Shown here: piece after piece, positions 1 through 39,255 of the stretch | How positions within the stretch are numbered: the first letter of the stretch is position 1 | Layout: each line of letters starts with the position of its first letter | Source of the DNA: a virus | Virus record (IMG/VR): IMGVR_UViG_3300044655_001468 | Coordinates: 1-39,255 of that record | Direction: 5' to 3' (one strand) | DNA length: 39,255 nt | The notes under the pieces: generated by a model | What the model saw: the letters and a program-made list of their open reading frames with translations, nothing else | What the model was told of the DNA's origin: nothing | Database searches by the model: none | Made by a program: the position numbers and the translations under genes

Positions 1-127
1 TTGATTCGTTTGGTGACATGTTGGCTTATGCCAATGCGAACCCGAACAAACAGCAATCAGATAAAGGCGATACCACATTTTGTGAAACTGCGAACTATGC
101 GGAGGCTCACAAGTTGGCTGTTGAGGG
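1..127. repeat. Left copy of the 127-bp terminal direct repeat (assembly closure)
   Basis: Bases 1-127 are identical to 39129-39255. The repeat lies inside one open reading frame that continues in frame across the join. The sequence is therefore a circular assembly with an overlap of 127 bases, a length typical of the largest k-mer used by common assemblers. I read it as a closure artefact and not as a biological terminal redundancy, although a circularly permuted virion genome is compatible with it. Confidence 0.95.
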
Positions 128-767
128 TTGGCATGCGGTTCGTCCCGAGGTTGAGCGAATCATGTCACAATTGTCTGAGCAGATTGATAACCGTTTGGAC
201 ATGGTTTCGGAGTTGGAATATGCGACCTCAGGTGGTGCTGTTGATGTGGGTCGTTGGCTCACTGGCGAACCTGAATGCATGTACAGTTTCGTTCCGATGC
301 CGAATGAGCGTATGGGTCGGGTTGTCAAAATATTCATTGATTATGGTGCATCTGCATCATTCAGTGCCGAGTTCATTCGTCAGCGTGGCATCGTGCTGTG
401 TGCTTTGGTGGACACTTTGCAGAAGATGCGTGTCGCTTGTGAGGTGTGGGGCGAGACTGCGGTTACCTTCGGTAATCGGGTTCACTCTACGGTTGTCAAG
501 TTGCATGACGCTACGGCTCAGATGGACATTGATGAGTTGATGTTCGCTTTGGCGAACCCGTCAATGCTGAGGCGTATCACATTCTCGGTTCGTGAACTCG
601 CTGGGTGCGGTTCTAAGCACTCGTATGGTGCGACAACACATACAGAGTATGCGGCTGATTATGGTGCAGACATTCGCATTGAACGCCTCAAGGAGCGGTT
701 CGGCACGATGATGGAGAACCCTGTGGAATGGGTTGTGTCCACAATCAAGGGAATGGAGTTGATATAA
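1..767 (+). CDS. 3' part of the AAA+ partner protein (gene starts at 39080); possible degenerate VWA-like domain
   Basis: This is the distal part of a 271-residue protein whose ATG is at 39080, reached by crossing the circular join in frame; read in this window alone the gene is 5'-truncated, with its frame entering at base 3. I recognise no family with certainty. Around full-length residues 125-165 a hydrophobic strand ends in IFIDYGASAS, followed by a long helix and another strand (VACEVWGE). That order recalls a von Willebrand A domain with a degenerate DxSxS metal site; this is inference. It lies 51 bp downstream of a MoxR-type AAA+ ATPase gene, and MoxR ATPases usually work with VWA partners, which supports the idea. 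The hammerhead ribozyme begins 10 bases after its stop codon. Confidence 0.85.
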   Translation, partial: DSFGDMLAYANANPNKQQSDKGDTTFCETANYAEAHKLAVEGWHAVRPEVERIMSQLSEQIDNRLDMVSELEYATSGGAVDVGRWLTGEPECMYSFVPMPNERMGRVVKIFIDYGASASFSAEFIRQRGIVLCALVDTLQKMRVACEVWGETAVTFGNRVHSTVVKLHDATAQMDIDELMFALANPSMLRRITFSVRELAGCGSKHSYGATTHTEYAADYGADIRIERLKERFGTMMENPVEWVVSTIKGMELI

Positions 768-777
768 CAAACCTTTA

Positions 778-844
778 GGACGAAACGCCCACAGCGTGTT
801 GTGTGTTGTGGGTGTCTAACCGTGTTGCGGTTGCTGATGAGTCC
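778..844 (+). ncRNA. Type II hammerhead self-cleaving ribozyme
   Basis: All core elements are present. Stem II is open and pairs GGAC 778-781 with GTCC 841-844. GAA 782-784 is followed by stem III, 785-793 with 807-815 (9 bp, one G-U), starting with the required A15.1-U16.1 pair and closed by a 13-nt loop. The cleavage-site nucleotide is C816 in a GUC triplet. Stem I pairs 817-822 with 828-833 (6 bp, one G-U at the core) around loop TGTTG. CTGATGA 834-840 completes the core. Cleavage after C816 would separate the upstream mRNA from the 871 gene, leaving its ribosome site on the 3' product. AACA 766-769 could kiss the stem I loop, but this is inferred. Confidence 0.94.
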
Positions 845-853
845 AGCATGACT

Positions 854-871
854 TGATTATGGAGGTAATTA
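854..871 (+). promoter_or_regulatory. Shine-Dalgarno hairpin of the 871 gene
   Basis: TGATTA 854-859 pairs with TAATTA 866-871 (6 bp, one G-U), leaving TGGAGG as the loop and taking in the A of the start codon. The ribosome site is thus presented in, or masked by, a hairpin. It lies ten bases beyond the ribozyme and belongs to a set of six similar hairpins on early leaders. Confidence 0.6.
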
Positions 872-1080
872 TGGGTTACGAAGTGGTCGTCAAGTGGATA
901 CCCGAGGACATACAAGGGCATCAACCTACTTGGCATGAGAACAAATGCGAGTTCGTGTTAGACGAAATTTCTAACGAATTGTCATGTCGTGTGGTTGAGT
1001 TCGGCAACGAAGTTCTTGAAGAATTGTTGTCCGAATGGATTGATGAGAGCGAAGAACACTATTGTGAGGAGGAGGCATAA
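871..1080 (+). CDS. Small acidic early protein, 69 aa, function unknown
   Basis: The ATG at 871 is chosen over a TTG at 853 because GGAGG (861-865) sits five bases before it. The protein begins MGYEVVVKW and is strongly acidic toward the C-terminus (many Glu and Asp, ending EEEA). It has no membrane segment and only scattered cysteines. I do not recognise a family. Its mRNA would be freed upstream by the hammerhead ribozyme, and its stop overlaps the next start (TAATG). The length, acidity and early position resemble the small host-interaction proteins many phages make soon after infection, but that is only a contextual guess. Confidence 0.75.
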   Translation: MGYEVVVKWIPEDIQGHQPTWHENKCEFVLDEISNELSCRVVEFGNEVLEELLSEWIDESEEHYCEEEA

Positions 1081-1226
1081 TGACTATTTGGGACATGTTT
1101 TTCGGGTTGTGGATTTTCATGATTGTGATGGTTGTGGTGTGTGCATTCATACTCAGCCACGAGTCAGGTTCACAGCGATACAAACATGGTCGTGACTATC
1201 CGTATGACCAAGATTTAGATTGGTGA
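1080..1226 (+). CDS. Tiny single-span membrane protein, 48 aa
   Basis: The ATG at 1080 overlaps the previous stop (TAATG) and follows a GAGGAGG ribosome site. The product is 48 residues: a short N-terminus, a hydrophobic segment at about residues 7-25 (FFGLWIFMIVMVVVCAFIL), then a polar tail rich in Tyr, Asp and His. This is the form of a one-span inner-membrane protein with its tail on one side. It could be an early membrane-active host-takeover or superinfection factor. It is unlikely to be the main holin, because candidate holins lie in the lysis region at 28.6-29.0 kb. No homologue is recognised. Confidence 0.65.
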   Translation: MTIWDMFFGLWIFMIVMVVVCAFILSHESGSQRYKHGRDYPYDQDLDW

Positions 1227-1353
1227 TTGACAACTGCGTACTAGCGGTCAGATATAGTAATAGTAATGGTTTAATGATTTGCCATCTGACGATGGCATCT
1301 AGTATGGATGATTTGTCCATGCTAATAAGCAATATGCAACTTAGGAGGTTGTA
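1227..1353 (+). promoter_or_regulatory. Leader of the 1354 gene: possible promoter plus two hairpins
   Basis: This gene-free stretch holds a TTGACA hexamer at 1227-1232 and a TATAGT at 1253-1258. Their 20-bp spacing is longer than usual, so the promoter call is weak. Downstream are two clean hairpins: GCCATC-TGAC-GATGGC at 1281-1296 and GTATGGA/TCCATGC at 1302-1322 (7-nt loop, one G-U). Neither is followed by a T-run, so they look like leader structures and not terminators. The ribosome-site hairpin at 1335-1353 follows directly. Confidence 0.45.
1335..1353 (+). promoter_or_regulatory. Shine-Dalgarno hairpin of the 1354 gene
   Basis: TGCAAC 1335-1340 pairs with GTTGTA 1348-1353 (6 bp, one G-U) around loop TTAGGAG, immediately before the ATG at 1354. 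It has the same layout as the hairpins before 871, 4625, 37337, 37778 and 39080. Confidence 0.6.
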
Positions 1354-1962
1354 ATGTTAGGCATAACAATGGGTGCCGTCATAGGCACAGAGGTAGGTAA
1401 GGAACCTGAACCCTGCATTATCGGTGACATCGCCGATATTCAGTCTAAGGTTGGCGGTCACTTTGATTGTGTCCGCATCAATGTGGGTAGTGACCCGTCA
1501 GCCGATGATATGTTCACTTTGGTGGGCTATGTTCACGATGAGGGCAGGATTTTGAATCCTCCTTTGGAGGTTAATCTCATGGCTTCCATGATTTTCAATC
1601 AAGAAATTCGTGGCAACTGTGTCATCCTTAGCGGTACGAATCCTGAAACTAGAGCGTATGACGGTGAGAATTATGATTTGCCTGCTGTGTTCTACGAGTT
1701 TTTGTGCAAGCAAATGACGAAGGACATTGAGAAGTCGGTTTCGTTTACTCGCATGTTGAGTACCTCTGTTGGTATGTCGTACCGTGACAAGGTAATCAAC
1801 AAAGATGATTACGATTACATAATCCAAACAGTTAATGAGTTGGGTGCGAATGGTGCGATTGGTGGCGAGTTGGGTTCAATGCCTGAGCGTTGCCGTGAAA
1901 TATTTGAGAAGTGCATGCAACACATGGTCACCTCTGTGTTGGGCATAATTGAGGAGGAATGA
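1354..1962 (+). CDS. DUF3846-like early protein, 202 aa
   Basis: The N-terminal half resembles the DUF3846 domain found in phages and plasmids. It has the pattern of a short strand set (IGDIADIQSKVGGHFDCVRI), then a VHDEGRILNPPLEVN motif with the conserved Asn, then a G-N-C-V-I-L-SG strand at about residues 88-94. DUF3846 has no established biochemical role. The C-terminal half is helical and unassigned. The start is fixed by the AGGAGG at 1343-1348. The gene has its own leader with several hairpins. A four-base overlap (ATGA) couples it to the downstream zinc-ribbon gene. Family assignment is by motif recollection. Confidence 0.7.
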   Translation: MLGITMGAVIGTEVGKEPEPCIIGDIADIQSKVGGHFDCVRINVGSDPSADDMFTLVGYVHDEGRILNPPLEVNLMASMIFNQEIRGNCVILSGTNPETRAYDGENYDLPAVFYEFLCKQMTKDIEKSVSFTRMLSTSVGMSYRDKVINKDDYDYIIQTVNELGANGAIGGELGSMPERCREIFEKCMQHMVTSVLGIIEEE

Positions 1963-2195
1963 TGTCGGAGTTTGATGTTTCGGTTGAGTGTGATGCACCA
2001 GTTGCACCTGCTCGTCCGAAGAAAGTTACGGTGGGGCGTAAGCCCCACCGTAAATCTTTATCCCCTGCTGGCACTTACAGGTGTCCGAAGTGTGATAACG
2101 AGATAATTGTGTTCGTTCGTATGTCGGCTTTGCCGTTGTGCATTAATCATTCGGCATCCAGTGGGGGTGCCGTGTTCATGGAGGAGGTTAAGTAA
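1959..2195 (+). CDS. Zinc-ribbon-like small protein, 78 aa
   Basis: The start overlaps the previous stop by ATGA and is preceded by GAGGAGG. A basic N-terminal part (residues 19-34, Lys/Arg/His-rich) leads to a single zinc-binding-like knuckle pair: C42-P-K-C45 and C61-I-N-H64. The mix of a basic tail and a CxxC...CxxH ribbon suggests binding of nucleic acid or of a host protein such as RNA polymerase, but nothing in the sequence picks between them. It belongs to a tightly overlapping early operon (1354-3305). Confidence 0.7.
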   Translation: MMSEFDVSVECDAPVAPARPKKVTVGRKPHRKSLSPAGTYRCPKCDNEIIVFVRMSALPLCINHSASSGGAVFMEEVK

Positions 2196-2365
2196 TGTTG
2201 AAACATAAATGGAATCCTGATGTTATGCGTAGCGGTTTTTATGCGATGCTACAGCACGCAGAACTACAGGAAATTGAGCACGAAACTGACACAGTGTTGG
2301 GTTCGTATTGGTCAGGCATCAAAGATGCTTTGCTGGTTACGGTAGAGATATTGGAGGAAAAATGA
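2195..2365 (+). CDS. Small early protein, 56 aa, unknown
   Basis: The ATG at 2195 overlaps the previous stop (TAATG) and is preceded by GGAGG at 2184-2188. The product begins MLKHKWNPDVMRSGFYAML and continues as an acidic amphipathic helix rich in Glu, His and Leu, ending EILEEK. There is no cysteine, membrane segment or recognisable motif. Translation coupling on both sides (TAATG upstream, ATGA downstream) supports its being a real gene despite the small size. Confidence 0.65.
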   Translation: MLKHKWNPDVMRSGFYAMLQHAELQEIEHETDTVLGSYWSGIKDALLVTVEILEEK

Positions 2366-2565
2366 GACAGAAATATGTTGAGGTGCCATTTCCGAAATGT
2401 CCTAGGTGTGATGGGTTTATTCCTAACGACAAGGACGCTGGCAAGTATGCTGGTGCTCTTAGTCGTTTGGATAACCGCACCGAGGTGTGTTCTAAGTGTG
2501 GCGAGATTGAGGCGTTGGAGCAGATGATGTACGGAAAAGTTTACAACTTTTTGGAGAAACCATAA
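2362..2565 (+). CDS. Small zinc-ribbon protein, 67 aa
   Basis: The ATG at 2362 is chosen because it overlaps the previous stop by ATGA and follows GGAGG; an upstream in-frame start at 2308 lies inside the previous gene. The protein carries a four-cysteine ribbon: C13-P-R-C16 and C43-S-K-C46, with a Tyr/Arg/Asp-rich insert between, then a short helix ending in EKP. The second knuckle is followed by GEIEALEQMMYG. Similar two-knuckle proteins are frequent in actinophages with unknown role. It may bind nucleic acid; this is inference. Confidence 0.75.
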   Translation: MRQKYVEVPFPKCPRCDGFIPNDKDAGKYAGALSRLDNRTEVCSKCGEIEALEQMMYGKVYNFLEKP

Positions 2566-3305
2566 TGAAACATGATGATTTAGCGGATGTGAAACCGTTG
2601 GGTGTTCGCATACAGATATCTGATGGTGTTCACGGAATGTGGATGGGTCGGCAGTTGTGTGAGGTGCGTGGTTACAGTGCGCCTTGGACAACGAACAAGA
2701 TGTTGGATTATTTTCAAGATTTATGCACCTTTTATGATGCTTGGTCGGAGTCCATCTCACATGTTGCGTTACCTAATGCGGTGTCCGAACTACAAGCGTT
2801 GGACTTATCGGGTGACACTTTCAATAAGTGGAAGTTGATTCGTGCCTATGTTGAGGGTGCTTACAGCAAGTTCCCGAACGAGTCGCTGCTTTCCATAATG
2901 GTTGCGTTGGGGATTACCCCAACACAATATCTACAGGCATGTACCACTGGTGGGTTACCAAAATGTTTTGAAGTTACCCCTGATTTCATTGGTCGGCTTG
3001 AAGAATATTATTTGTCGCACGAAAAAATTGTGTGGGTTGAAATCGCCAAAGAGTTCGGTATCACGGCACATATTGCCAAGAATGTTTGCAAGGTGTTTGA
3101 TAAACGACATGTAGCGAAATATGGTGACCTTGCTGGTCAGCGTAAATATGCCCGAGAGTTGTTGAACGACTTGTCGTTGTGCACAGACGAGACACCTACA
3201 CATGTTACGAAGGAAGTGTTTGACCGTACTGGTGTGCGGTTTGATTTGTCTGCGGTTACGAAAATTCGTAAGCGTAAACGCAACACTCAGCCACTAGAGT
3301 TATAA
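2565..3305 (+). CDS. Unknown protein, 246 aa, with helix-turn-helix-like and basic C-terminal segments
   Basis: The ATG overlaps the previous stop (TAATG). I recognise no family. The middle and C-terminal parts are helical. The stretch at about residues 155-180 (VEIAKEFGITAHIAKNVCKVF) has the spacing of a helix-turn-helix, with Gly at the turn, and the C-terminus holds a basic run (IRKRKRN). Those two traits suggest DNA binding. The position just before the recombination nuclease makes an early DNA-metabolism or transcription role plausible but unproven. It ends the overlapping run; a 24-bp gap with AGGAG precedes the next gene. Confidence 0.7.
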   Translation: MKHDDLADVKPLGVRIQISDGVHGMWMGRQLCEVRGYSAPWTTNKMLDYFQDLCTFYDAWSESISHVALPNAVSELQALDLSGDTFNKWKLIRAYVEGAYSKFPNESLLSIMVALGITPTQYLQACTTGGLPKCFEVTPDFIGRLEEYYLSHEKIVWVEIAKEFGITAHIAKNVCKVFDKRHVAKYGDLAGQRKYARELLNDLSLCTDETPTHVTKEVFDRTGVRFDLSAVTKIRKRKRNTQPLEL

Positions 3306-3329
3306 TCACAAACTACCCATAGGAGCAAT

Positions 3330-4172
3330 ATGAAACTAGATACTGTAAACAAGCGCATTTATGTGCGACAATCATGGCTGAACGATGTGTTGATGTGTCC
3401 TGAACGGGCACGACTTGCATACAAAAATCCGCAGATGCGGATGGCTAGTGATGCAACCATCATTGGTACGGCTGTGCATCATGCGATTGAAGTTTTTATT
3501 AACACCGCCGAAGAAGAAGGCATGGTCGGTCAAGAAGTTGAGGAGATAGTTAAATGTGCTATTGCCGAGTATCAGCGTTTGGCGTTGGAACCGCATCGCA
3601 AAACTGGTATTGATGAAACCAAAATTTTGTCGTGCATTGATGCGATGTGTGTTGCATGGTACACAACGATTATGCCATTCGTGGAACTAGGTGGCAGAAC
3701 CGAGCACCGTTTCGTGTTGCCTATTGGTATTAATATTGGTGGCTACGACACTTATATTGAGGGCACAATGGATTACATTTCACCTTCTGGTGTTATCTGG
3801 GATTGGAAAACTGCTGGACGCTCATATTCAGGTGCAGAGAAACAAAAGAACGCTGTGCAAGCATCCATGTATGCGATGGCGGCGTGCATTGAAGGCATGG
3901 TGCCGAACGAGAACGACATTGAGTTCAAATATGGTGTGATGATTCGGCAAGAAACCCCGAAAGCACAAGTGGTTTCGTTGCATCGCAACCAAGAACATAT
4001 TGAGTGGATTCGTAATCAAATCATTTCGGCTTGCCGAATGGGTGTGTCTTTGGGTGTTGATACAGGCTGGTTGTTAAACGACCAAGGCAATCTGTGTTCA
4101 TCTAAGTGGTGCGATTTTTGGTCTATGTGCAAAGGTGCATCAATTTCCGAGCGTTCGTTGTTGCTCAAGTAA
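3330..4172 (+). CDS. Cas4/RecB-like PD-(D/E)XK exonuclease with putative 4Fe-4S cluster
   Basis: The motifs are in the usual order for the RecB/Cas4 nuclease family: GTAVHHAIE with H50, EGTMDY with D148, WDWKT with D158 and K160 (motif III), and Q177-x3-Y181 (motif IV). One N-terminal cysteine (C23 in MCPE) and three C-terminal ones (C256, C261, C267) match the iron-sulphur arrangement of Cas4 and AddB. Such phage enzymes resect DNA ends for recombination or break down host DNA. No Cas1, Cas2 or repeat array is nearby, so a CRISPR role is not suggested. The length (280 aa) is normal for phage members. An AGGAG site 7 bases upstream fixes the start. Confidence 0.88.
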   Translation: MKLDTVNKRIYVRQSWLNDVLMCPERARLAYKNPQMRMASDATIIGTAVHHAIEVFINTAEEEGMVGQEVEEIVKCAIAEYQRLALEPHRKTGIDETKILSCIDAMCVAWYTTIMPFVELGGRTEHRFVLPIGINIGGYDTYIEGTMDYISPSGVIWDWKTAGRSYSGAEKQKNAVQASMYAMAACIEGMVPNENDIEFKYGVMIRQETPKAQVVSLHRNQEHIEWIRNQIISACRMGVSLGVDTGWLLNDQGNLCSSKWCDFWSMCKGASISERSLLLK

Positions 4173-4183
4173 CGAGGACAAAC

Positions 4184-4498
4184 ATGCGTGAACCGATTGA
4201 ATTAACGGTTGCTACTGCGGTGGCAACAGGTCAGCCGTTGTCCTTGCCTATTGTGGAGGTGCAGTGGATTGACGCTGTGGGTTCAGGTGACCGTTGGGAC
4301 ACACCTGAGAATGTTGATTCCATGATTCCGTCTAAAAGTTTCGCTGTCGGATATTTGTGGCATGAATCCCGAACTCATGTAACATTAATTATGTTAGTGA
4401 ACGATGTCGGTACCGTAGGTCATTCGTTGGTGATTCCGAAAGGAATGGTTGTGAATGTGCGTACACTTGTGCGTGACAACAACACACCATCAGAATGA
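4184..4498 (+). CDS. Unknown early protein, 104 aa, predicted beta-rich
   Basis: The ATG at 4184 lies 11 bp after the nuclease stop with a GAGGAC site; an earlier start at 4106 would overlap the nuclease deeply. The sequence alternates short strands: LPIVEVQWIDA, then GDRWDTPEN, FAVGYLWHE, VTLIMLVND and HSLVIPKGMV. This pattern (a conserved Trp-Asp pair, then a glycine-rich strand, then IPKG) recurs in hypothetical phage proteins of similar size in my memory, but no function is attached to it. There is no cysteine or membrane segment. It is probably a small single-domain cytosolic protein. Confidence 0.7.
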   Translation: MREPIELTVATAVATGQPLSLPIVEVQWIDAVGSGDRWDTPENVDSMIPSKSFAVGYLWHESRTHVTLIMLVNDVGTVGHSLVIPKGMVVNVRTLVRDNNTPSE

Positions 4499-4516
4499 TA
4501 CAATGTTTTTTATTAA

Positions 4517-4566
4517 GGCTGATGGAGTGCCACATGGCAAGTGTGACAACCTCCCCTCCGTCAGCC
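4517..4566 (+). promoter_or_regulatory. Structured RNA leader of the 4625 gene
   Basis: GGCTGATGGAG 4517-4527 pairs with CTCCGTCAGCC 4556-4566, an 11-bp stem with one T-G wobble. Inside it is a stacked hairpin TGCC-ACAT-GGCA (4528-4539) and an unpaired 16-base strand with a pyrimidine run (CCTCCC 4550-4555). There is no T-run after the outer stem, so this is not an intrinsic terminator. The pyrimidine run could pair with a GGAG ribosome site, a possible switch; that is inference. Confidence 0.5.
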
Positions 4567-4606
4567 GATTTGTTAGTAATAACAGGGAGAGCAATAACAA
4601 ACAAAA

Positions 4607-4619
4607 CACCTAGGAGGTG
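4607..4619 (+). promoter_or_regulatory. Shine-Dalgarno hairpin of the 4625 gene
   Basis: CACC 4607-4610 pairs with GGTG 4616-4619 around TAGGA, so the AGGAGG ribosome site lies in the loop and right arm. The ATG is at 4625. The stem is only 4 bp, the weakest of the six. Confidence 0.45.
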
Positions 4620-4624
4620 CCGAA

Positions 4625-5092
4625 ATGAATACCATAAGTAAGGACCAATCCATAATCACTCAAGTTGCAGCAAAAATTGCTGCCGACTTGACACCGAAAT
4701 CAGATGATGTGCAAATCAACATCGCTAACTGGCTGTTGGCGTTTGATGCGACATCGGATGCGTTGCTGGAGAAACACGGCATGACACAACTGGACGACCA
4801 ACAGGTTGCCGAAATTGTGCAACAAGTGTTCCCGAACTCTGTGACGGTCACACAAACATCAGCGCCACAGTGGGCAACACAGCAAGCACAATCACAAACC
4901 TCAGGGTTTCAGGTTCGTGTCAAAGGCAAACAACATGGAGATATCCCTGCATGGTTGCATGCTGAATGCGCCAAAAAAGGTGTGACCGAAGTGTGGGACA
5001 ACCGTGATGGTTTGACCGTGAATCCGAAGCGTCCTTGGTTCAAGTCCACGACATCTAACGATGCGTTTTGGGCACCGAAGCCTAGGTCGTAA
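4625..5092 (+). CDS. Unknown replication-region protein, 155 aa
   Basis: It begins with helical segments, followed by a Gln/Thr/Ser-rich linker at about residues 85-98 and a C-terminal module with GDIPAWLHAECAKKGVTEVW, then DNRD, NPKRPWFK and FWAPK. That basic/aromatic C-terminal module lies in several phage proteins located next to replicative helicases, and looks suited to binding single-stranded DNA or the helicase. I cannot name the family. Its stop overlaps the helicase start (TAATG), which ties it to replication. It has its own structured leader, so its translation may be controlled separately from the upstream genes. Confidence 0.7.
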   Translation: MNTISKDQSIITQVAAKIAADLTPKSDDVQINIANWLLAFDATSDALLEKHGMTQLDDQQVAEIVQQVFPNSVTVTQTSAPQWATQQAQSQTSGFQVRVKGKQHGDIPAWLHAECAKKGVTEVWDNRDGLTVNPKRPWFKSTTSNDAFWAPKPRS

Positions 5093-6159
5093 TGCAAGAC
5101 CCCGATTTTAAGGGGCGATGGTCAGCGTTAGGGCGGGGAGAACAACTCCCCGCCTTTGACGCATCTAAGACCCCCGCACACTTTTTTAAACCACTAGCAC
5201 TTGCGGCTGACGAATATGTGTATTGGGCACAGAACCCTGACGAACGAATCTATTTGGGGTTCCCCGACATTGATGGGCAGATGCGTGGCATTGCACCATC
5301 AGAAATGTGTCTGATAAACGGCTACAGCCACAGCGGTAAAACTTTGTTTCTGTTACAAATCTTGTTGGCGAACAAAACAAAACCCGTAATCTATTTCTGT
5401 CCTGACGAACCCCGAACATTGACGCTAATCAAATTGGCGTGTCTGACTCATGGCATTGACGCAAACCTGTTGGAAGAAGAAATCAGCCGAGGTGTACCCG
5501 AAGCGATAGAACTGTTGCGCAAAACCTCAACCGAAGAGTTCCCGAACCTAGCGGTCTTTGACCAAATGCTGTCACTGGCAGACATGGAGCGTGCATTGGG
5601 TGAAGTGCGTGACGCTTGGGGTCAGCCTGCGTTAATCGTGTTTGACTACTTGGAACTGCTAATTGGTGGCGGTGAAGATGTGCCATCTAAAGCGAACACA
5701 CTTAAAGGTTTCGGTAAACGCCATAATGTTCCATTATTGGTGTTGCATCAATCATCTAGGTCTGCTGGTGCGGATGGGCGAAAAATGACTATATCTTCAG
5801 GTGCATACGGTGGTGAGCAACAATCGGCGCATGTGATTGGTGTTCGCCGTAAACGCTTTGAGATAGAAGCACAGATTCGTGAAATTGAGGACAAACTAGA
5901 CAAATCCAATTCAACTGAACGGCTACTGGAACGCTTGGATTCTTTACGGTACGAACAGCGTATCCACATGAATACGGTGACAATCAACTTGGTGAAATGT
6001 AAACGCCCAGCATCATCGTTGTTGGATGACATGGACTACGAAATTGAACAAGGCACAGGCAGATTGATACGGCTCACGAATCATAACCTGCCGTCATATA
6101 TCCATAATGAACCACCAGTTCCGCAACAACTGGAACTGGCGGTAATGGAGGACTGGTGA
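5092..6159 (+). CDS. RecA-fold replicative helicase (DnaB C-terminal-like)
   Basis: A RecA-type ATPase core is clear: Walker A GYSHSGKT at residues 77-84, an acidic strand end at YFCPDEP (101-107), Walker B LIVFDYLE at 181-188, and a VLHQSSR strand at 217-223 matching the DnaB H4 region. At 355 residues it lacks the DnaB N-terminal domain, like many phage helicases of the DnaB/RadA type. The C-terminal third has a charged coiled coil (residues ~260-290). It is coupled by TAATG upstream and GTGA downstream to the primase gene, so the two probably form the replisome engine that unwinds DNA and primes it. Confidence 0.85.
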   Translation: MQDPDFKGRWSALGRGEQLPAFDASKTPAHFFKPLALAADEYVYWAQNPDERIYLGFPDIDGQMRGIAPSEMCLINGYSHSGKTLFLLQILLANKTKPVIYFCPDEPRTLTLIKLACLTHGIDANLLEEEISRGVPEAIELLRKTSTEEFPNLAVFDQMLSLADMERALGEVRDAWGQPALIVFDYLELLIGGGEDVPSKANTLKGFGKRHNVPLLVLHQSSRSAGADGRKMTISSGAYGGEQQSAHVIGVRRKRFEIEAQIREIEDKLDKSNSTERLLERLDSLRYEQRIHMNTVTINLVKCKRPASSLLDDMDYEIEQGTGRLIRLTNHNLPSYIHNEPPVPQQLELAVMEDW

Positions 6160-7052
6160 TACCTGAACAGATAGTTGGCATGTTCACCACACTGTTTCGT
6201 GGTCGTGGCGATGTGTACGGACACGAAGAAGGCAGATGTGTTAAGGAACCTTTGACACATAATGTTTTCCAACAACACTTAGACGGGATTCAAGCAATCG
6301 GTGTGTATCCGATGGTACCCATCAACAATGTGCATCATGTTGTGTGGGGATGCTCCGACATTGACATAGAAGATTTGGGTGGTGCCCGAAAAATCCAGTC
6401 GGCATTATCTGCCGTAAATGTCACCTCGTTCGTGGAGCGTTCACGCTCCAAAGGTTACCATGTTTGGGTATTCGCAGAACAAGTTGTCCCTGCATCAGAC
6501 ATGCGAAGAATGCTGTTGTGCGCCCATCAGGTCGCAGAATATCCTGCACGAGAAGTGAACCCGAAACAAGAAACATTAGCCACAGGTCAATACGGCAACT
6601 ATGTTCGCTTACCGTATTTCAACGCCGAGGACATGAGCGACTCGCACAGACGCATACTTGATGCCGACAACCAAGCGATGCCGTTAAACGATTTTGTTTC
6701 ATCCGCTATGTCATCACGAACACCAACAAAAATTATCGCTGACCTAGCGAACTTGTGGCAAAAACCCGTAGCGACCCCTGCCGTAATTGACATGTCGCAA
6801 TCTGTCAGCGTCAAAGAAGCGTTGATGCAACTCAGCCCACTAGGCAAAGTGATATGGCGTGACGGACCGCTACCAACAAAAGACCGTTCAACCACATTGG
6901 CACGCTTAGGGCATGAATGTGTGCGGTCATGTATGTCCCCCAGTGAAACAAAAATTGTTTTGGTGGATGCAGATAAACGGTGGGGCAAATATCATTTGCG
7001 TCCAAACGGTGAACACGAAATAGACAAACTTGTTGTCCGAGTGTTCTCATGA
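6156..7052 (+). CDS. Archaeo-eukaryotic-type primase (AEP / PrimPol superfamily)
   Basis: The GTG start at 6156 overlaps the helicase stop and follows GGAGG. Motif I of the AEP fold is GCSDIDIE at residues 65-72, with catalytic D68 and D70. Motif II is SRSKGYHVWVFAE at 96-108, containing the G-x-H. It is followed by EVNPKQ and GNYVRLPYF (133-155), which are typical of the primase family related to TOTE-type and phage AEPs. The C-terminal 110 residues look helical, perhaps the primase C-terminal domain. Proteins of this kind make RNA or DNA primers, and some also act as polymerases. No other polymerase gene is found in this genome. Confidence 0.85.
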   Translation: MIPEQIVGMFTTLFRGRGDVYGHEEGRCVKEPLTHNVFQQHLDGIQAIGVYPMVPINNVHHVVWGCSDIDIEDLGGARKIQSALSAVNVTSFVERSRSKGYHVWVFAEQVVPASDMRRMLLCAHQVAEYPAREVNPKQETLATGQYGNYVRLPYFNAEDMSDSHRRILDADNQAMPLNDFVSSAMSSRTPTKIIADLANLWQKPVATPAVIDMSQSVSVKEALMQLSPLGKVIWRDGPLPTKDRSTTLARLGHECVRSCMSPSETKIVLVDADKRWGKYHLRPNGEHEIDKLVVRVFS

Positions 7053-7507
7053 AAAAACCGTTTGACCAATCCATGTATGACGCTGACGACCCAGCAAAAC
7101 AACAAATTTTAGATTGGTTGATATCTCAAGGTTTTAATGGCGAAATCAACCCTGACCAATATGGCATAGATATAGTCGGTGACTTTGGCGGCGAACCTTT
7201 CGCCGCAGAAGTTGAAGTCAAACATAATTGGGTTGGTGAACAGTTCCCGTTCAAAACAGTTCATTTCTCTGCCAGAAAACTTAAATTTTTGGACAAACCC
7301 GTAAACGCCTGTTTCATGATGTTAAATCATGAAAGAACACATGTTTTAATAGTGGGGAAACCTTATCTACAATCCGCTATAATCGTTACGAAAGATACCA
7401 TATACACAACCGAAGAACAATTCATTGAAGTACAACTTGCCTACTGTTCAATAGAATCCTTAGAAAGTAAGCAAGATGACAATAGAACGCAACGCAGAAT
7501 CTTTTAG
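7049..7507 (+). CDS. PD-(D/E)XK-fold-like nuclease, 152 aa
   Basis: The start overlaps the primase stop by four bases. After a short helix, the sequence GINPDQYGIDIVG is followed by FAAEVEVKHNW. D41, E56 and K58 match the D-(x)n-E-x-K signature of the restriction-endonuclease fold, and the following strand-turn (FKTVHFSARKLKFL) is common in phage homologues of the same layout. The substrate is unknown; DNA repair, host DNA degradation or restriction-like activity are possible. It lies between the primase and the resolvase and overlaps the latter by 32 bp in a different frame. The fold is called from motifs only. Confidence 0.68.
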   Translation: MKKPFDQSMYDADDPAKQQILDWLISQGFNGEINPDQYGIDIVGDFGGEPFAAEVEVKHNWVGEQFPFKTVHFSARKLKFLDKPVNACFMMLNHERTHVLIVGKPYLQSAIIVTKDTIYTTEEQFIEVQLAYCSIESLESKQDDNRTQRRIF

Positions 7508-7847
7508 CAACGAATCAATTTCAATATTTGTTCCTGTTAAACCCGTCCCCAAAGGACGACCTCGTATGACTAGGCGTGGGCGTGTGTTCACACCGCAACG
7601 CACATTGGACGCTGAGGCTGTTGTTCGTGAAGCGTATGGTGACCGCCCAAAGTTTGAAGGTCCAGTGTCTTTGGTGTTGAACTTCGCTGAAGATGGCACA
7701 TTGATTGTGATATGCCCGTATTATGGCAGCGATTCTCGGCTGCGGGGCGACATAGATAACTATATTAAAACCATAATGGATGGTCTTAATGGTGTTGCTT
7801 GGGATGACGATAAACAGGTGTTTCATGTTGTGGCGGAAAAACAATGA
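7476..7847 (+). CDS. rusA: RusA-type Holliday junction resolvase
   Basis: RusA cuts four-way DNA junctions as a dimer, clearing recombination and replication branches before packaging. The sequence shows the hallmark N-terminal strand and turn VPVKPVPKGRPRMT (residues 19-32) and the catalytic aspartates in GDIDNYIK (D92, D94) and WDDDKQV (about D111). The DGLNG between them is also typical. Its 123 residues are the usual length of about 120. The ATG is internal to the previous gene with no strong ribosome site, so it is probably read by coupling. It overlaps the next start by ATGA. Confidence 0.92.
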   Translation: MTIERNAESFSNESISIFVPVKPVPKGRPRMTRRGRVFTPQRTLDAEAVVREAYGDRPKFEGPVSLVLNFAEDGTLIVICPYYGSDSRLRGDIDNYIKTIMDGLNGVAWDDDKQVFHVVAEKQ

Positions 7848-8014
7848 AGCGTGTAATGGTTTGGATGTGGGAACACAACATAGAAACAGTTGATTCAAAA
7901 GGTAAAAAAGTTTTTGTGTCAGCGCTCAGCGAAAAACCTGTGGAGGGTGGCAAACGCAGGCGTGTAGCACATTACAGAGAAAAAGAACATCGCCGTAAGT
8001 CCGATGAAGTATGA
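7844..8014 (+). CDS. Small basic protein, 56 aa, unknown
   Basis: The ATG at 7844 overlaps the resolvase stop (ATGA), and the frame stays open for 56 codons before overlapping the next gene. The product begins MKRVMVWMWEHNIE and then becomes very basic and hydrophilic (GGKRRR, HYREKEHRRKSDE). There is no cysteine cluster. A short beta-hairpin start with a positively charged tail suggests nucleic-acid or ribosome binding, but no family is recognised. The tight overlaps on both sides are the main evidence that it is translated. Confidence 0.65.
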   Translation: MKRVMVWMWEHNIETVDSKGKKVFVSALSEKPVEGGKRRRVAHYREKEHRRKSDEV

Positions 8015-8342
8015 ACCAACCGCACGGCAGGGAGTTTCGTTTTATGAAATTCTTATGCAACCGTTCATGGATAATGACATGTCTGCGTTTACAGATTGGG
8101 AACTCATTGACATCGTTCAAGAGGTGTTTGATACACTTGATGACGCTGACAAAGAGATTTTAAACGAAATCTTTTTTCAACAAAACACCTATGAAGTTGC
8201 TAAAAACAACATAGGTATTAAAGCCAAATCGCATGCGTGGCGCAAGACACGCAGAGCGTTAAACAATCTTAAAAAAGCATTACTACAACACGAAACATTC
8301 AGGAGCAAATATGCAAGCACCTATACCGACAACTTGGGATGA
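8004..8342 (+). CDS. Sigma-70 region 4-like helix-turn-helix protein, 112 aa
   Basis: From about residue 44 the sequence reads as a region-4-like unit: DTLDDADKEILNEIFFQQ, then TYEVAKNNIGIKAKSHAWRKTRRALNNLKKAL. The leading helix with a D-ADKEIL pattern, a short helix and a basic recognition helix follow the sigma-70 region 4 layout. Regions 2 and 3 are absent, so it is not a full sigma factor. It may redirect host RNA polymerase to late promoters or act as an anti-sigma decoy; that is inference. This is the only obvious transcription-related gene. It overlaps both neighbours (8004-8014 and 8311-8342). Confidence 0.7.
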   Translation: MKYEPTARQGVSFYEILMQPFMDNDMSAFTDWELIDIVQEVFDTLDDADKEILNEIFFQQNTYEVAKNNIGIKAKSHAWRKTRRALNNLKKALLQHETFRSKYASTYTDNLG

Positions 8343-8862
8343 AGCCTCGTTGCAAGCATTAGATTACATTATAAACATTGTGTCCACAGTACGGTTTGAG
8401 GAACCTGTTTGGAAAAAATATAACGCCATCTTAGATAGTCTTGCTAATTTTGTTACTTGGCATGAAGCCGCCAGCGAAGCGCAGGCGGTGTCTGTGATGG
8501 TTGATGCAGGTTGTATGGCTATGCACTCGTTGGTGCCTTTGACATTGGGCGTGGACAAAACGGAGATGCACAAGTTGTTGTGCCGTAAACAGCATGATTA
8601 CGGGCATGGGAACATTAGCAAGTTTGGTTTAGTTGGTGTTGCTGTGCGGATGTGTGACAAGATTGCCCGAGCAGAGAACATGACTAAAAAGGGTGGTGCC
8701 AGCGCACAGGTTTCTGAACCGTTAAAAGATGCTTACGAGGACATTATTGGCTATGCCGTGATAGCGGTGATGTTGTATCGGAATACTTTTTTGTTGCCTT
8801 TAGATTCGTCTGAGTTTGTTAAACAAAAATATATGCCAAAACAATTGGAGTTAGAAATATGA
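8311..8862 (+). CDS. DUF1599 / MazG-like nucleotide-associated protein, 183 aa
   Basis: Residues 92-150 carry RKQHDYGHGNISKFG, RMCDKIARAENM and EPLKDAYEDIIGYAVIA. This is the pattern of DUF1599, also called nucleotide modification associated domain 1, in the all-alpha MazG-like NTP pyrophosphatase superfamily. Such proteins probably hydrolyse or clean (d)NTPs, and in phages they may serve nucleotide pool control or base modification. The N-terminal 85 residues are helical and unassigned. An AGGAG site seven bases before 8311 supports the start. No DNA-modification enzyme is seen nearby, so a housekeeping dNTP role is the simpler reading. Confidence 0.8.
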   Translation: MQAPIPTTWDEASLQALDYIINIVSTVRFEEPVWKKYNAILDSLANFVTWHEAASEAQAVSVMVDAGCMAMHSLVPLTLGVDKTEMHKLLCRKQHDYGHGNISKFGLVGVAVRMCDKIARAENMTKKGGASAQVSEPLKDAYEDIIGYAVIAVMLYRNTFLLPLDSSEFVKQKYMPKQLELEI

Positions 8863-9065
8863 GCGAACAAGAACAAACCAGCCTGTACGGTGCCCGAGGT
8901 AAAAAAATTGATATCGGTGGAACAGAACTGCAAATAGATGACGAATTTTTGGTCGCAACTTTGTTGGCTGTAATCGCCGTGTTAAACACCCTTCATCCAA
9001 GCATAGATGAACACATTTCTACAGTAGGACAAAAAATTTATGACGAAATCACAAAAACCAACTAA
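8859..9065 (+). CDS. Small unknown protein, 68 aa
   Basis: It overlaps the upstream stop by ATGA. It starts MSEQEQTSLYGARGKKIDIGG, then an acidic turn (IDDEF) and a hydrophobic helix (LVATLLAVIAVLNTL, residues ~30-44) that could be a weak membrane segment or a helical core, and ends with a charged helix. The helix is short and bounded by Asp and His, so a soluble or peripherally bound protein is as likely as a membrane one. No family is recognised. It is probably co-translated with its neighbours. Confidence 0.6.
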   Translation: MSEQEQTSLYGARGKKIDIGGTELQIDDEFLVATLLAVIAVLNTLHPSIDEHISTVGQKIYDEITKTN

Positions 9066-9204
9066 TTTAGAACTGTTTGAAGAAATGACTGTTCAACTTA
9101 TTGCCGAAGCACGAAGGTTGGGTTTGCCAAACGCCCGTGTTCGTGACCTACAGGAAACCAAAGTTGTTGTCAAACAGATTCGTAAAGCAAGAGAAAAACC
9201 ATAA
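9040..9204 (+). CDS. Small helical protein, 54 aa, unknown
   Basis: The ATG at 9040 lies inside the end of the previous gene (26-base overlap), and the frame runs to a TAATG overlap with the next gene. The product is a charged helical protein: NLELFEEMTVQLIAEARRLGLP, then NARVRDLQETKVVVKQIRKAREK. The heptad-like spacing of Leu and Val suggests a short coiled coil with a basic tail. No ribosome site is obvious, so coupling to upstream translation is likely. Both the overlaps and the codon-like pattern support a gene, though the case is weaker than for its neighbours. Confidence 0.5.
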   Translation: MTKSQKPTNLELFEEMTVQLIAEARRLGLPNARVRDLQETKVVVKQIRKAREKP

Positions 9205-9452
9205 TGGACCCAAACCATTTTGACCCCGATGATTTATCGGAGATGTCCAGCATGTTTGCACGCATAATGTCGGACAGCGACCAAGGGTACACAATGGAGT
9301 TCTCTATCAGCCGACTACAAGCCAAAGACTTAATGAACATGTGGACTAAAGCCTGTTTGGGTGATGCTGTATCCACAGCCCAATGTTTGATTGAGTACGG
9401 AAAAATAATGTTAGAACTGCAATATGCTCTAACTAATGACGAACGGGATTAG
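9204..9452 (+). CDS. Last gene of the rightward operon, 82 aa, unknown
   Basis: The TAATG overlap fixes the start. The protein is acidic at the N-terminus (MDPNHFDPDDLSEM) and helical after, with two cysteines that are not arranged as a metal site (KACLGDAVSTAQCLIEYG). It has no membrane segment and no recognised domain. It ends the early/replication block. Its TAG stop overlaps the TAA of the small leftward gene that meets it tail to tail, and the bidirectional hairpin at 9495-9521 follows. Confidence 0.7.
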   Translation: MDPNHFDPDDLSEMSSMFARIMSDSDQGYTMEFSISRLQAKDLMNMWTKACLGDAVSTAQCLIEYGKIMLELQYALTNDERD

Positions 9453-9547
9453 TCCTCTTCGCTGTCGTCTAGTTTGTCTCCGCACACAGGGTTCTGTGGC
9501 AACGGCTTTTGCCGTTCCACACATGCACATATTTTTGCTTTAAACAT
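9449..9547 (-). CDS. Tiny Cys-containing protein, 32 aa, coupled to the giant internal protein
   Basis: On the leftward strand an ATG overlaps the stop of the 1,858-residue protein gene (TAATG), as for most late genes here. The 32 codons give MFKAKICACVERQKPLPQNPVCG followed by an acidic tail (DKLDDSEED). The C-x-C...C spacing could hold a metal ion. The coding sequence overlaps the terminator hairpin at 9495-9521, which is unusual. The stop codons of this gene and the converging gene overlap. The coupling pattern argues for a real gene, while the tiny size argues for caution. Confidence 0.45.
   Translation of the reverse strand: MFKAKICACVERQKPLPQNPVCGDKLDDSEED
9495..9521 (+). terminator. 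Probable terminator at the convergent junction
   Basis: TGTGG and AACGGC (9495-9506, bulged C at 9500) pair with GCCGTT and CCACA (9511-9521) around a TTTT loop: 11 bp. On the rightward strand a T-rich stretch (ATTTTTGCTTT) begins about ten bases later, a loose match to an intrinsic terminator. It lies between converging operons and could slow transcription from both sides. Confidence 0.55.
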
Positions 9548-12500
9548 TAATCCTCGGGAATATAACCACGACTAACCATTTCACCAACAAAATCCTTTAA
9601 AGTAAATGTTCTATTAATAAACTCGTTACGCACATCGTTGTCTTTAATAACTCTAACAGGGATACCAAGTTCATTCAACCATGACTGACCTGTTCGTGTT
9701 GCATAACTTTCTTTACCACCCAAAGCGCCACCAGACAATCTTTGCAATCTGGAAATCAACGGAATAGCGTTGCCCAACGCATATTGCGTAAATCCTGAAA
9801 TAGTTGTTTTATTGCCTTCGTCATCATAAATAGGTCTAAACCCAATTTTTTCCATAATGTTTATAACAGCCAAATCCAAACCACGAGCAGGTACTCGGTC
9901 TGCAAAAGCACCAACATCAATACCTAATTGTCGTTTAGCAAGATATTCAGCAGGCAACTTAACAAACGGATATGCTTGACCAAGCAACCTAGACGGGCTA
10001 AGAATTGAACGCAAACCTTCTTGTAATCGTTGCTGAGGCATATCTAACTGCGCCGTATAATAACCTTCACCCAACAAAGGCACATTACCACGACCAATTC
10101 CCAACGGCTCATAAGGTTCCTGCCACTCAGGAACAACCTGTTCGCTATCAACAGGTAAAGTCTGTTGCACCTTCTCATAAATGTTGTATGCGTTCGGACG
10201 CATAAACTGGTTGGTTATCTGATTCGGAATGTTTCGTGTTGTCCAAATCCAAAACGGCACTAACTGCAACGCAGCCTCATCCAACTTGGACAAATCGCTA
10301 TAATCAAAATGGTAGCGGGTTACCTTCGCAACAGCATCATCATAACTACCACCCTTCAATATGGTGTCTAACGCCATCGGAAAACGCACCGCTGACTCAA
10401 CACGGGTGTTTGCACGGCGAACCAATCTTGTGTATGAGTTAGTAGAAAACCCTTGTTTGCGCACAAACTCCGCTGCGTTCTCCGCAACAGGTTGCATCCG
10501 TGTACCCAAACTAGAAGAATCCAAACCAGTTTTATTCAACAAATTAATTAAACGCTCACCAAGCGTTCCAGCAATAACAGGTTCACGCAAATCCGTAAAC
10601 GACCCCTGCAATCCAGTAGCAATCGCCGCTTTAAGCGCCTCTTCATACTGTCCACGCAACACAGGGTCCACAATACCTAACTCATCCAACCATTTAGAAG
10701 GACCATACTTGTTCAATGCGTTCATAGCCTTAACGCCGTTCACGGCAGTCATACCATCAACACCAGCAACAGCGTTCATAAACATAGACGAATACGAGTT
10801 ACGAACAACAAAACCAACACTGGTCACAGCATAAGTTTTAAACAAATCACGACTTACAGTTAAAAACTGTTTTACCATACCAGCATTTGACTGAGCCATA
10901 AGTTTCTGCAAATTAGGTTTCCACACAGACAACAACTGCTCAGGTGCTTGCACACCCAACCCCAAAATTGCTTCCCAACCCTCAAGCACCCGTTGCTCAA
11001 CAGGTGCCATAACCTCACCAAATCTGCCAGCCCTAACAATATCTATTAGTTCTTTGTTGGCAACAACAGCGTCCTCTGCTTGCGCCAAACCAATCTCGCC
11101 AACATGTAACAACTGTGTCACACGCTCATACGCTGCTTTAACAGTTTGGTCTTTAATATATTTAGTTGATTCAACGCTGCGTTGCACGCTACGCACCCAC
11201 TCACGAGCAGCGACACCAGCCTCGCCCCGTGCAGGCATATTCAACATAGCCTGCCCTACAGCGGCAAGTTCGTTACGCATGGCGTTGCCAGTACCATCAC
11301 TCCATTGTTTTAATGTTTTGGCTTGTTCAAACAAAACCTGTAAACGGTCCTGATACCGCAACAATTTTGTTTCAGCACCACCAACCTTGACATCGCCAAC
11401 AGCCTGAGCAATAGAACGCTCCAAATTCCTACGCAACTTTGCTTCCTGCTTAGTTGCCGTTTCCAACGCCTTGGTGATACCAGCACGGTCTAACACAACT
11501 TTTTGACCAGCAACAACAACCGTTTGTTTCCTGCCTTGAATTTCTGCAACCTGCGCTCGTGCACCAGCAACAACTTGCTGTCGTTGCACCTTTTGTGTTG
11601 CCAACATTTCTTTCTGAGCAGTCAATTCACTAATACGACTAGCGATAGAAGTACGGGCAACATCAACTTCTTTGCGTGCACTAGCAGCCTCAACCAAACG
11701 ACCCGCAGCAGCCTCACTAGCAGTCGTATAATCAGAACGCAATATAGAACCCAACACAGGATTGTCGGCACCCTGAACAGGTGCCGTAGCAGAACTAGAA
11801 GGCGTAACCGTATAGTTTTGTGGTTTAATAACAACAATTGCGGTATCTTCAGCCGTGTCATCAAACAACTTTGCAGGCAACAACAACCCATCCATCTGAT
11901 TTTGTAAGTCGGCAGCCAAAGCCACATCACCCAACGCCGAATCTATAATCATTCTGCCAGTTTGTTCCGCAGCAGGGTCCCCCGACATATGCGCAATACC
12001 AACCATGCTTGCAACAAAATCATCATAAATATTTTTGACAATATCGGAGTCACCACCAGCAGGCATCTCACGACCAGCATTATCCAATATGTCATCAATC
12101 AAATTCACCAAATCTGGATAACCACGCTCAATCTCTGGGTCCAACGGCAAACCCTGCTTCAAGTCATAATAGGTTTTAATAAACACCCTGTTAGCATCCA
12201 AACCAGCGTCCTGTAATTGTGTGTCAATACTTTTAACAAAATTATCTGACCCAAAAATTTCTTGAACACCATCCGATGTCCGTGAATCAACAACCTTGCT
12301 GTCAGGAAAAGCGTGGACACCAATCACATCAGAAGCGCCTTGGAATATTGTTGGTTCGCTATGAAGCAACTGAAACGGTGCGTCAGGCGAACCTAAATCG
12401 GTTTGACTGGTATATAAAAAACCGTTATCAGGTGCATAAGTTTGTGCGGAACGCACCTCGCCCATAATGCGATAACCGTTCAACAAATCTTTATAGTAGC

Positions 12501-15123
12501 CTTCTTGCTGCACCAGCGCAGCATATTCAGGGCTATTCGGGTCTACTAAATCTAGTTGTGTGTTAATCTGCCGCAACTGTGTTTGTACGGCTCGTGCTTC
12601 ACGAGAAGCAGGAGCGCCTCGTGCAGCCATAATGCGGTCAGCCAAAATGTTTATATCATCAGGAATCCGTTTAGCGTTCGGAAACATCGCCATATATGTT
12701 TGCTGCAAAGTGGTACGCACCTCAGACAAACCACCGTCACCAACTTCAATGGCTCGGCGCAACTCTTTAATTTCTGACAACAACACCGAATGTGCCGCAT
12801 CAAAGTTTTCACGCATAGACACCTCAACGGTGCTAGCCATTGTCCGTGCACGACTTAAATCAAACTCCAGTTTCTGCAGTTTTGCCACAGTTGCCTTAAT
12901 TTCACGCTCGGTAAGTTTGCGTTGTTTCAAGTTTTCTTTAACTAAATCGTCAGCATATTTCATACCCCGACCCACAATGTCACGCAAATTTTGACGCTGA
13001 CCAACAGCACCTTGACGCAACGAATTACGAACAGCCACCAAACCCTTATGAGATTTGATTAATTCACTAGCCAAATTTTTGTTAGGGATTTCAACATCCA
13101 TCAATTTTTGTGCAGCGTCCTCACCGTAAGCCATTAGTCTCCTAGTGAACACTTCACGGCTTTTTTGTTTAGCCAAAGAATACGCATACGAATCAGCAAT
13201 ATTGCCGATATCGGTTTCAAAAAAGTTTACATCAGTACCCGAAACTTCTTTAAAAATTTTGTTGATTTCTTCAATGCCACCTTTTTCCAATATGCGACCC
13301 ATAAATTCTTCGCCAGCCCTCAGGCTGCGATACTTTAATGGTGCACCAACAGTAACAATTTCGTTGTAACTAAGGTTGTTTGTGTTGAAAACAACATTTT
13401 TACCAGTCTTAGGGTCTTTAACTGTTATTGCTTTGTCACCAAAAGCGTTTATAGAACGCAACCAGTTTTTTGCATCTTTGCTGATTGTGTGATGCACATA
13501 GTTGTCAATGAAACTAAAATCAGGGATATCGGTTCCATAATCAAGACCGAACCGTTTATATTGTTGTTCAACAGCCTTATAGGCACTATCTTGCCAAGCC
13601 TTGTACCGTTTAACTAAACCGTCCTCAATAACCGTTCTAGGTAAATCAGGGTTTTCAATTAGGGTAATTAGTTTGCCAGCAACACCTTGTTCACGGGCTT
13701 CATCAACAATTTCTTTAACAGTGTCTTTAAACATATTATATGCAAAACCTGTTTCGCCCTTAGCGGCATTAGCAGCAGACCATCCAGCCAATCCACGAAC
13801 AACGCCAGCGTTGTTCAATATGTATTCGCCACCTAAAGTTTTTCTTCCAGCCCCAGCCAACAACGCTCTGCTGGCAGGAGCGAGAATAGGGACAACATCT
13901 AAACCTTTTGCTTTCAAAGGAAGAGAAACGGTTGCACGAGCAACATCACCAATTTGTGCACGGGTCAAAGCCCAACCTTTACCAATAACATCGGCAACAG
14001 GTTCAGTCCACTGCACAGGTTTACCAGCCAAACGCAAACCAGTATTAATACCCTCAGCCAAACGAATCTCTCTAGGAATAGCCCACATACCGATACGACT
14101 AATCTCATTGGCTTTACCAGCCAACGCAGGATACTTCGCCAACATTTCTGTTGTCATAAACTTCGCTGACAACGCCGTGCGTCCAGCCTGACCAACATAT
14201 TGAACCTGACCAATACCCGTAACATAATTTAATGGTTTAGTGATTTCTTCAGCAATAAGGTTTTGAACAGTGCCAATAAACTTATTGCCCTCAACATTAC
14301 GCTTAGCAATAGCAGTTTTCTTTATATCAAAATCAGGGTCTTTTGCTTGATTAACTAAATCAATAACACTGAATTGAACTTTGTCTCCGCCAATATCGGG
14401 TCGTTTTAATAACTGTTCTTTTTTGTTGCCCATTGAAATCAAAGTAGCAGCAGCACCAGTAATAGGACCACCCAAAGGGTTTATCATTCCAGCAGTTTGC
14501 ACCAAAGCCCTACCAACAGGACCTTTTTGGCTAAGTTGCAAATCAGACAACTCTTTAGTAACCGATTGACCAAGACGATTAAGAGGATTAATAATCCCAC
14601 TAACTAAACCAGCCCAAGCCTTGCCTTGGGATTCTATAGAAATGTCTCCACCAGTTTTATAAGCAGATTTAAACGGAGACAAAATCTTAGAATACGCTAC
14701 ATCTTGCAATCTTTTAAACAATTGCGGCGTTGGACCACCCAACGCCACTTGTTGCCTTTGCCCAGCCTCAATGCGTTCAGCATCAGCAATTAACTCTTGT
14801 TTCTGTTTAGGGGTTAAAGCAAGATTGGTTGTTATTCGGCGTTTAGCGGTTTCAACACCTGCAGCCAATTTGCGTTGTTCTTCGCCAGTTGTACTAGCGT
14901 TTTTGCCAGTACCAAAAACAGCCGTACCTGATGGGGTCGTTAATGGTTTTCCAGTAATATTAGTAAGAGTTGCCCTAGTGTTTTTTGAAGGTACAGTCGT
15001 TGTCGGCGGTACTGGTTTTTTGCTTATATCTGTAAGCGTTGCCCTTTTAGACTTACCAATTTTAGGTTCGTCTTTATCCAATTCCCTAATGTATGCAGTT
15101 ACTGGATTCGGTGTAATTGCCAT
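9547..15123 (-). CDS. Giant internal virion / ejection-type protein, 1,858 aa
   Basis: This is by far the largest gene, at the end of the late operon after the adaptor, nozzle and small internal proteins, where podoviruses encode core proteins that are ejected with the DNA. The N-terminal 80 residues are Thr/Pro-rich. Long helical stretches, including coiled coils around residues 700-800 and 1200-1300, fill the middle. Near residue 1600 there is the motif YHFDYSDLSKLDEAAL followed by VPFWIWTTRNIPNQ. That motif recurs in very large phage structural proteins. I see no lytic catalytic motif. The ATG at 15123 is preferred to a TTG one codon earlier. Confidence 0.78.
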   Translation of the reverse strand: MAITPNPVTAYIRELDKDEPKIGKSKRATLTDISKKPVPPTTTVPSKNTRATLTNITGKPLTTPSGTAVFGTGKNASTTGEEQRKLAAGVETAKRRITTNLALTPKQKQELIADAERIEAGQRQQVALGGPTPQLFKRLQDVAYSKILSPFKSAYKTGGDISIESQGKAWAGLVSGIINPLNRLGQSVTKELSDLQLSQKGPVGRALVQTAGMINPLGGPITGAAATLISMGNKKEQLLKRPDIGGDKVQFSVIDLVNQAKDPDFDIKKTAIAKRNVEGNKFIGTVQNLIAEEITKPLNYVTGIGQVQYVGQAGRTALSAKFMTTEMLAKYPALAGKANEISRIGMWAIPREIRLAEGINTGLRLAGKPVQWTEPVADVIGKGWALTRAQIGDVARATVSLPLKAKGLDVVPILAPASRALLAGAGRKTLGGEYILNNAGVVRGLAGWSAANAAKGETGFAYNMFKDTVKEIVDEAREQGVAGKLITLIENPDLPRTVIEDGLVKRYKAWQDSAYKAVEQQYKRFGLDYGTDIPDFSFIDNYVHHTISKDAKNWLRSINAFGDKAITVKDPKTGKNVVFNTNNLSYNEIVTVGAPLKYRSLRAGEEFMGRILEKGGIEEINKIFKEVSGTDVNFFETDIGNIADSYAYSLAKQKSREVFTRRLMAYGEDAAQKLMDVEIPNKNLASELIKSHKGLVAVRNSLRQGAVGQRQNLRDIVGRGMKYADDLVKENLKQRKLTEREIKATVAKLQKLEFDLSRARTMASTVEVSMRENFDAAHSVLLSEIKELRRAIEVGDGGLSEVRTTLQQTYMAMFPNAKRIPDDINILADRIMAARGAPASREARAVQTQLRQINTQLDLVDPNSPEYAALVQQEGYYKDLLNGYRIMGEVRSAQTYAPDNGFLYTSQTDLGSPDAPFQLLHSEPTIFQGASDVIGVHAFPDSKVVDSRTSDGVQEIFGSDNFVKSIDTQLQDAGLDANRVFIKTYYDLKQGLPLDPEIERGYPDLVNLIDDILDNAGREMPAGGDSDIVKNIYDDFVASMVGIAHMSGDPAAEQTGRMIIDSALGDVALAADLQNQMDGLLLPAKLFDDTAEDTAIVVIKPQNYTVTPSSSATAPVQGADNPVLGSILRSDYTTASEAAAGRLVEAASARKEVDVARTSIASRISELTAQKEMLATQKVQRQQVVAGARAQVAEIQGRKQTVVVAGQKVVLDRAGITKALETATKQEAKLRRNLERSIAQAVGDVKVGGAETKLLRYQDRLQVLFEQAKTLKQWSDGTGNAMRNELAAVGQAMLNMPARGEAGVAAREWVRSVQRSVESTKYIKDQTVKAAYERVTQLLHVGEIGLAQAEDAVVANKELIDIVRAGRFGEVMAPVEQRVLEGWEAILGLGVQAPEQLLSVWKPNLQKLMAQSNAGMVKQFLTVSRDLFKTYAVTSVGFVVRNSYSSMFMNAVAGVDGMTAVNGVKAMNALNKYGPSKWLDELGIVDPVLRGQYEEALKAAIATGLQGSFTDLREPVIAGTLGERLINLLNKTGLDSSSLGTRMQPVAENAAEFVRKQGFSTNSYTRLVRRANTRVESAVRFPMALDTILKGGSYDDAVAKVTRYHFDYSDLSKLDEAALQLVPFWIWTTRNIPNQITNQFMRPNAYNIYEKVQQTLPVDSEQVVPEWQEPYEPLGIGRGNVPLLGEGYYTAQLDMPQQRLQEGLRSILSPSRLLGQAYPFVKLPAEYLAKRQLGIDVGAFADRVPARGLDLAVINIMEKIGFRPIYDDEGNKTTISGFTQYALGNAIPLISRLQRLSGGALGGKESYATRTGQSWLNELGIPVRVIKDNDVRNEFINRTFTLKDFVGEMVSRGYIPED

Positions 15124-15162
15124 CAATTATGCCTAGTTTGTTCCCATTATGGGATTATGAAC

Positions 15163-16434
15163 TTAAAAACCTGCTCGTCTTGCTGCTGCAAGTTCTGCGA
15201 GCGCTCTACGGCGGCGTTCCTCTTCTGCAGCCACATCAACTGGCGCAGGTAGCGGTGCTGGTGTCACATATGTTGCACCACGCCCATTACCTTGTTCTGG
15301 TGGTGGACCAGCAACATATTGAGGCGGTAGCACAGGTGCCGCAGGTGGCAACACAGGTACATTAGGTGGCAACACAGGTGGCACAGGTGGCTGTTCAGTA
15401 ACAGGCGGTTGTGCTGTAACTGGTGGTTGTGCCGTCACAGGCGGCTGTGTTGCCGCAGGAGTTTCCCCATACGCTGCTGCTTCAGCCCGAGCCTGAGCAG
15501 CACGAACATCAGCCTCTTGTTGTGCCTGTAATCGTTGCATAGCCAACTGATTAGCCAAATCTGAATACTTAGCGTTGATTTGGTTTTGGTATGCTGTTTG
15601 ACCAGTAGCCAACTCTTGACGACCAGCAGCCGCAGCACCCACACCAGCGTTACGCAAAGCGTTCATATAGTTTTGTGAACCAGTATTTAACTGACTAGCA
15701 GTATTGCGTGACAGTTGTGCAAACTGTGCAGCCAACGCTGCATCCATAGCCGACTGACCAGTAACACCAGCCGTGTCAGCACCCTCAGCACCCAAAGCAC
15801 CCATCAAAGGATTCACAGGTTGAGTCGTGGACAAATCCACCAACGGCACATCAGAATACGCTTGTGGTGTAACCAACGAGGACAAGAACTGGTTTTCGGC
15901 ACCAGTAATCTGACCTTGACCAGCCTGAACTGCTTTTAGCAACACATCTAAATCGCCTTGTTGTCGTTTAGGCAAGTTCTCTAACTGACCACCATAAAGC
16001 GCATCAGTTTGAGAACCTTGACCAGCATAAATATCTGCAACCTTATTGTAGGCAGCAAATTTGCGTTGCCGTTCAGCAACGGCATCTGCTTTTTCTTGCG
16101 CTGACGCTGCACGGTCATCCAACACTTCTTGTGCTTCACGGTCAGCCTTATCTTTTTCGGCTTGAATTTTTAAAACAGCAAGTTTGTTAGCCAATTTTTG
16201 TGCTTCAGTTAAAGCCTTGCTTCCGCCGCCACCACCGCCGAGGGCTTTGTCTTTTTGTTTTTTTAACCACGCATTATACAATTTCATTTGTTCAGAAATG
16301 TATGGTCCTTCTTGACGGTCAGCAAGGTCAGGTTTTTCTACAGCCAACAAATCTAACTGAGCCTGCAAGGCATCAGCCCCACCAGTTCTACCTTCTCTTT
16401 TGCCTTTATATTTTTTGTCTTTATCTTTAGCCAC
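15163..16434 (-). CDS. Low-complexity internal/structural protein, 423 aa, with Pro-rich repeats
   Basis: The GTG start follows AGGAG. The N-terminus is Lys-rich (KDKDKKYKGKREGR). A helical middle contains a charged coiled coil (residues ~85-140), preceded by a GGGGGG linker. The C-terminal third is a Pro/Val/Gln repeat region: three copies of QPPVTA/E followed by four variants of PVLPPx, then an Ala/Arg-rich helical end. At the DNA level the repeats lie around 15320-15440. Its place beside the giant protein suggests a core or tail-associated protein; the flexible repeats may act as a spacer. The function is otherwise unknown. Confidence 0.7.
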   Translation of the reverse strand: MAKDKDKKYKGKREGRTGGADALQAQLDLLAVEKPDLADRQEGPYISEQMKLYNAWLKKQKDKALGGGGGGSKALTEAQKLANKLAVLKIQAEKDKADREAQEVLDDRAASAQEKADAVAERQRKFAAYNKVADIYAGQGSQTDALYGGQLENLPKRQQGDLDVLLKAVQAGQGQITGAENQFLSSLVTPQAYSDVPLVDLSTTQPVNPLMGALGAEGADTAGVTGQSAMDAALAAQFAQLSRNTASQLNTGSQNYMNALRNAGVGAAAAGRQELATGQTAYQNQINAKYSDLANQLAMQRLQAQQEADVRAAQARAEAAAYGETPAATQPPVTAQPPVTAQPPVTEQPPVPPVLPPNVPVLPPAAPVLPPQYVAGPPPEQGNGRGATYVTPAPLPAPVDVAAEEERRRRALAELAAARRAGF

Positions 16435-16453
16435 AATAATCTCCTATATGTTC

Positions 16454-16888
16454 CTAGTAGGAGGCATACTGCTGCAAACTAGCAGCCGTAGCCATAATCT
16501 GTTGAGCCTTCTGCAAACGCAACTGAGCAATATAATCCTCAAGTTCTGACTGCGAATCAGCCTCCTGCATCGCAACATTATTTAAATCATCCTGAATGTT
16601 CTGTGTTTCGGCACCCAAATCCCGTTGAAATTTCTCCGCATACCGACTAAGACCCGAACGGCGAATACCCGACTGAACACTTGGACCACCCAAACCACGC
16701 TGACCAAAACTAGAAGCCAACGGCTGATAACCCTCAGAATAAACACGGCTAATATCCTCAAGACGGCGTTTACCACGCTTCTGTCCCTGAAACGCTGCAG
16801 CCTGATTAGCGAGACTGGAACGCTGACGGCGGCGCAAAGCGCCCGCCTCAGCCACCCCATAATCACCATAATAGTTTGTCATACTCAT
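16454..16888 (-). CDS. Small internal virion protein, 144 aa, helical and basic
   Basis: The protein begins MSMTNYYGDYG, continues with an Arg-rich stretch (LRRRQRS...GQKRGKRR, residues ~19-42), then a Gly-rich turn (GQRGLGGPSVQSGIRRSG), and ends in a long Gln/Glu-rich helix (QNIQDDLNN to QKAQQIMATAASLQQYASY). Such Ala/Gln-rich helical proteins lying between the nozzle and the giant ejection protein are often internal head proteins in podoviruses. No enzymatic motif is visible. A start two codons later (Met3) is also possible, since neither has a strong ribosome site. Confidence 0.7.
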   Translation of the reverse strand: MSMTNYYGDYGVAEAGALRRRQRSSLANQAAAFQGQKRGKRRLEDISRVYSEGYQPLASSFGQRGLGGPSVQSGIRRSGLSRYAEKFQRDLGAETQNIQDDLNNVAMQEADSQSELEDYIAQLRLQKAQQIMATAASLQQYASY

Positions 16889-16894
16889 AATGAA

Positions 16895-17032
16895 TTAACC
16901 CTGTTTCAATCTTTTTAACTCGTCATTCATTTCGTTTACCTGCTTAGTGATATCAGTAAAAATTTGTCGCAACACATCCGCATCAACACTAGTAAGAATG
17001 TTAATCAGAGGCAGATTCAAATTTTCAGCCAT
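16895..17032 (-). CDS. Tiny coiled-coil protein, 45 aa
   Basis: The ATG at 17032 overlaps the stop of the preceding leftward gene (TAATG). The 45 residues form one helix: [19 protein letters not shown], then VLRQIFTDITKQVNEMNDELKRLKQG, with hydrophobic residues at heptad positions, so a short coiled coil is likely. It fills the gap between the fibre-like protein and the internal protein and has the same coupling as its neighbours. It may be a minor virion component or a chaperone; the sequence does not say. Confidence 0.62.
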   Translation of the reverse strand: MAENLNLPLINILTSVDADVLRQIFTDITKQVNEMNDELKRLKQG

Positions 17033-17331
17033 TATCCAAACACCTGCGAACCCAACACCAACTGGTCACTATCACCAAGAACACCACCAGTACCAGTAGC
17101 GGCTGCCGTTAAACGACCCTGCGAATCAACCGTAATGTTCGCTGTTGTATAAGACCCAGCAACAACACCAGTCGTGGACAACGAACCGCTGGTGATGGCA
17201 CCAGCATCAATGTTCGTACCTGCCGCCAATGCTTCGCAAAAAGTTTTAATAGCAGAAAAGTTGCCATTAACTTCTGCTGCAACCGCAGTAGTGCCATTAA
17301 CAAAACTGTAAGGAATAGTAAGTGTAGCCAT
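17032..17331 (-). CDS. Short tail-fibre-like structural protein, 99 aa
   Basis: The sequence opens [25 protein letters not shown], where the FVNGTTAxAxxVNxNF pattern is typical of the N-terminal segment of phage fibre and tail-spike proteins. It continues as Ala/Gly/Thr-rich strands with [15 protein letters not shown], a repeat motif of trimeric phage fibres. It is short and ends with a hydrophobic [10 protein letters not shown], so it may be a fibre stub or an adaptor for longer fibres encoded at 32.8-34.9 kb. It is coupled at both ends by TAATG. Confidence 0.68.
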
Positions 17332-18932
17332 TAACCTTTAACCCTTCGTGATTGAAATTTGTAACCAATACTGTTGATACCCCATTTTTTACCTAACTCG
17401 CCAGAAAACTGTAACTGAACACATCTAGCAAGACCCAAATTGGAACCAGTAACAACAACAGCGCTGGCTGCACCAGCACCCCACAAACCAGTACCCCACA
17501 CACCACTACCCCAAGCCATCGCAGTAGCGTCAGGTGTCAAAGCCAAATTAAAAGTTCTACGCTGGTTACCTTCAGCCTCATCAAAATTGTGGTAAACATC
17601 AACAGTAATAGTCGTAGCCGCATCAGGTTCCTTGAGAACAAAATCGGGACGGCGAAACATCTTCTTCTGAATATATGACCCAGCATCAAACCATTTAGTC
17701 CGATAATAAGTAGTAAAACTAGAAGCAGTCCCATCCAAATTGTCTTGTTGCTCCTCAAAGTTGTCTACCGAAACAACCCGACCAATGTTCGCATGACACA
17801 ACAAACCAAACGCTTTACCGCTAGAGTTCTCCCAATTTATCCCACCAACAAGCCCAAACGAATCAGATGACTGAAACATCGTATAAGTACCAGCCTCACT
17901 AATAGACGGGTCATAAACAAAATTGACTGTCGCCTTCGTGGCGGCAGAACCAGTCACAGAATACGGCACAGCAAACCACACACGATTATTAACCCAAGAA
18001 ACATCAACAGGTTTAGTAGTCACATCCAAATAATTTAAATCCATAATCGGCTGCAACTGATTAAAAATGTTTTTAATACCAGAACCATTATAGTAATGAA
18101 ACCCCTCAGGGTAAGAAAAAAAATATAAACCAACATCAGACTGTGCAGCATTCCGAGGAGTACTAATACCCAAATGGTTAGACAACTCAACAATAGTAAA
18201 ACTGCTAGAATCGTAACCAAACAACACAAAAATTGCTCTAGGTTTAAAAATAACTAACTGACCTGAAACAACAGCCAAACCAGTAATACCATTACCGCCA
18301 CCCTCAACATCCAAATAGTCGTCAGTCATCCAATCCTCAGGCAAAGAATCGTGCGACCAACGCACACGATTCGGATACGAAACACTGTTCTCAATCGTAT
18401 TAGCAGCAAACATTTTGTTAGCGTGGACAGCCAACAACTTCGCACACGGCATAAACCCGCCAGTAGGCGTAATATACGGTTGAAAAGTAGGACCACTAGC
18501 AGTCAAAGCAGTAGCATAAGTATTAGCAGTCTGCCACTTGTAGCCACCGTTGCCGCTAGTGCCAGTAGAAATATATAAAGTTTTACCCCACTGAGCAAAC
18601 CCTGCACCCCAACTAGAACCAACAGCAATATCGTTACCAGATGAAAACTGCAAAGTAGAAAAATTGCTACCAGTAGAACGATAAACCTTAGTGCTGTTGG
18701 ACAACATTATTTGTGGCGCATCACCATCAAACCGAAACAACCTATGAGGATTCCAACTAGGAATAACACTGCTATTAATCGCTGTATAACCGCCACGAGA
18801 AAACACCCCACCTCTAGGGTCCACATCAACATTCAACATCTTAGGAGACTCATTCTCAGCCAACTGAAACTGGTCAGCACGCAAATTTAGCCCACCAGTA
18901 AAATCCTGTTGCTCATAAATACCGACAGTCAT
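17331..18932 (-). CDS. Tail nozzle-like beta-propeller structural protein, 533 aa
   Basis: The start at 18932 ([20 protein letters not shown]) overlaps the previous stop by TAATG; an extension to 18968 lies inside that gene. The opening [20 protein letters not shown]...[10 protein letters not shown] with RGGY is the signature of podovirus tail proteins that follow the adaptor, functionally like T7 gp12 or P22 gp10. Many short strands with Trp/Gly turns suggest a beta-propeller. The C-terminal part has DVYHNF and a [14 protein letters not shown] glycine-tryptophan repeat. Directly following the adaptor gene, it probably forms the tail nozzle or stopper. Confidence 0.75.
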
Positions 18933-19642
18933 TATGGACCTAAAGTTCTTCCAAGTTGCTGCATCCAACCCTTAAAGGTTGGTCTGCCACGAGTTTGTCC
19001 ATGCGACAATATTAAATGAGCATGACTGGTTGGTTTAATTTCGGCGTTTCGTGCCAACGAAACACCCTCATCAAAAGCACGCTTATACTCAGCCGACATA
19101 CCAGTATCCTCAAGACGCTGATAAATACGGCTGCACGCATAATACACCAACGGCAAATGCAAATTCTTAGACGCATCAACATTACCGCCAGCAGTAACCC
19201 AATCCGTAGGCTCACGATAACCACGACAAGTTAAAGTCCGAACATTGTTCGGTTTCGGATACAAATGAATTTGAGAATCCCAAACAGAATAAAACAAAGG
19301 ATTACCCGAAATATCGTAAGTACCCACATAGGTTTCCTCAGCCATATCATGACCGACCATATCCAAACGGGTGCCAATAGCGGTGTTGTCCACAATGGAA
19401 ATAACTTCACGAATAGGGTCAGCCGTAAAATTGGCAACCGTATAAGCACGCTGGTTTATGACCGTGTTAAAAGTAAAAGTTTCCTCCAAAAACTTCCAAC
19501 GCTTCTCAAGGTCCAATATGCGATAATATCCGTCACGAATATACATATTCAACAAACTGTCTGGCAAATCCGCAGTATCCAAATCCGTGATATCACGGAC
19601 AAACCCACGAAGCGTGGCAGCGGTCTGGGCTACATACGCCAT
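18932..19642 (-). CDS. Head-tail adaptor (gp4/gp11-like), 236 aa
   Basis: The N-terminal half is helical (TLRGFVRDITDLDTADLPDSLLNMYIRDGYYRILDLEKRW) and the middle is beta-rich with a LYPKPN turn and a RGYREPTDW segment. That arrangement matches the podovirus adaptor family which docks below the portal. A C-terminal helical segment (HLPLVYYACSRIYQRLEDTGMSAEYKRAFDEG) resembles the ring-forming part of the family. It lies immediately before the nozzle protein gene, as in T7-like and P22-like orders. TAATG overlaps join it to both neighbours. Confidence 0.76.
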   Translation of the reverse strand: MAYVAQTAATLRGFVRDITDLDTADLPDSLLNMYIRDGYYRILDLEKRWKFLEETFTFNTVINQRAYTVANFTADPIREVISIVDNTAIGTRLDMVGHDMAEETYVGTYDISGNPLFYSVWDSQIHLYPKPNNVRTLTCRGYREPTDWVTAGGNVDASKNLHLPLVYYACSRIYQRLEDTGMSAEYKRAFDEGVSLARNAEIKPTSHAHLILSHGQTRGRPTFKGWMQQLGRTLGP

Positions 19643-19881
19643 TATGAAACCTTCTTAGTTTTCCCAACCTTACGGTTATGTCCCGCACAAAACTCTGAAT
19701 CCTTAATAGCAAACCCCTCACAGGTGTCCTCGTTAGCGGCACATTTACCTTCACGACCCAAATAAGGTCCACTAGCAGGCGCTTGCCGAGCGCCATCGGT
19801 GTGGGCTAAACGGTATCCAGTAACTTTAGTCCCATAATAAGATTGGAACGGAACTGCTTGAGATTGGGCGTTTGTAGTCAT
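19642..19881 (-). CDS. Small Cys/His metal-binding-like protein, 79 aa
   Basis: The start is set at the ATG at 19881; a TTG eight codons earlier is possible but has no ribosome site. A cluster KCAANEDTCEGFAIKDSEFCAGH supplies three cysteines and a histidine, a compact knuckle I recall in small phage head-tail region proteins. The rest is polar, with a Gly/Pro-rich stretch (RQAPASGPYLGREG) and a basic tail (RKVGKTKKVS). It is placed between the basic head-region proteins and the adaptor, so it may be a minor head or connector component. Confidence 0.65.
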   Translation of the reverse strand: MTTNAQSQAVPFQSYYGTKVTGYRLAHTDGARQAPASGPYLGREGKCAANEDTCEGFAIKDSEFCAGHNRKVGKTKKVS

Positions 19882-19914
19882 CACAAATGCCGTATCTGTT
19901 CCCAAATATAGGTT

Positions 19915-20352
19915 TTATTCCCCGAACAACGCTTTAAAACTATTAACCAACGCCAACCAATCCTTAGGCTTACCCAACATCTTTTTAGCAGGACTAAACG
20001 GCAACACCATTGATGCCAAAGTAGCAACATCACCCGCAACCCTTTTTGGGGACCGTGAAGGTCCCGCAAGACGCATAAGTTCCTCGGCACCCAAAAATTT
20101 TCCTACATTCGTTTTAGAACCCGCTTTAGCGTAAGCCCCAGATTTAGCCAACAAACCAGCCGTCAAACCACTAGGAATAGGATTACGAAACCCCTGATTT
20201 GGTGACATCTGCAAATTTAAAGGCAACTCACCAGCCTCATCAAACAAACCGCTGGCTTCTTTGCCAACAAGATATTTGTTGGCATACTCCTGCAACGCAG
20301 ACAAACCTTTAGATTTTTTATCATCCTTAGACCGTTTAGGCTGCTTAGCCAT
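19915..20352 (-). CDS. Unknown basic head-region protein, 145 aa
   Basis: The N-terminus is highly basic (MAKQPKRSKDDKKSKG), then a helical portion (LSALQEYANKYLVGKE), a Gly/Pro-rich loop (GFRNPIPSGLTAGLL), and a C-terminal helical half with MVLPFSPAKKMLGKP. There is no catalytic or metal motif. It is part of a run of five small, Lys-rich proteins between the capsid and tail genes, all starting directly after a TAA stop. The run may supply DNA-condensing or minor head proteins; the role is not demonstrated. Confidence 0.62.
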   Translation of the reverse strand: MAKQPKRSKDDKKSKGLSALQEYANKYLVGKEASGLFDEAGELPLNLQMSPNQGFRNPIPSGLTAGLLAKSGAYAKAGSKTNVGKFLGAEELMRLAGPSRSPKRVAGDVATLASMVLPFSPAKKMLGKPKDWLALVNSFKALFGE

Positions 20353-20358
20353 AATGGA

Positions 20359-20940
20359 TTATTTCTTTTTGTTGTTTTTGTTGCGCATCTCAGCACGCTT
20401 TTGCTGACGCTTCACAATGTTCTCAGGCGAGTTCTTGCCGCCCTTAGCCTTGTATGTTTCTTTGCGTTCAGCACGCCGAGCAGCCTCAGCAATCTGCTGA
20501 CCTTCAGTTTTTTTGGATTGTTTACCAGCAACCTTGGGCAAATTCTTTTTTAAACCCCGAGAAGCACCCTCAGCGTCACGAATCTGTTTCTTTGTTACAG
20601 GTTTGCCTTGCATTTCACGGCGACCAAACAACGAAGAATCACGATTAGATATACGGTCATTTACCTCATCGGCTTTAAGTCTTTTATCCCATTCACGAAA
20701 CATTTGACCTTTGCCGCTTTGACGGGTTTCAGCAGACAACGAAGGACCACGCTTTGCTGCACGGTCAGCGGCACTTGGGCGACCCTTTTTAAACTCTGCA
20801 TACCTTTTTGCTTCAGCAGCAGAATCAGCCTTCTTGACTGCTTGACCAACTTTTTTGTTTTTCTTTCCTAAAGAACGCATAGCGTTCCGAACAATATCGT
20901 CCAACGGGATTTTAATACTAGGCTTCTTCTTACTTGCCAT
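20359..20940 (-). CDS. Very basic Lys/Arg-rich protein, 193 aa
   Basis: The start is placed at the ATG at 20940 (MASKKKPSIKIPLDDIVRNAMRSLG), which overlaps the previous gene by 11 bases; a longer frame to 20979 lies within that gene. About a third of the residues are Lys or Arg, spaced by Ala, Glu and Gln, ending in KRQQKRAEMRNKNNKKK. The composition suits binding to DNA, as in histone-like or internal head proteins, and it is probably disordered or helical. No family is recognised. Confidence 0.65.
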   Translation of the reverse strand: MASKKKPSIKIPLDDIVRNAMRSLGKKNKKVGQAVKKADSAAEAKRYAEFKKGRPSAADRAAKRGPSLSAETRQSGKGQMFREWDKRLKADEVNDRISNRDSSLFGRREMQGKPVTKKQIRDAEGASRGLKKNLPKVAGKQSKKTEGQQIAEAARRAERKETYKAKGGKNSPENIVKRQQKRAEMRNKNNKKK

Positions 20941-21130
20941 AATAGTTCTTAGCCATCTTCTCTGTCTTAGCCATAGCACGGCGCTTCGTCATGCTACGAG
21001 CAACCTGTTGTTCAACCTTAGGGGACATAGCCTTCTTTGAAGCCGCTTTAGCAAGCGGTCCCACAATGTCATCTATAATGCCTTTTGGACGGGCAATGCC
21101 ATCAAACGCTTTACGAGGTTTACCAGACAC
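20930..21130 (-). CDS. Small basic protein, 66 aa, GTG start
   Basis: The GTG at 21130 lies two bases after the previous stop (TAATCGTG). The product opens MSGKPRKAFDGIARPKGIIDDIVGP, continues as a Lys/Ala-rich helix (LAKAASKKAMSPKVEQQVARSMTKRR), and ends NYYGK. It has no acidic cluster apart from IIDD. Composition and place match its neighbours, and translation is probably coupled. A role in the head, for example DNA organisation, is a contextual guess only. Confidence 0.6.
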   Translation of the reverse strand: MSGKPRKAFDGIARPKGIIDDIVGPLAKAASKKAMSPKVEQQVARSMTKRRAMAKTEKMAKNYYGK

Positions 21131-21132
21131 GA

Positions 21133-21363
21133 TTATGGTTTTCTTTTTGGCTTCTTTGGCATTGGTTTTGGCATCATACGAACACCACGCTTCGGTGGCA
21201 TTGATGCTAATTCTTTTGGCATACGCTGCCTAGGGGCAACACGCTTCGGTTCACGCTCAGTTGGGCGAGTATCAACACCAGCCTTAGGACCTTTGCGTAC
21301 TGCATACGCATACGCTTTTTTGCCTGCTCTTGGTTTATCAAACGGATTTGGAATCTTAGGCAT
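21133..21363 (-). CDS. Small Pro/Lys/Arg-rich protein, 76 aa
   Basis: It starts MPKIPNPFDKPRAGKKAYAYAV at 21363, overlapping the previous stop by TAATG. Basic residues and prolines dominate (KPMPKKPKRKP at the end; MPPKRGVRMMP before it), so it is probably unstructured and DNA-binding, resembling protamine-like or core proteins. No cysteine is present. The repeat-like MPK/MPP units are visible at the protein level. It is one of four consecutive genes with this composition after the capsid terminator. Confidence 0.62.
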   Translation of the reverse strand: MPKIPNPFDKPRAGKKAYAYAVRKGPKAGVDTRPTEREPKRVAPRQRMPKELASMPPKRGVRMMPKPMPKKPKRKP

Positions 21364-21491
21364 TAGTAACCCTTCTTAACAGACTTACCTTTTGACTTGC
21401 TGCCCTTACCCTTAGGGTAGTTGGATGTTTTGGTGCCAGCCTTCGGCTTGGCATCAGCATGCGAGGACAAAATACGGTACTTAACTGGCAT
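21363..21491 (-). CDS. Tiny basic protein, 42 aa, first gene after the capsid terminator
   Basis: The ATG at 21491 follows AGGAGTTGATT, a good ribosome site in the gap behind the hairpin at 21516-21544. Forty-two codons give MPVKYRILSSHADAKPKAGT and then a Lys/Gly/Ser tail (NYPKGKGSKSKGKSVKKGY). Its stop overlaps the next start by TAATG. The composition matches the downstream basic proteins. Because the hairpin terminator precedes it, transcription of this gene and those after it is expected to be lower than that of the capsid gene. Confidence 0.62.
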   Translation of the reverse strand: MPVKYRILSSHADAKPKAGTKTSNYPKGKGSKSKGKSVKKGY

Positions 21492-21515
21492 AATCAACTC
21501 CTAAAAATGAATGTG

Positions 21516-21544
21516 TTGGGTGGGGGCTTTTATCCCCCACCCAA
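21516..21544 (-). terminator. Strong hairpin terminator after the capsid genes
   Basis: TTGGGTGGGGG 21516-21526 pairs perfectly with CCCCCACCCAA 21534-21544 (11 bp, 7-nt loop). Reading leftward, TTCATTTTTAGG follows six bases after the stem, a reasonable intrinsic-terminator T-run. It lies between the head genes and the basic-protein genes, so it probably lets only part of the transcripts pass, as T7 does after its capsid gene. Confidence 0.7.
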
Positions 21545-21555
21545 ACCATTATGGA

Positions 21556-21981
21556 TTATTTAACTGCGCCGCCAGAACCTTTGCGGTACAACTGTGCTGT
21601 TGATGCTGAAGTTACAACAGCAAGGAATGTTGCTGAAGTACCATCAAATACTGTCATCAACCCACCACCAGTGATTGTCCAACCAGTAGCGGTTGTAACA
21701 ACAATCTCAAAAGAACTTGCAAGGTTCACGATTGTGAACTCAAACGAAGTTCCAACTGCTTCATCTGTCAAAGCAGCGAGCACAAGTGCGGCTGTTGGCA
21801 AGGTGAAGGTTGTGTCTTGTGTTGGTGTCGCAACAAACAACTTACTAGTAAGTAGTTGTGCTGCTGTTGGTGTTGCCGCATCGGTAATGGCTACTGCTGT
21901 AACCTTCTCGTCTGCTGCAATATAGTTTTCAAGACGCTTGCGTGTTACCGCACCGTCTGTGTCGTTACCTTTTAATGGCAT
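21556..21981 (-). CDS. Head decoration or head-fibre-like protein, 141 aa
   Basis: It is encoded just after the major capsid protein, where phages often place capsid decoration or head-fibre proteins. The N-terminus has a basic helix (MPLKGNDTDGAVTRKRLENYIAAD), followed by an Ala/Thr/Val-rich beta region (TLPTAALVLAALTDEA, FEFTIVNLASSFEIVVTTATGWTITGGGLMTVFDG) that resembles beta-sandwich domains of phage surface proteins. An AGGAGAAAA site precedes the ATG. The high Thr and Ala content points to a repeated external domain. No enzymatic motif is seen. Confidence 0.68.
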   Translation of the reverse strand: MPLKGNDTDGAVTRKRLENYIAADEKVTAVAITDAATPTAAQLLTSKLFVATPTQDTTFTLPTAALVLAALTDEAVGTSFEFTIVNLASSFEIVVTTATGWTITGGGLMTVFDGTSATFLAVVTSASTAQLYRKGSGGAVK

Positions 21982-22011
21982 TGTATTTTCTCCTAGTTTT
22001 GTTGTTGTTAA

Positions 22012-22944
22012 TTAAGCGGTCTTAGCGGTAAGTTTGCCTTGCTTCTTACGGTTACGGACCGTGAGGTTACCGTAGCACATAATCAAAGCGTAGCGTGCAT
22101 CCAAATCTTCTGGACGAACAAACTCTGTCTGTTGGAACCACTTAGCCGAGTGACCGACAAGTGTGAGGTACTTGGTGTTCAAGAAGTACATTACGCCTGC
22201 TGTGCAAGACACATCGTACATTACAGGACTAGCCTTGAACAACAGGTTCTGGAAACCAGCATCTGCAGTCTTGGTGTCTGTGTAACGAAGGTTCGGTTGC
22301 AACAAAGCCTCATACTTTTCGTACAATGTTTGTGTTGCCAAAACCACATCTGGGTGGTCGTTGCCAACAGAAATTGTGTTGTAAGCAGTGTTCATTTGAG
22401 CAAGAGTCAAAGCAGTTGCTGTGTTCTCCTCATATGACTGCCAGTAACTGTATGTTGATGAGTTGATGTTACCAACAGTGTTACCTGACTCAACAAGGTT
22501 ACCCAAGCCGTTCCAGTCTTTTGAACTGTTGCCAGTTCCGTCACCGTAGAACATTGTGTTGAAACCTTCACGCATTGATTCCTCAGCCTGCATGATTTTG
22601 GCTTCCAACAAGTTGATGATTTCTTGCTCACCGTTGTTCTTGGCTTCTTCAATACCGCTGATTGAGATTGAGCCAGCATATTGCTTCCAATCATATTCAG
22701 CAGCCGAGATACCAGTTTGTGGTGTCAATGAAATCGTGTCATAACCCGAGTATGAACCGATTGTGTCGTTCGTTGCATAAACAAGTGGTTCAACAATTTT
22801 TGTACCACCATTAAGCATACGGATGCGACCCTTTTCGTTCAACATGTAAGTCAGCGGGCGAGCCGTGAAAATGTTGTCCGTAAGTTGGTCACGATAATTT
22901 GCGAGCGTTGTAGTGAGCAGCGCATCAAAGTTGCTATTTGCCAT
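22012..22944 (-). CDS. Major capsid protein (HK97-like fold), 310 aa
   Basis: Its position after portal and scaffold genes is diagnostic. The sequence fits the HK97-fold capsid family of podoviruses and their relatives: an N-terminal arm (residues 1-45), an alpha/beta segment with RMLNGGTKIVEPLVY and YDTISLTPQTG, then SISISGIEEAKNNGEQEIINLLEAKIMQAEESMREGF, the spine-helix region. A later stretch (GNDHPDVVLATQTLYEKYEAL) forms part of the peripheral domain. The ribosome site (AGGAG) eight bases before the start is strong, as expected of the most abundant protein. No fusion or truncation is seen. Confidence 0.88.
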   Translation of the reverse strand: MANSNFDALLTTTLANYRDQLTDNIFTARPLTYMLNEKGRIRMLNGGTKIVEPLVYATNDTIGSYSGYDTISLTPQTGISAAEYDWKQYAGSISISGIEEAKNNGEQEIINLLEAKIMQAEESMREGFNTMFYGDGTGNSSKDWNGLGNLVESGNTVGNINSSTYSYWQSYEENTATALTLAQMNTAYNTISVGNDHPDVVLATQTLYEKYEALLQPNLRYTDTKTADAGFQNLLFKASPVMYDVSCTAGVMYFLNTKYLTLVGHSAKWFQQTEFVRPEDLDARYALIMCYGNLTVRNRKKQGKLTAKTA

Positions 22945-22977
22945 TTTAATTTCTCCTAAAGTTGTTTGTAATGAAAA

Positions 22978-23769
22978 TTATAGTTCTGCACCAAGTTGCC
23001 GTTTAGCAGCAGCCCAAGCATCACGAATATTGGTAATAGCCTCAACAGACTCAGTAGTTGTACTAGCAGGATTAGACCCACCAGCAACAACAGCAGCCTG
23101 ACGCTTAGCATCAACAACCGATTTCTCGGTTTGTTGCTTCTTTGCTTCAGCCTGTTTTTGAATGTTTTGTTGTGCCATAATTTTGTCAAACATAAGTTGC
23201 TTATATGTTCCCTCTAAATCGGTTGTGCCAAGCCGCAAAGCGGTTTGAACAACAGTCGGAACATCAAAATCGCTGTAACGCTGCTGCAATTTTTGAACTT
23301 CTTTCTCAACCTCCAACTGGGATTGATACTCTTCAAAAGATGCAACCCGCTTGTCCAGTTCACGCATTTTCTGTTCCTGCGGGTCAAGTGACTGAAAATC
23401 ATCAACCTCATCAGCAACAGCGGCAGCCTGCGAACGACTAATGTTATAATGCCTAGCAAGTAGGTCAATAGTCGCTTCAGGGTCACGCTCTAAAGCCGCT
23501 TGAATAGTGGCAGCATACTGCATTTGACTGCGTTGCTCTGCCAACTCCTGCGTCTTACGAGTGTAATCAGCCTGTCGTTGATAACCAGCAAGCGCTTCCG
23601 ACAACGGAACTTGTAGTTCCTCACCATCTAATTTGACTCTAACTACATGATTAGAGTAGTTATCTGTCTCCAAATACGGTGCATCAGAAACTTGCGTTTC
23701 CATTCCAACATCTTCGGTTGTCCCAAAATTGGGGTCCATGTTTTCCTGTGTTGCGATTTCATCGCTCAT
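22978..23769 (-). CDS. Capsid scaffolding protein, 263 aa
   Basis: Placed between portal and capsid, it is the expected scaffold. The N-terminus is acidic (MSDEIATQENMDPNFGTTEDVG), the middle is a Gln/Glu-rich coiled coil (TRKTQELAEQRSQMQYAATIQAALERD through LDKRVASFEEYQSQLEVEKEVQKLQQRY), and the C-terminal region is Lys/Gln-rich with helices (QAEAKKQQTEKSVVDAKRQ, then NIRDAWAAAKRQLGAEL). This acidic-coiled coil-basic order is typical of scaffold proteins that bind the capsid through a C-terminal helix and leave the head before DNA enters. The ribosome site GGAGAAA precedes it. Confidence 0.82.
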   Translation of the reverse strand: MSDEIATQENMDPNFGTTEDVGMETQVSDAPYLETDNYSNHVVRVKLDGEELQVPLSEALAGYQRQADYTRKTQELAEQRSQMQYAATIQAALERDPEATIDLLARHYNISRSQAAAVADEVDDFQSLDPQEQKMRELDKRVASFEEYQSQLEVEKEVQKLQQRYSDFDVPTVVQTALRLGTTDLEGTYKQLMFDKIMAQQNIQKQAEAKKQQTEKSVVDAKRQAAVVAGGSNPASTTTESVEAITNIRDAWAAAKRQLGAEL

Positions 23770-23828
23770 TATATTTCTCCAAGAGTCCGTAAAAAATGGT
23801 TGCTCTCATCAATAGAATAGGCTGTTCC

Positions 23829-25550
23829 CTAGAGGGCTGGAGGTTGCCCCATTGTCTCTGCACCAAGTTCAGGTTGAGGAGGTAACGGCATTCCTTGAGG
23901 AACACCAGCGCCCTCAGGTGCGCCCATAGGCGCACCCGCAGCCTGTTGTGGGGCAGCCATAAACTGTTCAGGTGATTTCACACCAAAACCAAACTGCAAC
24001 ACATGAGCAGCAAGTTTACGCATATCAATAACACCCATACTAGAAAACGGTGCCATAGCATCAACCATCTGCAACGCCATCTGACGGCGGAATGACTCGT
24101 TTTGCGGCTGAGTAGAACCAGCCTCAACCTCAAAATCAAAATCACCCTCAAGATACTCACGGTCATAAGTAACCCAAACCTGCTCACCGTTCTTAGCAGT
24201 AATACGAGCAACCTGTTCGCCAGTCATAAACTGTTGTGTCAAAGCCACAAGCCGTCTAGCAACCTGCGCCACAGACTGTTCAACCGTAGCCAACTTGTCA
24301 GCCGTTCTGGCGTTAGCCGCATCTTGCAGCAAGGACGACTCGGTAGCAGTACGGCGAATTTCGGTGCTTGCACCACGCATAAACTCTGACACACCAGAAA
24401 TACGGTCAATGTCACTAATAATCATATTGGACTGATTATAAAACTCTGGTGGCGTAATGGTCGCTGGCAAAGCCATCATCACATTTGGCAACGGCTCATC
24501 TGTAATAACAGGAACCATCACATTATCTTCCTCGGACTCTAAGGCTGTGCGACCCAACTGGTCAAACGCCGACTCCTTGTATAGATATTTGCGTGCAAAC
24601 CGTTTACGATGATTCATCATCTGAGTACGGGTTTCGTTCAACTCTTTTTGTAGCGGTTCAATAGCCTCAAGTTCACCAATTGGATAAAAAGTATCTGGCA
24701 CATCATAATTGCGTAACATAACAAACGGATGACCAAACGAATAAGGCATCTTTATCGGTTTAACCAAAAACTGTTCACCGTCCTCAGCGAACACACACAT
24801 AGTTTTGTTGGCAATATCGTAATACTCCCAAACTTCCGCATAACCAGCATTCTTATCGTGTACCTTACGGCGGCTAGGGTCATCCGAATAACGGCTAACA
24901 GCCATAATGCTCACAGCCTCACGGGCTGTCTTGTTATAGCGTTTATCTGACTTAACATCACTCAAAGGACGGCGAATGCGTTGAGCAATCCAACGCATAT
25001 CACCCATACTTGTTGCATCAGAATCAACAAACACATCCATTGGAGACACCCGTTCAGCGAACGGTGAATCTTCTAAAATAACAGAATTAGTAGTAGATTC
25101 TCCACCTTCAATTGGGTCAGAAACATCGCCATCTTCACCAATCATTTCCTCTTCAACAAAACGGTAACCAACCTTAACCCAACCATGACCGTACATAATG
25201 AAATCTTTAACAGCACGGCGGAACTCCGTTTTAATATCACGATGCCTCCACCAATAGTTCACAACCGCTTCAGCAATAATCGCATTAGGGGAATTTTCAG
25301 GTTTAACCGCATTAACAACAATCTTCGGATAATTAATAGCAATACTAGGCGCAATAACATTGACAGTAGAAAACACAATGTTAATCAACAAACGGTCCTC
25401 GTCACTATAATGCTCATAATGACGACCCTTATATAGGTCAGTTAAACGCTTCCAAGTAGCGTCATAACCATCGTTTTTACGCCAACGCTTAGAGAACTCT
25501 AGTTTCTGTTTATATTGCTTAAGGTACTCTGATGTTGGTTTCCGTGCCAT
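23829..25550 (-). CDS. Portal protein, 573 aa
   Basis: A dodecameric portal is expected before the scaffold gene. The sequence shows N-terminal helices (TSEYLKQYKQKLEFSKRWRKNDGYD) and the motif NIVFSTVNVIAPSIAINYPKI, typical of podovirus portals in the wing. Later features are a YGHGWVKVGY strand, the MDVFVDSDAT turn, the helical stem region (EPLQKELNETRTQMMNHRKRF), and a Gln/Pro/Gly-rich C-terminus (AAPQQAAGAPMGAPEGAGVP) that may form the barrel end. It binds the terminase during packaging and the adaptor after. TAATG overlaps join it to the 25550 gene. Confidence 0.88.
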   Translation of the reverse strand: MARKPTSEYLKQYKQKLEFSKRWRKNDGYDATWKRLTDLYKGRHYEHYSDEDRLLINIVFSTVNVIAPSIAINYPKIVVNAVKPENSPNAIIAEAVVNYWWRHRDIKTEFRRAVKDFIMYGHGWVKVGYRFVEEEMIGEDGDVSDPIEGGESTTNSVILEDSPFAERVSPMDVFVDSDATSMGDMRWIAQRIRRPLSDVKSDKRYNKTAREAVSIMAVSRYSDDPSRRKVHDKNAGYAEVWEYYDIANKTMCVFAEDGEQFLVKPIKMPYSFGHPFVMLRNYDVPDTFYPIGELEAIEPLQKELNETRTQMMNHRKRFARKYLYKESAFDQLGRTALESEEDNVMVPVITDEPLPNVMMALPATITPPEFYNQSNMIISDIDRISGVSEFMRGASTEIRRTATESSLLQDAANARTADKLATVEQSVAQVARRLVALTQQFMTGEQVARITAKNGEQVWVTYDREYLEGDFDFEVEAGSTQPQNESFRRQMALQMVDAMAPFSSMGVIDMRKLAAHVLQFGFGVKSPEQFMAAPQQAAGAPMGAPEGAGVPQGMPLPPQPELGAETMGQPPAL

Positions 25551-25747
25551 TATTTGTCCTTACCTTTGTGCCAGCCAATATGTTCATCTAACTTACTACC
25601 AACCTTGTCCACTTTGCTAGCAACCTGCTTTAACAACTGTCTTGCTTCTGAGTGCTGCTCAGTGTTTTCTTTACGCATCATACTTACCAAAACCACAACT
25701 GGACCCGTAATCAAAGCGACCACAATAGGAACAATTACGGCTTCCAC
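25550..25747 (-). CDS. Small membrane protein with coiled coil, 65 aa, holin-like
   Basis: The GTG start at 25747 directly follows the stop of the previous gene (TAATGTG). An N-terminal hydrophobic segment (VIVPIVVALITGPVVVLVSMM, residues ~4-24) is followed by a charged helix (MRKENTEQHSEARQLLKQVASKVDKVGSKLDEHIGW) and a basic tail. A single N-terminal span with a long amphipathic helix is seen in class III holins and in phage membrane anchors. It is encoded apart from the main lysis cassette, so its role in lysis is uncertain. It may instead help head assembly at the membrane. Confidence 0.62.
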   Translation of the reverse strand: MEAVIVPIVVALITGPVVVLVSMMRKENTEQHSEARQLLKQVASKVDKVGSKLDEHIGWHKGKDK

Positions 25748-25748
25748 A

Positions 25749-25970
25749 TTACATCCAGTTAGTTACAGGTTCAGCGTTGATGCCGTGAATAGCGGCATCC
25801 TCAACTTGTTTCCGTTGCCGTTCACGAACCGTAGGACCATGAAAATCCTCTTTACCGTAAGTGAACCCCAAACGGACACTACGGACATGGCAACTAAAGC
25901 AAACAGCCCCCCGTCTAGGCATTTCGTCAGCAATAAAGTTTTTTTGACACGATTCGCATTGAATATCCAT
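25749..25970 (-). CDS. Small zinc-ribbon protein, 73 aa
   Basis: The N-terminal half is a four-cysteine ribbon: C5-E-S-C8 and C24-F-S-C27, with a GAV turn before the second knuckle. The C-terminal half is polar (GKEDFHGPTVRERQRKQVEDAAIHG) and ends with EPVTNWM. It lies between the terminase large subunit and the portal, where some phages place an HNH nuclease, but no HNH motif is present. It may assist packaging as a structural zinc protein; the evidence is context only. Confidence 0.72.
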   Translation of the reverse strand: MDIQCESCQKNFIADEMPRRGAVCFSCHVRSVRLGFTYGKEDFHGPTVRERQRKQVEDAAIHGINAEPVTNWM

Positions 25971-25997
25971 ACAAACATACTAGTTCTGTTCCCAAAA

Positions 25998-27593
25998 CTA
26001 GCGTAAAGCACCATCCCGAACATTATGAGCACCAATAGGCACCTTGTTAGACGACTGATTACTCATCAAATGCTTTTCCCACCACAACAAACTGTTTTTA
26101 GGAACCACAGAATTACCCCGATACTCAGGCAACCACACATACTTCAACATCTGATTAGCGATAGCCAAACTAATAGTACGGTCATCATAAGGACTACCAG
26201 CCATCTTGCCGTTCGCCTTGCGAACAAAAGTTTTTAACTCAGCAATAGTTTTACCACAATACACCTCTAGTGAACTGGTACGCAAAGCACCAGCCAACTC
26301 GTCAATAGCCAACGGTTTACTAGAAACAGTAGTACGCCAACCCAAAGTATCCGTAGCCTGAGGCGTAACCTTAGATAAACGGCGTTGCTTATAAAGATTA
26401 CGGTAACCCAAATTTTGTGCAGCCTTAAGGGTAGTCAAACCATGATTATTGGACTCAATACCCAACAACGCCGTGTTATACCACCAACCCATTTGAGCCA
26501 ACATTTCACCAAAAATATCTGGCTCAACATGTCCATGCCAATGCGCAACAACATAACCATAAGTGGCGTTAATAATATGGGCAGAACTATAATCACCATG
26601 TTGCAAACCTTCCGCAACATCCGAACCAATCACATAAACAGCCTCAGGGTCAGGAAACTCCCAAACAGAAAAGTTGCCGTTTTCAGTAGGACGAAACTCA
26701 ACAACATTATTAGAATACGCATGCAAAAACCCAACCTCAGCCTCAACGGTTTCAAAAGTATTCAACAAATCTATATCAAAAACAGGGTTACCTGACTTAA
26801 TAAACGCTTCCTCAGGGAAGCGTGGATACTCTTGATGCAACTGCCAAGAAACCATATTCTTTTCCTTAACCGCATACCAATCATCGTCACGGTCACCAGC
26901 AGACCAAGGAAAAAAGATGCCAACAAACTGATTAGCCCCAGTTTGCGAACCAACCCACAAACTGTGAAAAAAGTTGCCTGAACCGTTAGCGGTGGACAAA
27001 CAAATGACCCGACCACCAACATCCGCAATAGGTTCAATAGAAGCCCACGCTTCCTCAGGGTTAGGTAAGAAAGCCATCTCGTCCACAATAACCAAATACA
27101 CCGACTCACCACGAGCAGGGTCATTACCTGACGGCAAAGACTCAACAGCAGACTCATTATCAAACACCATCTTCAACTGATGCTCAGTTACCTGCTTAGG
27201 ACCTTTTTCTTTCATCCAATACGGCAAAAATTTGTAACCATACTTACTTTTAGACAACAACTTCATCGCTTCACGCTCGGTGCGTGACAACATAACTACA
27301 AAACGGTCAGACCAAAAAAATGTTAGCCAAAAGGCATAAGCAGCAGCCAAAGTAGAAAACCCAATCTGACGAGCCTTAAGAACTACTGAATACCTAGAGT
27401 CAAGCCAAGTACGAACAGAATCTATTTGCGCTTCACGCAACTTGAAAAGAATACGGGCACGCTCAGGATGTTTAATAAACCAATAGTTTTCACAAAAATA
27501 AACAAAAGCCGCCAACTGCTCATCAATGCTGGCATTCTCAGGACCACGACACAAACGCCACTCTTTTTCATTTAACAGTTCAGATAATTCCAC
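25998..27593 (-). CDS. terL: Terminase large subunit (packaging ATPase and nuclease), 531 aa
   Basis: The ATPase domain shows a phage-type Walker A KARQIGFST (residues 73-81), Walker B YLVIVDEMAF (166-175) with the catalytic acid, and the coupling motif LSTANG (199-204). The C-terminal nuclease has an RNase H-like fold with GSDVAEG (D325), LLGIESNNHG (E380) and SPYDDRT (D470 or D471), the three acidic residues expected for cutting concatemers. It drives DNA into the portal. The GTG start overlaps the previous stop (TAGTG). The gene lies about 7.3 kb away from the small subunit, with fibres and lysis genes between them. Confidence 0.93.
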   Translation of the reverse strand: MELSELLNEKEWRLCRGPENASIDEQLAAFVYFCENYWFIKHPERARILFKLREAQIDSVRTWLDSRYSVVLKARQIGFSTLAAAYAFWLTFFWSDRFVVMLSRTEREAMKLLSKSKYGYKFLPYWMKEKGPKQVTEHQLKMVFDNESAVESLPSGNDPARGESVYLVIVDEMAFLPNPEEAWASIEPIADVGGRVICLSTANGSGNFFHSLWVGSQTGANQFVGIFFPWSAGDRDDDWYAVKEKNMVSWQLHQEYPRFPEEAFIKSGNPVFDIDLLNTFETVEAEVGFLHAYSNNVVEFRPTENGNFSVWEFPDPEAVYVIGSDVAEGLQHGDYSSAHIINATYGYVVAHWHGHVEPDIFGEMLAQMGWWYNTALLGIESNNHGLTTLKAAQNLGYRNLYKQRRLSKVTPQATDTLGWRTTVSSKPLAIDELAGALRTSSLEVYCGKTIAELKTFVRKANGKMAGSPYDDRTISLAIANQMLKYVWLPEYRGNSVVPKNSLLWWEKHLMSNQSSNKVPIGAHNVRDGALR

Positions 27594-28012
27594 TACTTAC
27601 CCCAAGGCTGCCAACCATTATTGTTTCGTTCTTCAGAATACTCAAAAATAGCCAAAGCAGCACGCAAATTGATTACAGGATTAGATAACTGTGCACACGA
27701 ATCCAAAACACCCTGAGACTGCAACCAGCCATTAGGAAAGTATTTACTAGGTAAACACCAAAACTGGTTAATTTGCATCAAACCCCTAGAACCACCATTC
27801 GGGTCAGATGAATTAAATACACTAGGCATACACCTAGATTCACGCCACATCACATAATCCAACTTAGATATATGCGACCTAGACCAACCCACCTCCAACG
27901 CATCACCAAGCCAATGCCCACACTTACCAACCAACTCCTTGGAGACAGCATGAACATTAGTTGCAGGCATGATTAAACAAATAGCAACAATAGACAAAAA
28001 CCATTTACGCAT
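27593..28012 (-). CDS. Secreted SLT-type lysozyme (endolysin)
   Basis: The preferred start is the ATG at 28012, eight bases after AGGATGG; an ATG three codons upstream is also possible. A signal peptide (MRKWFLSIVAICLIMPATNVHA) is followed by a small domain with E58 in WRESRC, NGGSRGLMQIN at residues 72-82, and NPVINLRAALAIFEYSE. That order is the transglycosylase SLT / lysozyme-like fold with the catalytic Glu. Four or more cysteines may form disulphides. A secreted enzyme that does not need a holin to cross the membrane fits export by the host Sec route. It degrades peptidoglycan at lysis. Confidence 0.85.
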   Translation of the reverse strand: MRKWFLSIVAICLIMPATNVHAVSKELVGKCGHWLGDALEVGWSRSHISKLDYVMWRESRCMPSVFNSSDPNGGSRGLMQINQFWCLPSKYFPNGWLQSQGVLDSCAQLSNPVINLRAALAIFEYSEERNNNGWQPWGK

Positions 28013-28033
28013 AAACACCATCCTAACGGATTG

Positions 28034-28576
28034 TTATTTCGGTTGTTCTACAAACTCTTTCACCGCTACAGGGACATCATTCCCAGCAACATAACGAATA
28101 TGCCAAGGCTCAGATTGAACCTCGTGACTGAAACCAAACTTGTCCTCGTTAGCCAATAGCCACTCCAATATCTTACCATTAGCATTAGCAACATCAACAG
28201 CCAAACCAAGCATGTGACGGCTACAAGTTTTAGCATCATCATTCGGTGCAGCCAAAGGCGCTAAACCTTTTTTAAGCCACCATTTCTGACCATTCCAAGT
28301 ACGACTAGTAGAATTAGCAACAGGTTCTTTTCTGTAGCGTTGCAAAAACGCAGCCTTTTGCTGGTCAATGCTACGAAACTGGTCACCTAAACTAGTTGGC
28401 TTCAAAGTAATATTATCTTTAGCGGCAGCAGCAACCATCGCATCCCACGCATCCGCAGCACACAACTCCATTTTGCCGCCACTAACAGTTTTACGCAAAA
28501 TATCTGGCGTAACCTGACTAGGTTTTTTCCCTGCTAAATGGCTACAGTATTTTACTGTAACAACAGGATACGGCAC
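28034..28576 (-). CDS. M15 / VanY-type D-Ala-D-Ala carboxypeptidase or L,D-endopeptidase (lysin)
   Basis: The M15 zinc site is visible: FRS near residue 68, SRHMLGLAVDV at 119-129 with H121 and D128, and SEPWHIRYV at 155-163 with catalytic E156 and zinc ligand H159. The domain fills most of the 180 residues and there is no signal peptide, so release through a holin is likely. In phages these enzymes cut the peptide part of the wall. The GTG start overlaps the stop of the holin-like gene upstream (TAGTG). Together with the SLT lysozyme it forms a two-enzyme lysis system. Confidence 0.86.
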   Translation of the reverse strand: MPYPVVTVKYCSHLAGKKPSQVTPDILRKTVSGGKMELCAADAWDAMVAAAAKDNITLKPTSLGDQFRSIDQQKAAFLQRYRKEPVANSTSRTWNGQKWWLKKGLAPLAAPNDDAKTCSRHMLGLAVDVANANGKILEWLLANEDKFGFSHEVQSEPWHIRYVAGNDVPVAVKEFVEQPK

Positions 28577-28806
28577 TATTTACCGAACGCCTTGCTGATT
28601 TCATCAGCCGACAACTCGCCATCAACACTGGCGGCAGCCAACTTTTGAACAACACCAAACAACGCTGTTAGCCCAGCCACACCAGCAGATTTAACAACAT
28701 CCACACCCAAAATAGCGCCACCAGTCACAATTGGCAACGCACTAGCAATAAACAGCGAAACCAAACGCTGTACAAGGTCTAAACTTTTTGCAATCATATT
28801 ATTCAT
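28576..28806 (-). CDS. Probable holin, 76 aa
   Basis: It is in the lysis cassette, immediately before the M15 peptidase. Residues ~14-50 are largely hydrophobic (VSLFIASALPIVTGGAILGVDVV then AGVAGLTALFGVVQKLA), enough for one long or two short spans, followed by an acidic amphipathic tail (DGELSADEISKAFGK). Gene order, size and topology match actinophage holins. Its ATG overlaps the end of the other small membrane gene. Which of the two small proteins makes the lethal pore and which regulates it cannot be told from sequence. Confidence 0.7.
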   Translation of the reverse strand: MNNMIAKSLDLVQRLVSLFIASALPIVTGGAILGVDVVKSAGVAGLTALFGVVQKLAAASVDGELSADEISKAFGK

Positions 28807-28969
28807 TGTTATCCTTTTGACTAAAAGTGATTATGGAATGCACCATAATCGCCATACCAGTAAGAAACGCTGCCTGTCTAAAAGTAGGACCAGACAAAGT
28901 AATCAAAACCATGCCAGTTCCCGCCCATGTCCATGCATTATCCACAAGGTAATCCAATATTTTTTTCAC
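28799..28969 (-). CDS. Second small membrane protein of the lysis cassette, 56 aa
   Basis: The GTG at 28969 overlaps the stop of the upstream gene (TAGTG), and the stop overlaps the start of the probable holin. The 56 residues show a basic N-terminus (MKKILDYL), a first hydrophobic segment (AWTWAGTGMVLITLSG), a polar turn (PTFRQ), and a second segment (AAFLTGMAIMVHSIITF), then QKDNNE. Two spans with both ends on one side fit a class II holin or an antiholin. It is too short to stand out by length, but the double coupling makes it convincing. Confidence 0.68.
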   Translation of the reverse strand: MKKILDYLVDNAWTWAGTGMVLITLSGPTFRQAAFLTGMAIMVHSIITFSQKDNNE

Positions 28970-30567
28970 TATCGTCTAACCCTAGGGGCAGGCAACATTG
29001 TCAATGTTGCCCCAATAGCCACCAAAGTACGCCGTTCGCTAACAGGAATGTTTGACCCAGTTGGCACATAACTTTCAAATTGTGAACCAAAAATGTCAAT
29101 CACCGCCTCAAATGCTTTACGAACTTCCTTAGGTGCTGATTGGACAGCCTCCACAATTAACGCCGCCTGTTCCTCCGACAACTCAGCGGGGACAACCTCA
29201 GAAAACAACTCTTTAGCGTCAGATTCTGTAATAACCTGCAAAACAGCCACATTAGACACCAACTCTGCGGCTTGGTCGCTAGAAACATCACTATTTAACA
29301 CAGTTTCTATAATCGCTGTCACCTGCTCTGGTGTTGCTTCATCAATAGATTCTATAATCGCAGAAAACTGTTCACTGCTAATGGGTTCATCTTCAACAAT
29401 TTCTGTTTTAAGGAACAATACACTGGTTGTTGATGAACTCTCTACTTCTAATAGCGTTGTTTCTGATATATCTTCCTCTGGCTGTAGCGGCTGTGTTTGC
29501 TGTTCTTTTTCGTCAAGAAGAATCTCGTCAAGAATATCGGAAACGAATGTCTCAGGAATGGTTGTCTCAACAGTATCTTCAACAGGACCGTCAGGATAGG
29601 TTGTAGTTGTTTCAGGTTCGGTGGTGTCGGGTACGGTTATGGTTTCGGGTAGGGTCACGAATGTTTCTGGTTCGGTTGTATCAGGTACAGTTATTTCTTC
29701 GGGGTCGGTTATAAATGTTTCGGGTTCGGTTGTTTCAGTTACGACAACTATGGTTTCGGTTTCGTTTACGGTGGTTACGGGTTGAATCTCAATGGTGGGA
29801 ATAGTGCTAGATGTTTGAGTTGATGTATAAGGCGGTTCAGTTGTTGTTGTCGTGGATGTGGTTGTTGATATCTGAACTGGCTCTGTGGTTATGGTCACTG
29901 CTGTGGAAGGGATTACTGTAATTGTCGTTACAGGGACACTGGTTGTCTCCGCAATAGTAGTACTTGTCGTTGTCGTAGTCGTGGATGTTGTACTTGGCTC
30001 CCATGATGTTGTAGTCTCCTGAACAGTAGTAGTAGTAATAGATACATTATTTGTAGTAAACACCTCATCAGGCACAATCATCCAACCTTGATTGTCTATG
30101 TTCCATGCGAGCATGATGCACGAGTTCCCGCCATGCTCATACATCCACACATTGAAAGCGTTGCTACCAGACTCTAGGATTAGTTCGCCTGACATCATCC
30201 ATGAGCAACCTTGGTCGTTCCAGTTGCCGAATGTGTTGCCGTCAATCTCCATTTCGCCACCATCATCTGTGGCAAGCATAAACTCAATCGTGTCGTGTTC
30301 AGGTATGTCTATGAAGCCTGTCATGTGGACCATAAACAAATCATCGGTGCAATTCTCAAATAACTCATAGTCGTAGTTGCGGTTGATGTTGTTCTCAACC
30401 TCTGTTCCGCAAACTAAGTATTCGGTGTCCGACTGGACTGGCGGTATTTCGTCAATCGTGTAATAGGTGGTTTCTATCCCTAAGATTGGTTCAGCATTAA
30501 CAGTTTGCGCTGTAAGCGCAAACAGGATTGCTGGTAGCGGTATGAGCCAGCGTGTTAATTTTACCAT
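28969..30567 (-). CDS. Secreted PA14-like, Thr/Ser-rich surface protein, 532 aa
   Basis: The ATG at 30567 is preferred to a TTG two codons before it. A signal peptide (KLTRWLIPLPAILFALTAQTVNA) is followed by a PA14/GLEYA-like domain (residues ~30-165) with FIDIPEHDTIEFMLATDDG and the WMYEHGGNSCIMLAW strand, typical of glycan-binding PA14 domains. Next is a long Thr/Ser/Pro region with TTTTTT runs and 18-residue repeats (TTEPETF-T-PE-ITVPD). An acidic helical region and a short hydrophobic basic end (RRTLVAIGATLTML...RVRR) close it. Such sequences are typical of actinobacterial surface proteins. It may alter the host surface or block other phages; that is inference. Confidence 0.78.
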   Translation of the reverse strand: MVKLTRWLIPLPAILFALTAQTVNAEPILGIETTYYTIDEIPPVQSDTEYLVCGTEVENNINRNYDYELFENCTDDLFMVHMTGFIDIPEHDTIEFMLATDDGGEMEIDGNTFGNWNDQGCSWMMSGELILESGSNAFNVWMYEHGGNSCIMLAWNIDNQGWMIVPDEVFTTNNVSITTTTVQETTTSWEPSTTSTTTTTTSTTIAETTSVPVTTITVIPSTAVTITTEPVQISTTTSTTTTTEPPYTSTQTSSTIPTIEIQPVTTVNETETIVVVTETTEPETFITDPEEITVPDTTEPETFVTLPETITVPDTTEPETTTTYPDGPVEDTVETTIPETFVSDILDEILLDEKEQQTQPLQPEEDISETTLLEVESSSTTSVLFLKTEIVEDEPISSEQFSAIIESIDEATPEQVTAIIETVLNSDVSSDQAAELVSNVAVLQVITESDAKELFSEVVPAELSEEQAALIVEAVQSAPKEVRKAFEAVIDIFGSQFESYVPTGSNIPVSERRTLVAIGATLTMLPAPRVRR

Positions 30568-31133
30568 GCCCAAGAAACAAAAGAGTTTCTTATTCCTGCT
30601 GTCACTTGACGGACTTCATGGGGATACAAAAATAAAGACGGAAAAGCAACCACTCCACCTTTGGGGATTGGAATAATTGTGTTATCCCACATTACAAATT
30701 CGCCCCCTTCGTAATCGTCGTTCAATAAACCGACAAATGATAAAATCGGAATACCTCGTTCTCCTGTTTCGCTAAAAATAGTACCAATGTGGTCATTATG
30801 TTTTTTCATCTGCTGACCTATTTGATATTTGTTCAATCTTACAGAAGAATAATTTGTAAAAGCAAAATTTTTATTTAAGTCTAAATAATCTAGATATTCT
30901 TTCATAGCAAATTTAATAACCGAATTTAATGAATGAGCAATTTCTTTACTCGGCGCACAAACATCTGGGTCATCAACAAAAGATTCGTATTGGTTGCTCC
31001 CAGGGTAACTGTAACTGTGTTTTAACCACCCGTCTTTTGATGTTTCAATAATTTCATCGCAAGCAGAAGGTTCAATTAAATCACGAAACACTAAAACAAA
31101 TTTAGATAACTGTGTTGTTGGGTCAAAATTCAC
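30561..31133 (-). CDS. 2-oxoglutarate/Fe(II)-dependent oxygenase 1 (PKHD-like), 190 aa
   Basis: The double-stranded beta-helix site is readable: H112-N-D114 (HxD), LSFVGLLNDDYEGGEFVMWD as the typical central strands, H172 in LYPHEV, and R182 in AGIRNSFVSW for 2-oxoglutarate. Enzymes of this prolyl-4-hydroxylase-like group hydroxylate protein side chains or small molecules using 2-oxoglutarate and oxygen. The substrate is unknown. It is the last of three such genes between the glycine-rich adhesin and the PA14 protein, and overlaps the latter gene by seven bases. Confidence 0.85.
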   Translation of the reverse strand: MNFDPTTQLSKFVLVFRDLIEPSACDEIIETSKDGWLKHSYSYPGSNQYESFVDDPDVCAPSKEIAHSLNSVIKFAMKEYLDYLDLNKNFAFTNYSSVRLNKYQIGQQMKKHNDHIGTIFSETGERGIPILSFVGLLNDDYEGGEFVMWDNTIIPIPKGGVVAFPSLFLYPHEVRQVTAGIRNSFVSWAW

Positions 31134-31780
31134 AATTCATTTTTCCATTCCAAAGAAGGCATAAAAGTTTTGCTAGTGTATGTACCAAATCCGCTTAGCG
31201 GCAAAGTGTTAAATGAAAGACTTATTCTTTCGTCAGTATCTATCGCAGGAACTTCATGTCTTAACCACGATGGAAAAATATACATTTTGTTTAAGGAAGC
31301 AGGCATCCACCAAGTTTCGGAATTAAAATTATTATACGAATTGACTTCTAAAAAATAAGAACTGTTTTGTCCGATTGGGCGACTAAAAACTATTCTGTCA
31401 TTTTCTGAAGTATGTAAATACATAACTCCACTAAAAATGGAATTGGCGTGAGAGTGTTGGTGGTGAAATTCTCCCTTTTTGGTTAAATTTAACCACGATT
31501 GAGTAACACCTACTTTAGCGTTTGCTGAGCCTACAATTTCTTTCATAAAAATATCTAAGGATTCATTAACAAAATTTTTTAACTCAACAAGTTGGGGTAA
31601 CTCTAAAACAAATCCATTTTTAGAAGTAACATTGCCCATGTTTTTTTCATAATCCTCAAGTATTTTTTTTGCATAATTAAGATTGTCGGTTGTTAAAATA
31701 TGACTAAAATCAAAAGATGCTAAAGGGGTAGGAAATAACCCGTAAGTTTCGTGGAAAAACTTAGTATTTTTTTTAATCAA
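31130..31780 (-). CDS. 2OG-Fe(II) oxygenase 2 (TIGR02466-like), 216 aa
   Basis: The sequence follows the putative 2OG-Fe(II) oxygenase group often seen in marine phages: a GLFPTPLASFDF start, SWLNLTKKGEFHHQHSHANSIFSGVMYL (metal-binding His among H106-H111), IFPSWLRHEVPA with H175, and DERISLSFN with R185. The residue set (proximal His, distal His and Arg) is consistent with activity, though the exact HxD-like partner is less clear. The codons are more AT-rich than in the structural genes, as in the two neighbouring oxygenases. It overlaps both neighbours by a few bases. Confidence 0.82.
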   Translation of the reverse strand: MIKKNTKFFHETYGLFPTPLASFDFSHILTTDNLNYAKKILEDYEKNMGNVTSKNGFVLELPQLVELKNFVNESLDIFMKEIVGSANAKVGVTQSWLNLTKKGEFHHQHSHANSIFSGVMYLHTSENDRIVFSRPIGQNSSYFLEVNSYNNFNSETWWMPASLNKMYIFPSWLRHEVPAIDTDERISLSFNTLPLSGFGTYTSKTFMPSLEWKNEL

Positions 31781-32168
31781 TGGCTACCCAACTGACAGTT
31801 TCGTTACTCCAAATGTGCATACCAAAAGCAGGTTTTGGTGTTGGTGCTTCCCATTGACCAGTTGTTTCATTCAAAACCCAACCCCTAAGCCCAGGTTGCG
31901 GTGGGATAAATGCATCAAGTTCATCGTCATAACTATAACCTATTCCAGCATAATTTTTTCTAAAAGGAACACCACCATTTACATGAATGTTTGCTTTTGT
32001 GTTGTAGGAAGTTTGTTTCCAGTTTGTGTCTTGCCCCAACAGGTTTTTACAAAAAGCAATACCTACCTCTTCTTCGTGTTCACCATTTTCGTTCAAACAA
32101 TCGTTGTCATCTACAACAATTACACGCTTAACAATGTTGTTGTTGTCTAATTCAGCAAAATGTGCCAT
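31773..32168 (-). CDS. Conserved phage protein near tail fibres, 131 aa
   Basis: The sequence MAHFAELDNNNIVKRVIVVDDND, then PFRKNYAGIGYSYDDELDAFIPPQP and WVLNETTGQWEAP, is a frequent phage protein of unknown function. I recall it beside tail-fibre and oxygenase genes in many cyanophage and pelagiphage genomes. It has aromatic-rich beta turns, no catalytic motif and no cysteine pair beyond two isolated Cys. It is probably a fibre accessory or structural protein. It overlaps the downstream oxygenase gene by eight bases. The family likeness is strong but the role is open. Confidence 0.75.
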   Translation of the reverse strand: MAHFAELDNNNIVKRVIVVDDNDCLNENGEHEEEVGIAFCKNLLGQDTNWKQTSYNTKANIHVNGGVPFRKNYAGIGYSYDDELDAFIPPQPGLRGWVLNETTGQWEAPTPKPAFGMHIWSNETVSWVAID

Positions 32169-32176
32169 AATTTTTC

Positions 32177-32770
32177 CTATTCTTGGAACTCAATCCAACT
32201 TGTTACAATGTATTTTGTTTCTGTTAAAGGGGGATTGCCCCGATGGGCGTACATATATGATGCTGGGGCAATAACAATCGTGCCTTCAACGGGCTTGACT
32301 CGTTTGCTTTGATACAAAAATTCTGTTTCACCACCATCTTCAACCGTATTTAAGTAAAGAATAAAAAAACCTAATCTCTTACCATAGGCAGCCGAACCTT
32401 GTTCACAATGAAAAGAATGATATCCACGAGCAGGTTTTGTTTTTTGAATACTTAAATAACCCATGTTGTGACGACTAATTTCATTCAGAAGTGGGTATTC
32501 TTCCGTATAAGGTTTGTAACATTGTTCCCAAAAAATGTCAGCGATTTTTGCATATAAAAAAGTATCGTCGTGGTTAAGCAAACAATCACTCCAACCACTT
32601 TGGTCGCCTTCAGGTTCCCGAGCATAAAATTGTTTTTCGTCATGCAACAAATGAAAATTTCTAGAAACCTTTTTCCCCAAACTTGCACGGGCTTCATAAA
32701 GAGAAATAAGCCCTTCACATATTTCGTGAGGAACAACTTTTTCAAAAACACCAATACCATTTTCAATCAC
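32177..32770 (-). CDS. 2OG-Fe(II) oxygenase 3, 197 aa
   Basis: The pattern is again a double-stranded beta-helix oxygenase: Y117-H118-S-F-H121-C-E123 supplies the HxE metal ligands, FFILYLNTVEDGGETEF is the conserved central strand and turn, and the distal His is H176 in YAHRGNP. The 2-oxoglutarate-binding basic residue is K186 in ETKYIVTSW instead of Arg. Family members hydroxylate peptidyl proline or other residues. It lies directly downstream (leftward) of the glycine-rich adhesin, 20 bp away, so the adhesin or a host wall component is a candidate substrate. Confidence 0.84.
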   Translation of the reverse strand: MIENGIGVFEKVVPHEICEGLISLYEARASLGKKVSRNFHLLHDEKQFYAREPEGDQSGWSDCLLNHDDTFLYAKIADIFWEQCYKPYTEEYPLLNEISRHNMGYLSIQKTKPARGYHSFHCEQGSAAYGKRLGFFILYLNTVEDGGETEFLYQSKRVKPVEGTIVIAPASYMYAHRGNPPLTETKYIVTSWIEFQE

Positions 32771-32790
32771 AATTTGTTTTGTCCTTTTAA

Positions 32791-33774
32791 TTAAAAAGTA
32801 AGAGTTCCCGAACTATTAAATGTGTGAATAGTATAACTTCCCGAAGTTGTTTTTGTGCCACCTGAGCCGTTTGCTGGAGCAGTATCAGTAAGATAGCGGA
32901 CAATCACAACCCCACTACCACCTGCTTGACCACTAGTATCGCCACCACCAGGACCGTGTGGCAATGAACCGCCACCGCCGCCGCCACCCGTATTTGCTGT
33001 GCCTGTGTTGCCGTTTACGGCAGGATTTCCGTTGTCTCCTGGAGTACCGTTAAATCCACCATTTCCACCACCAGCAGATGCGTTACCTGCACCCGTTCCA
33101 CCTGCGTTGTTTTGATTACATCCACCTGCACCGCCACCGCCTCTTGAAACCGCAGAACCAGTTATTGACGAAGAAATCCCAGCACCACCATTACCGCCTA
33201 CTGTCGGTGATGAGTTACCACCTGCACCACCTGCACCGCCACCGCCTGCTGGTTGATTATTGGTTGGTGAACCCATAACTCCACCAACACTGCCTTGGTT
33301 TGCAACATTCAAATATGCAGGTATTGACCCTACAGCACGCTGCTGCCCTTGCCCTGAACCGCCACCACCTGTAGTACCTGTGACTGGGCTAGTAGCATTA
33401 GCGCCTCCACCACCATACGATAAAATTGAGGGTATTGAAGGAGCAGAAATAGAACTATTTGACCCGATTCCATCCAAATAAAGAGGGGCAGTCTGTGAAG
33501 CGCTGTTTACACCACCACCACCAACCGTAACCGTTAATGTTTCTTGTGTTTTGTGAATTAAAGCGGCTTCCGCAGGAGAATTACCCCCAGAAGCAGCCCC
33601 AGGAACATTAGTACGATAACCACCTGCTCCACCACCAAAAGAACCGCCACCGCCTGCTGAACCACCGCCAGCAATAATTAAATATTCTAAATTAATTGAT
33701 GCTGCTCCGTCACCTGTCGGCATCCAGTCCGAAGTGTAAGTAGAAACCCGTGAGCGAGAACCAAATCTAGACAT
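32791..33774 (-). CDS. Glycine-rich receptor-binding / tail adhesin protein, 327 aa
   Basis: After an N-terminal attachment segment (MSRFGSRSRVSTYTSDWMP) the protein is a run of polyglycine stretches with short linkers: GGGSAGGGGSFGGGAGGY, YGGGGA, GGGGSGQGQQ, GGGGAGGAGG, GGGGGGGSLPHGPGGGD. Such glycine-rich domains are found in phage adhesins (compare T-even gp38) where loops between Gly strands recognise receptors. It ends with VVIVRYL and a GSYTIHTFNSSGTLTF strand typical of fibre tips. The polyglycine tracts make slippage and variation likely. It follows three short fibre-like genes and is coupled to oxygenase genes. Confidence 0.78.
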   Translation of the reverse strand: MSRFGSRSRVSTYTSDWMPTGDGAASINLEYLIIAGGGSAGGGGSFGGGAGGYRTNVPGAASGGNSPAEAALIHKTQETLTVTVGGGGVNSASQTAPLYLDGIGSNSSISAPSIPSILSYGGGGANATSPVTGTTGGGGSGQGQQRAVGSIPAYLNVANQGSVGGVMGSPTNNQPAGGGGAGGAGGNSSPTVGGNGGAGISSSITGSAVSRGGGGAGGCNQNNAGGTGAGNASAGGGNGGFNGTPGDNGNPAVNGNTGTANTGGGGGGGSLPHGPGGGDTSGQAGGSGVVIVRYLTDTAPANGSGGTKTTSGSYTIHTFNSSGTLTF

Positions 33775-33784
33775 CGCTAAATCC

Positions 33785-34147
33785 TTAAACCGTAATCTGG
33801 TTTACATACCCGTGCAACAAAATCACATTCCCAGTCGCAGCAAAAGCCTTAACAACAAGCGGAGTAGCATTACCTTTAATCAACAAACCAGGAACAACCA
33901 AAACAAGACCCGCCTCCGCAAGAACATTCAACTCAATCAAATCGTCAGGCGAAGAAACACCACCCCACTCAATCGTCAATTTAACATCCGAACTAGAACT
34001 ATTAACCGCATACAACCAAACCTCATCATGCGTTGTAGCCGTAGCCGAACCAGTATGAATTGTCGTACCAGCAGTCGCAGTCTGCACAACCTTGATGGCT
34101 TTGCCATCTGTGCTACCTGAAAGAATTTTTTTAGTAAATGTTGCCAT
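33785..34147 (-). CDS. Small structural protein, 120 aa, beta-sandwich-like
   Basis: The sequence is rich in Val/Thr/Ala strands: MATFTKKILSGSTDGKAIKVVQT, then TTIHTGSATATTHDEVWLYAVNSS, DVKLTIEWGG and NVILLHGYVNQITV. This pattern matches a common phage structural protein that sits near the fibres (the HTGSxTxxxDEVWLYA motif). It may be a decoration or base-of-fibre protein. An AGGAGATAAC ribosome site precedes the ATG. There is no cysteine. Its gene is eleven bases ahead of the adhesin gene, so the two are probably co-translated. Confidence 0.72.
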   Translation of the reverse strand: MATFTKKILSGSTDGKAIKVVQTATAGTTIHTGSATATTHDEVWLYAVNSSSSDVKLTIEWGGVSSPDDLIELNVLAEAGLVLVVPGLLIKGNATPLVVKAFAATGNVILLHGYVNQITV

Positions 34148-34180
34148 GTGTTATCTCCTAATAAGTGGTTAAATCGTTCC

Positions 34181-34588
34181 CTAAAGAAATACTGCGTTCG
34201 CCAGAATATTGTCAGCGTCAGCGAAATCAACCGTTGCACTAGCCGTAGCAGTATCAACATACGCCTGAGTAGCCACAGTACCAGTCTCGTCAGGGAAAGT
34301 AAGAGTACGGTCAGCAGTCGGGTCCACAACCGTCAAAAAAGTTTCAAAATTGTTATCGGTAGCACCCTCAAAACGAATCATATGTGTAGCAGGTAGTTCA
34401 ATACCATGAATCTTTGTTGGAACACCACCACCAGCATCTAAACCAATAACAGCAATAGCGGCAGCCAACTCTGCTGCAGTAATCTTTTTAGTTTCCGTAG
34501 CCGACACATCCACAACAGGGAACACATCTGTGCTAGCCGTGTTGGCGCCAGTCAGCGCCGTTAAAGCAGTTATCTTCTTATCAGCCAT
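34181..34588 (-). CDS. Tail-fibre N-terminal-like protein, 135 aa
   Basis: The start MADKKITALTALTGANTASTDVFPVVDVS with ETKKITAAEL is a signature of podovirus fibre proteins (KxTxLxxLTGAxxAxxDVFPVVDVS). Further on it has RFEGATDNNFETFLTVVDPTADRTLTFPDETGTVATQAYVD, also a fibre motif. At 135 residues it is short, so it may form a fibre base to which the glycine-rich adhesin is linked, or be a separate short fibre. It overlaps the upstream gene's end by eight bases. Call by motif only. Confidence 0.75.
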   Translation of the reverse strand: MADKKITALTALTGANTASTDVFPVVDVSATETKKITAAELAAAIAVIGLDAGGGVPTKIHGIELPATHMIRFEGATDNNFETFLTVVDPTADRTLTFPDETGTVATQAYVDTATASATVDFADADNILANAVFL

Positions 34589-34877
34589 TGCCAGCCTCCA
34601 TTAAAATGAATGAACCATCCTCTAGTAACAAATCTGTTCCATCTTCCTGTTCTAAGTTGGAAACTGCAAAATCTGGGTCATTCCAATACGAGTTAGCCAA
34701 ATCGCCCCGAGTTGTCCCCGTAGCGCCAGTGGCAGCATAAAACTCGTAACCAAGAGTGTTACGGAAGTTATAACCATTATCTTGAGCGAAAGCATACATC
34801 ATGTCACCCAAAGTGGACAAAGTAGGATACTGCGCCTGTAAGGACACAAACATCGCATCATTAGTAGGAGCAGCCAT
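34581..34877 (-). CDS. Unknown structural-region protein, 98 aa
   Basis: It sits between the terminase small subunit and the fibre-like genes. The sequence is MAAPTNDAMFVSLQAQYPTLS, then TLGDMMYAFAQDNGYNFRNTLGYEF, TGATGTTRGDLANSYW and EQEDGTDLLLEDGSFILME. The FxxSLQAQ(Y/F)P helix start resembles small tail proteins of cyanophages and their relatives. A repeated EDGT/EDGS motif ends the protein. It is probably a virion or fibre-associated component. A two-base gap separates it from the TerS gene stop. Confidence 0.68.
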   Translation of the reverse strand: MAAPTNDAMFVSLQAQYPTLSTLGDMMYAFAQDNGYNFRNTLGYEFYAATGATGTTRGDLANSYWNDPDFAVSNLEQEDGTDLLLEDGSFILMEAGNG

Positions 34878-34879
34878 AA

Positions 34880-35329
34880 CTATAGACTTTTCAGTTCCCT
34901 AGCAAACTCGGCAGTTTCCTGCCGAATATGTTTCTCACCCAAAGCAGCCCGAGCAATCAACGCATCCAACTCAACATCAGAAATTTCATCCAACTTCTGA
35001 GAATGCTCAACCTTAATCTGAGTAGGAGCCAACCTGTTGGTTGCCTGAAGATACAACTGTGCAGCCTTGTTATCGCCATCCAACGCCTTGGCGTATAATG
35101 CGTCTAACAACTTCTGTGAACGCTCAGGGCTACCCTGCAGTTCATCAACCCGTTTAGCCCACTCAGATTTAAAAGACTGCTTTTTCTGCCAGCGTCTAAG
35201 AGTTGTCGGGTCAATACCTTCCTGCTGAGCATACTTTTCCTGACTAGCAGGTATTCGTGCAGACGCTGGCGTACATAGCCAGTTCAAATATTTTTCTTGG
35301 CGCACATCTAGGATGTTTTCTTTGTCCAT
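34880..35329 (-). CDS. terS: Terminase small subunit, 149 aa
   Basis: The start is placed at the ATG at 35329 (MDKENILDVRQEKYLNW); an upstream in-frame start at 35434 would add 35 residues with a Pro-rich stretch that crosses the inverted repeats. A helix-turn-helix (AQQEGIDPTTLRRWQKK) follows the first helix, then helical segments (QLYLQATNRLAPTQIKVEHSQKLDEISDVELDALIARAALGEK), as in ring-forming small terminases that recognise viral DNA. It is the first gene of the late operon and lies next to the inverted repeats and G tracts at 35346-35387, which could be its target. Confidence 0.8.
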   Translation of the reverse strand: MDKENILDVRQEKYLNWLCTPASARIPASQEKYAQQEGIDPTTLRRWQKKQSFKSEWAKRVDELQGSPERSQKLLDALYAKALDGDNKAAQLYLQATNRLAPTQIKVEHSQKLDEISDVELDALIARAALGEKHIRQETAEFARELKSL

Positions 35330-35479
35330 GTTACTAATAGAAAATTTGTTCCTGTAGGGAACAACGGGGGGGATTATAGGGGGGGTAAGGGATACTAGAT
35401 ACTTTAGGTCGCTGAGTAACACGAAGCGACACAATAGAACAGTTTGTGCTGTTCACAATCACAATAGGCGTGGACAACA
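35330..35479. promoter_or_regulatory. Divergent regulatory region: candidate late promoter, inverted repeats, G7 tracts
   Basis: This 150-bp gap separates the leftward late operon from the rightward block. Leftward, a perfect TATAAT (complement of 35373-35378) lies between two seven-base G/C tracts (35366-35372 and 35379-35385); no convincing -35 is seen 17 bp upstream. Three inverted repeats follow: TTGTTCC/GGAACAA (35346-35364), GTCGCT/AGCGAC (35408-35430) and GAACAG/CTGTTC (35437-35454). They could be operators, terminase-recognition sites or leader hairpins. The late promoter is the most likely use of the TATAAT; the other roles are not separable by eye. Confidence 0.5.
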
Positions 35480-35875
35480 ATGGCATACACTAAACCTGAA
35501 TTACGACAGCGCATATTGTCTGCTGTTAAATCTGGTACCGATGGTGGCAAAGCAGGGCAATGGTCAGCCCGTAAAGCACAAATAGTAGCACAACGCTACA
35601 AGAAGGCTAAAGGTGGATACTCGGGACCTAAGACCTCTGCACAATCATCGCTCAGTAAATGGTCTGGAGAGAAGTGGCGTACTAAGTCAGGTAAACCATC
35701 TACAGTGGGACCTAAGGCTACTGGTGAACGGTACCTGCCATCTAAAGCCATTAAAGCATTATCTGCTAAAGAGTACGCTAAGACTACTGCTGCAAAGCGT
35801 AAAGGCACTAAGGCTGGTAAACAGTTTGTTAAACAACCTAAAACAATAGCGAAAAAGACAAGGAACTATAGGTAA
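35480..35875 (+). CDS. DUF5872-like basic protein, 131 aa
   Basis: The sequence MAYTKPELRQRILSAVKSGTDGGKAGQWSARKAQ, then KSSL-type SAQSSLSKWSGEKW and GPKATGERYLPSKA, through KGKQF-like KAGKQFVKQPK, follows the DUF5872 pattern found in phages and large viruses. It is highly Lys/Arg-rich, so it may bind DNA in the head or on the host chromosome. The next gene belongs to a second family (DUF6321-like) that often travels with it. The rightward orientation, opposite to the structural genes, suggests separate control. The start is by ATG with only a weak ribosome site. Confidence 0.82.
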   Translation: MAYTKPELRQRILSAVKSGTDGGKAGQWSARKAQIVAQRYKKAKGGYSGPKTSAQSSLSKWSGEKWRTKSGKPSTVGPKATGERYLPSKAIKALSAKEYAKTTAAKRKGTKAGKQFVKQPKTIAKKTRNYR

Positions 35876-36138
35876 TGCCAAAAACTGCTGCGTGGACAAG
35901 AAAAGAAGGCAAAAACCCTAAGGGTGGGTTAAACGCTAAAGGGCGTGCATCATACAAAGCCCAAACAGGTGGAACACTTAAACCACCTGTCTCCGCTAAA
36001 CAAGCAGCCAAATCACCAAAGTCGGCGGCACGCCGCAAATCATTTTGCGCACGCATGGGTGGCATGGCAGGACCAATGAAAGACTCCAAAGGACGACCAA
36101 CACGCAAAGCCCTAGCGTTGCGTAAATGGGATTGCTAA
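35875..36138 (+). CDS. DUF6321-like basic protein, 87 aa
   Basis: The motifs AWTRKEGKNPKGGLNAKGRASYK, TGGTLKPPV, SPKSAARRKSFCARMGGMAGPM and RPTRKALALRKWDC match a small, widely shared phage family (DUF6321 as I recall) of unknown function. Two cysteines (in SFCARM and the final WDC) are conserved in the pattern. It is strongly basic. TAATG overlaps join it to both neighbouring genes, so the three are translated together. A role in virion DNA binding or as a processed head protein is plausible but unproven. Confidence 0.82.
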   Translation: MPKTAAWTRKEGKNPKGGLNAKGRASYKAQTGGTLKPPVSAKQAAKSPKSAARRKSFCARMGGMAGPMKDSKGRPTRKALALRKWDC

Positions 36139-36419
36139 TGGCTGCTAAAAAACCTAAAAACTGGGAAGATGATTCAAAATCACCAGTTCCATCCCCATTA
36201 AAAAAGGCTAAACGACCACAAAAAGAAAACCGCAGATTAAACTACCAAGATAACAAAACATACAACAGAGCCATACGCAGAGACAGCAATTACCTAGGTT
36301 TCTTAGGAAGTCAAAATGCGGGACAACATCCCGCATACAAAATGAATTATACAAAACAAGAAAAAACAAAACTTAAACTAAAACCGTTTAAAGTTAAAGA
36401 ACGCAACAAAAAAGCATAA
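36138..36419 (+). CDS. Third basic protein of the rightward trio, 93 aa
   Basis: The ATG at 36138 overlaps the previous stop (TAATG); a start at 36126 inside the previous gene is not needed. The protein is Lys/Asn/Arg-rich (MAAKKPKNWEDDSKSPVP, KKAKRPQKENRR, NKTYNRAIRRDSNYLGFLG) and ends TKQEKTKLKLKPFKVKERNKKA. There is no family I can name. Its codons use more A than neighbouring genes. It closes the rightward block, and an AT-rich stretch follows its stop codon immediately. Confidence 0.65.
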   Translation: MAAKKPKNWEDDSKSPVPSPLKKAKRPQKENRRLNYQDNKTYNRAIRRDSNYLGFLGSQNAGQHPAYKMNYTKQEKTKLKLKPFKVKERNKKA

Positions 36420-36475
36420 TAAACTTTTAAAATTTTTATATATTATATTTAGGTCGGGGGACCCAAACAACTAGT

Positions 36476-36558
36476 GGGGGGGTATCCGACTCCCCAAAAA
36501 TAGTGCTCCAACCCTAGGCTATAAGAATCATACACGAGTGTGTGACCCGTACCCCCCC
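36476..36558. repeat. Inverted repeat of G7 tracts (GGGGGGGTA / TACCCCCCC)
   Basis: GGGGGGGTA at 36476-36484 and TACCCCCCC at 36550-36558 are exact complements; one flanking T-A pair extends them to 10 bp. The same GGGGGGGTA also occurs at 35379-35387. Such long G runs are rare in this AT-leaning genome. They may be protein-binding sites, packaging sites or a G-rich structural element; none is proven. Confidence 0.6.
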
Positions 36559-36585
36559 ATGCTCCCCCACCCGATGGATGTGACC

Positions 36586-36594
36586 TGTGGATAA
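36586..36594 (-). other. Perfect 9-bp DnaA-box match (TTATCCACA) next to an AT-rich tract; origin candidate
   Basis: The lower strand reads TTATCCACA, the strongest DnaA-box consensus. An AT-rich tract lies 130 bp away at 36420-36453. I also see another exact match inside the small lysis gene (28938-28946), so a single hit is not decisive. The case rests on the location in the gene-free region and not on the motif alone. Confidence 0.4.
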
Positions 36595-36619
36595 GTTGAT
36601 ATTTTGGTGATATATCAGA

Positions 36620-36634
36620 CCATAATCATTATGG
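36620..36634. promoter_or_regulatory. 15-bp palindrome, operator-like
   Basis: CCATAAT and ATTATGG flank a single C to form a near-perfect dyad at 36620-36634. Dyads of this size commonly bind dimeric repressors. It lies 26 bp from the DnaA-box match. No cognate repressor is identifiable in the genome, and no promoter overlaps it clearly. Confidence 0.4.
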
Positions 36635-37003
36635 CTTTTGATGGGTCGCACGATGTGAACACATGTACCAGTCATGGGTGCATGATGCATGCCATAATGT
36701 GGGTCATTCGGGCATGTGGCGGACTGTGAAACTGACTAGTGCTTATTGGTGGGGTTATGGGGGTTTGGGCAAACCATGTGTTTAGCGTGTGAATTTCGGT
36801 GTGCATTATGCGTAGGGAAACAGGCGGAATAAAAGGCGTGGGGTTTGATGTTTGCTTTTTGTTTTGGGATGTGTAATAGTGTTTGGCATCGGTTCTGAAT
36901 TGCTGATGACTCAATGCGACAACATTGACGAGGCATATCAGACGATAGAACACACCATCGTTATTGGTGGCTCATAAGTGTTCGCTGTGATTGACGATGG
37001 CAG

Positions 37004-37123
37004 GTTGCCTCGGTCATTCAAGTGCTCAGATGGCGAGATGCTGAGTGGTTGCAATTTGGATGCATTGATTATGTGTCGTCATTAGGTAAGCGGTGAGCCG
37101 CTTGGTTGCAACGATTGAGGCGA
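37004..37123 (+). ncRNA. Candidate branched non-coding RNA
   Basis: GCCTC 37007-37011 can pair with GAGGC 37117-37121, with up to two more pairs outside, closing about 120 nt that contain CTCAG/CTGAG (11-nt loop) and the perfect hairpin AAGCGG-TGAG-CCGCTT (37088-37103). A 9-bp direct repeat TGGTTGCAA occurs twice inside. There are no open frames. The fold is only suggestive; no family is recognised. Confidence 0.3.
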
Positions 37124-37240
37124 GTTTCGGCTTGTAGTCATCGGCATGCTTTTAGGGTATGCGGTTCGGGGACATGTTGCCGATACTTGCGGAGTGATTC
37201 ATGGTGTGGTGCTATTGTACCTTTACGAGTGAATTACGAG

Positions 37241-37285
37241 AGATGGGGCTAGTGTCCTAGCAATGGTGCGATTCCGTTGCCATCT
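37241..37285 (+). promoter_or_regulatory. Three-way-junction RNA in the leader of the 37337 gene
   Basis: P1 pairs AGATGG 37241-37246 with CCATCT 37280-37285. P2 is GCTAG-TGTC-CTAGC (37248-37261). P3 is AATGG-TGCGATT-CCGTT (37262-37278), one G-U. Only G47 and G79 (37247, 37279) are unpaired at the junction. P3 resembles a tRNA T-arm but there is no anticodon arm. A similar junction lies in the next leader. Confidence 0.55.
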
Positions 37286-37318
37286 ACGATGCAATTATGC
37301 AGATTGAGTAGCGATTAC

Positions 37319-37332
37319 GAACTGGGAGGTTC
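37319..37332 (+). promoter_or_regulatory. Shine-Dalgarno hairpin of the 37337 gene
   Basis: GAAC 37319-37322 pairs with GTTC 37329-37332 around loop TGGGAG, five bases before the ATG. The loop is identical to those before 37778 and 39080, while the stem sequence differs. Confidence 0.6.
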
Positions 37333-37336
37333 ATTT

Positions 37337-37672
37337 ATGGGTACGAATGTTGGGCGTTCTTTTGATGCTGATGAGTTGCTTAGACAACTTGGTGGCATGA
37401 ATGTTTTGGCGATTTCGGGTGGCAGGGTTACTGTTGTAAACGATTCAGATGGTGAGACTGTTCAGGTGTTGCTTCCCGTAGGGAATGGTTACAGGGTTTC
37501 TATCCAACTAGGTTGGGATGATACCTATACGGTTAGCCGTCAGTTTGTGCGTTCGGGTAAGGTGTCTGATAAGGGTACGATTGATGGTGTATATTGTGAT
37601 GTTGTTGGTGAGGTTGCTTATCAGGCTAGTTGTTTTCGTAATGTTGAGTTTGGTTCGTTAGTTGCTAGTTAG
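37337..37672 (+). CDS. Small early protein, 111 aa, unknown
   Basis: The ATG at 37337 is preferred because GGGAGG lies eight bases upstream; an in-frame ATG at 37277 would run through the structured leader. The protein is soluble and beta-rich: MGTNVGRSFDADELLRQLGGMNVLAISGG, then VQVLLPVGNGYRVSIQLGWDDTYTVSRQFVRSG and GEVAYQASCF. It has no recognised domain. Its first three residues match those of the 39080 gene product (MGT), and the two genes share the same ribosome-site hairpin, so they may be early proteins under the same control. Function is unknown. Confidence 0.7.
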   Translation: MGTNVGRSFDADELLRQLGGMNVLAISGGRVTVVNDSDGETVQVLLPVGNGYRVSIQLGWDDTYTVSRQFVRSGKVSDKGTIDGVYCDVVGEVAYQASCFRNVEFGSLVAS

Positions 37673-37697
37673 TGGTTCGCTATACTTAATTGAATAC

Positions 37698-37751
37698 GAT
37701 GGTGGGCGAACATGGTGTTTGCCATTAGGTGTTCGTGAACGAACAGCCATT
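37698..37751 (+). promoter_or_regulatory. Second three-way-junction RNA, in the leader of the AAA+ gene
   Basis: P1 pairs GATGG 37698-37702 with CCATT 37747-37751 (one G-U). P2 is GGCGAAC-ATGGT-GTTTGCC (37705-37723, one G-U). P3 is TGTTCG-TGAA-CGAACA (37730-37745). P1 repeats the GATGG/G-CCAT arrangement of the junction at 37241-37285, including the unpaired G before CCAT. The hairpins inside differ in sequence. Confidence 0.5.
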
Positions 37752-37760
37752 ACACAACAG

Positions 37761-37778
37761 TACGACTGGGAGGTTGTA
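37761..37778 (+). promoter_or_regulatory. Shine-Dalgarno hairpin of the AAA+ gene
   Basis: TACGAC 37761-37766 pairs with GTTGTA 37773-37778 (6 bp, one G-U) around loop TGGGAG. The last pair includes the A of the start codon, so the fold masks both the ribosome site and the start. Confidence 0.65.
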
Positions 37779-39028
37779 TGTCAGCAGTTAAATCGTTGAG
37801 AGTCATAGGATATGACTCAAGTAATTATGTTGTCACTTTTGAGGACAACAGCACTAAGCACTTTAGTGATTGTGTGAAGAATGAGAAGATTGCTTTATGC
37901 AATTTTCTTGGTATCTATTTCAAGGGTAAGCCTGCTCAGTATCATTCGCTGGTTGCGATTAATGATGCTATTGTGAATGGCAAGCCATTTATTGTTTATT
38001 CGCCTCCTGTACATTCAGTGCCTTATGAGCCCTTAGTGGTTCCTCAACCTACGGTTTCGGCTGGTTCGTTGGATGGTGCGATTCAACTTGTGGTGCATAA
38101 TGCGGTGCAAGTTGCATTGGACAAGTTCAAGGCTGGGGTTGATGAAACACAAGTTCAGCAACTAGTTGCCGATGCGATTGACCCACTGTTTAATGGCTTC
38201 AAGCATGAGGTCACCAAGCAGATTGATTCGCTTCGTCCTCAGGTCACGAATATCACGGTTGCCAATAAACCTACGGTTCAGATTCAAGGTGTTTTGCATA
38301 ATCGGTTTACCGATATTTTGCACACTGTTGGTGCTGGTGTCCATGCCTATTTGGTGGGTTCGGCTGGTACTGGTAAATCTACGATTGGCAAGCAAGTTGC
38401 TGATTCGTTGAATGTACCGTTTGCATCCAAGTCGGTTTCGGGGCAGACTCCTGAATCGGCGTTGGTGGGCTATATGGCTGGCGGTGGCAACTATGTTGGT
38501 ACCGAGTTTCGCCGTATCTTTGAGCATGGCGGTGTGTTCTTGCTGGATGAAGTAGACAACGGCAACCCGAATGTGCTCAATGTGCTAAACAGTGCCCTTG
38601 CGAACGATGCTATGGCGTTTGCCGATGGCATGGTTTCACGGCATCCGAATTTCGTTGCGATTGCCACAGCGAATACCTACGGTAATGGTGCTACCGCCGA
38701 GTATGTTGGTCGTAACCCGATTGACAAGGCGTTTCTCAATCGTTTTGCAACGATTGACATTGACATTGATGAGAATGTTGAAGATGCGATGCTTAATTCG
38801 GTTGGCTTGTCGTTGGATGTGTCCCGTTTGTGGATTACAGCGATTCGCAAGGCTAGAGCCAATGTGTTCAGTGCTGGGTTGCGAGTGTTGGTTACCCCAC
38901 GCAACACACTGAATGGTGCCAAGCAGATTGGTGCTGGGATGGCTCCTGCGAAGGCGTTTGCAACACAGATAACCGCTGGGCTCAAGCCTGAGCAGTTGGA
39001 CAAGGTAATGGCTGGTGTCACTATTTAG
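37778..39028 (+). CDS. MoxR-type AAA+ ATPase, 416 aa
   Basis: The AAA+ core is complete: Walker A GSAGTGKS (residues 194-201), Walker B FLLDEVD (254-260), sensor 1 IATANT (295-300) and arginine-finger region FLNRF with R322. The motif GYMAGGG (231-237) and NPNVLNVLNSALAN match the MoxR/CobS-like class. The first 180 residues are an unassigned N-terminal region with coiled-coil stretches and a short segment (GYDSSNYVVTFEDNSTKHF) like a small beta domain. MoxR ATPases act as remodelling chaperones with VWA partners; the gene 51 bp downstream is the candidate partner. Annotated as CobS-like in many phages, it is unlikely to make cobalamin. Confidence 0.86.
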   Translation: MSAVKSLRVIGYDSSNYVVTFEDNSTKHFSDCVKNEKIALCNFLGIYFKGKPAQYHSLVAINDAIVNGKPFIVYSPPVHSVPYEPLVVPQPTVSAGSLDGAIQLVVHNAVQVALDKFKAGVDETQVQQLVADAIDPLFNGFKHEVTKQIDSLRPQVTNITVANKPTVQIQGVLHNRFTDILHTVGAGVHAYLVGSAGTGKSTIGKQVADSLNVPFASKSVSGQTPESALVGYMAGGGNYVGTEFRRIFEHGGVFLLDEVDNGNPNVLNVLNSALANDAMAFADGMVSRHPNFVAIATANTYGNGATAEYVGRNPIDKAFLNRFATIDIDIDENVEDAMLNSVGLSLDVSRLWITAIRKARANVFSAGLRVLVTPRNTLNGAKQIGAGMAPAKAFATQITAGLKPEQLDKVMAGVTI

Positions 39029-39060
39029 TGGCATCGGTTATCATTCAATATCGTTTTTAC

Positions 39061-39076
39061 GAAACTGGGAGGTTTC
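39061..39076 (+). promoter_or_regulatory. Shine-Dalgarno hairpin of the 39080 gene
   Basis: GAAAC 39061-39065 pairs with GTTTC 39072-39076 around loop TGGGAG, three bases before the ATG. The stem differs from the hairpins before 37337 (GAAC/GTTC) and 37778 (TACGAC/GTTGTA) while the loop is identical. Confidence 0.65.
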
Positions 39077-39079
39077 ATT

Positions 39080-39255
39080 ATGGGTACATTAACTTGGGTT
39101 AATGGTAAGAATATTGTGCTAGATAAGTTTGATTCGTTTGGTGACATGTTGGCTTATGCCAATGCGAACCCGAACAAACAGCAATCAGATAAAGGCGATA
39201 CCACATTTTGTGAAACTGCGAACTATGCGGAGGCTCACAAGTTGGCTGTTGAGGG
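39080..39255 (+). CDS. 5' part of the AAA+ partner gene (continues at base 1)
   Basis: The ATG at 39080 opens MGTLTWVNGKNIVLDKFDSFGDMLAYANANPN and runs off the window end in frame; base 39129 equals base 1, so the gene finishes at 767 (271 residues in all). See the entry for 1-767 for domain reading. The first 22 residues, absent from the other part of the window, contain a short strand and the FDSFGDMLAYA segment that phage homologues share next to AAA+ genes. The GGGAGG ribosome site inside a hairpin fixes the start. Confidence 0.88.
   Translation, partial: MGTLTWVNGKNIVLDKFDSFGDMLAYANANPNKQQSDKGDTTFCETANYAEAHKLAVE
39129..39255. repeat. Right copy of the 127-bp terminal repeat
   Basis: Identical to bases 1-127. 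It is inside the 39080/767 gene. One copy should be removed to obtain the circular genome of 39,128 bp. Confidence 0.95.

Follow-up and report, generated by a model that had tools for sequence, protein, structure and literature searches.

A complete type II hammerhead motif at a conserved early-gene junction in a family of phages: structure, relatives and a proposed role in intercistronic self-cleavage

The window analysed here is the whole stretch of 39,255 nucleotides in the virus record IMGVR_UViG_3300044655_001468. Bases 1-127 recur exactly, as a direct terminal repeat, at 39129-39255, and because of this 127-base repeat the record is probably a complete genome. No close DNA relatives of the window were found among named phage records. 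The gene that precedes the motif encodes a DUF7192 protein (Table 1), and its neighbour, an AAA+ gene (AAA_5, MoxR/CobS-like), lies at the record's other end. Since the window is terminally redundant, the true start of the DUF7192 gene is probably on the repeated right end, where the start sits behind a ribosome-site hairpin, GAAAC-TGGGAG-GTTTC. Its stop codon lies ten bases 5' of a hammerhead motif, which is followed by the gene for a small acidic protein. Farther on, past the small genes and ahead of the gene at 1354, there is a promoter-like TTGACA .. TATAGT (1228-1260) whose spacing looks long; a similar sequence is carried by L124, a contig from a relative.

Table 1. Positions in the window of the hammerhead, its parts and the flanking features.
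Feature	Position	Strand	Remarks
Upstream gene, DUF7192 / phrog_1909	18..767	+	stop codon 765-767
A flanking stem II on the 5' side	777	+	likely tertiary partner of loop I (predicted contact)
Hammerhead, complete, type II (open at stem II)	778-844	+	every element named in the sequence-only reading lies where it was placed
Stem II 5' strand, GGAC	778-781	+	pairs with 841-844; invariant in 8 phages at the same junction
G12 A13 A14 (GAA), catalytic core	782-784	+	
Stem III 5' arm, first base A15.1	785-793	+	pairs with 807-815
Stem III 3' arm, last base U16.1	807-815	+	
H17 = C	816	+	predicted cut between 816 and 817, from the core register
Stem I hairpin	817-833	+	817-822 pairs with 828-833; loop 823-827, five bases
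CTGATGA, catalytic core	834-840	+	
Stem II 3' strand, GTCC	841-844	+	
Ribosome-site hairpin, GATTA-TGGAGG-TAATT	855..870	+	855-859 pairs with 866-870; weak in window, strong and covarying in relatives
Downstream gene, 69-aa acidic protein, family unknown	871..1080	+	ATG at 871

The sequence-only reading had described a hammerhead with the core elements CTGATGA and GAA, the A15.1-U16.1 pair, a GUC cleavage triplet and stems III, I and II of 9, 6 and 4 bp, and all of these are present. Stem III includes one G.U pair and begins with A785-T815 as the A15.1-U16.1 pair; stem I includes one closing U.G pair. The features that define a type II hammerhead are found throughout: the invariant core (C3 U4 G5 A6 N7 G8 A9, then G12 A13 A14), the A15.1-U16.1 pair, an NUH triplet, and three stems round the core, with stems I and III closed by loops and stem II open. 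Indeed, the minimum-energy structure of the isolated segment 776-846 is the hammerhead itself (-28.7 kcal/mol, z = -3.6), with the pairs of all three stems formed. The core pattern in the permuted, type II order occurs once in the 39-kb window and in 0 of 100 shuffles, and neither this pattern nor a covariance model detected a second hammerhead beyond chance anywhere in the window.

A covariance-model hit above threshold, which the sequence-only reading had looked to as a check, was not obtained with Rfam: a scan of the window at gathering thresholds gave no match. In a relaxed scan of 700-950 (251 bases), the best family was Hammerhead_II, matched from first to last position with 23.2 bits (E=0.011), which falls below the curated cut-off of 37 bits for RF02276. 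However, of 31 comparable phage hammerheads the same model recovers just 3 and misses the other 28 (15 contigs, among the matches listed). These sites came from a viral collection that was scanned for the core in type II order; those with all three stems were kept, giving at least 106 distinct sites. A covariance model was then built from 25 hammerheads of other phages, all of the window's subclass, without the window or its near relatives (one member, L105, turned out afterwards to be distantly related). This held-out model scores the window site at 53.3 bits (E=6.9e-16); its runner-up in the window reaches 12.8 bits (E=0.053), and nothing else there is convincing.

Among the matches listed, the type II sites split into two groups, 41 in the window's subclass and 65 others. 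Members of the former, again among the matches listed, have a stem II of 4 bp, a stem I hairpin of 17 nt (34/41), an A immediately 5' of stem II (37/41) and an A at the equivalent of position 845 (25/41). The other group has longer stem I hairpins. Published type II hammerheads (PMC3088659, RF02276) share with the window the permutation, the core and the three stems, and their occurrence in several copies round genes or short gene blocks in prophages resembles the window's phage family. Most of them, however, have a Watson-Crick pseudoknot between loop I and the 3' tail, which is possible in 51/65 of the other group and, at four or more pairs, is rare in the window's subclass (4/41, both among the matches listed). 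The conserved A and the 17-nt stem I hairpin suggest that a non-Watson-Crick contact may form in this subclass. The window site also departs from the published type in its score, which is below the Rfam cut-off, and in its conservation at one particular gene junction.

A profile of the upstream protein retrieved 79 loci, mostly from related phages. Near-identical phages retain the hammerhead, and the 25-member model finds one at the same junction in L254, L255, L258, L271, L272, L276, L278, L280, L291 and L301. The last seven, relatives of about 38 kb, have it even though their upstream proteins are only about 40% identical to the window's. Contig L276 is identical with L105, which had first come to light through its ribozyme pattern and nothing else, so that the synteny and the ribozyme are independent finds. 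Other junctions carry further copies, up to four in one genome; examples lie some 1.5 kb upstream, where gene order puts the copy ahead of the AAA+ gene, and in front of a homologue of the window's gene at 1354. All 23 strong matches in relatives are on the gene strand, and the genes downstream of them differ.

Eight distinct sequences from the same junction, the window's included, show standard pairs in all 152 of 152 pair cells; the set was picked by a structure model, which favours pairing, but the junction was defined independently, and core, register and position match it. Pair counts from another set of sequences, picked because they had stems, were left out of the evidence for covariation. 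Both sides have changed in 12 of the 19 pairs, all in stems I and III, and when the alignment is slid as a control, pairing drops to 26-45%. The core and stem II are invariant across the eight, save for the free position N7, while the stem III loops vary freely, and each of the 20 family sites examined has an intact core and a perfect stem II. Together with the core, the stems and the held-out model, these compensatory changes in diverged phages uphold the assignment to type II. The inverted repeats might also be DNA sites or plain mRNA hairpins, acting as terminator or end protection without self-cleavage, and it is true that relatives lacking the hammerhead have other hairpins at the same junction. 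We consider this very improbable, as such hairpins would have no need for CTGATGA, GAAA, A15.1-U16.1 and an NUH triplet in every copy.

In the longer segment 768-875, the minimum-energy fold contains a competing pairing, ACCUUUA with UGGAGGU, that displaces the hammerhead core. This pairing would suit a ribozyme that cleaves for the sake of regulation, where cleavage, or its inhibition by a ligand, a protein or a competing fold, switches translation of the small gene; a cut could, for example, free the ribosome site UGGAGGU (860-866) from the upstream ACCUUUA (771-777). The abundance of ribosome-site hairpins in the family also fits such regulation. However, ACCUUUA is absent from L278 and L291, whose hammerheads are 94-97% identical to the window's, and the upstream anti-ribosome-site switch, although predicted by the fold, was rejected since relatives retain the ribozyme without it. 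Moreover, the downstream genes vary between phages, and there is no conserved sensor domain, the loops of stem III being free to vary. Regulation as the purpose of cleavage is thus unlikely.

The junction is also found without a hammerhead. In the closest such relatives, L124 and L132, the upstream protein is 88% identical and a different structured stretch is present instead; many further relatives also have no hammerhead at the junction. The ribozyme is therefore not essential there. At 4750-4855 of L124 (likewise in L132 and L256), a possible pseudoknot, TCGGC[TCGTTGC]GCCGA..GCAACGG, and a 12-bp hairpin stand in the hammerhead's place, and L259-L265 and L270 have yet other long hairpins. 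Another conserved structured element follows the upstream gene in L273, L275, L277, L281 and L333-L342, again where the hammerhead would be. It reads GCACAA..CRGTGCCTACGCYG..ATA..GTGG and continues into a long hairpin with the conserved loop GGAC-ATRAAACTCC. This element occurs in 10 contigs, only at the hammerhead junction. Rfam gave no match to known ribozyme families for the hairpins that replace the hammerhead in relatives. We regard the L273-type element as a candidate undescribed structured RNA, possibly a ribozyme.

On a tree of the upstream protein, the junction hammerhead occurs in two clades, the window's own and a separate one (L271, L272, L276, L278, L280, L291, L301), a scattered presence that needs at least two changes. 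The window ribozyme is 94-97% identical to the copies in L278 and L291, where the downstream genes are 77-80% identical in DNA and the upstream proteins about 40%. The simplest reading of these identities is recombination with a breakpoint just upstream, in which the ribozyme would have travelled with the downstream gene. Movement with the downstream side, the scattered distribution and the loss or replacement of the hammerhead in L124 would all be expected if it were a passenger, recombining along with that gene and having no present role. This is quite improbable: the core and stem II are invariant and stems I and III compensated over deep divergence, the core is intact in every family copy examined, and unrelated phages show an equally tight placement between stop and start.

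That placement was measured on 103 type II hammerheads from other contigs (among the matches listed), where the median distance is 2 nt from stop codon to motif and 24 nt from motif to a start with a ribosome site. With a junction defined by an upstream stop within 30 nt and a start with a ribosome site within 60 nt, 73 of the 103 lie at junctions (among the matches listed), as against 340 of 5150 random positions on the same contigs (6.6%) and 1 of 103 on the opposite strand. Type I phage hammerheads are also found at junctions (25/54) and type III less often (4/15), so junction placement is not unique to type II. Contigs L068 and L013 carry nine and five type II hammerheads, respectively, each set in about 4.3 kb and near one per gene junction (among the matches listed); in other phages (L137, L141, L029, L059), type I hammerheads lie at gene junctions, several per contig in some.

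The hairpin round the ribosome site, whose pairing with the ribozyme had looked new in the sequence-only reading, is genuine in the family; in the window it is weak, with four A-U pairs and one G.U (about -1.7 to -3 kcal/mol), and it is not specific to hammerheads. In relatives the arms change and the pairing is kept (AACCT/AGGTT, AACAC/GTGTT, CACC/GGTG), and at many starts in L254-L314 the loop is TGGAG or TGGGAG, as in ATTCAAC-TGGAG-GTTGAAT. The ribosome site is enclosed by at least five Watson-Crick pairs at 118 of 346 family starts, compared with a mean of 14 (maximum 21 in 50 trials) when upstream arms were swapped between genes. The hairpin is commoner after hammerheads (17/20 vs 87/166, p = 0.007, at sites that are not independent). 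As a general companion of phage hammerheads it found no support: unrelated phages have 26 in 922 against 15 expected, and 13.8% vs 8.9% directly after hammerheads. Because the hairpin also precedes genes without a hammerhead, and unrelated hammerhead phages hardly show it, it is a habit of this phage family, often beside the ribozyme and independent of it.

The SAS/ESAS elements of Cluster K mycobacteriophages and Cluster EF Microbacterium phages (PMC3203893, PMC7302621) offer a likeness, in that complementary outer bases frame the ribosome site (GGGATAGGAGCCC) ahead of some non-structural genes, and a second element often adjoins it on the upstream side. In contrast, SAS is one fixed sequence, whereas in the window's family the arms differ in sequence but still pair, and it is a ribozyme that lies upstream. 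Indeed, the window site reads GATTATGGAGGTAATT and not the fixed 13-bp GGGATAGGAGCCC at start codons, and the SAS authors did not favour RNA hairpins for the ESAS repeats (PMC3203893, PMC7302621). Our search, made mostly outside subscription journals, found no papers on hammerheads with ribosome-site hairpins.

The sequence-only reading was right that type II hammerheads are known in phages: they were published in 2011, with processing of phage transcripts as a proposed role (PMC3088659). They are common in bacteria, and prophages carry several of them next to genes (Perreault et al. 2011, PMC3088659). A bacterial array cleaves in E. coli, and 4 of 18 consensus hammerheads were inactive in vitro (PMC3088659). 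The role of phage hammerheads has been open since 2011 (PMC3088659), as restated in PMC6155905. The nearest precedent is HHphage, a hammerhead variant 13 nt before a gene in the haloviruses HF1/HF2, where a mapped transcript 5' end coincides with the cleavage site to within 3 nt (PMC3088659). Like the window's motif it is intergenic and precedes an early gene's start codon by a few nucleotides; unlike it, it has a variant core and belongs to a virus of archaea. The ribozyme type is thus already known in phages, and the conserved junction and the ribosome-site hairpins are the new parts.

From the structure, strand, position, compensated conservation and reuse at several junctions, we infer that this type II hammerhead, an integral part of the junction between two early genes, is catalytically competent. 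Once transcribed, the polycistronic mRNA would cut itself between C816 and U817, a position that, like the chemistry of the ends, we take from known hammerhead chemistry. The upstream message would have the stem III hairpin and a 2',3'-cyclic phosphate at its end, and the downstream message would start with a 5'-OH and the stem I hairpin, with the ribosome site of the small gene about 20 nt on. As stem II is the one open stem of type II, a closed hairpin would lie on both new ends. Exonucleases are slowed by terminal hairpins, and a 5'-OH end is not preferred by the bacterial decay enzymes that sense a 5' phosphate. One early transcript may in this way yield separately ended mRNAs whose stability and translation are mutually independent. 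A cut of the polycistronic early mRNA, as the sequence-only reading expected, is supported by strand, position and family-wide placement, and intercistronic self-cleavage into separately ended, hairpin-ended early mRNAs is the best explanation and, we think, a likely one. More tentatively, and with some doubt on our part, the hammerhead and the hairpin-held ribosome site about 10 nt on could form a modular 'cut and start' cassette, used at several junctions and swapped with the downstream gene, which would give each early block its own hairpin-capped, 5'-OH mRNA for independent translation.

The finding means that the Rfam type II model overlooks most members of a common, pseudoknot-free phage subclass. 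Moreover, the family offers a single junction in three states, occupied by a hammerhead, by other hairpins or by nothing, and its ribozymes are fixed in their relation to ribosome sites, which makes the processing hypothesis testable in small constructs.
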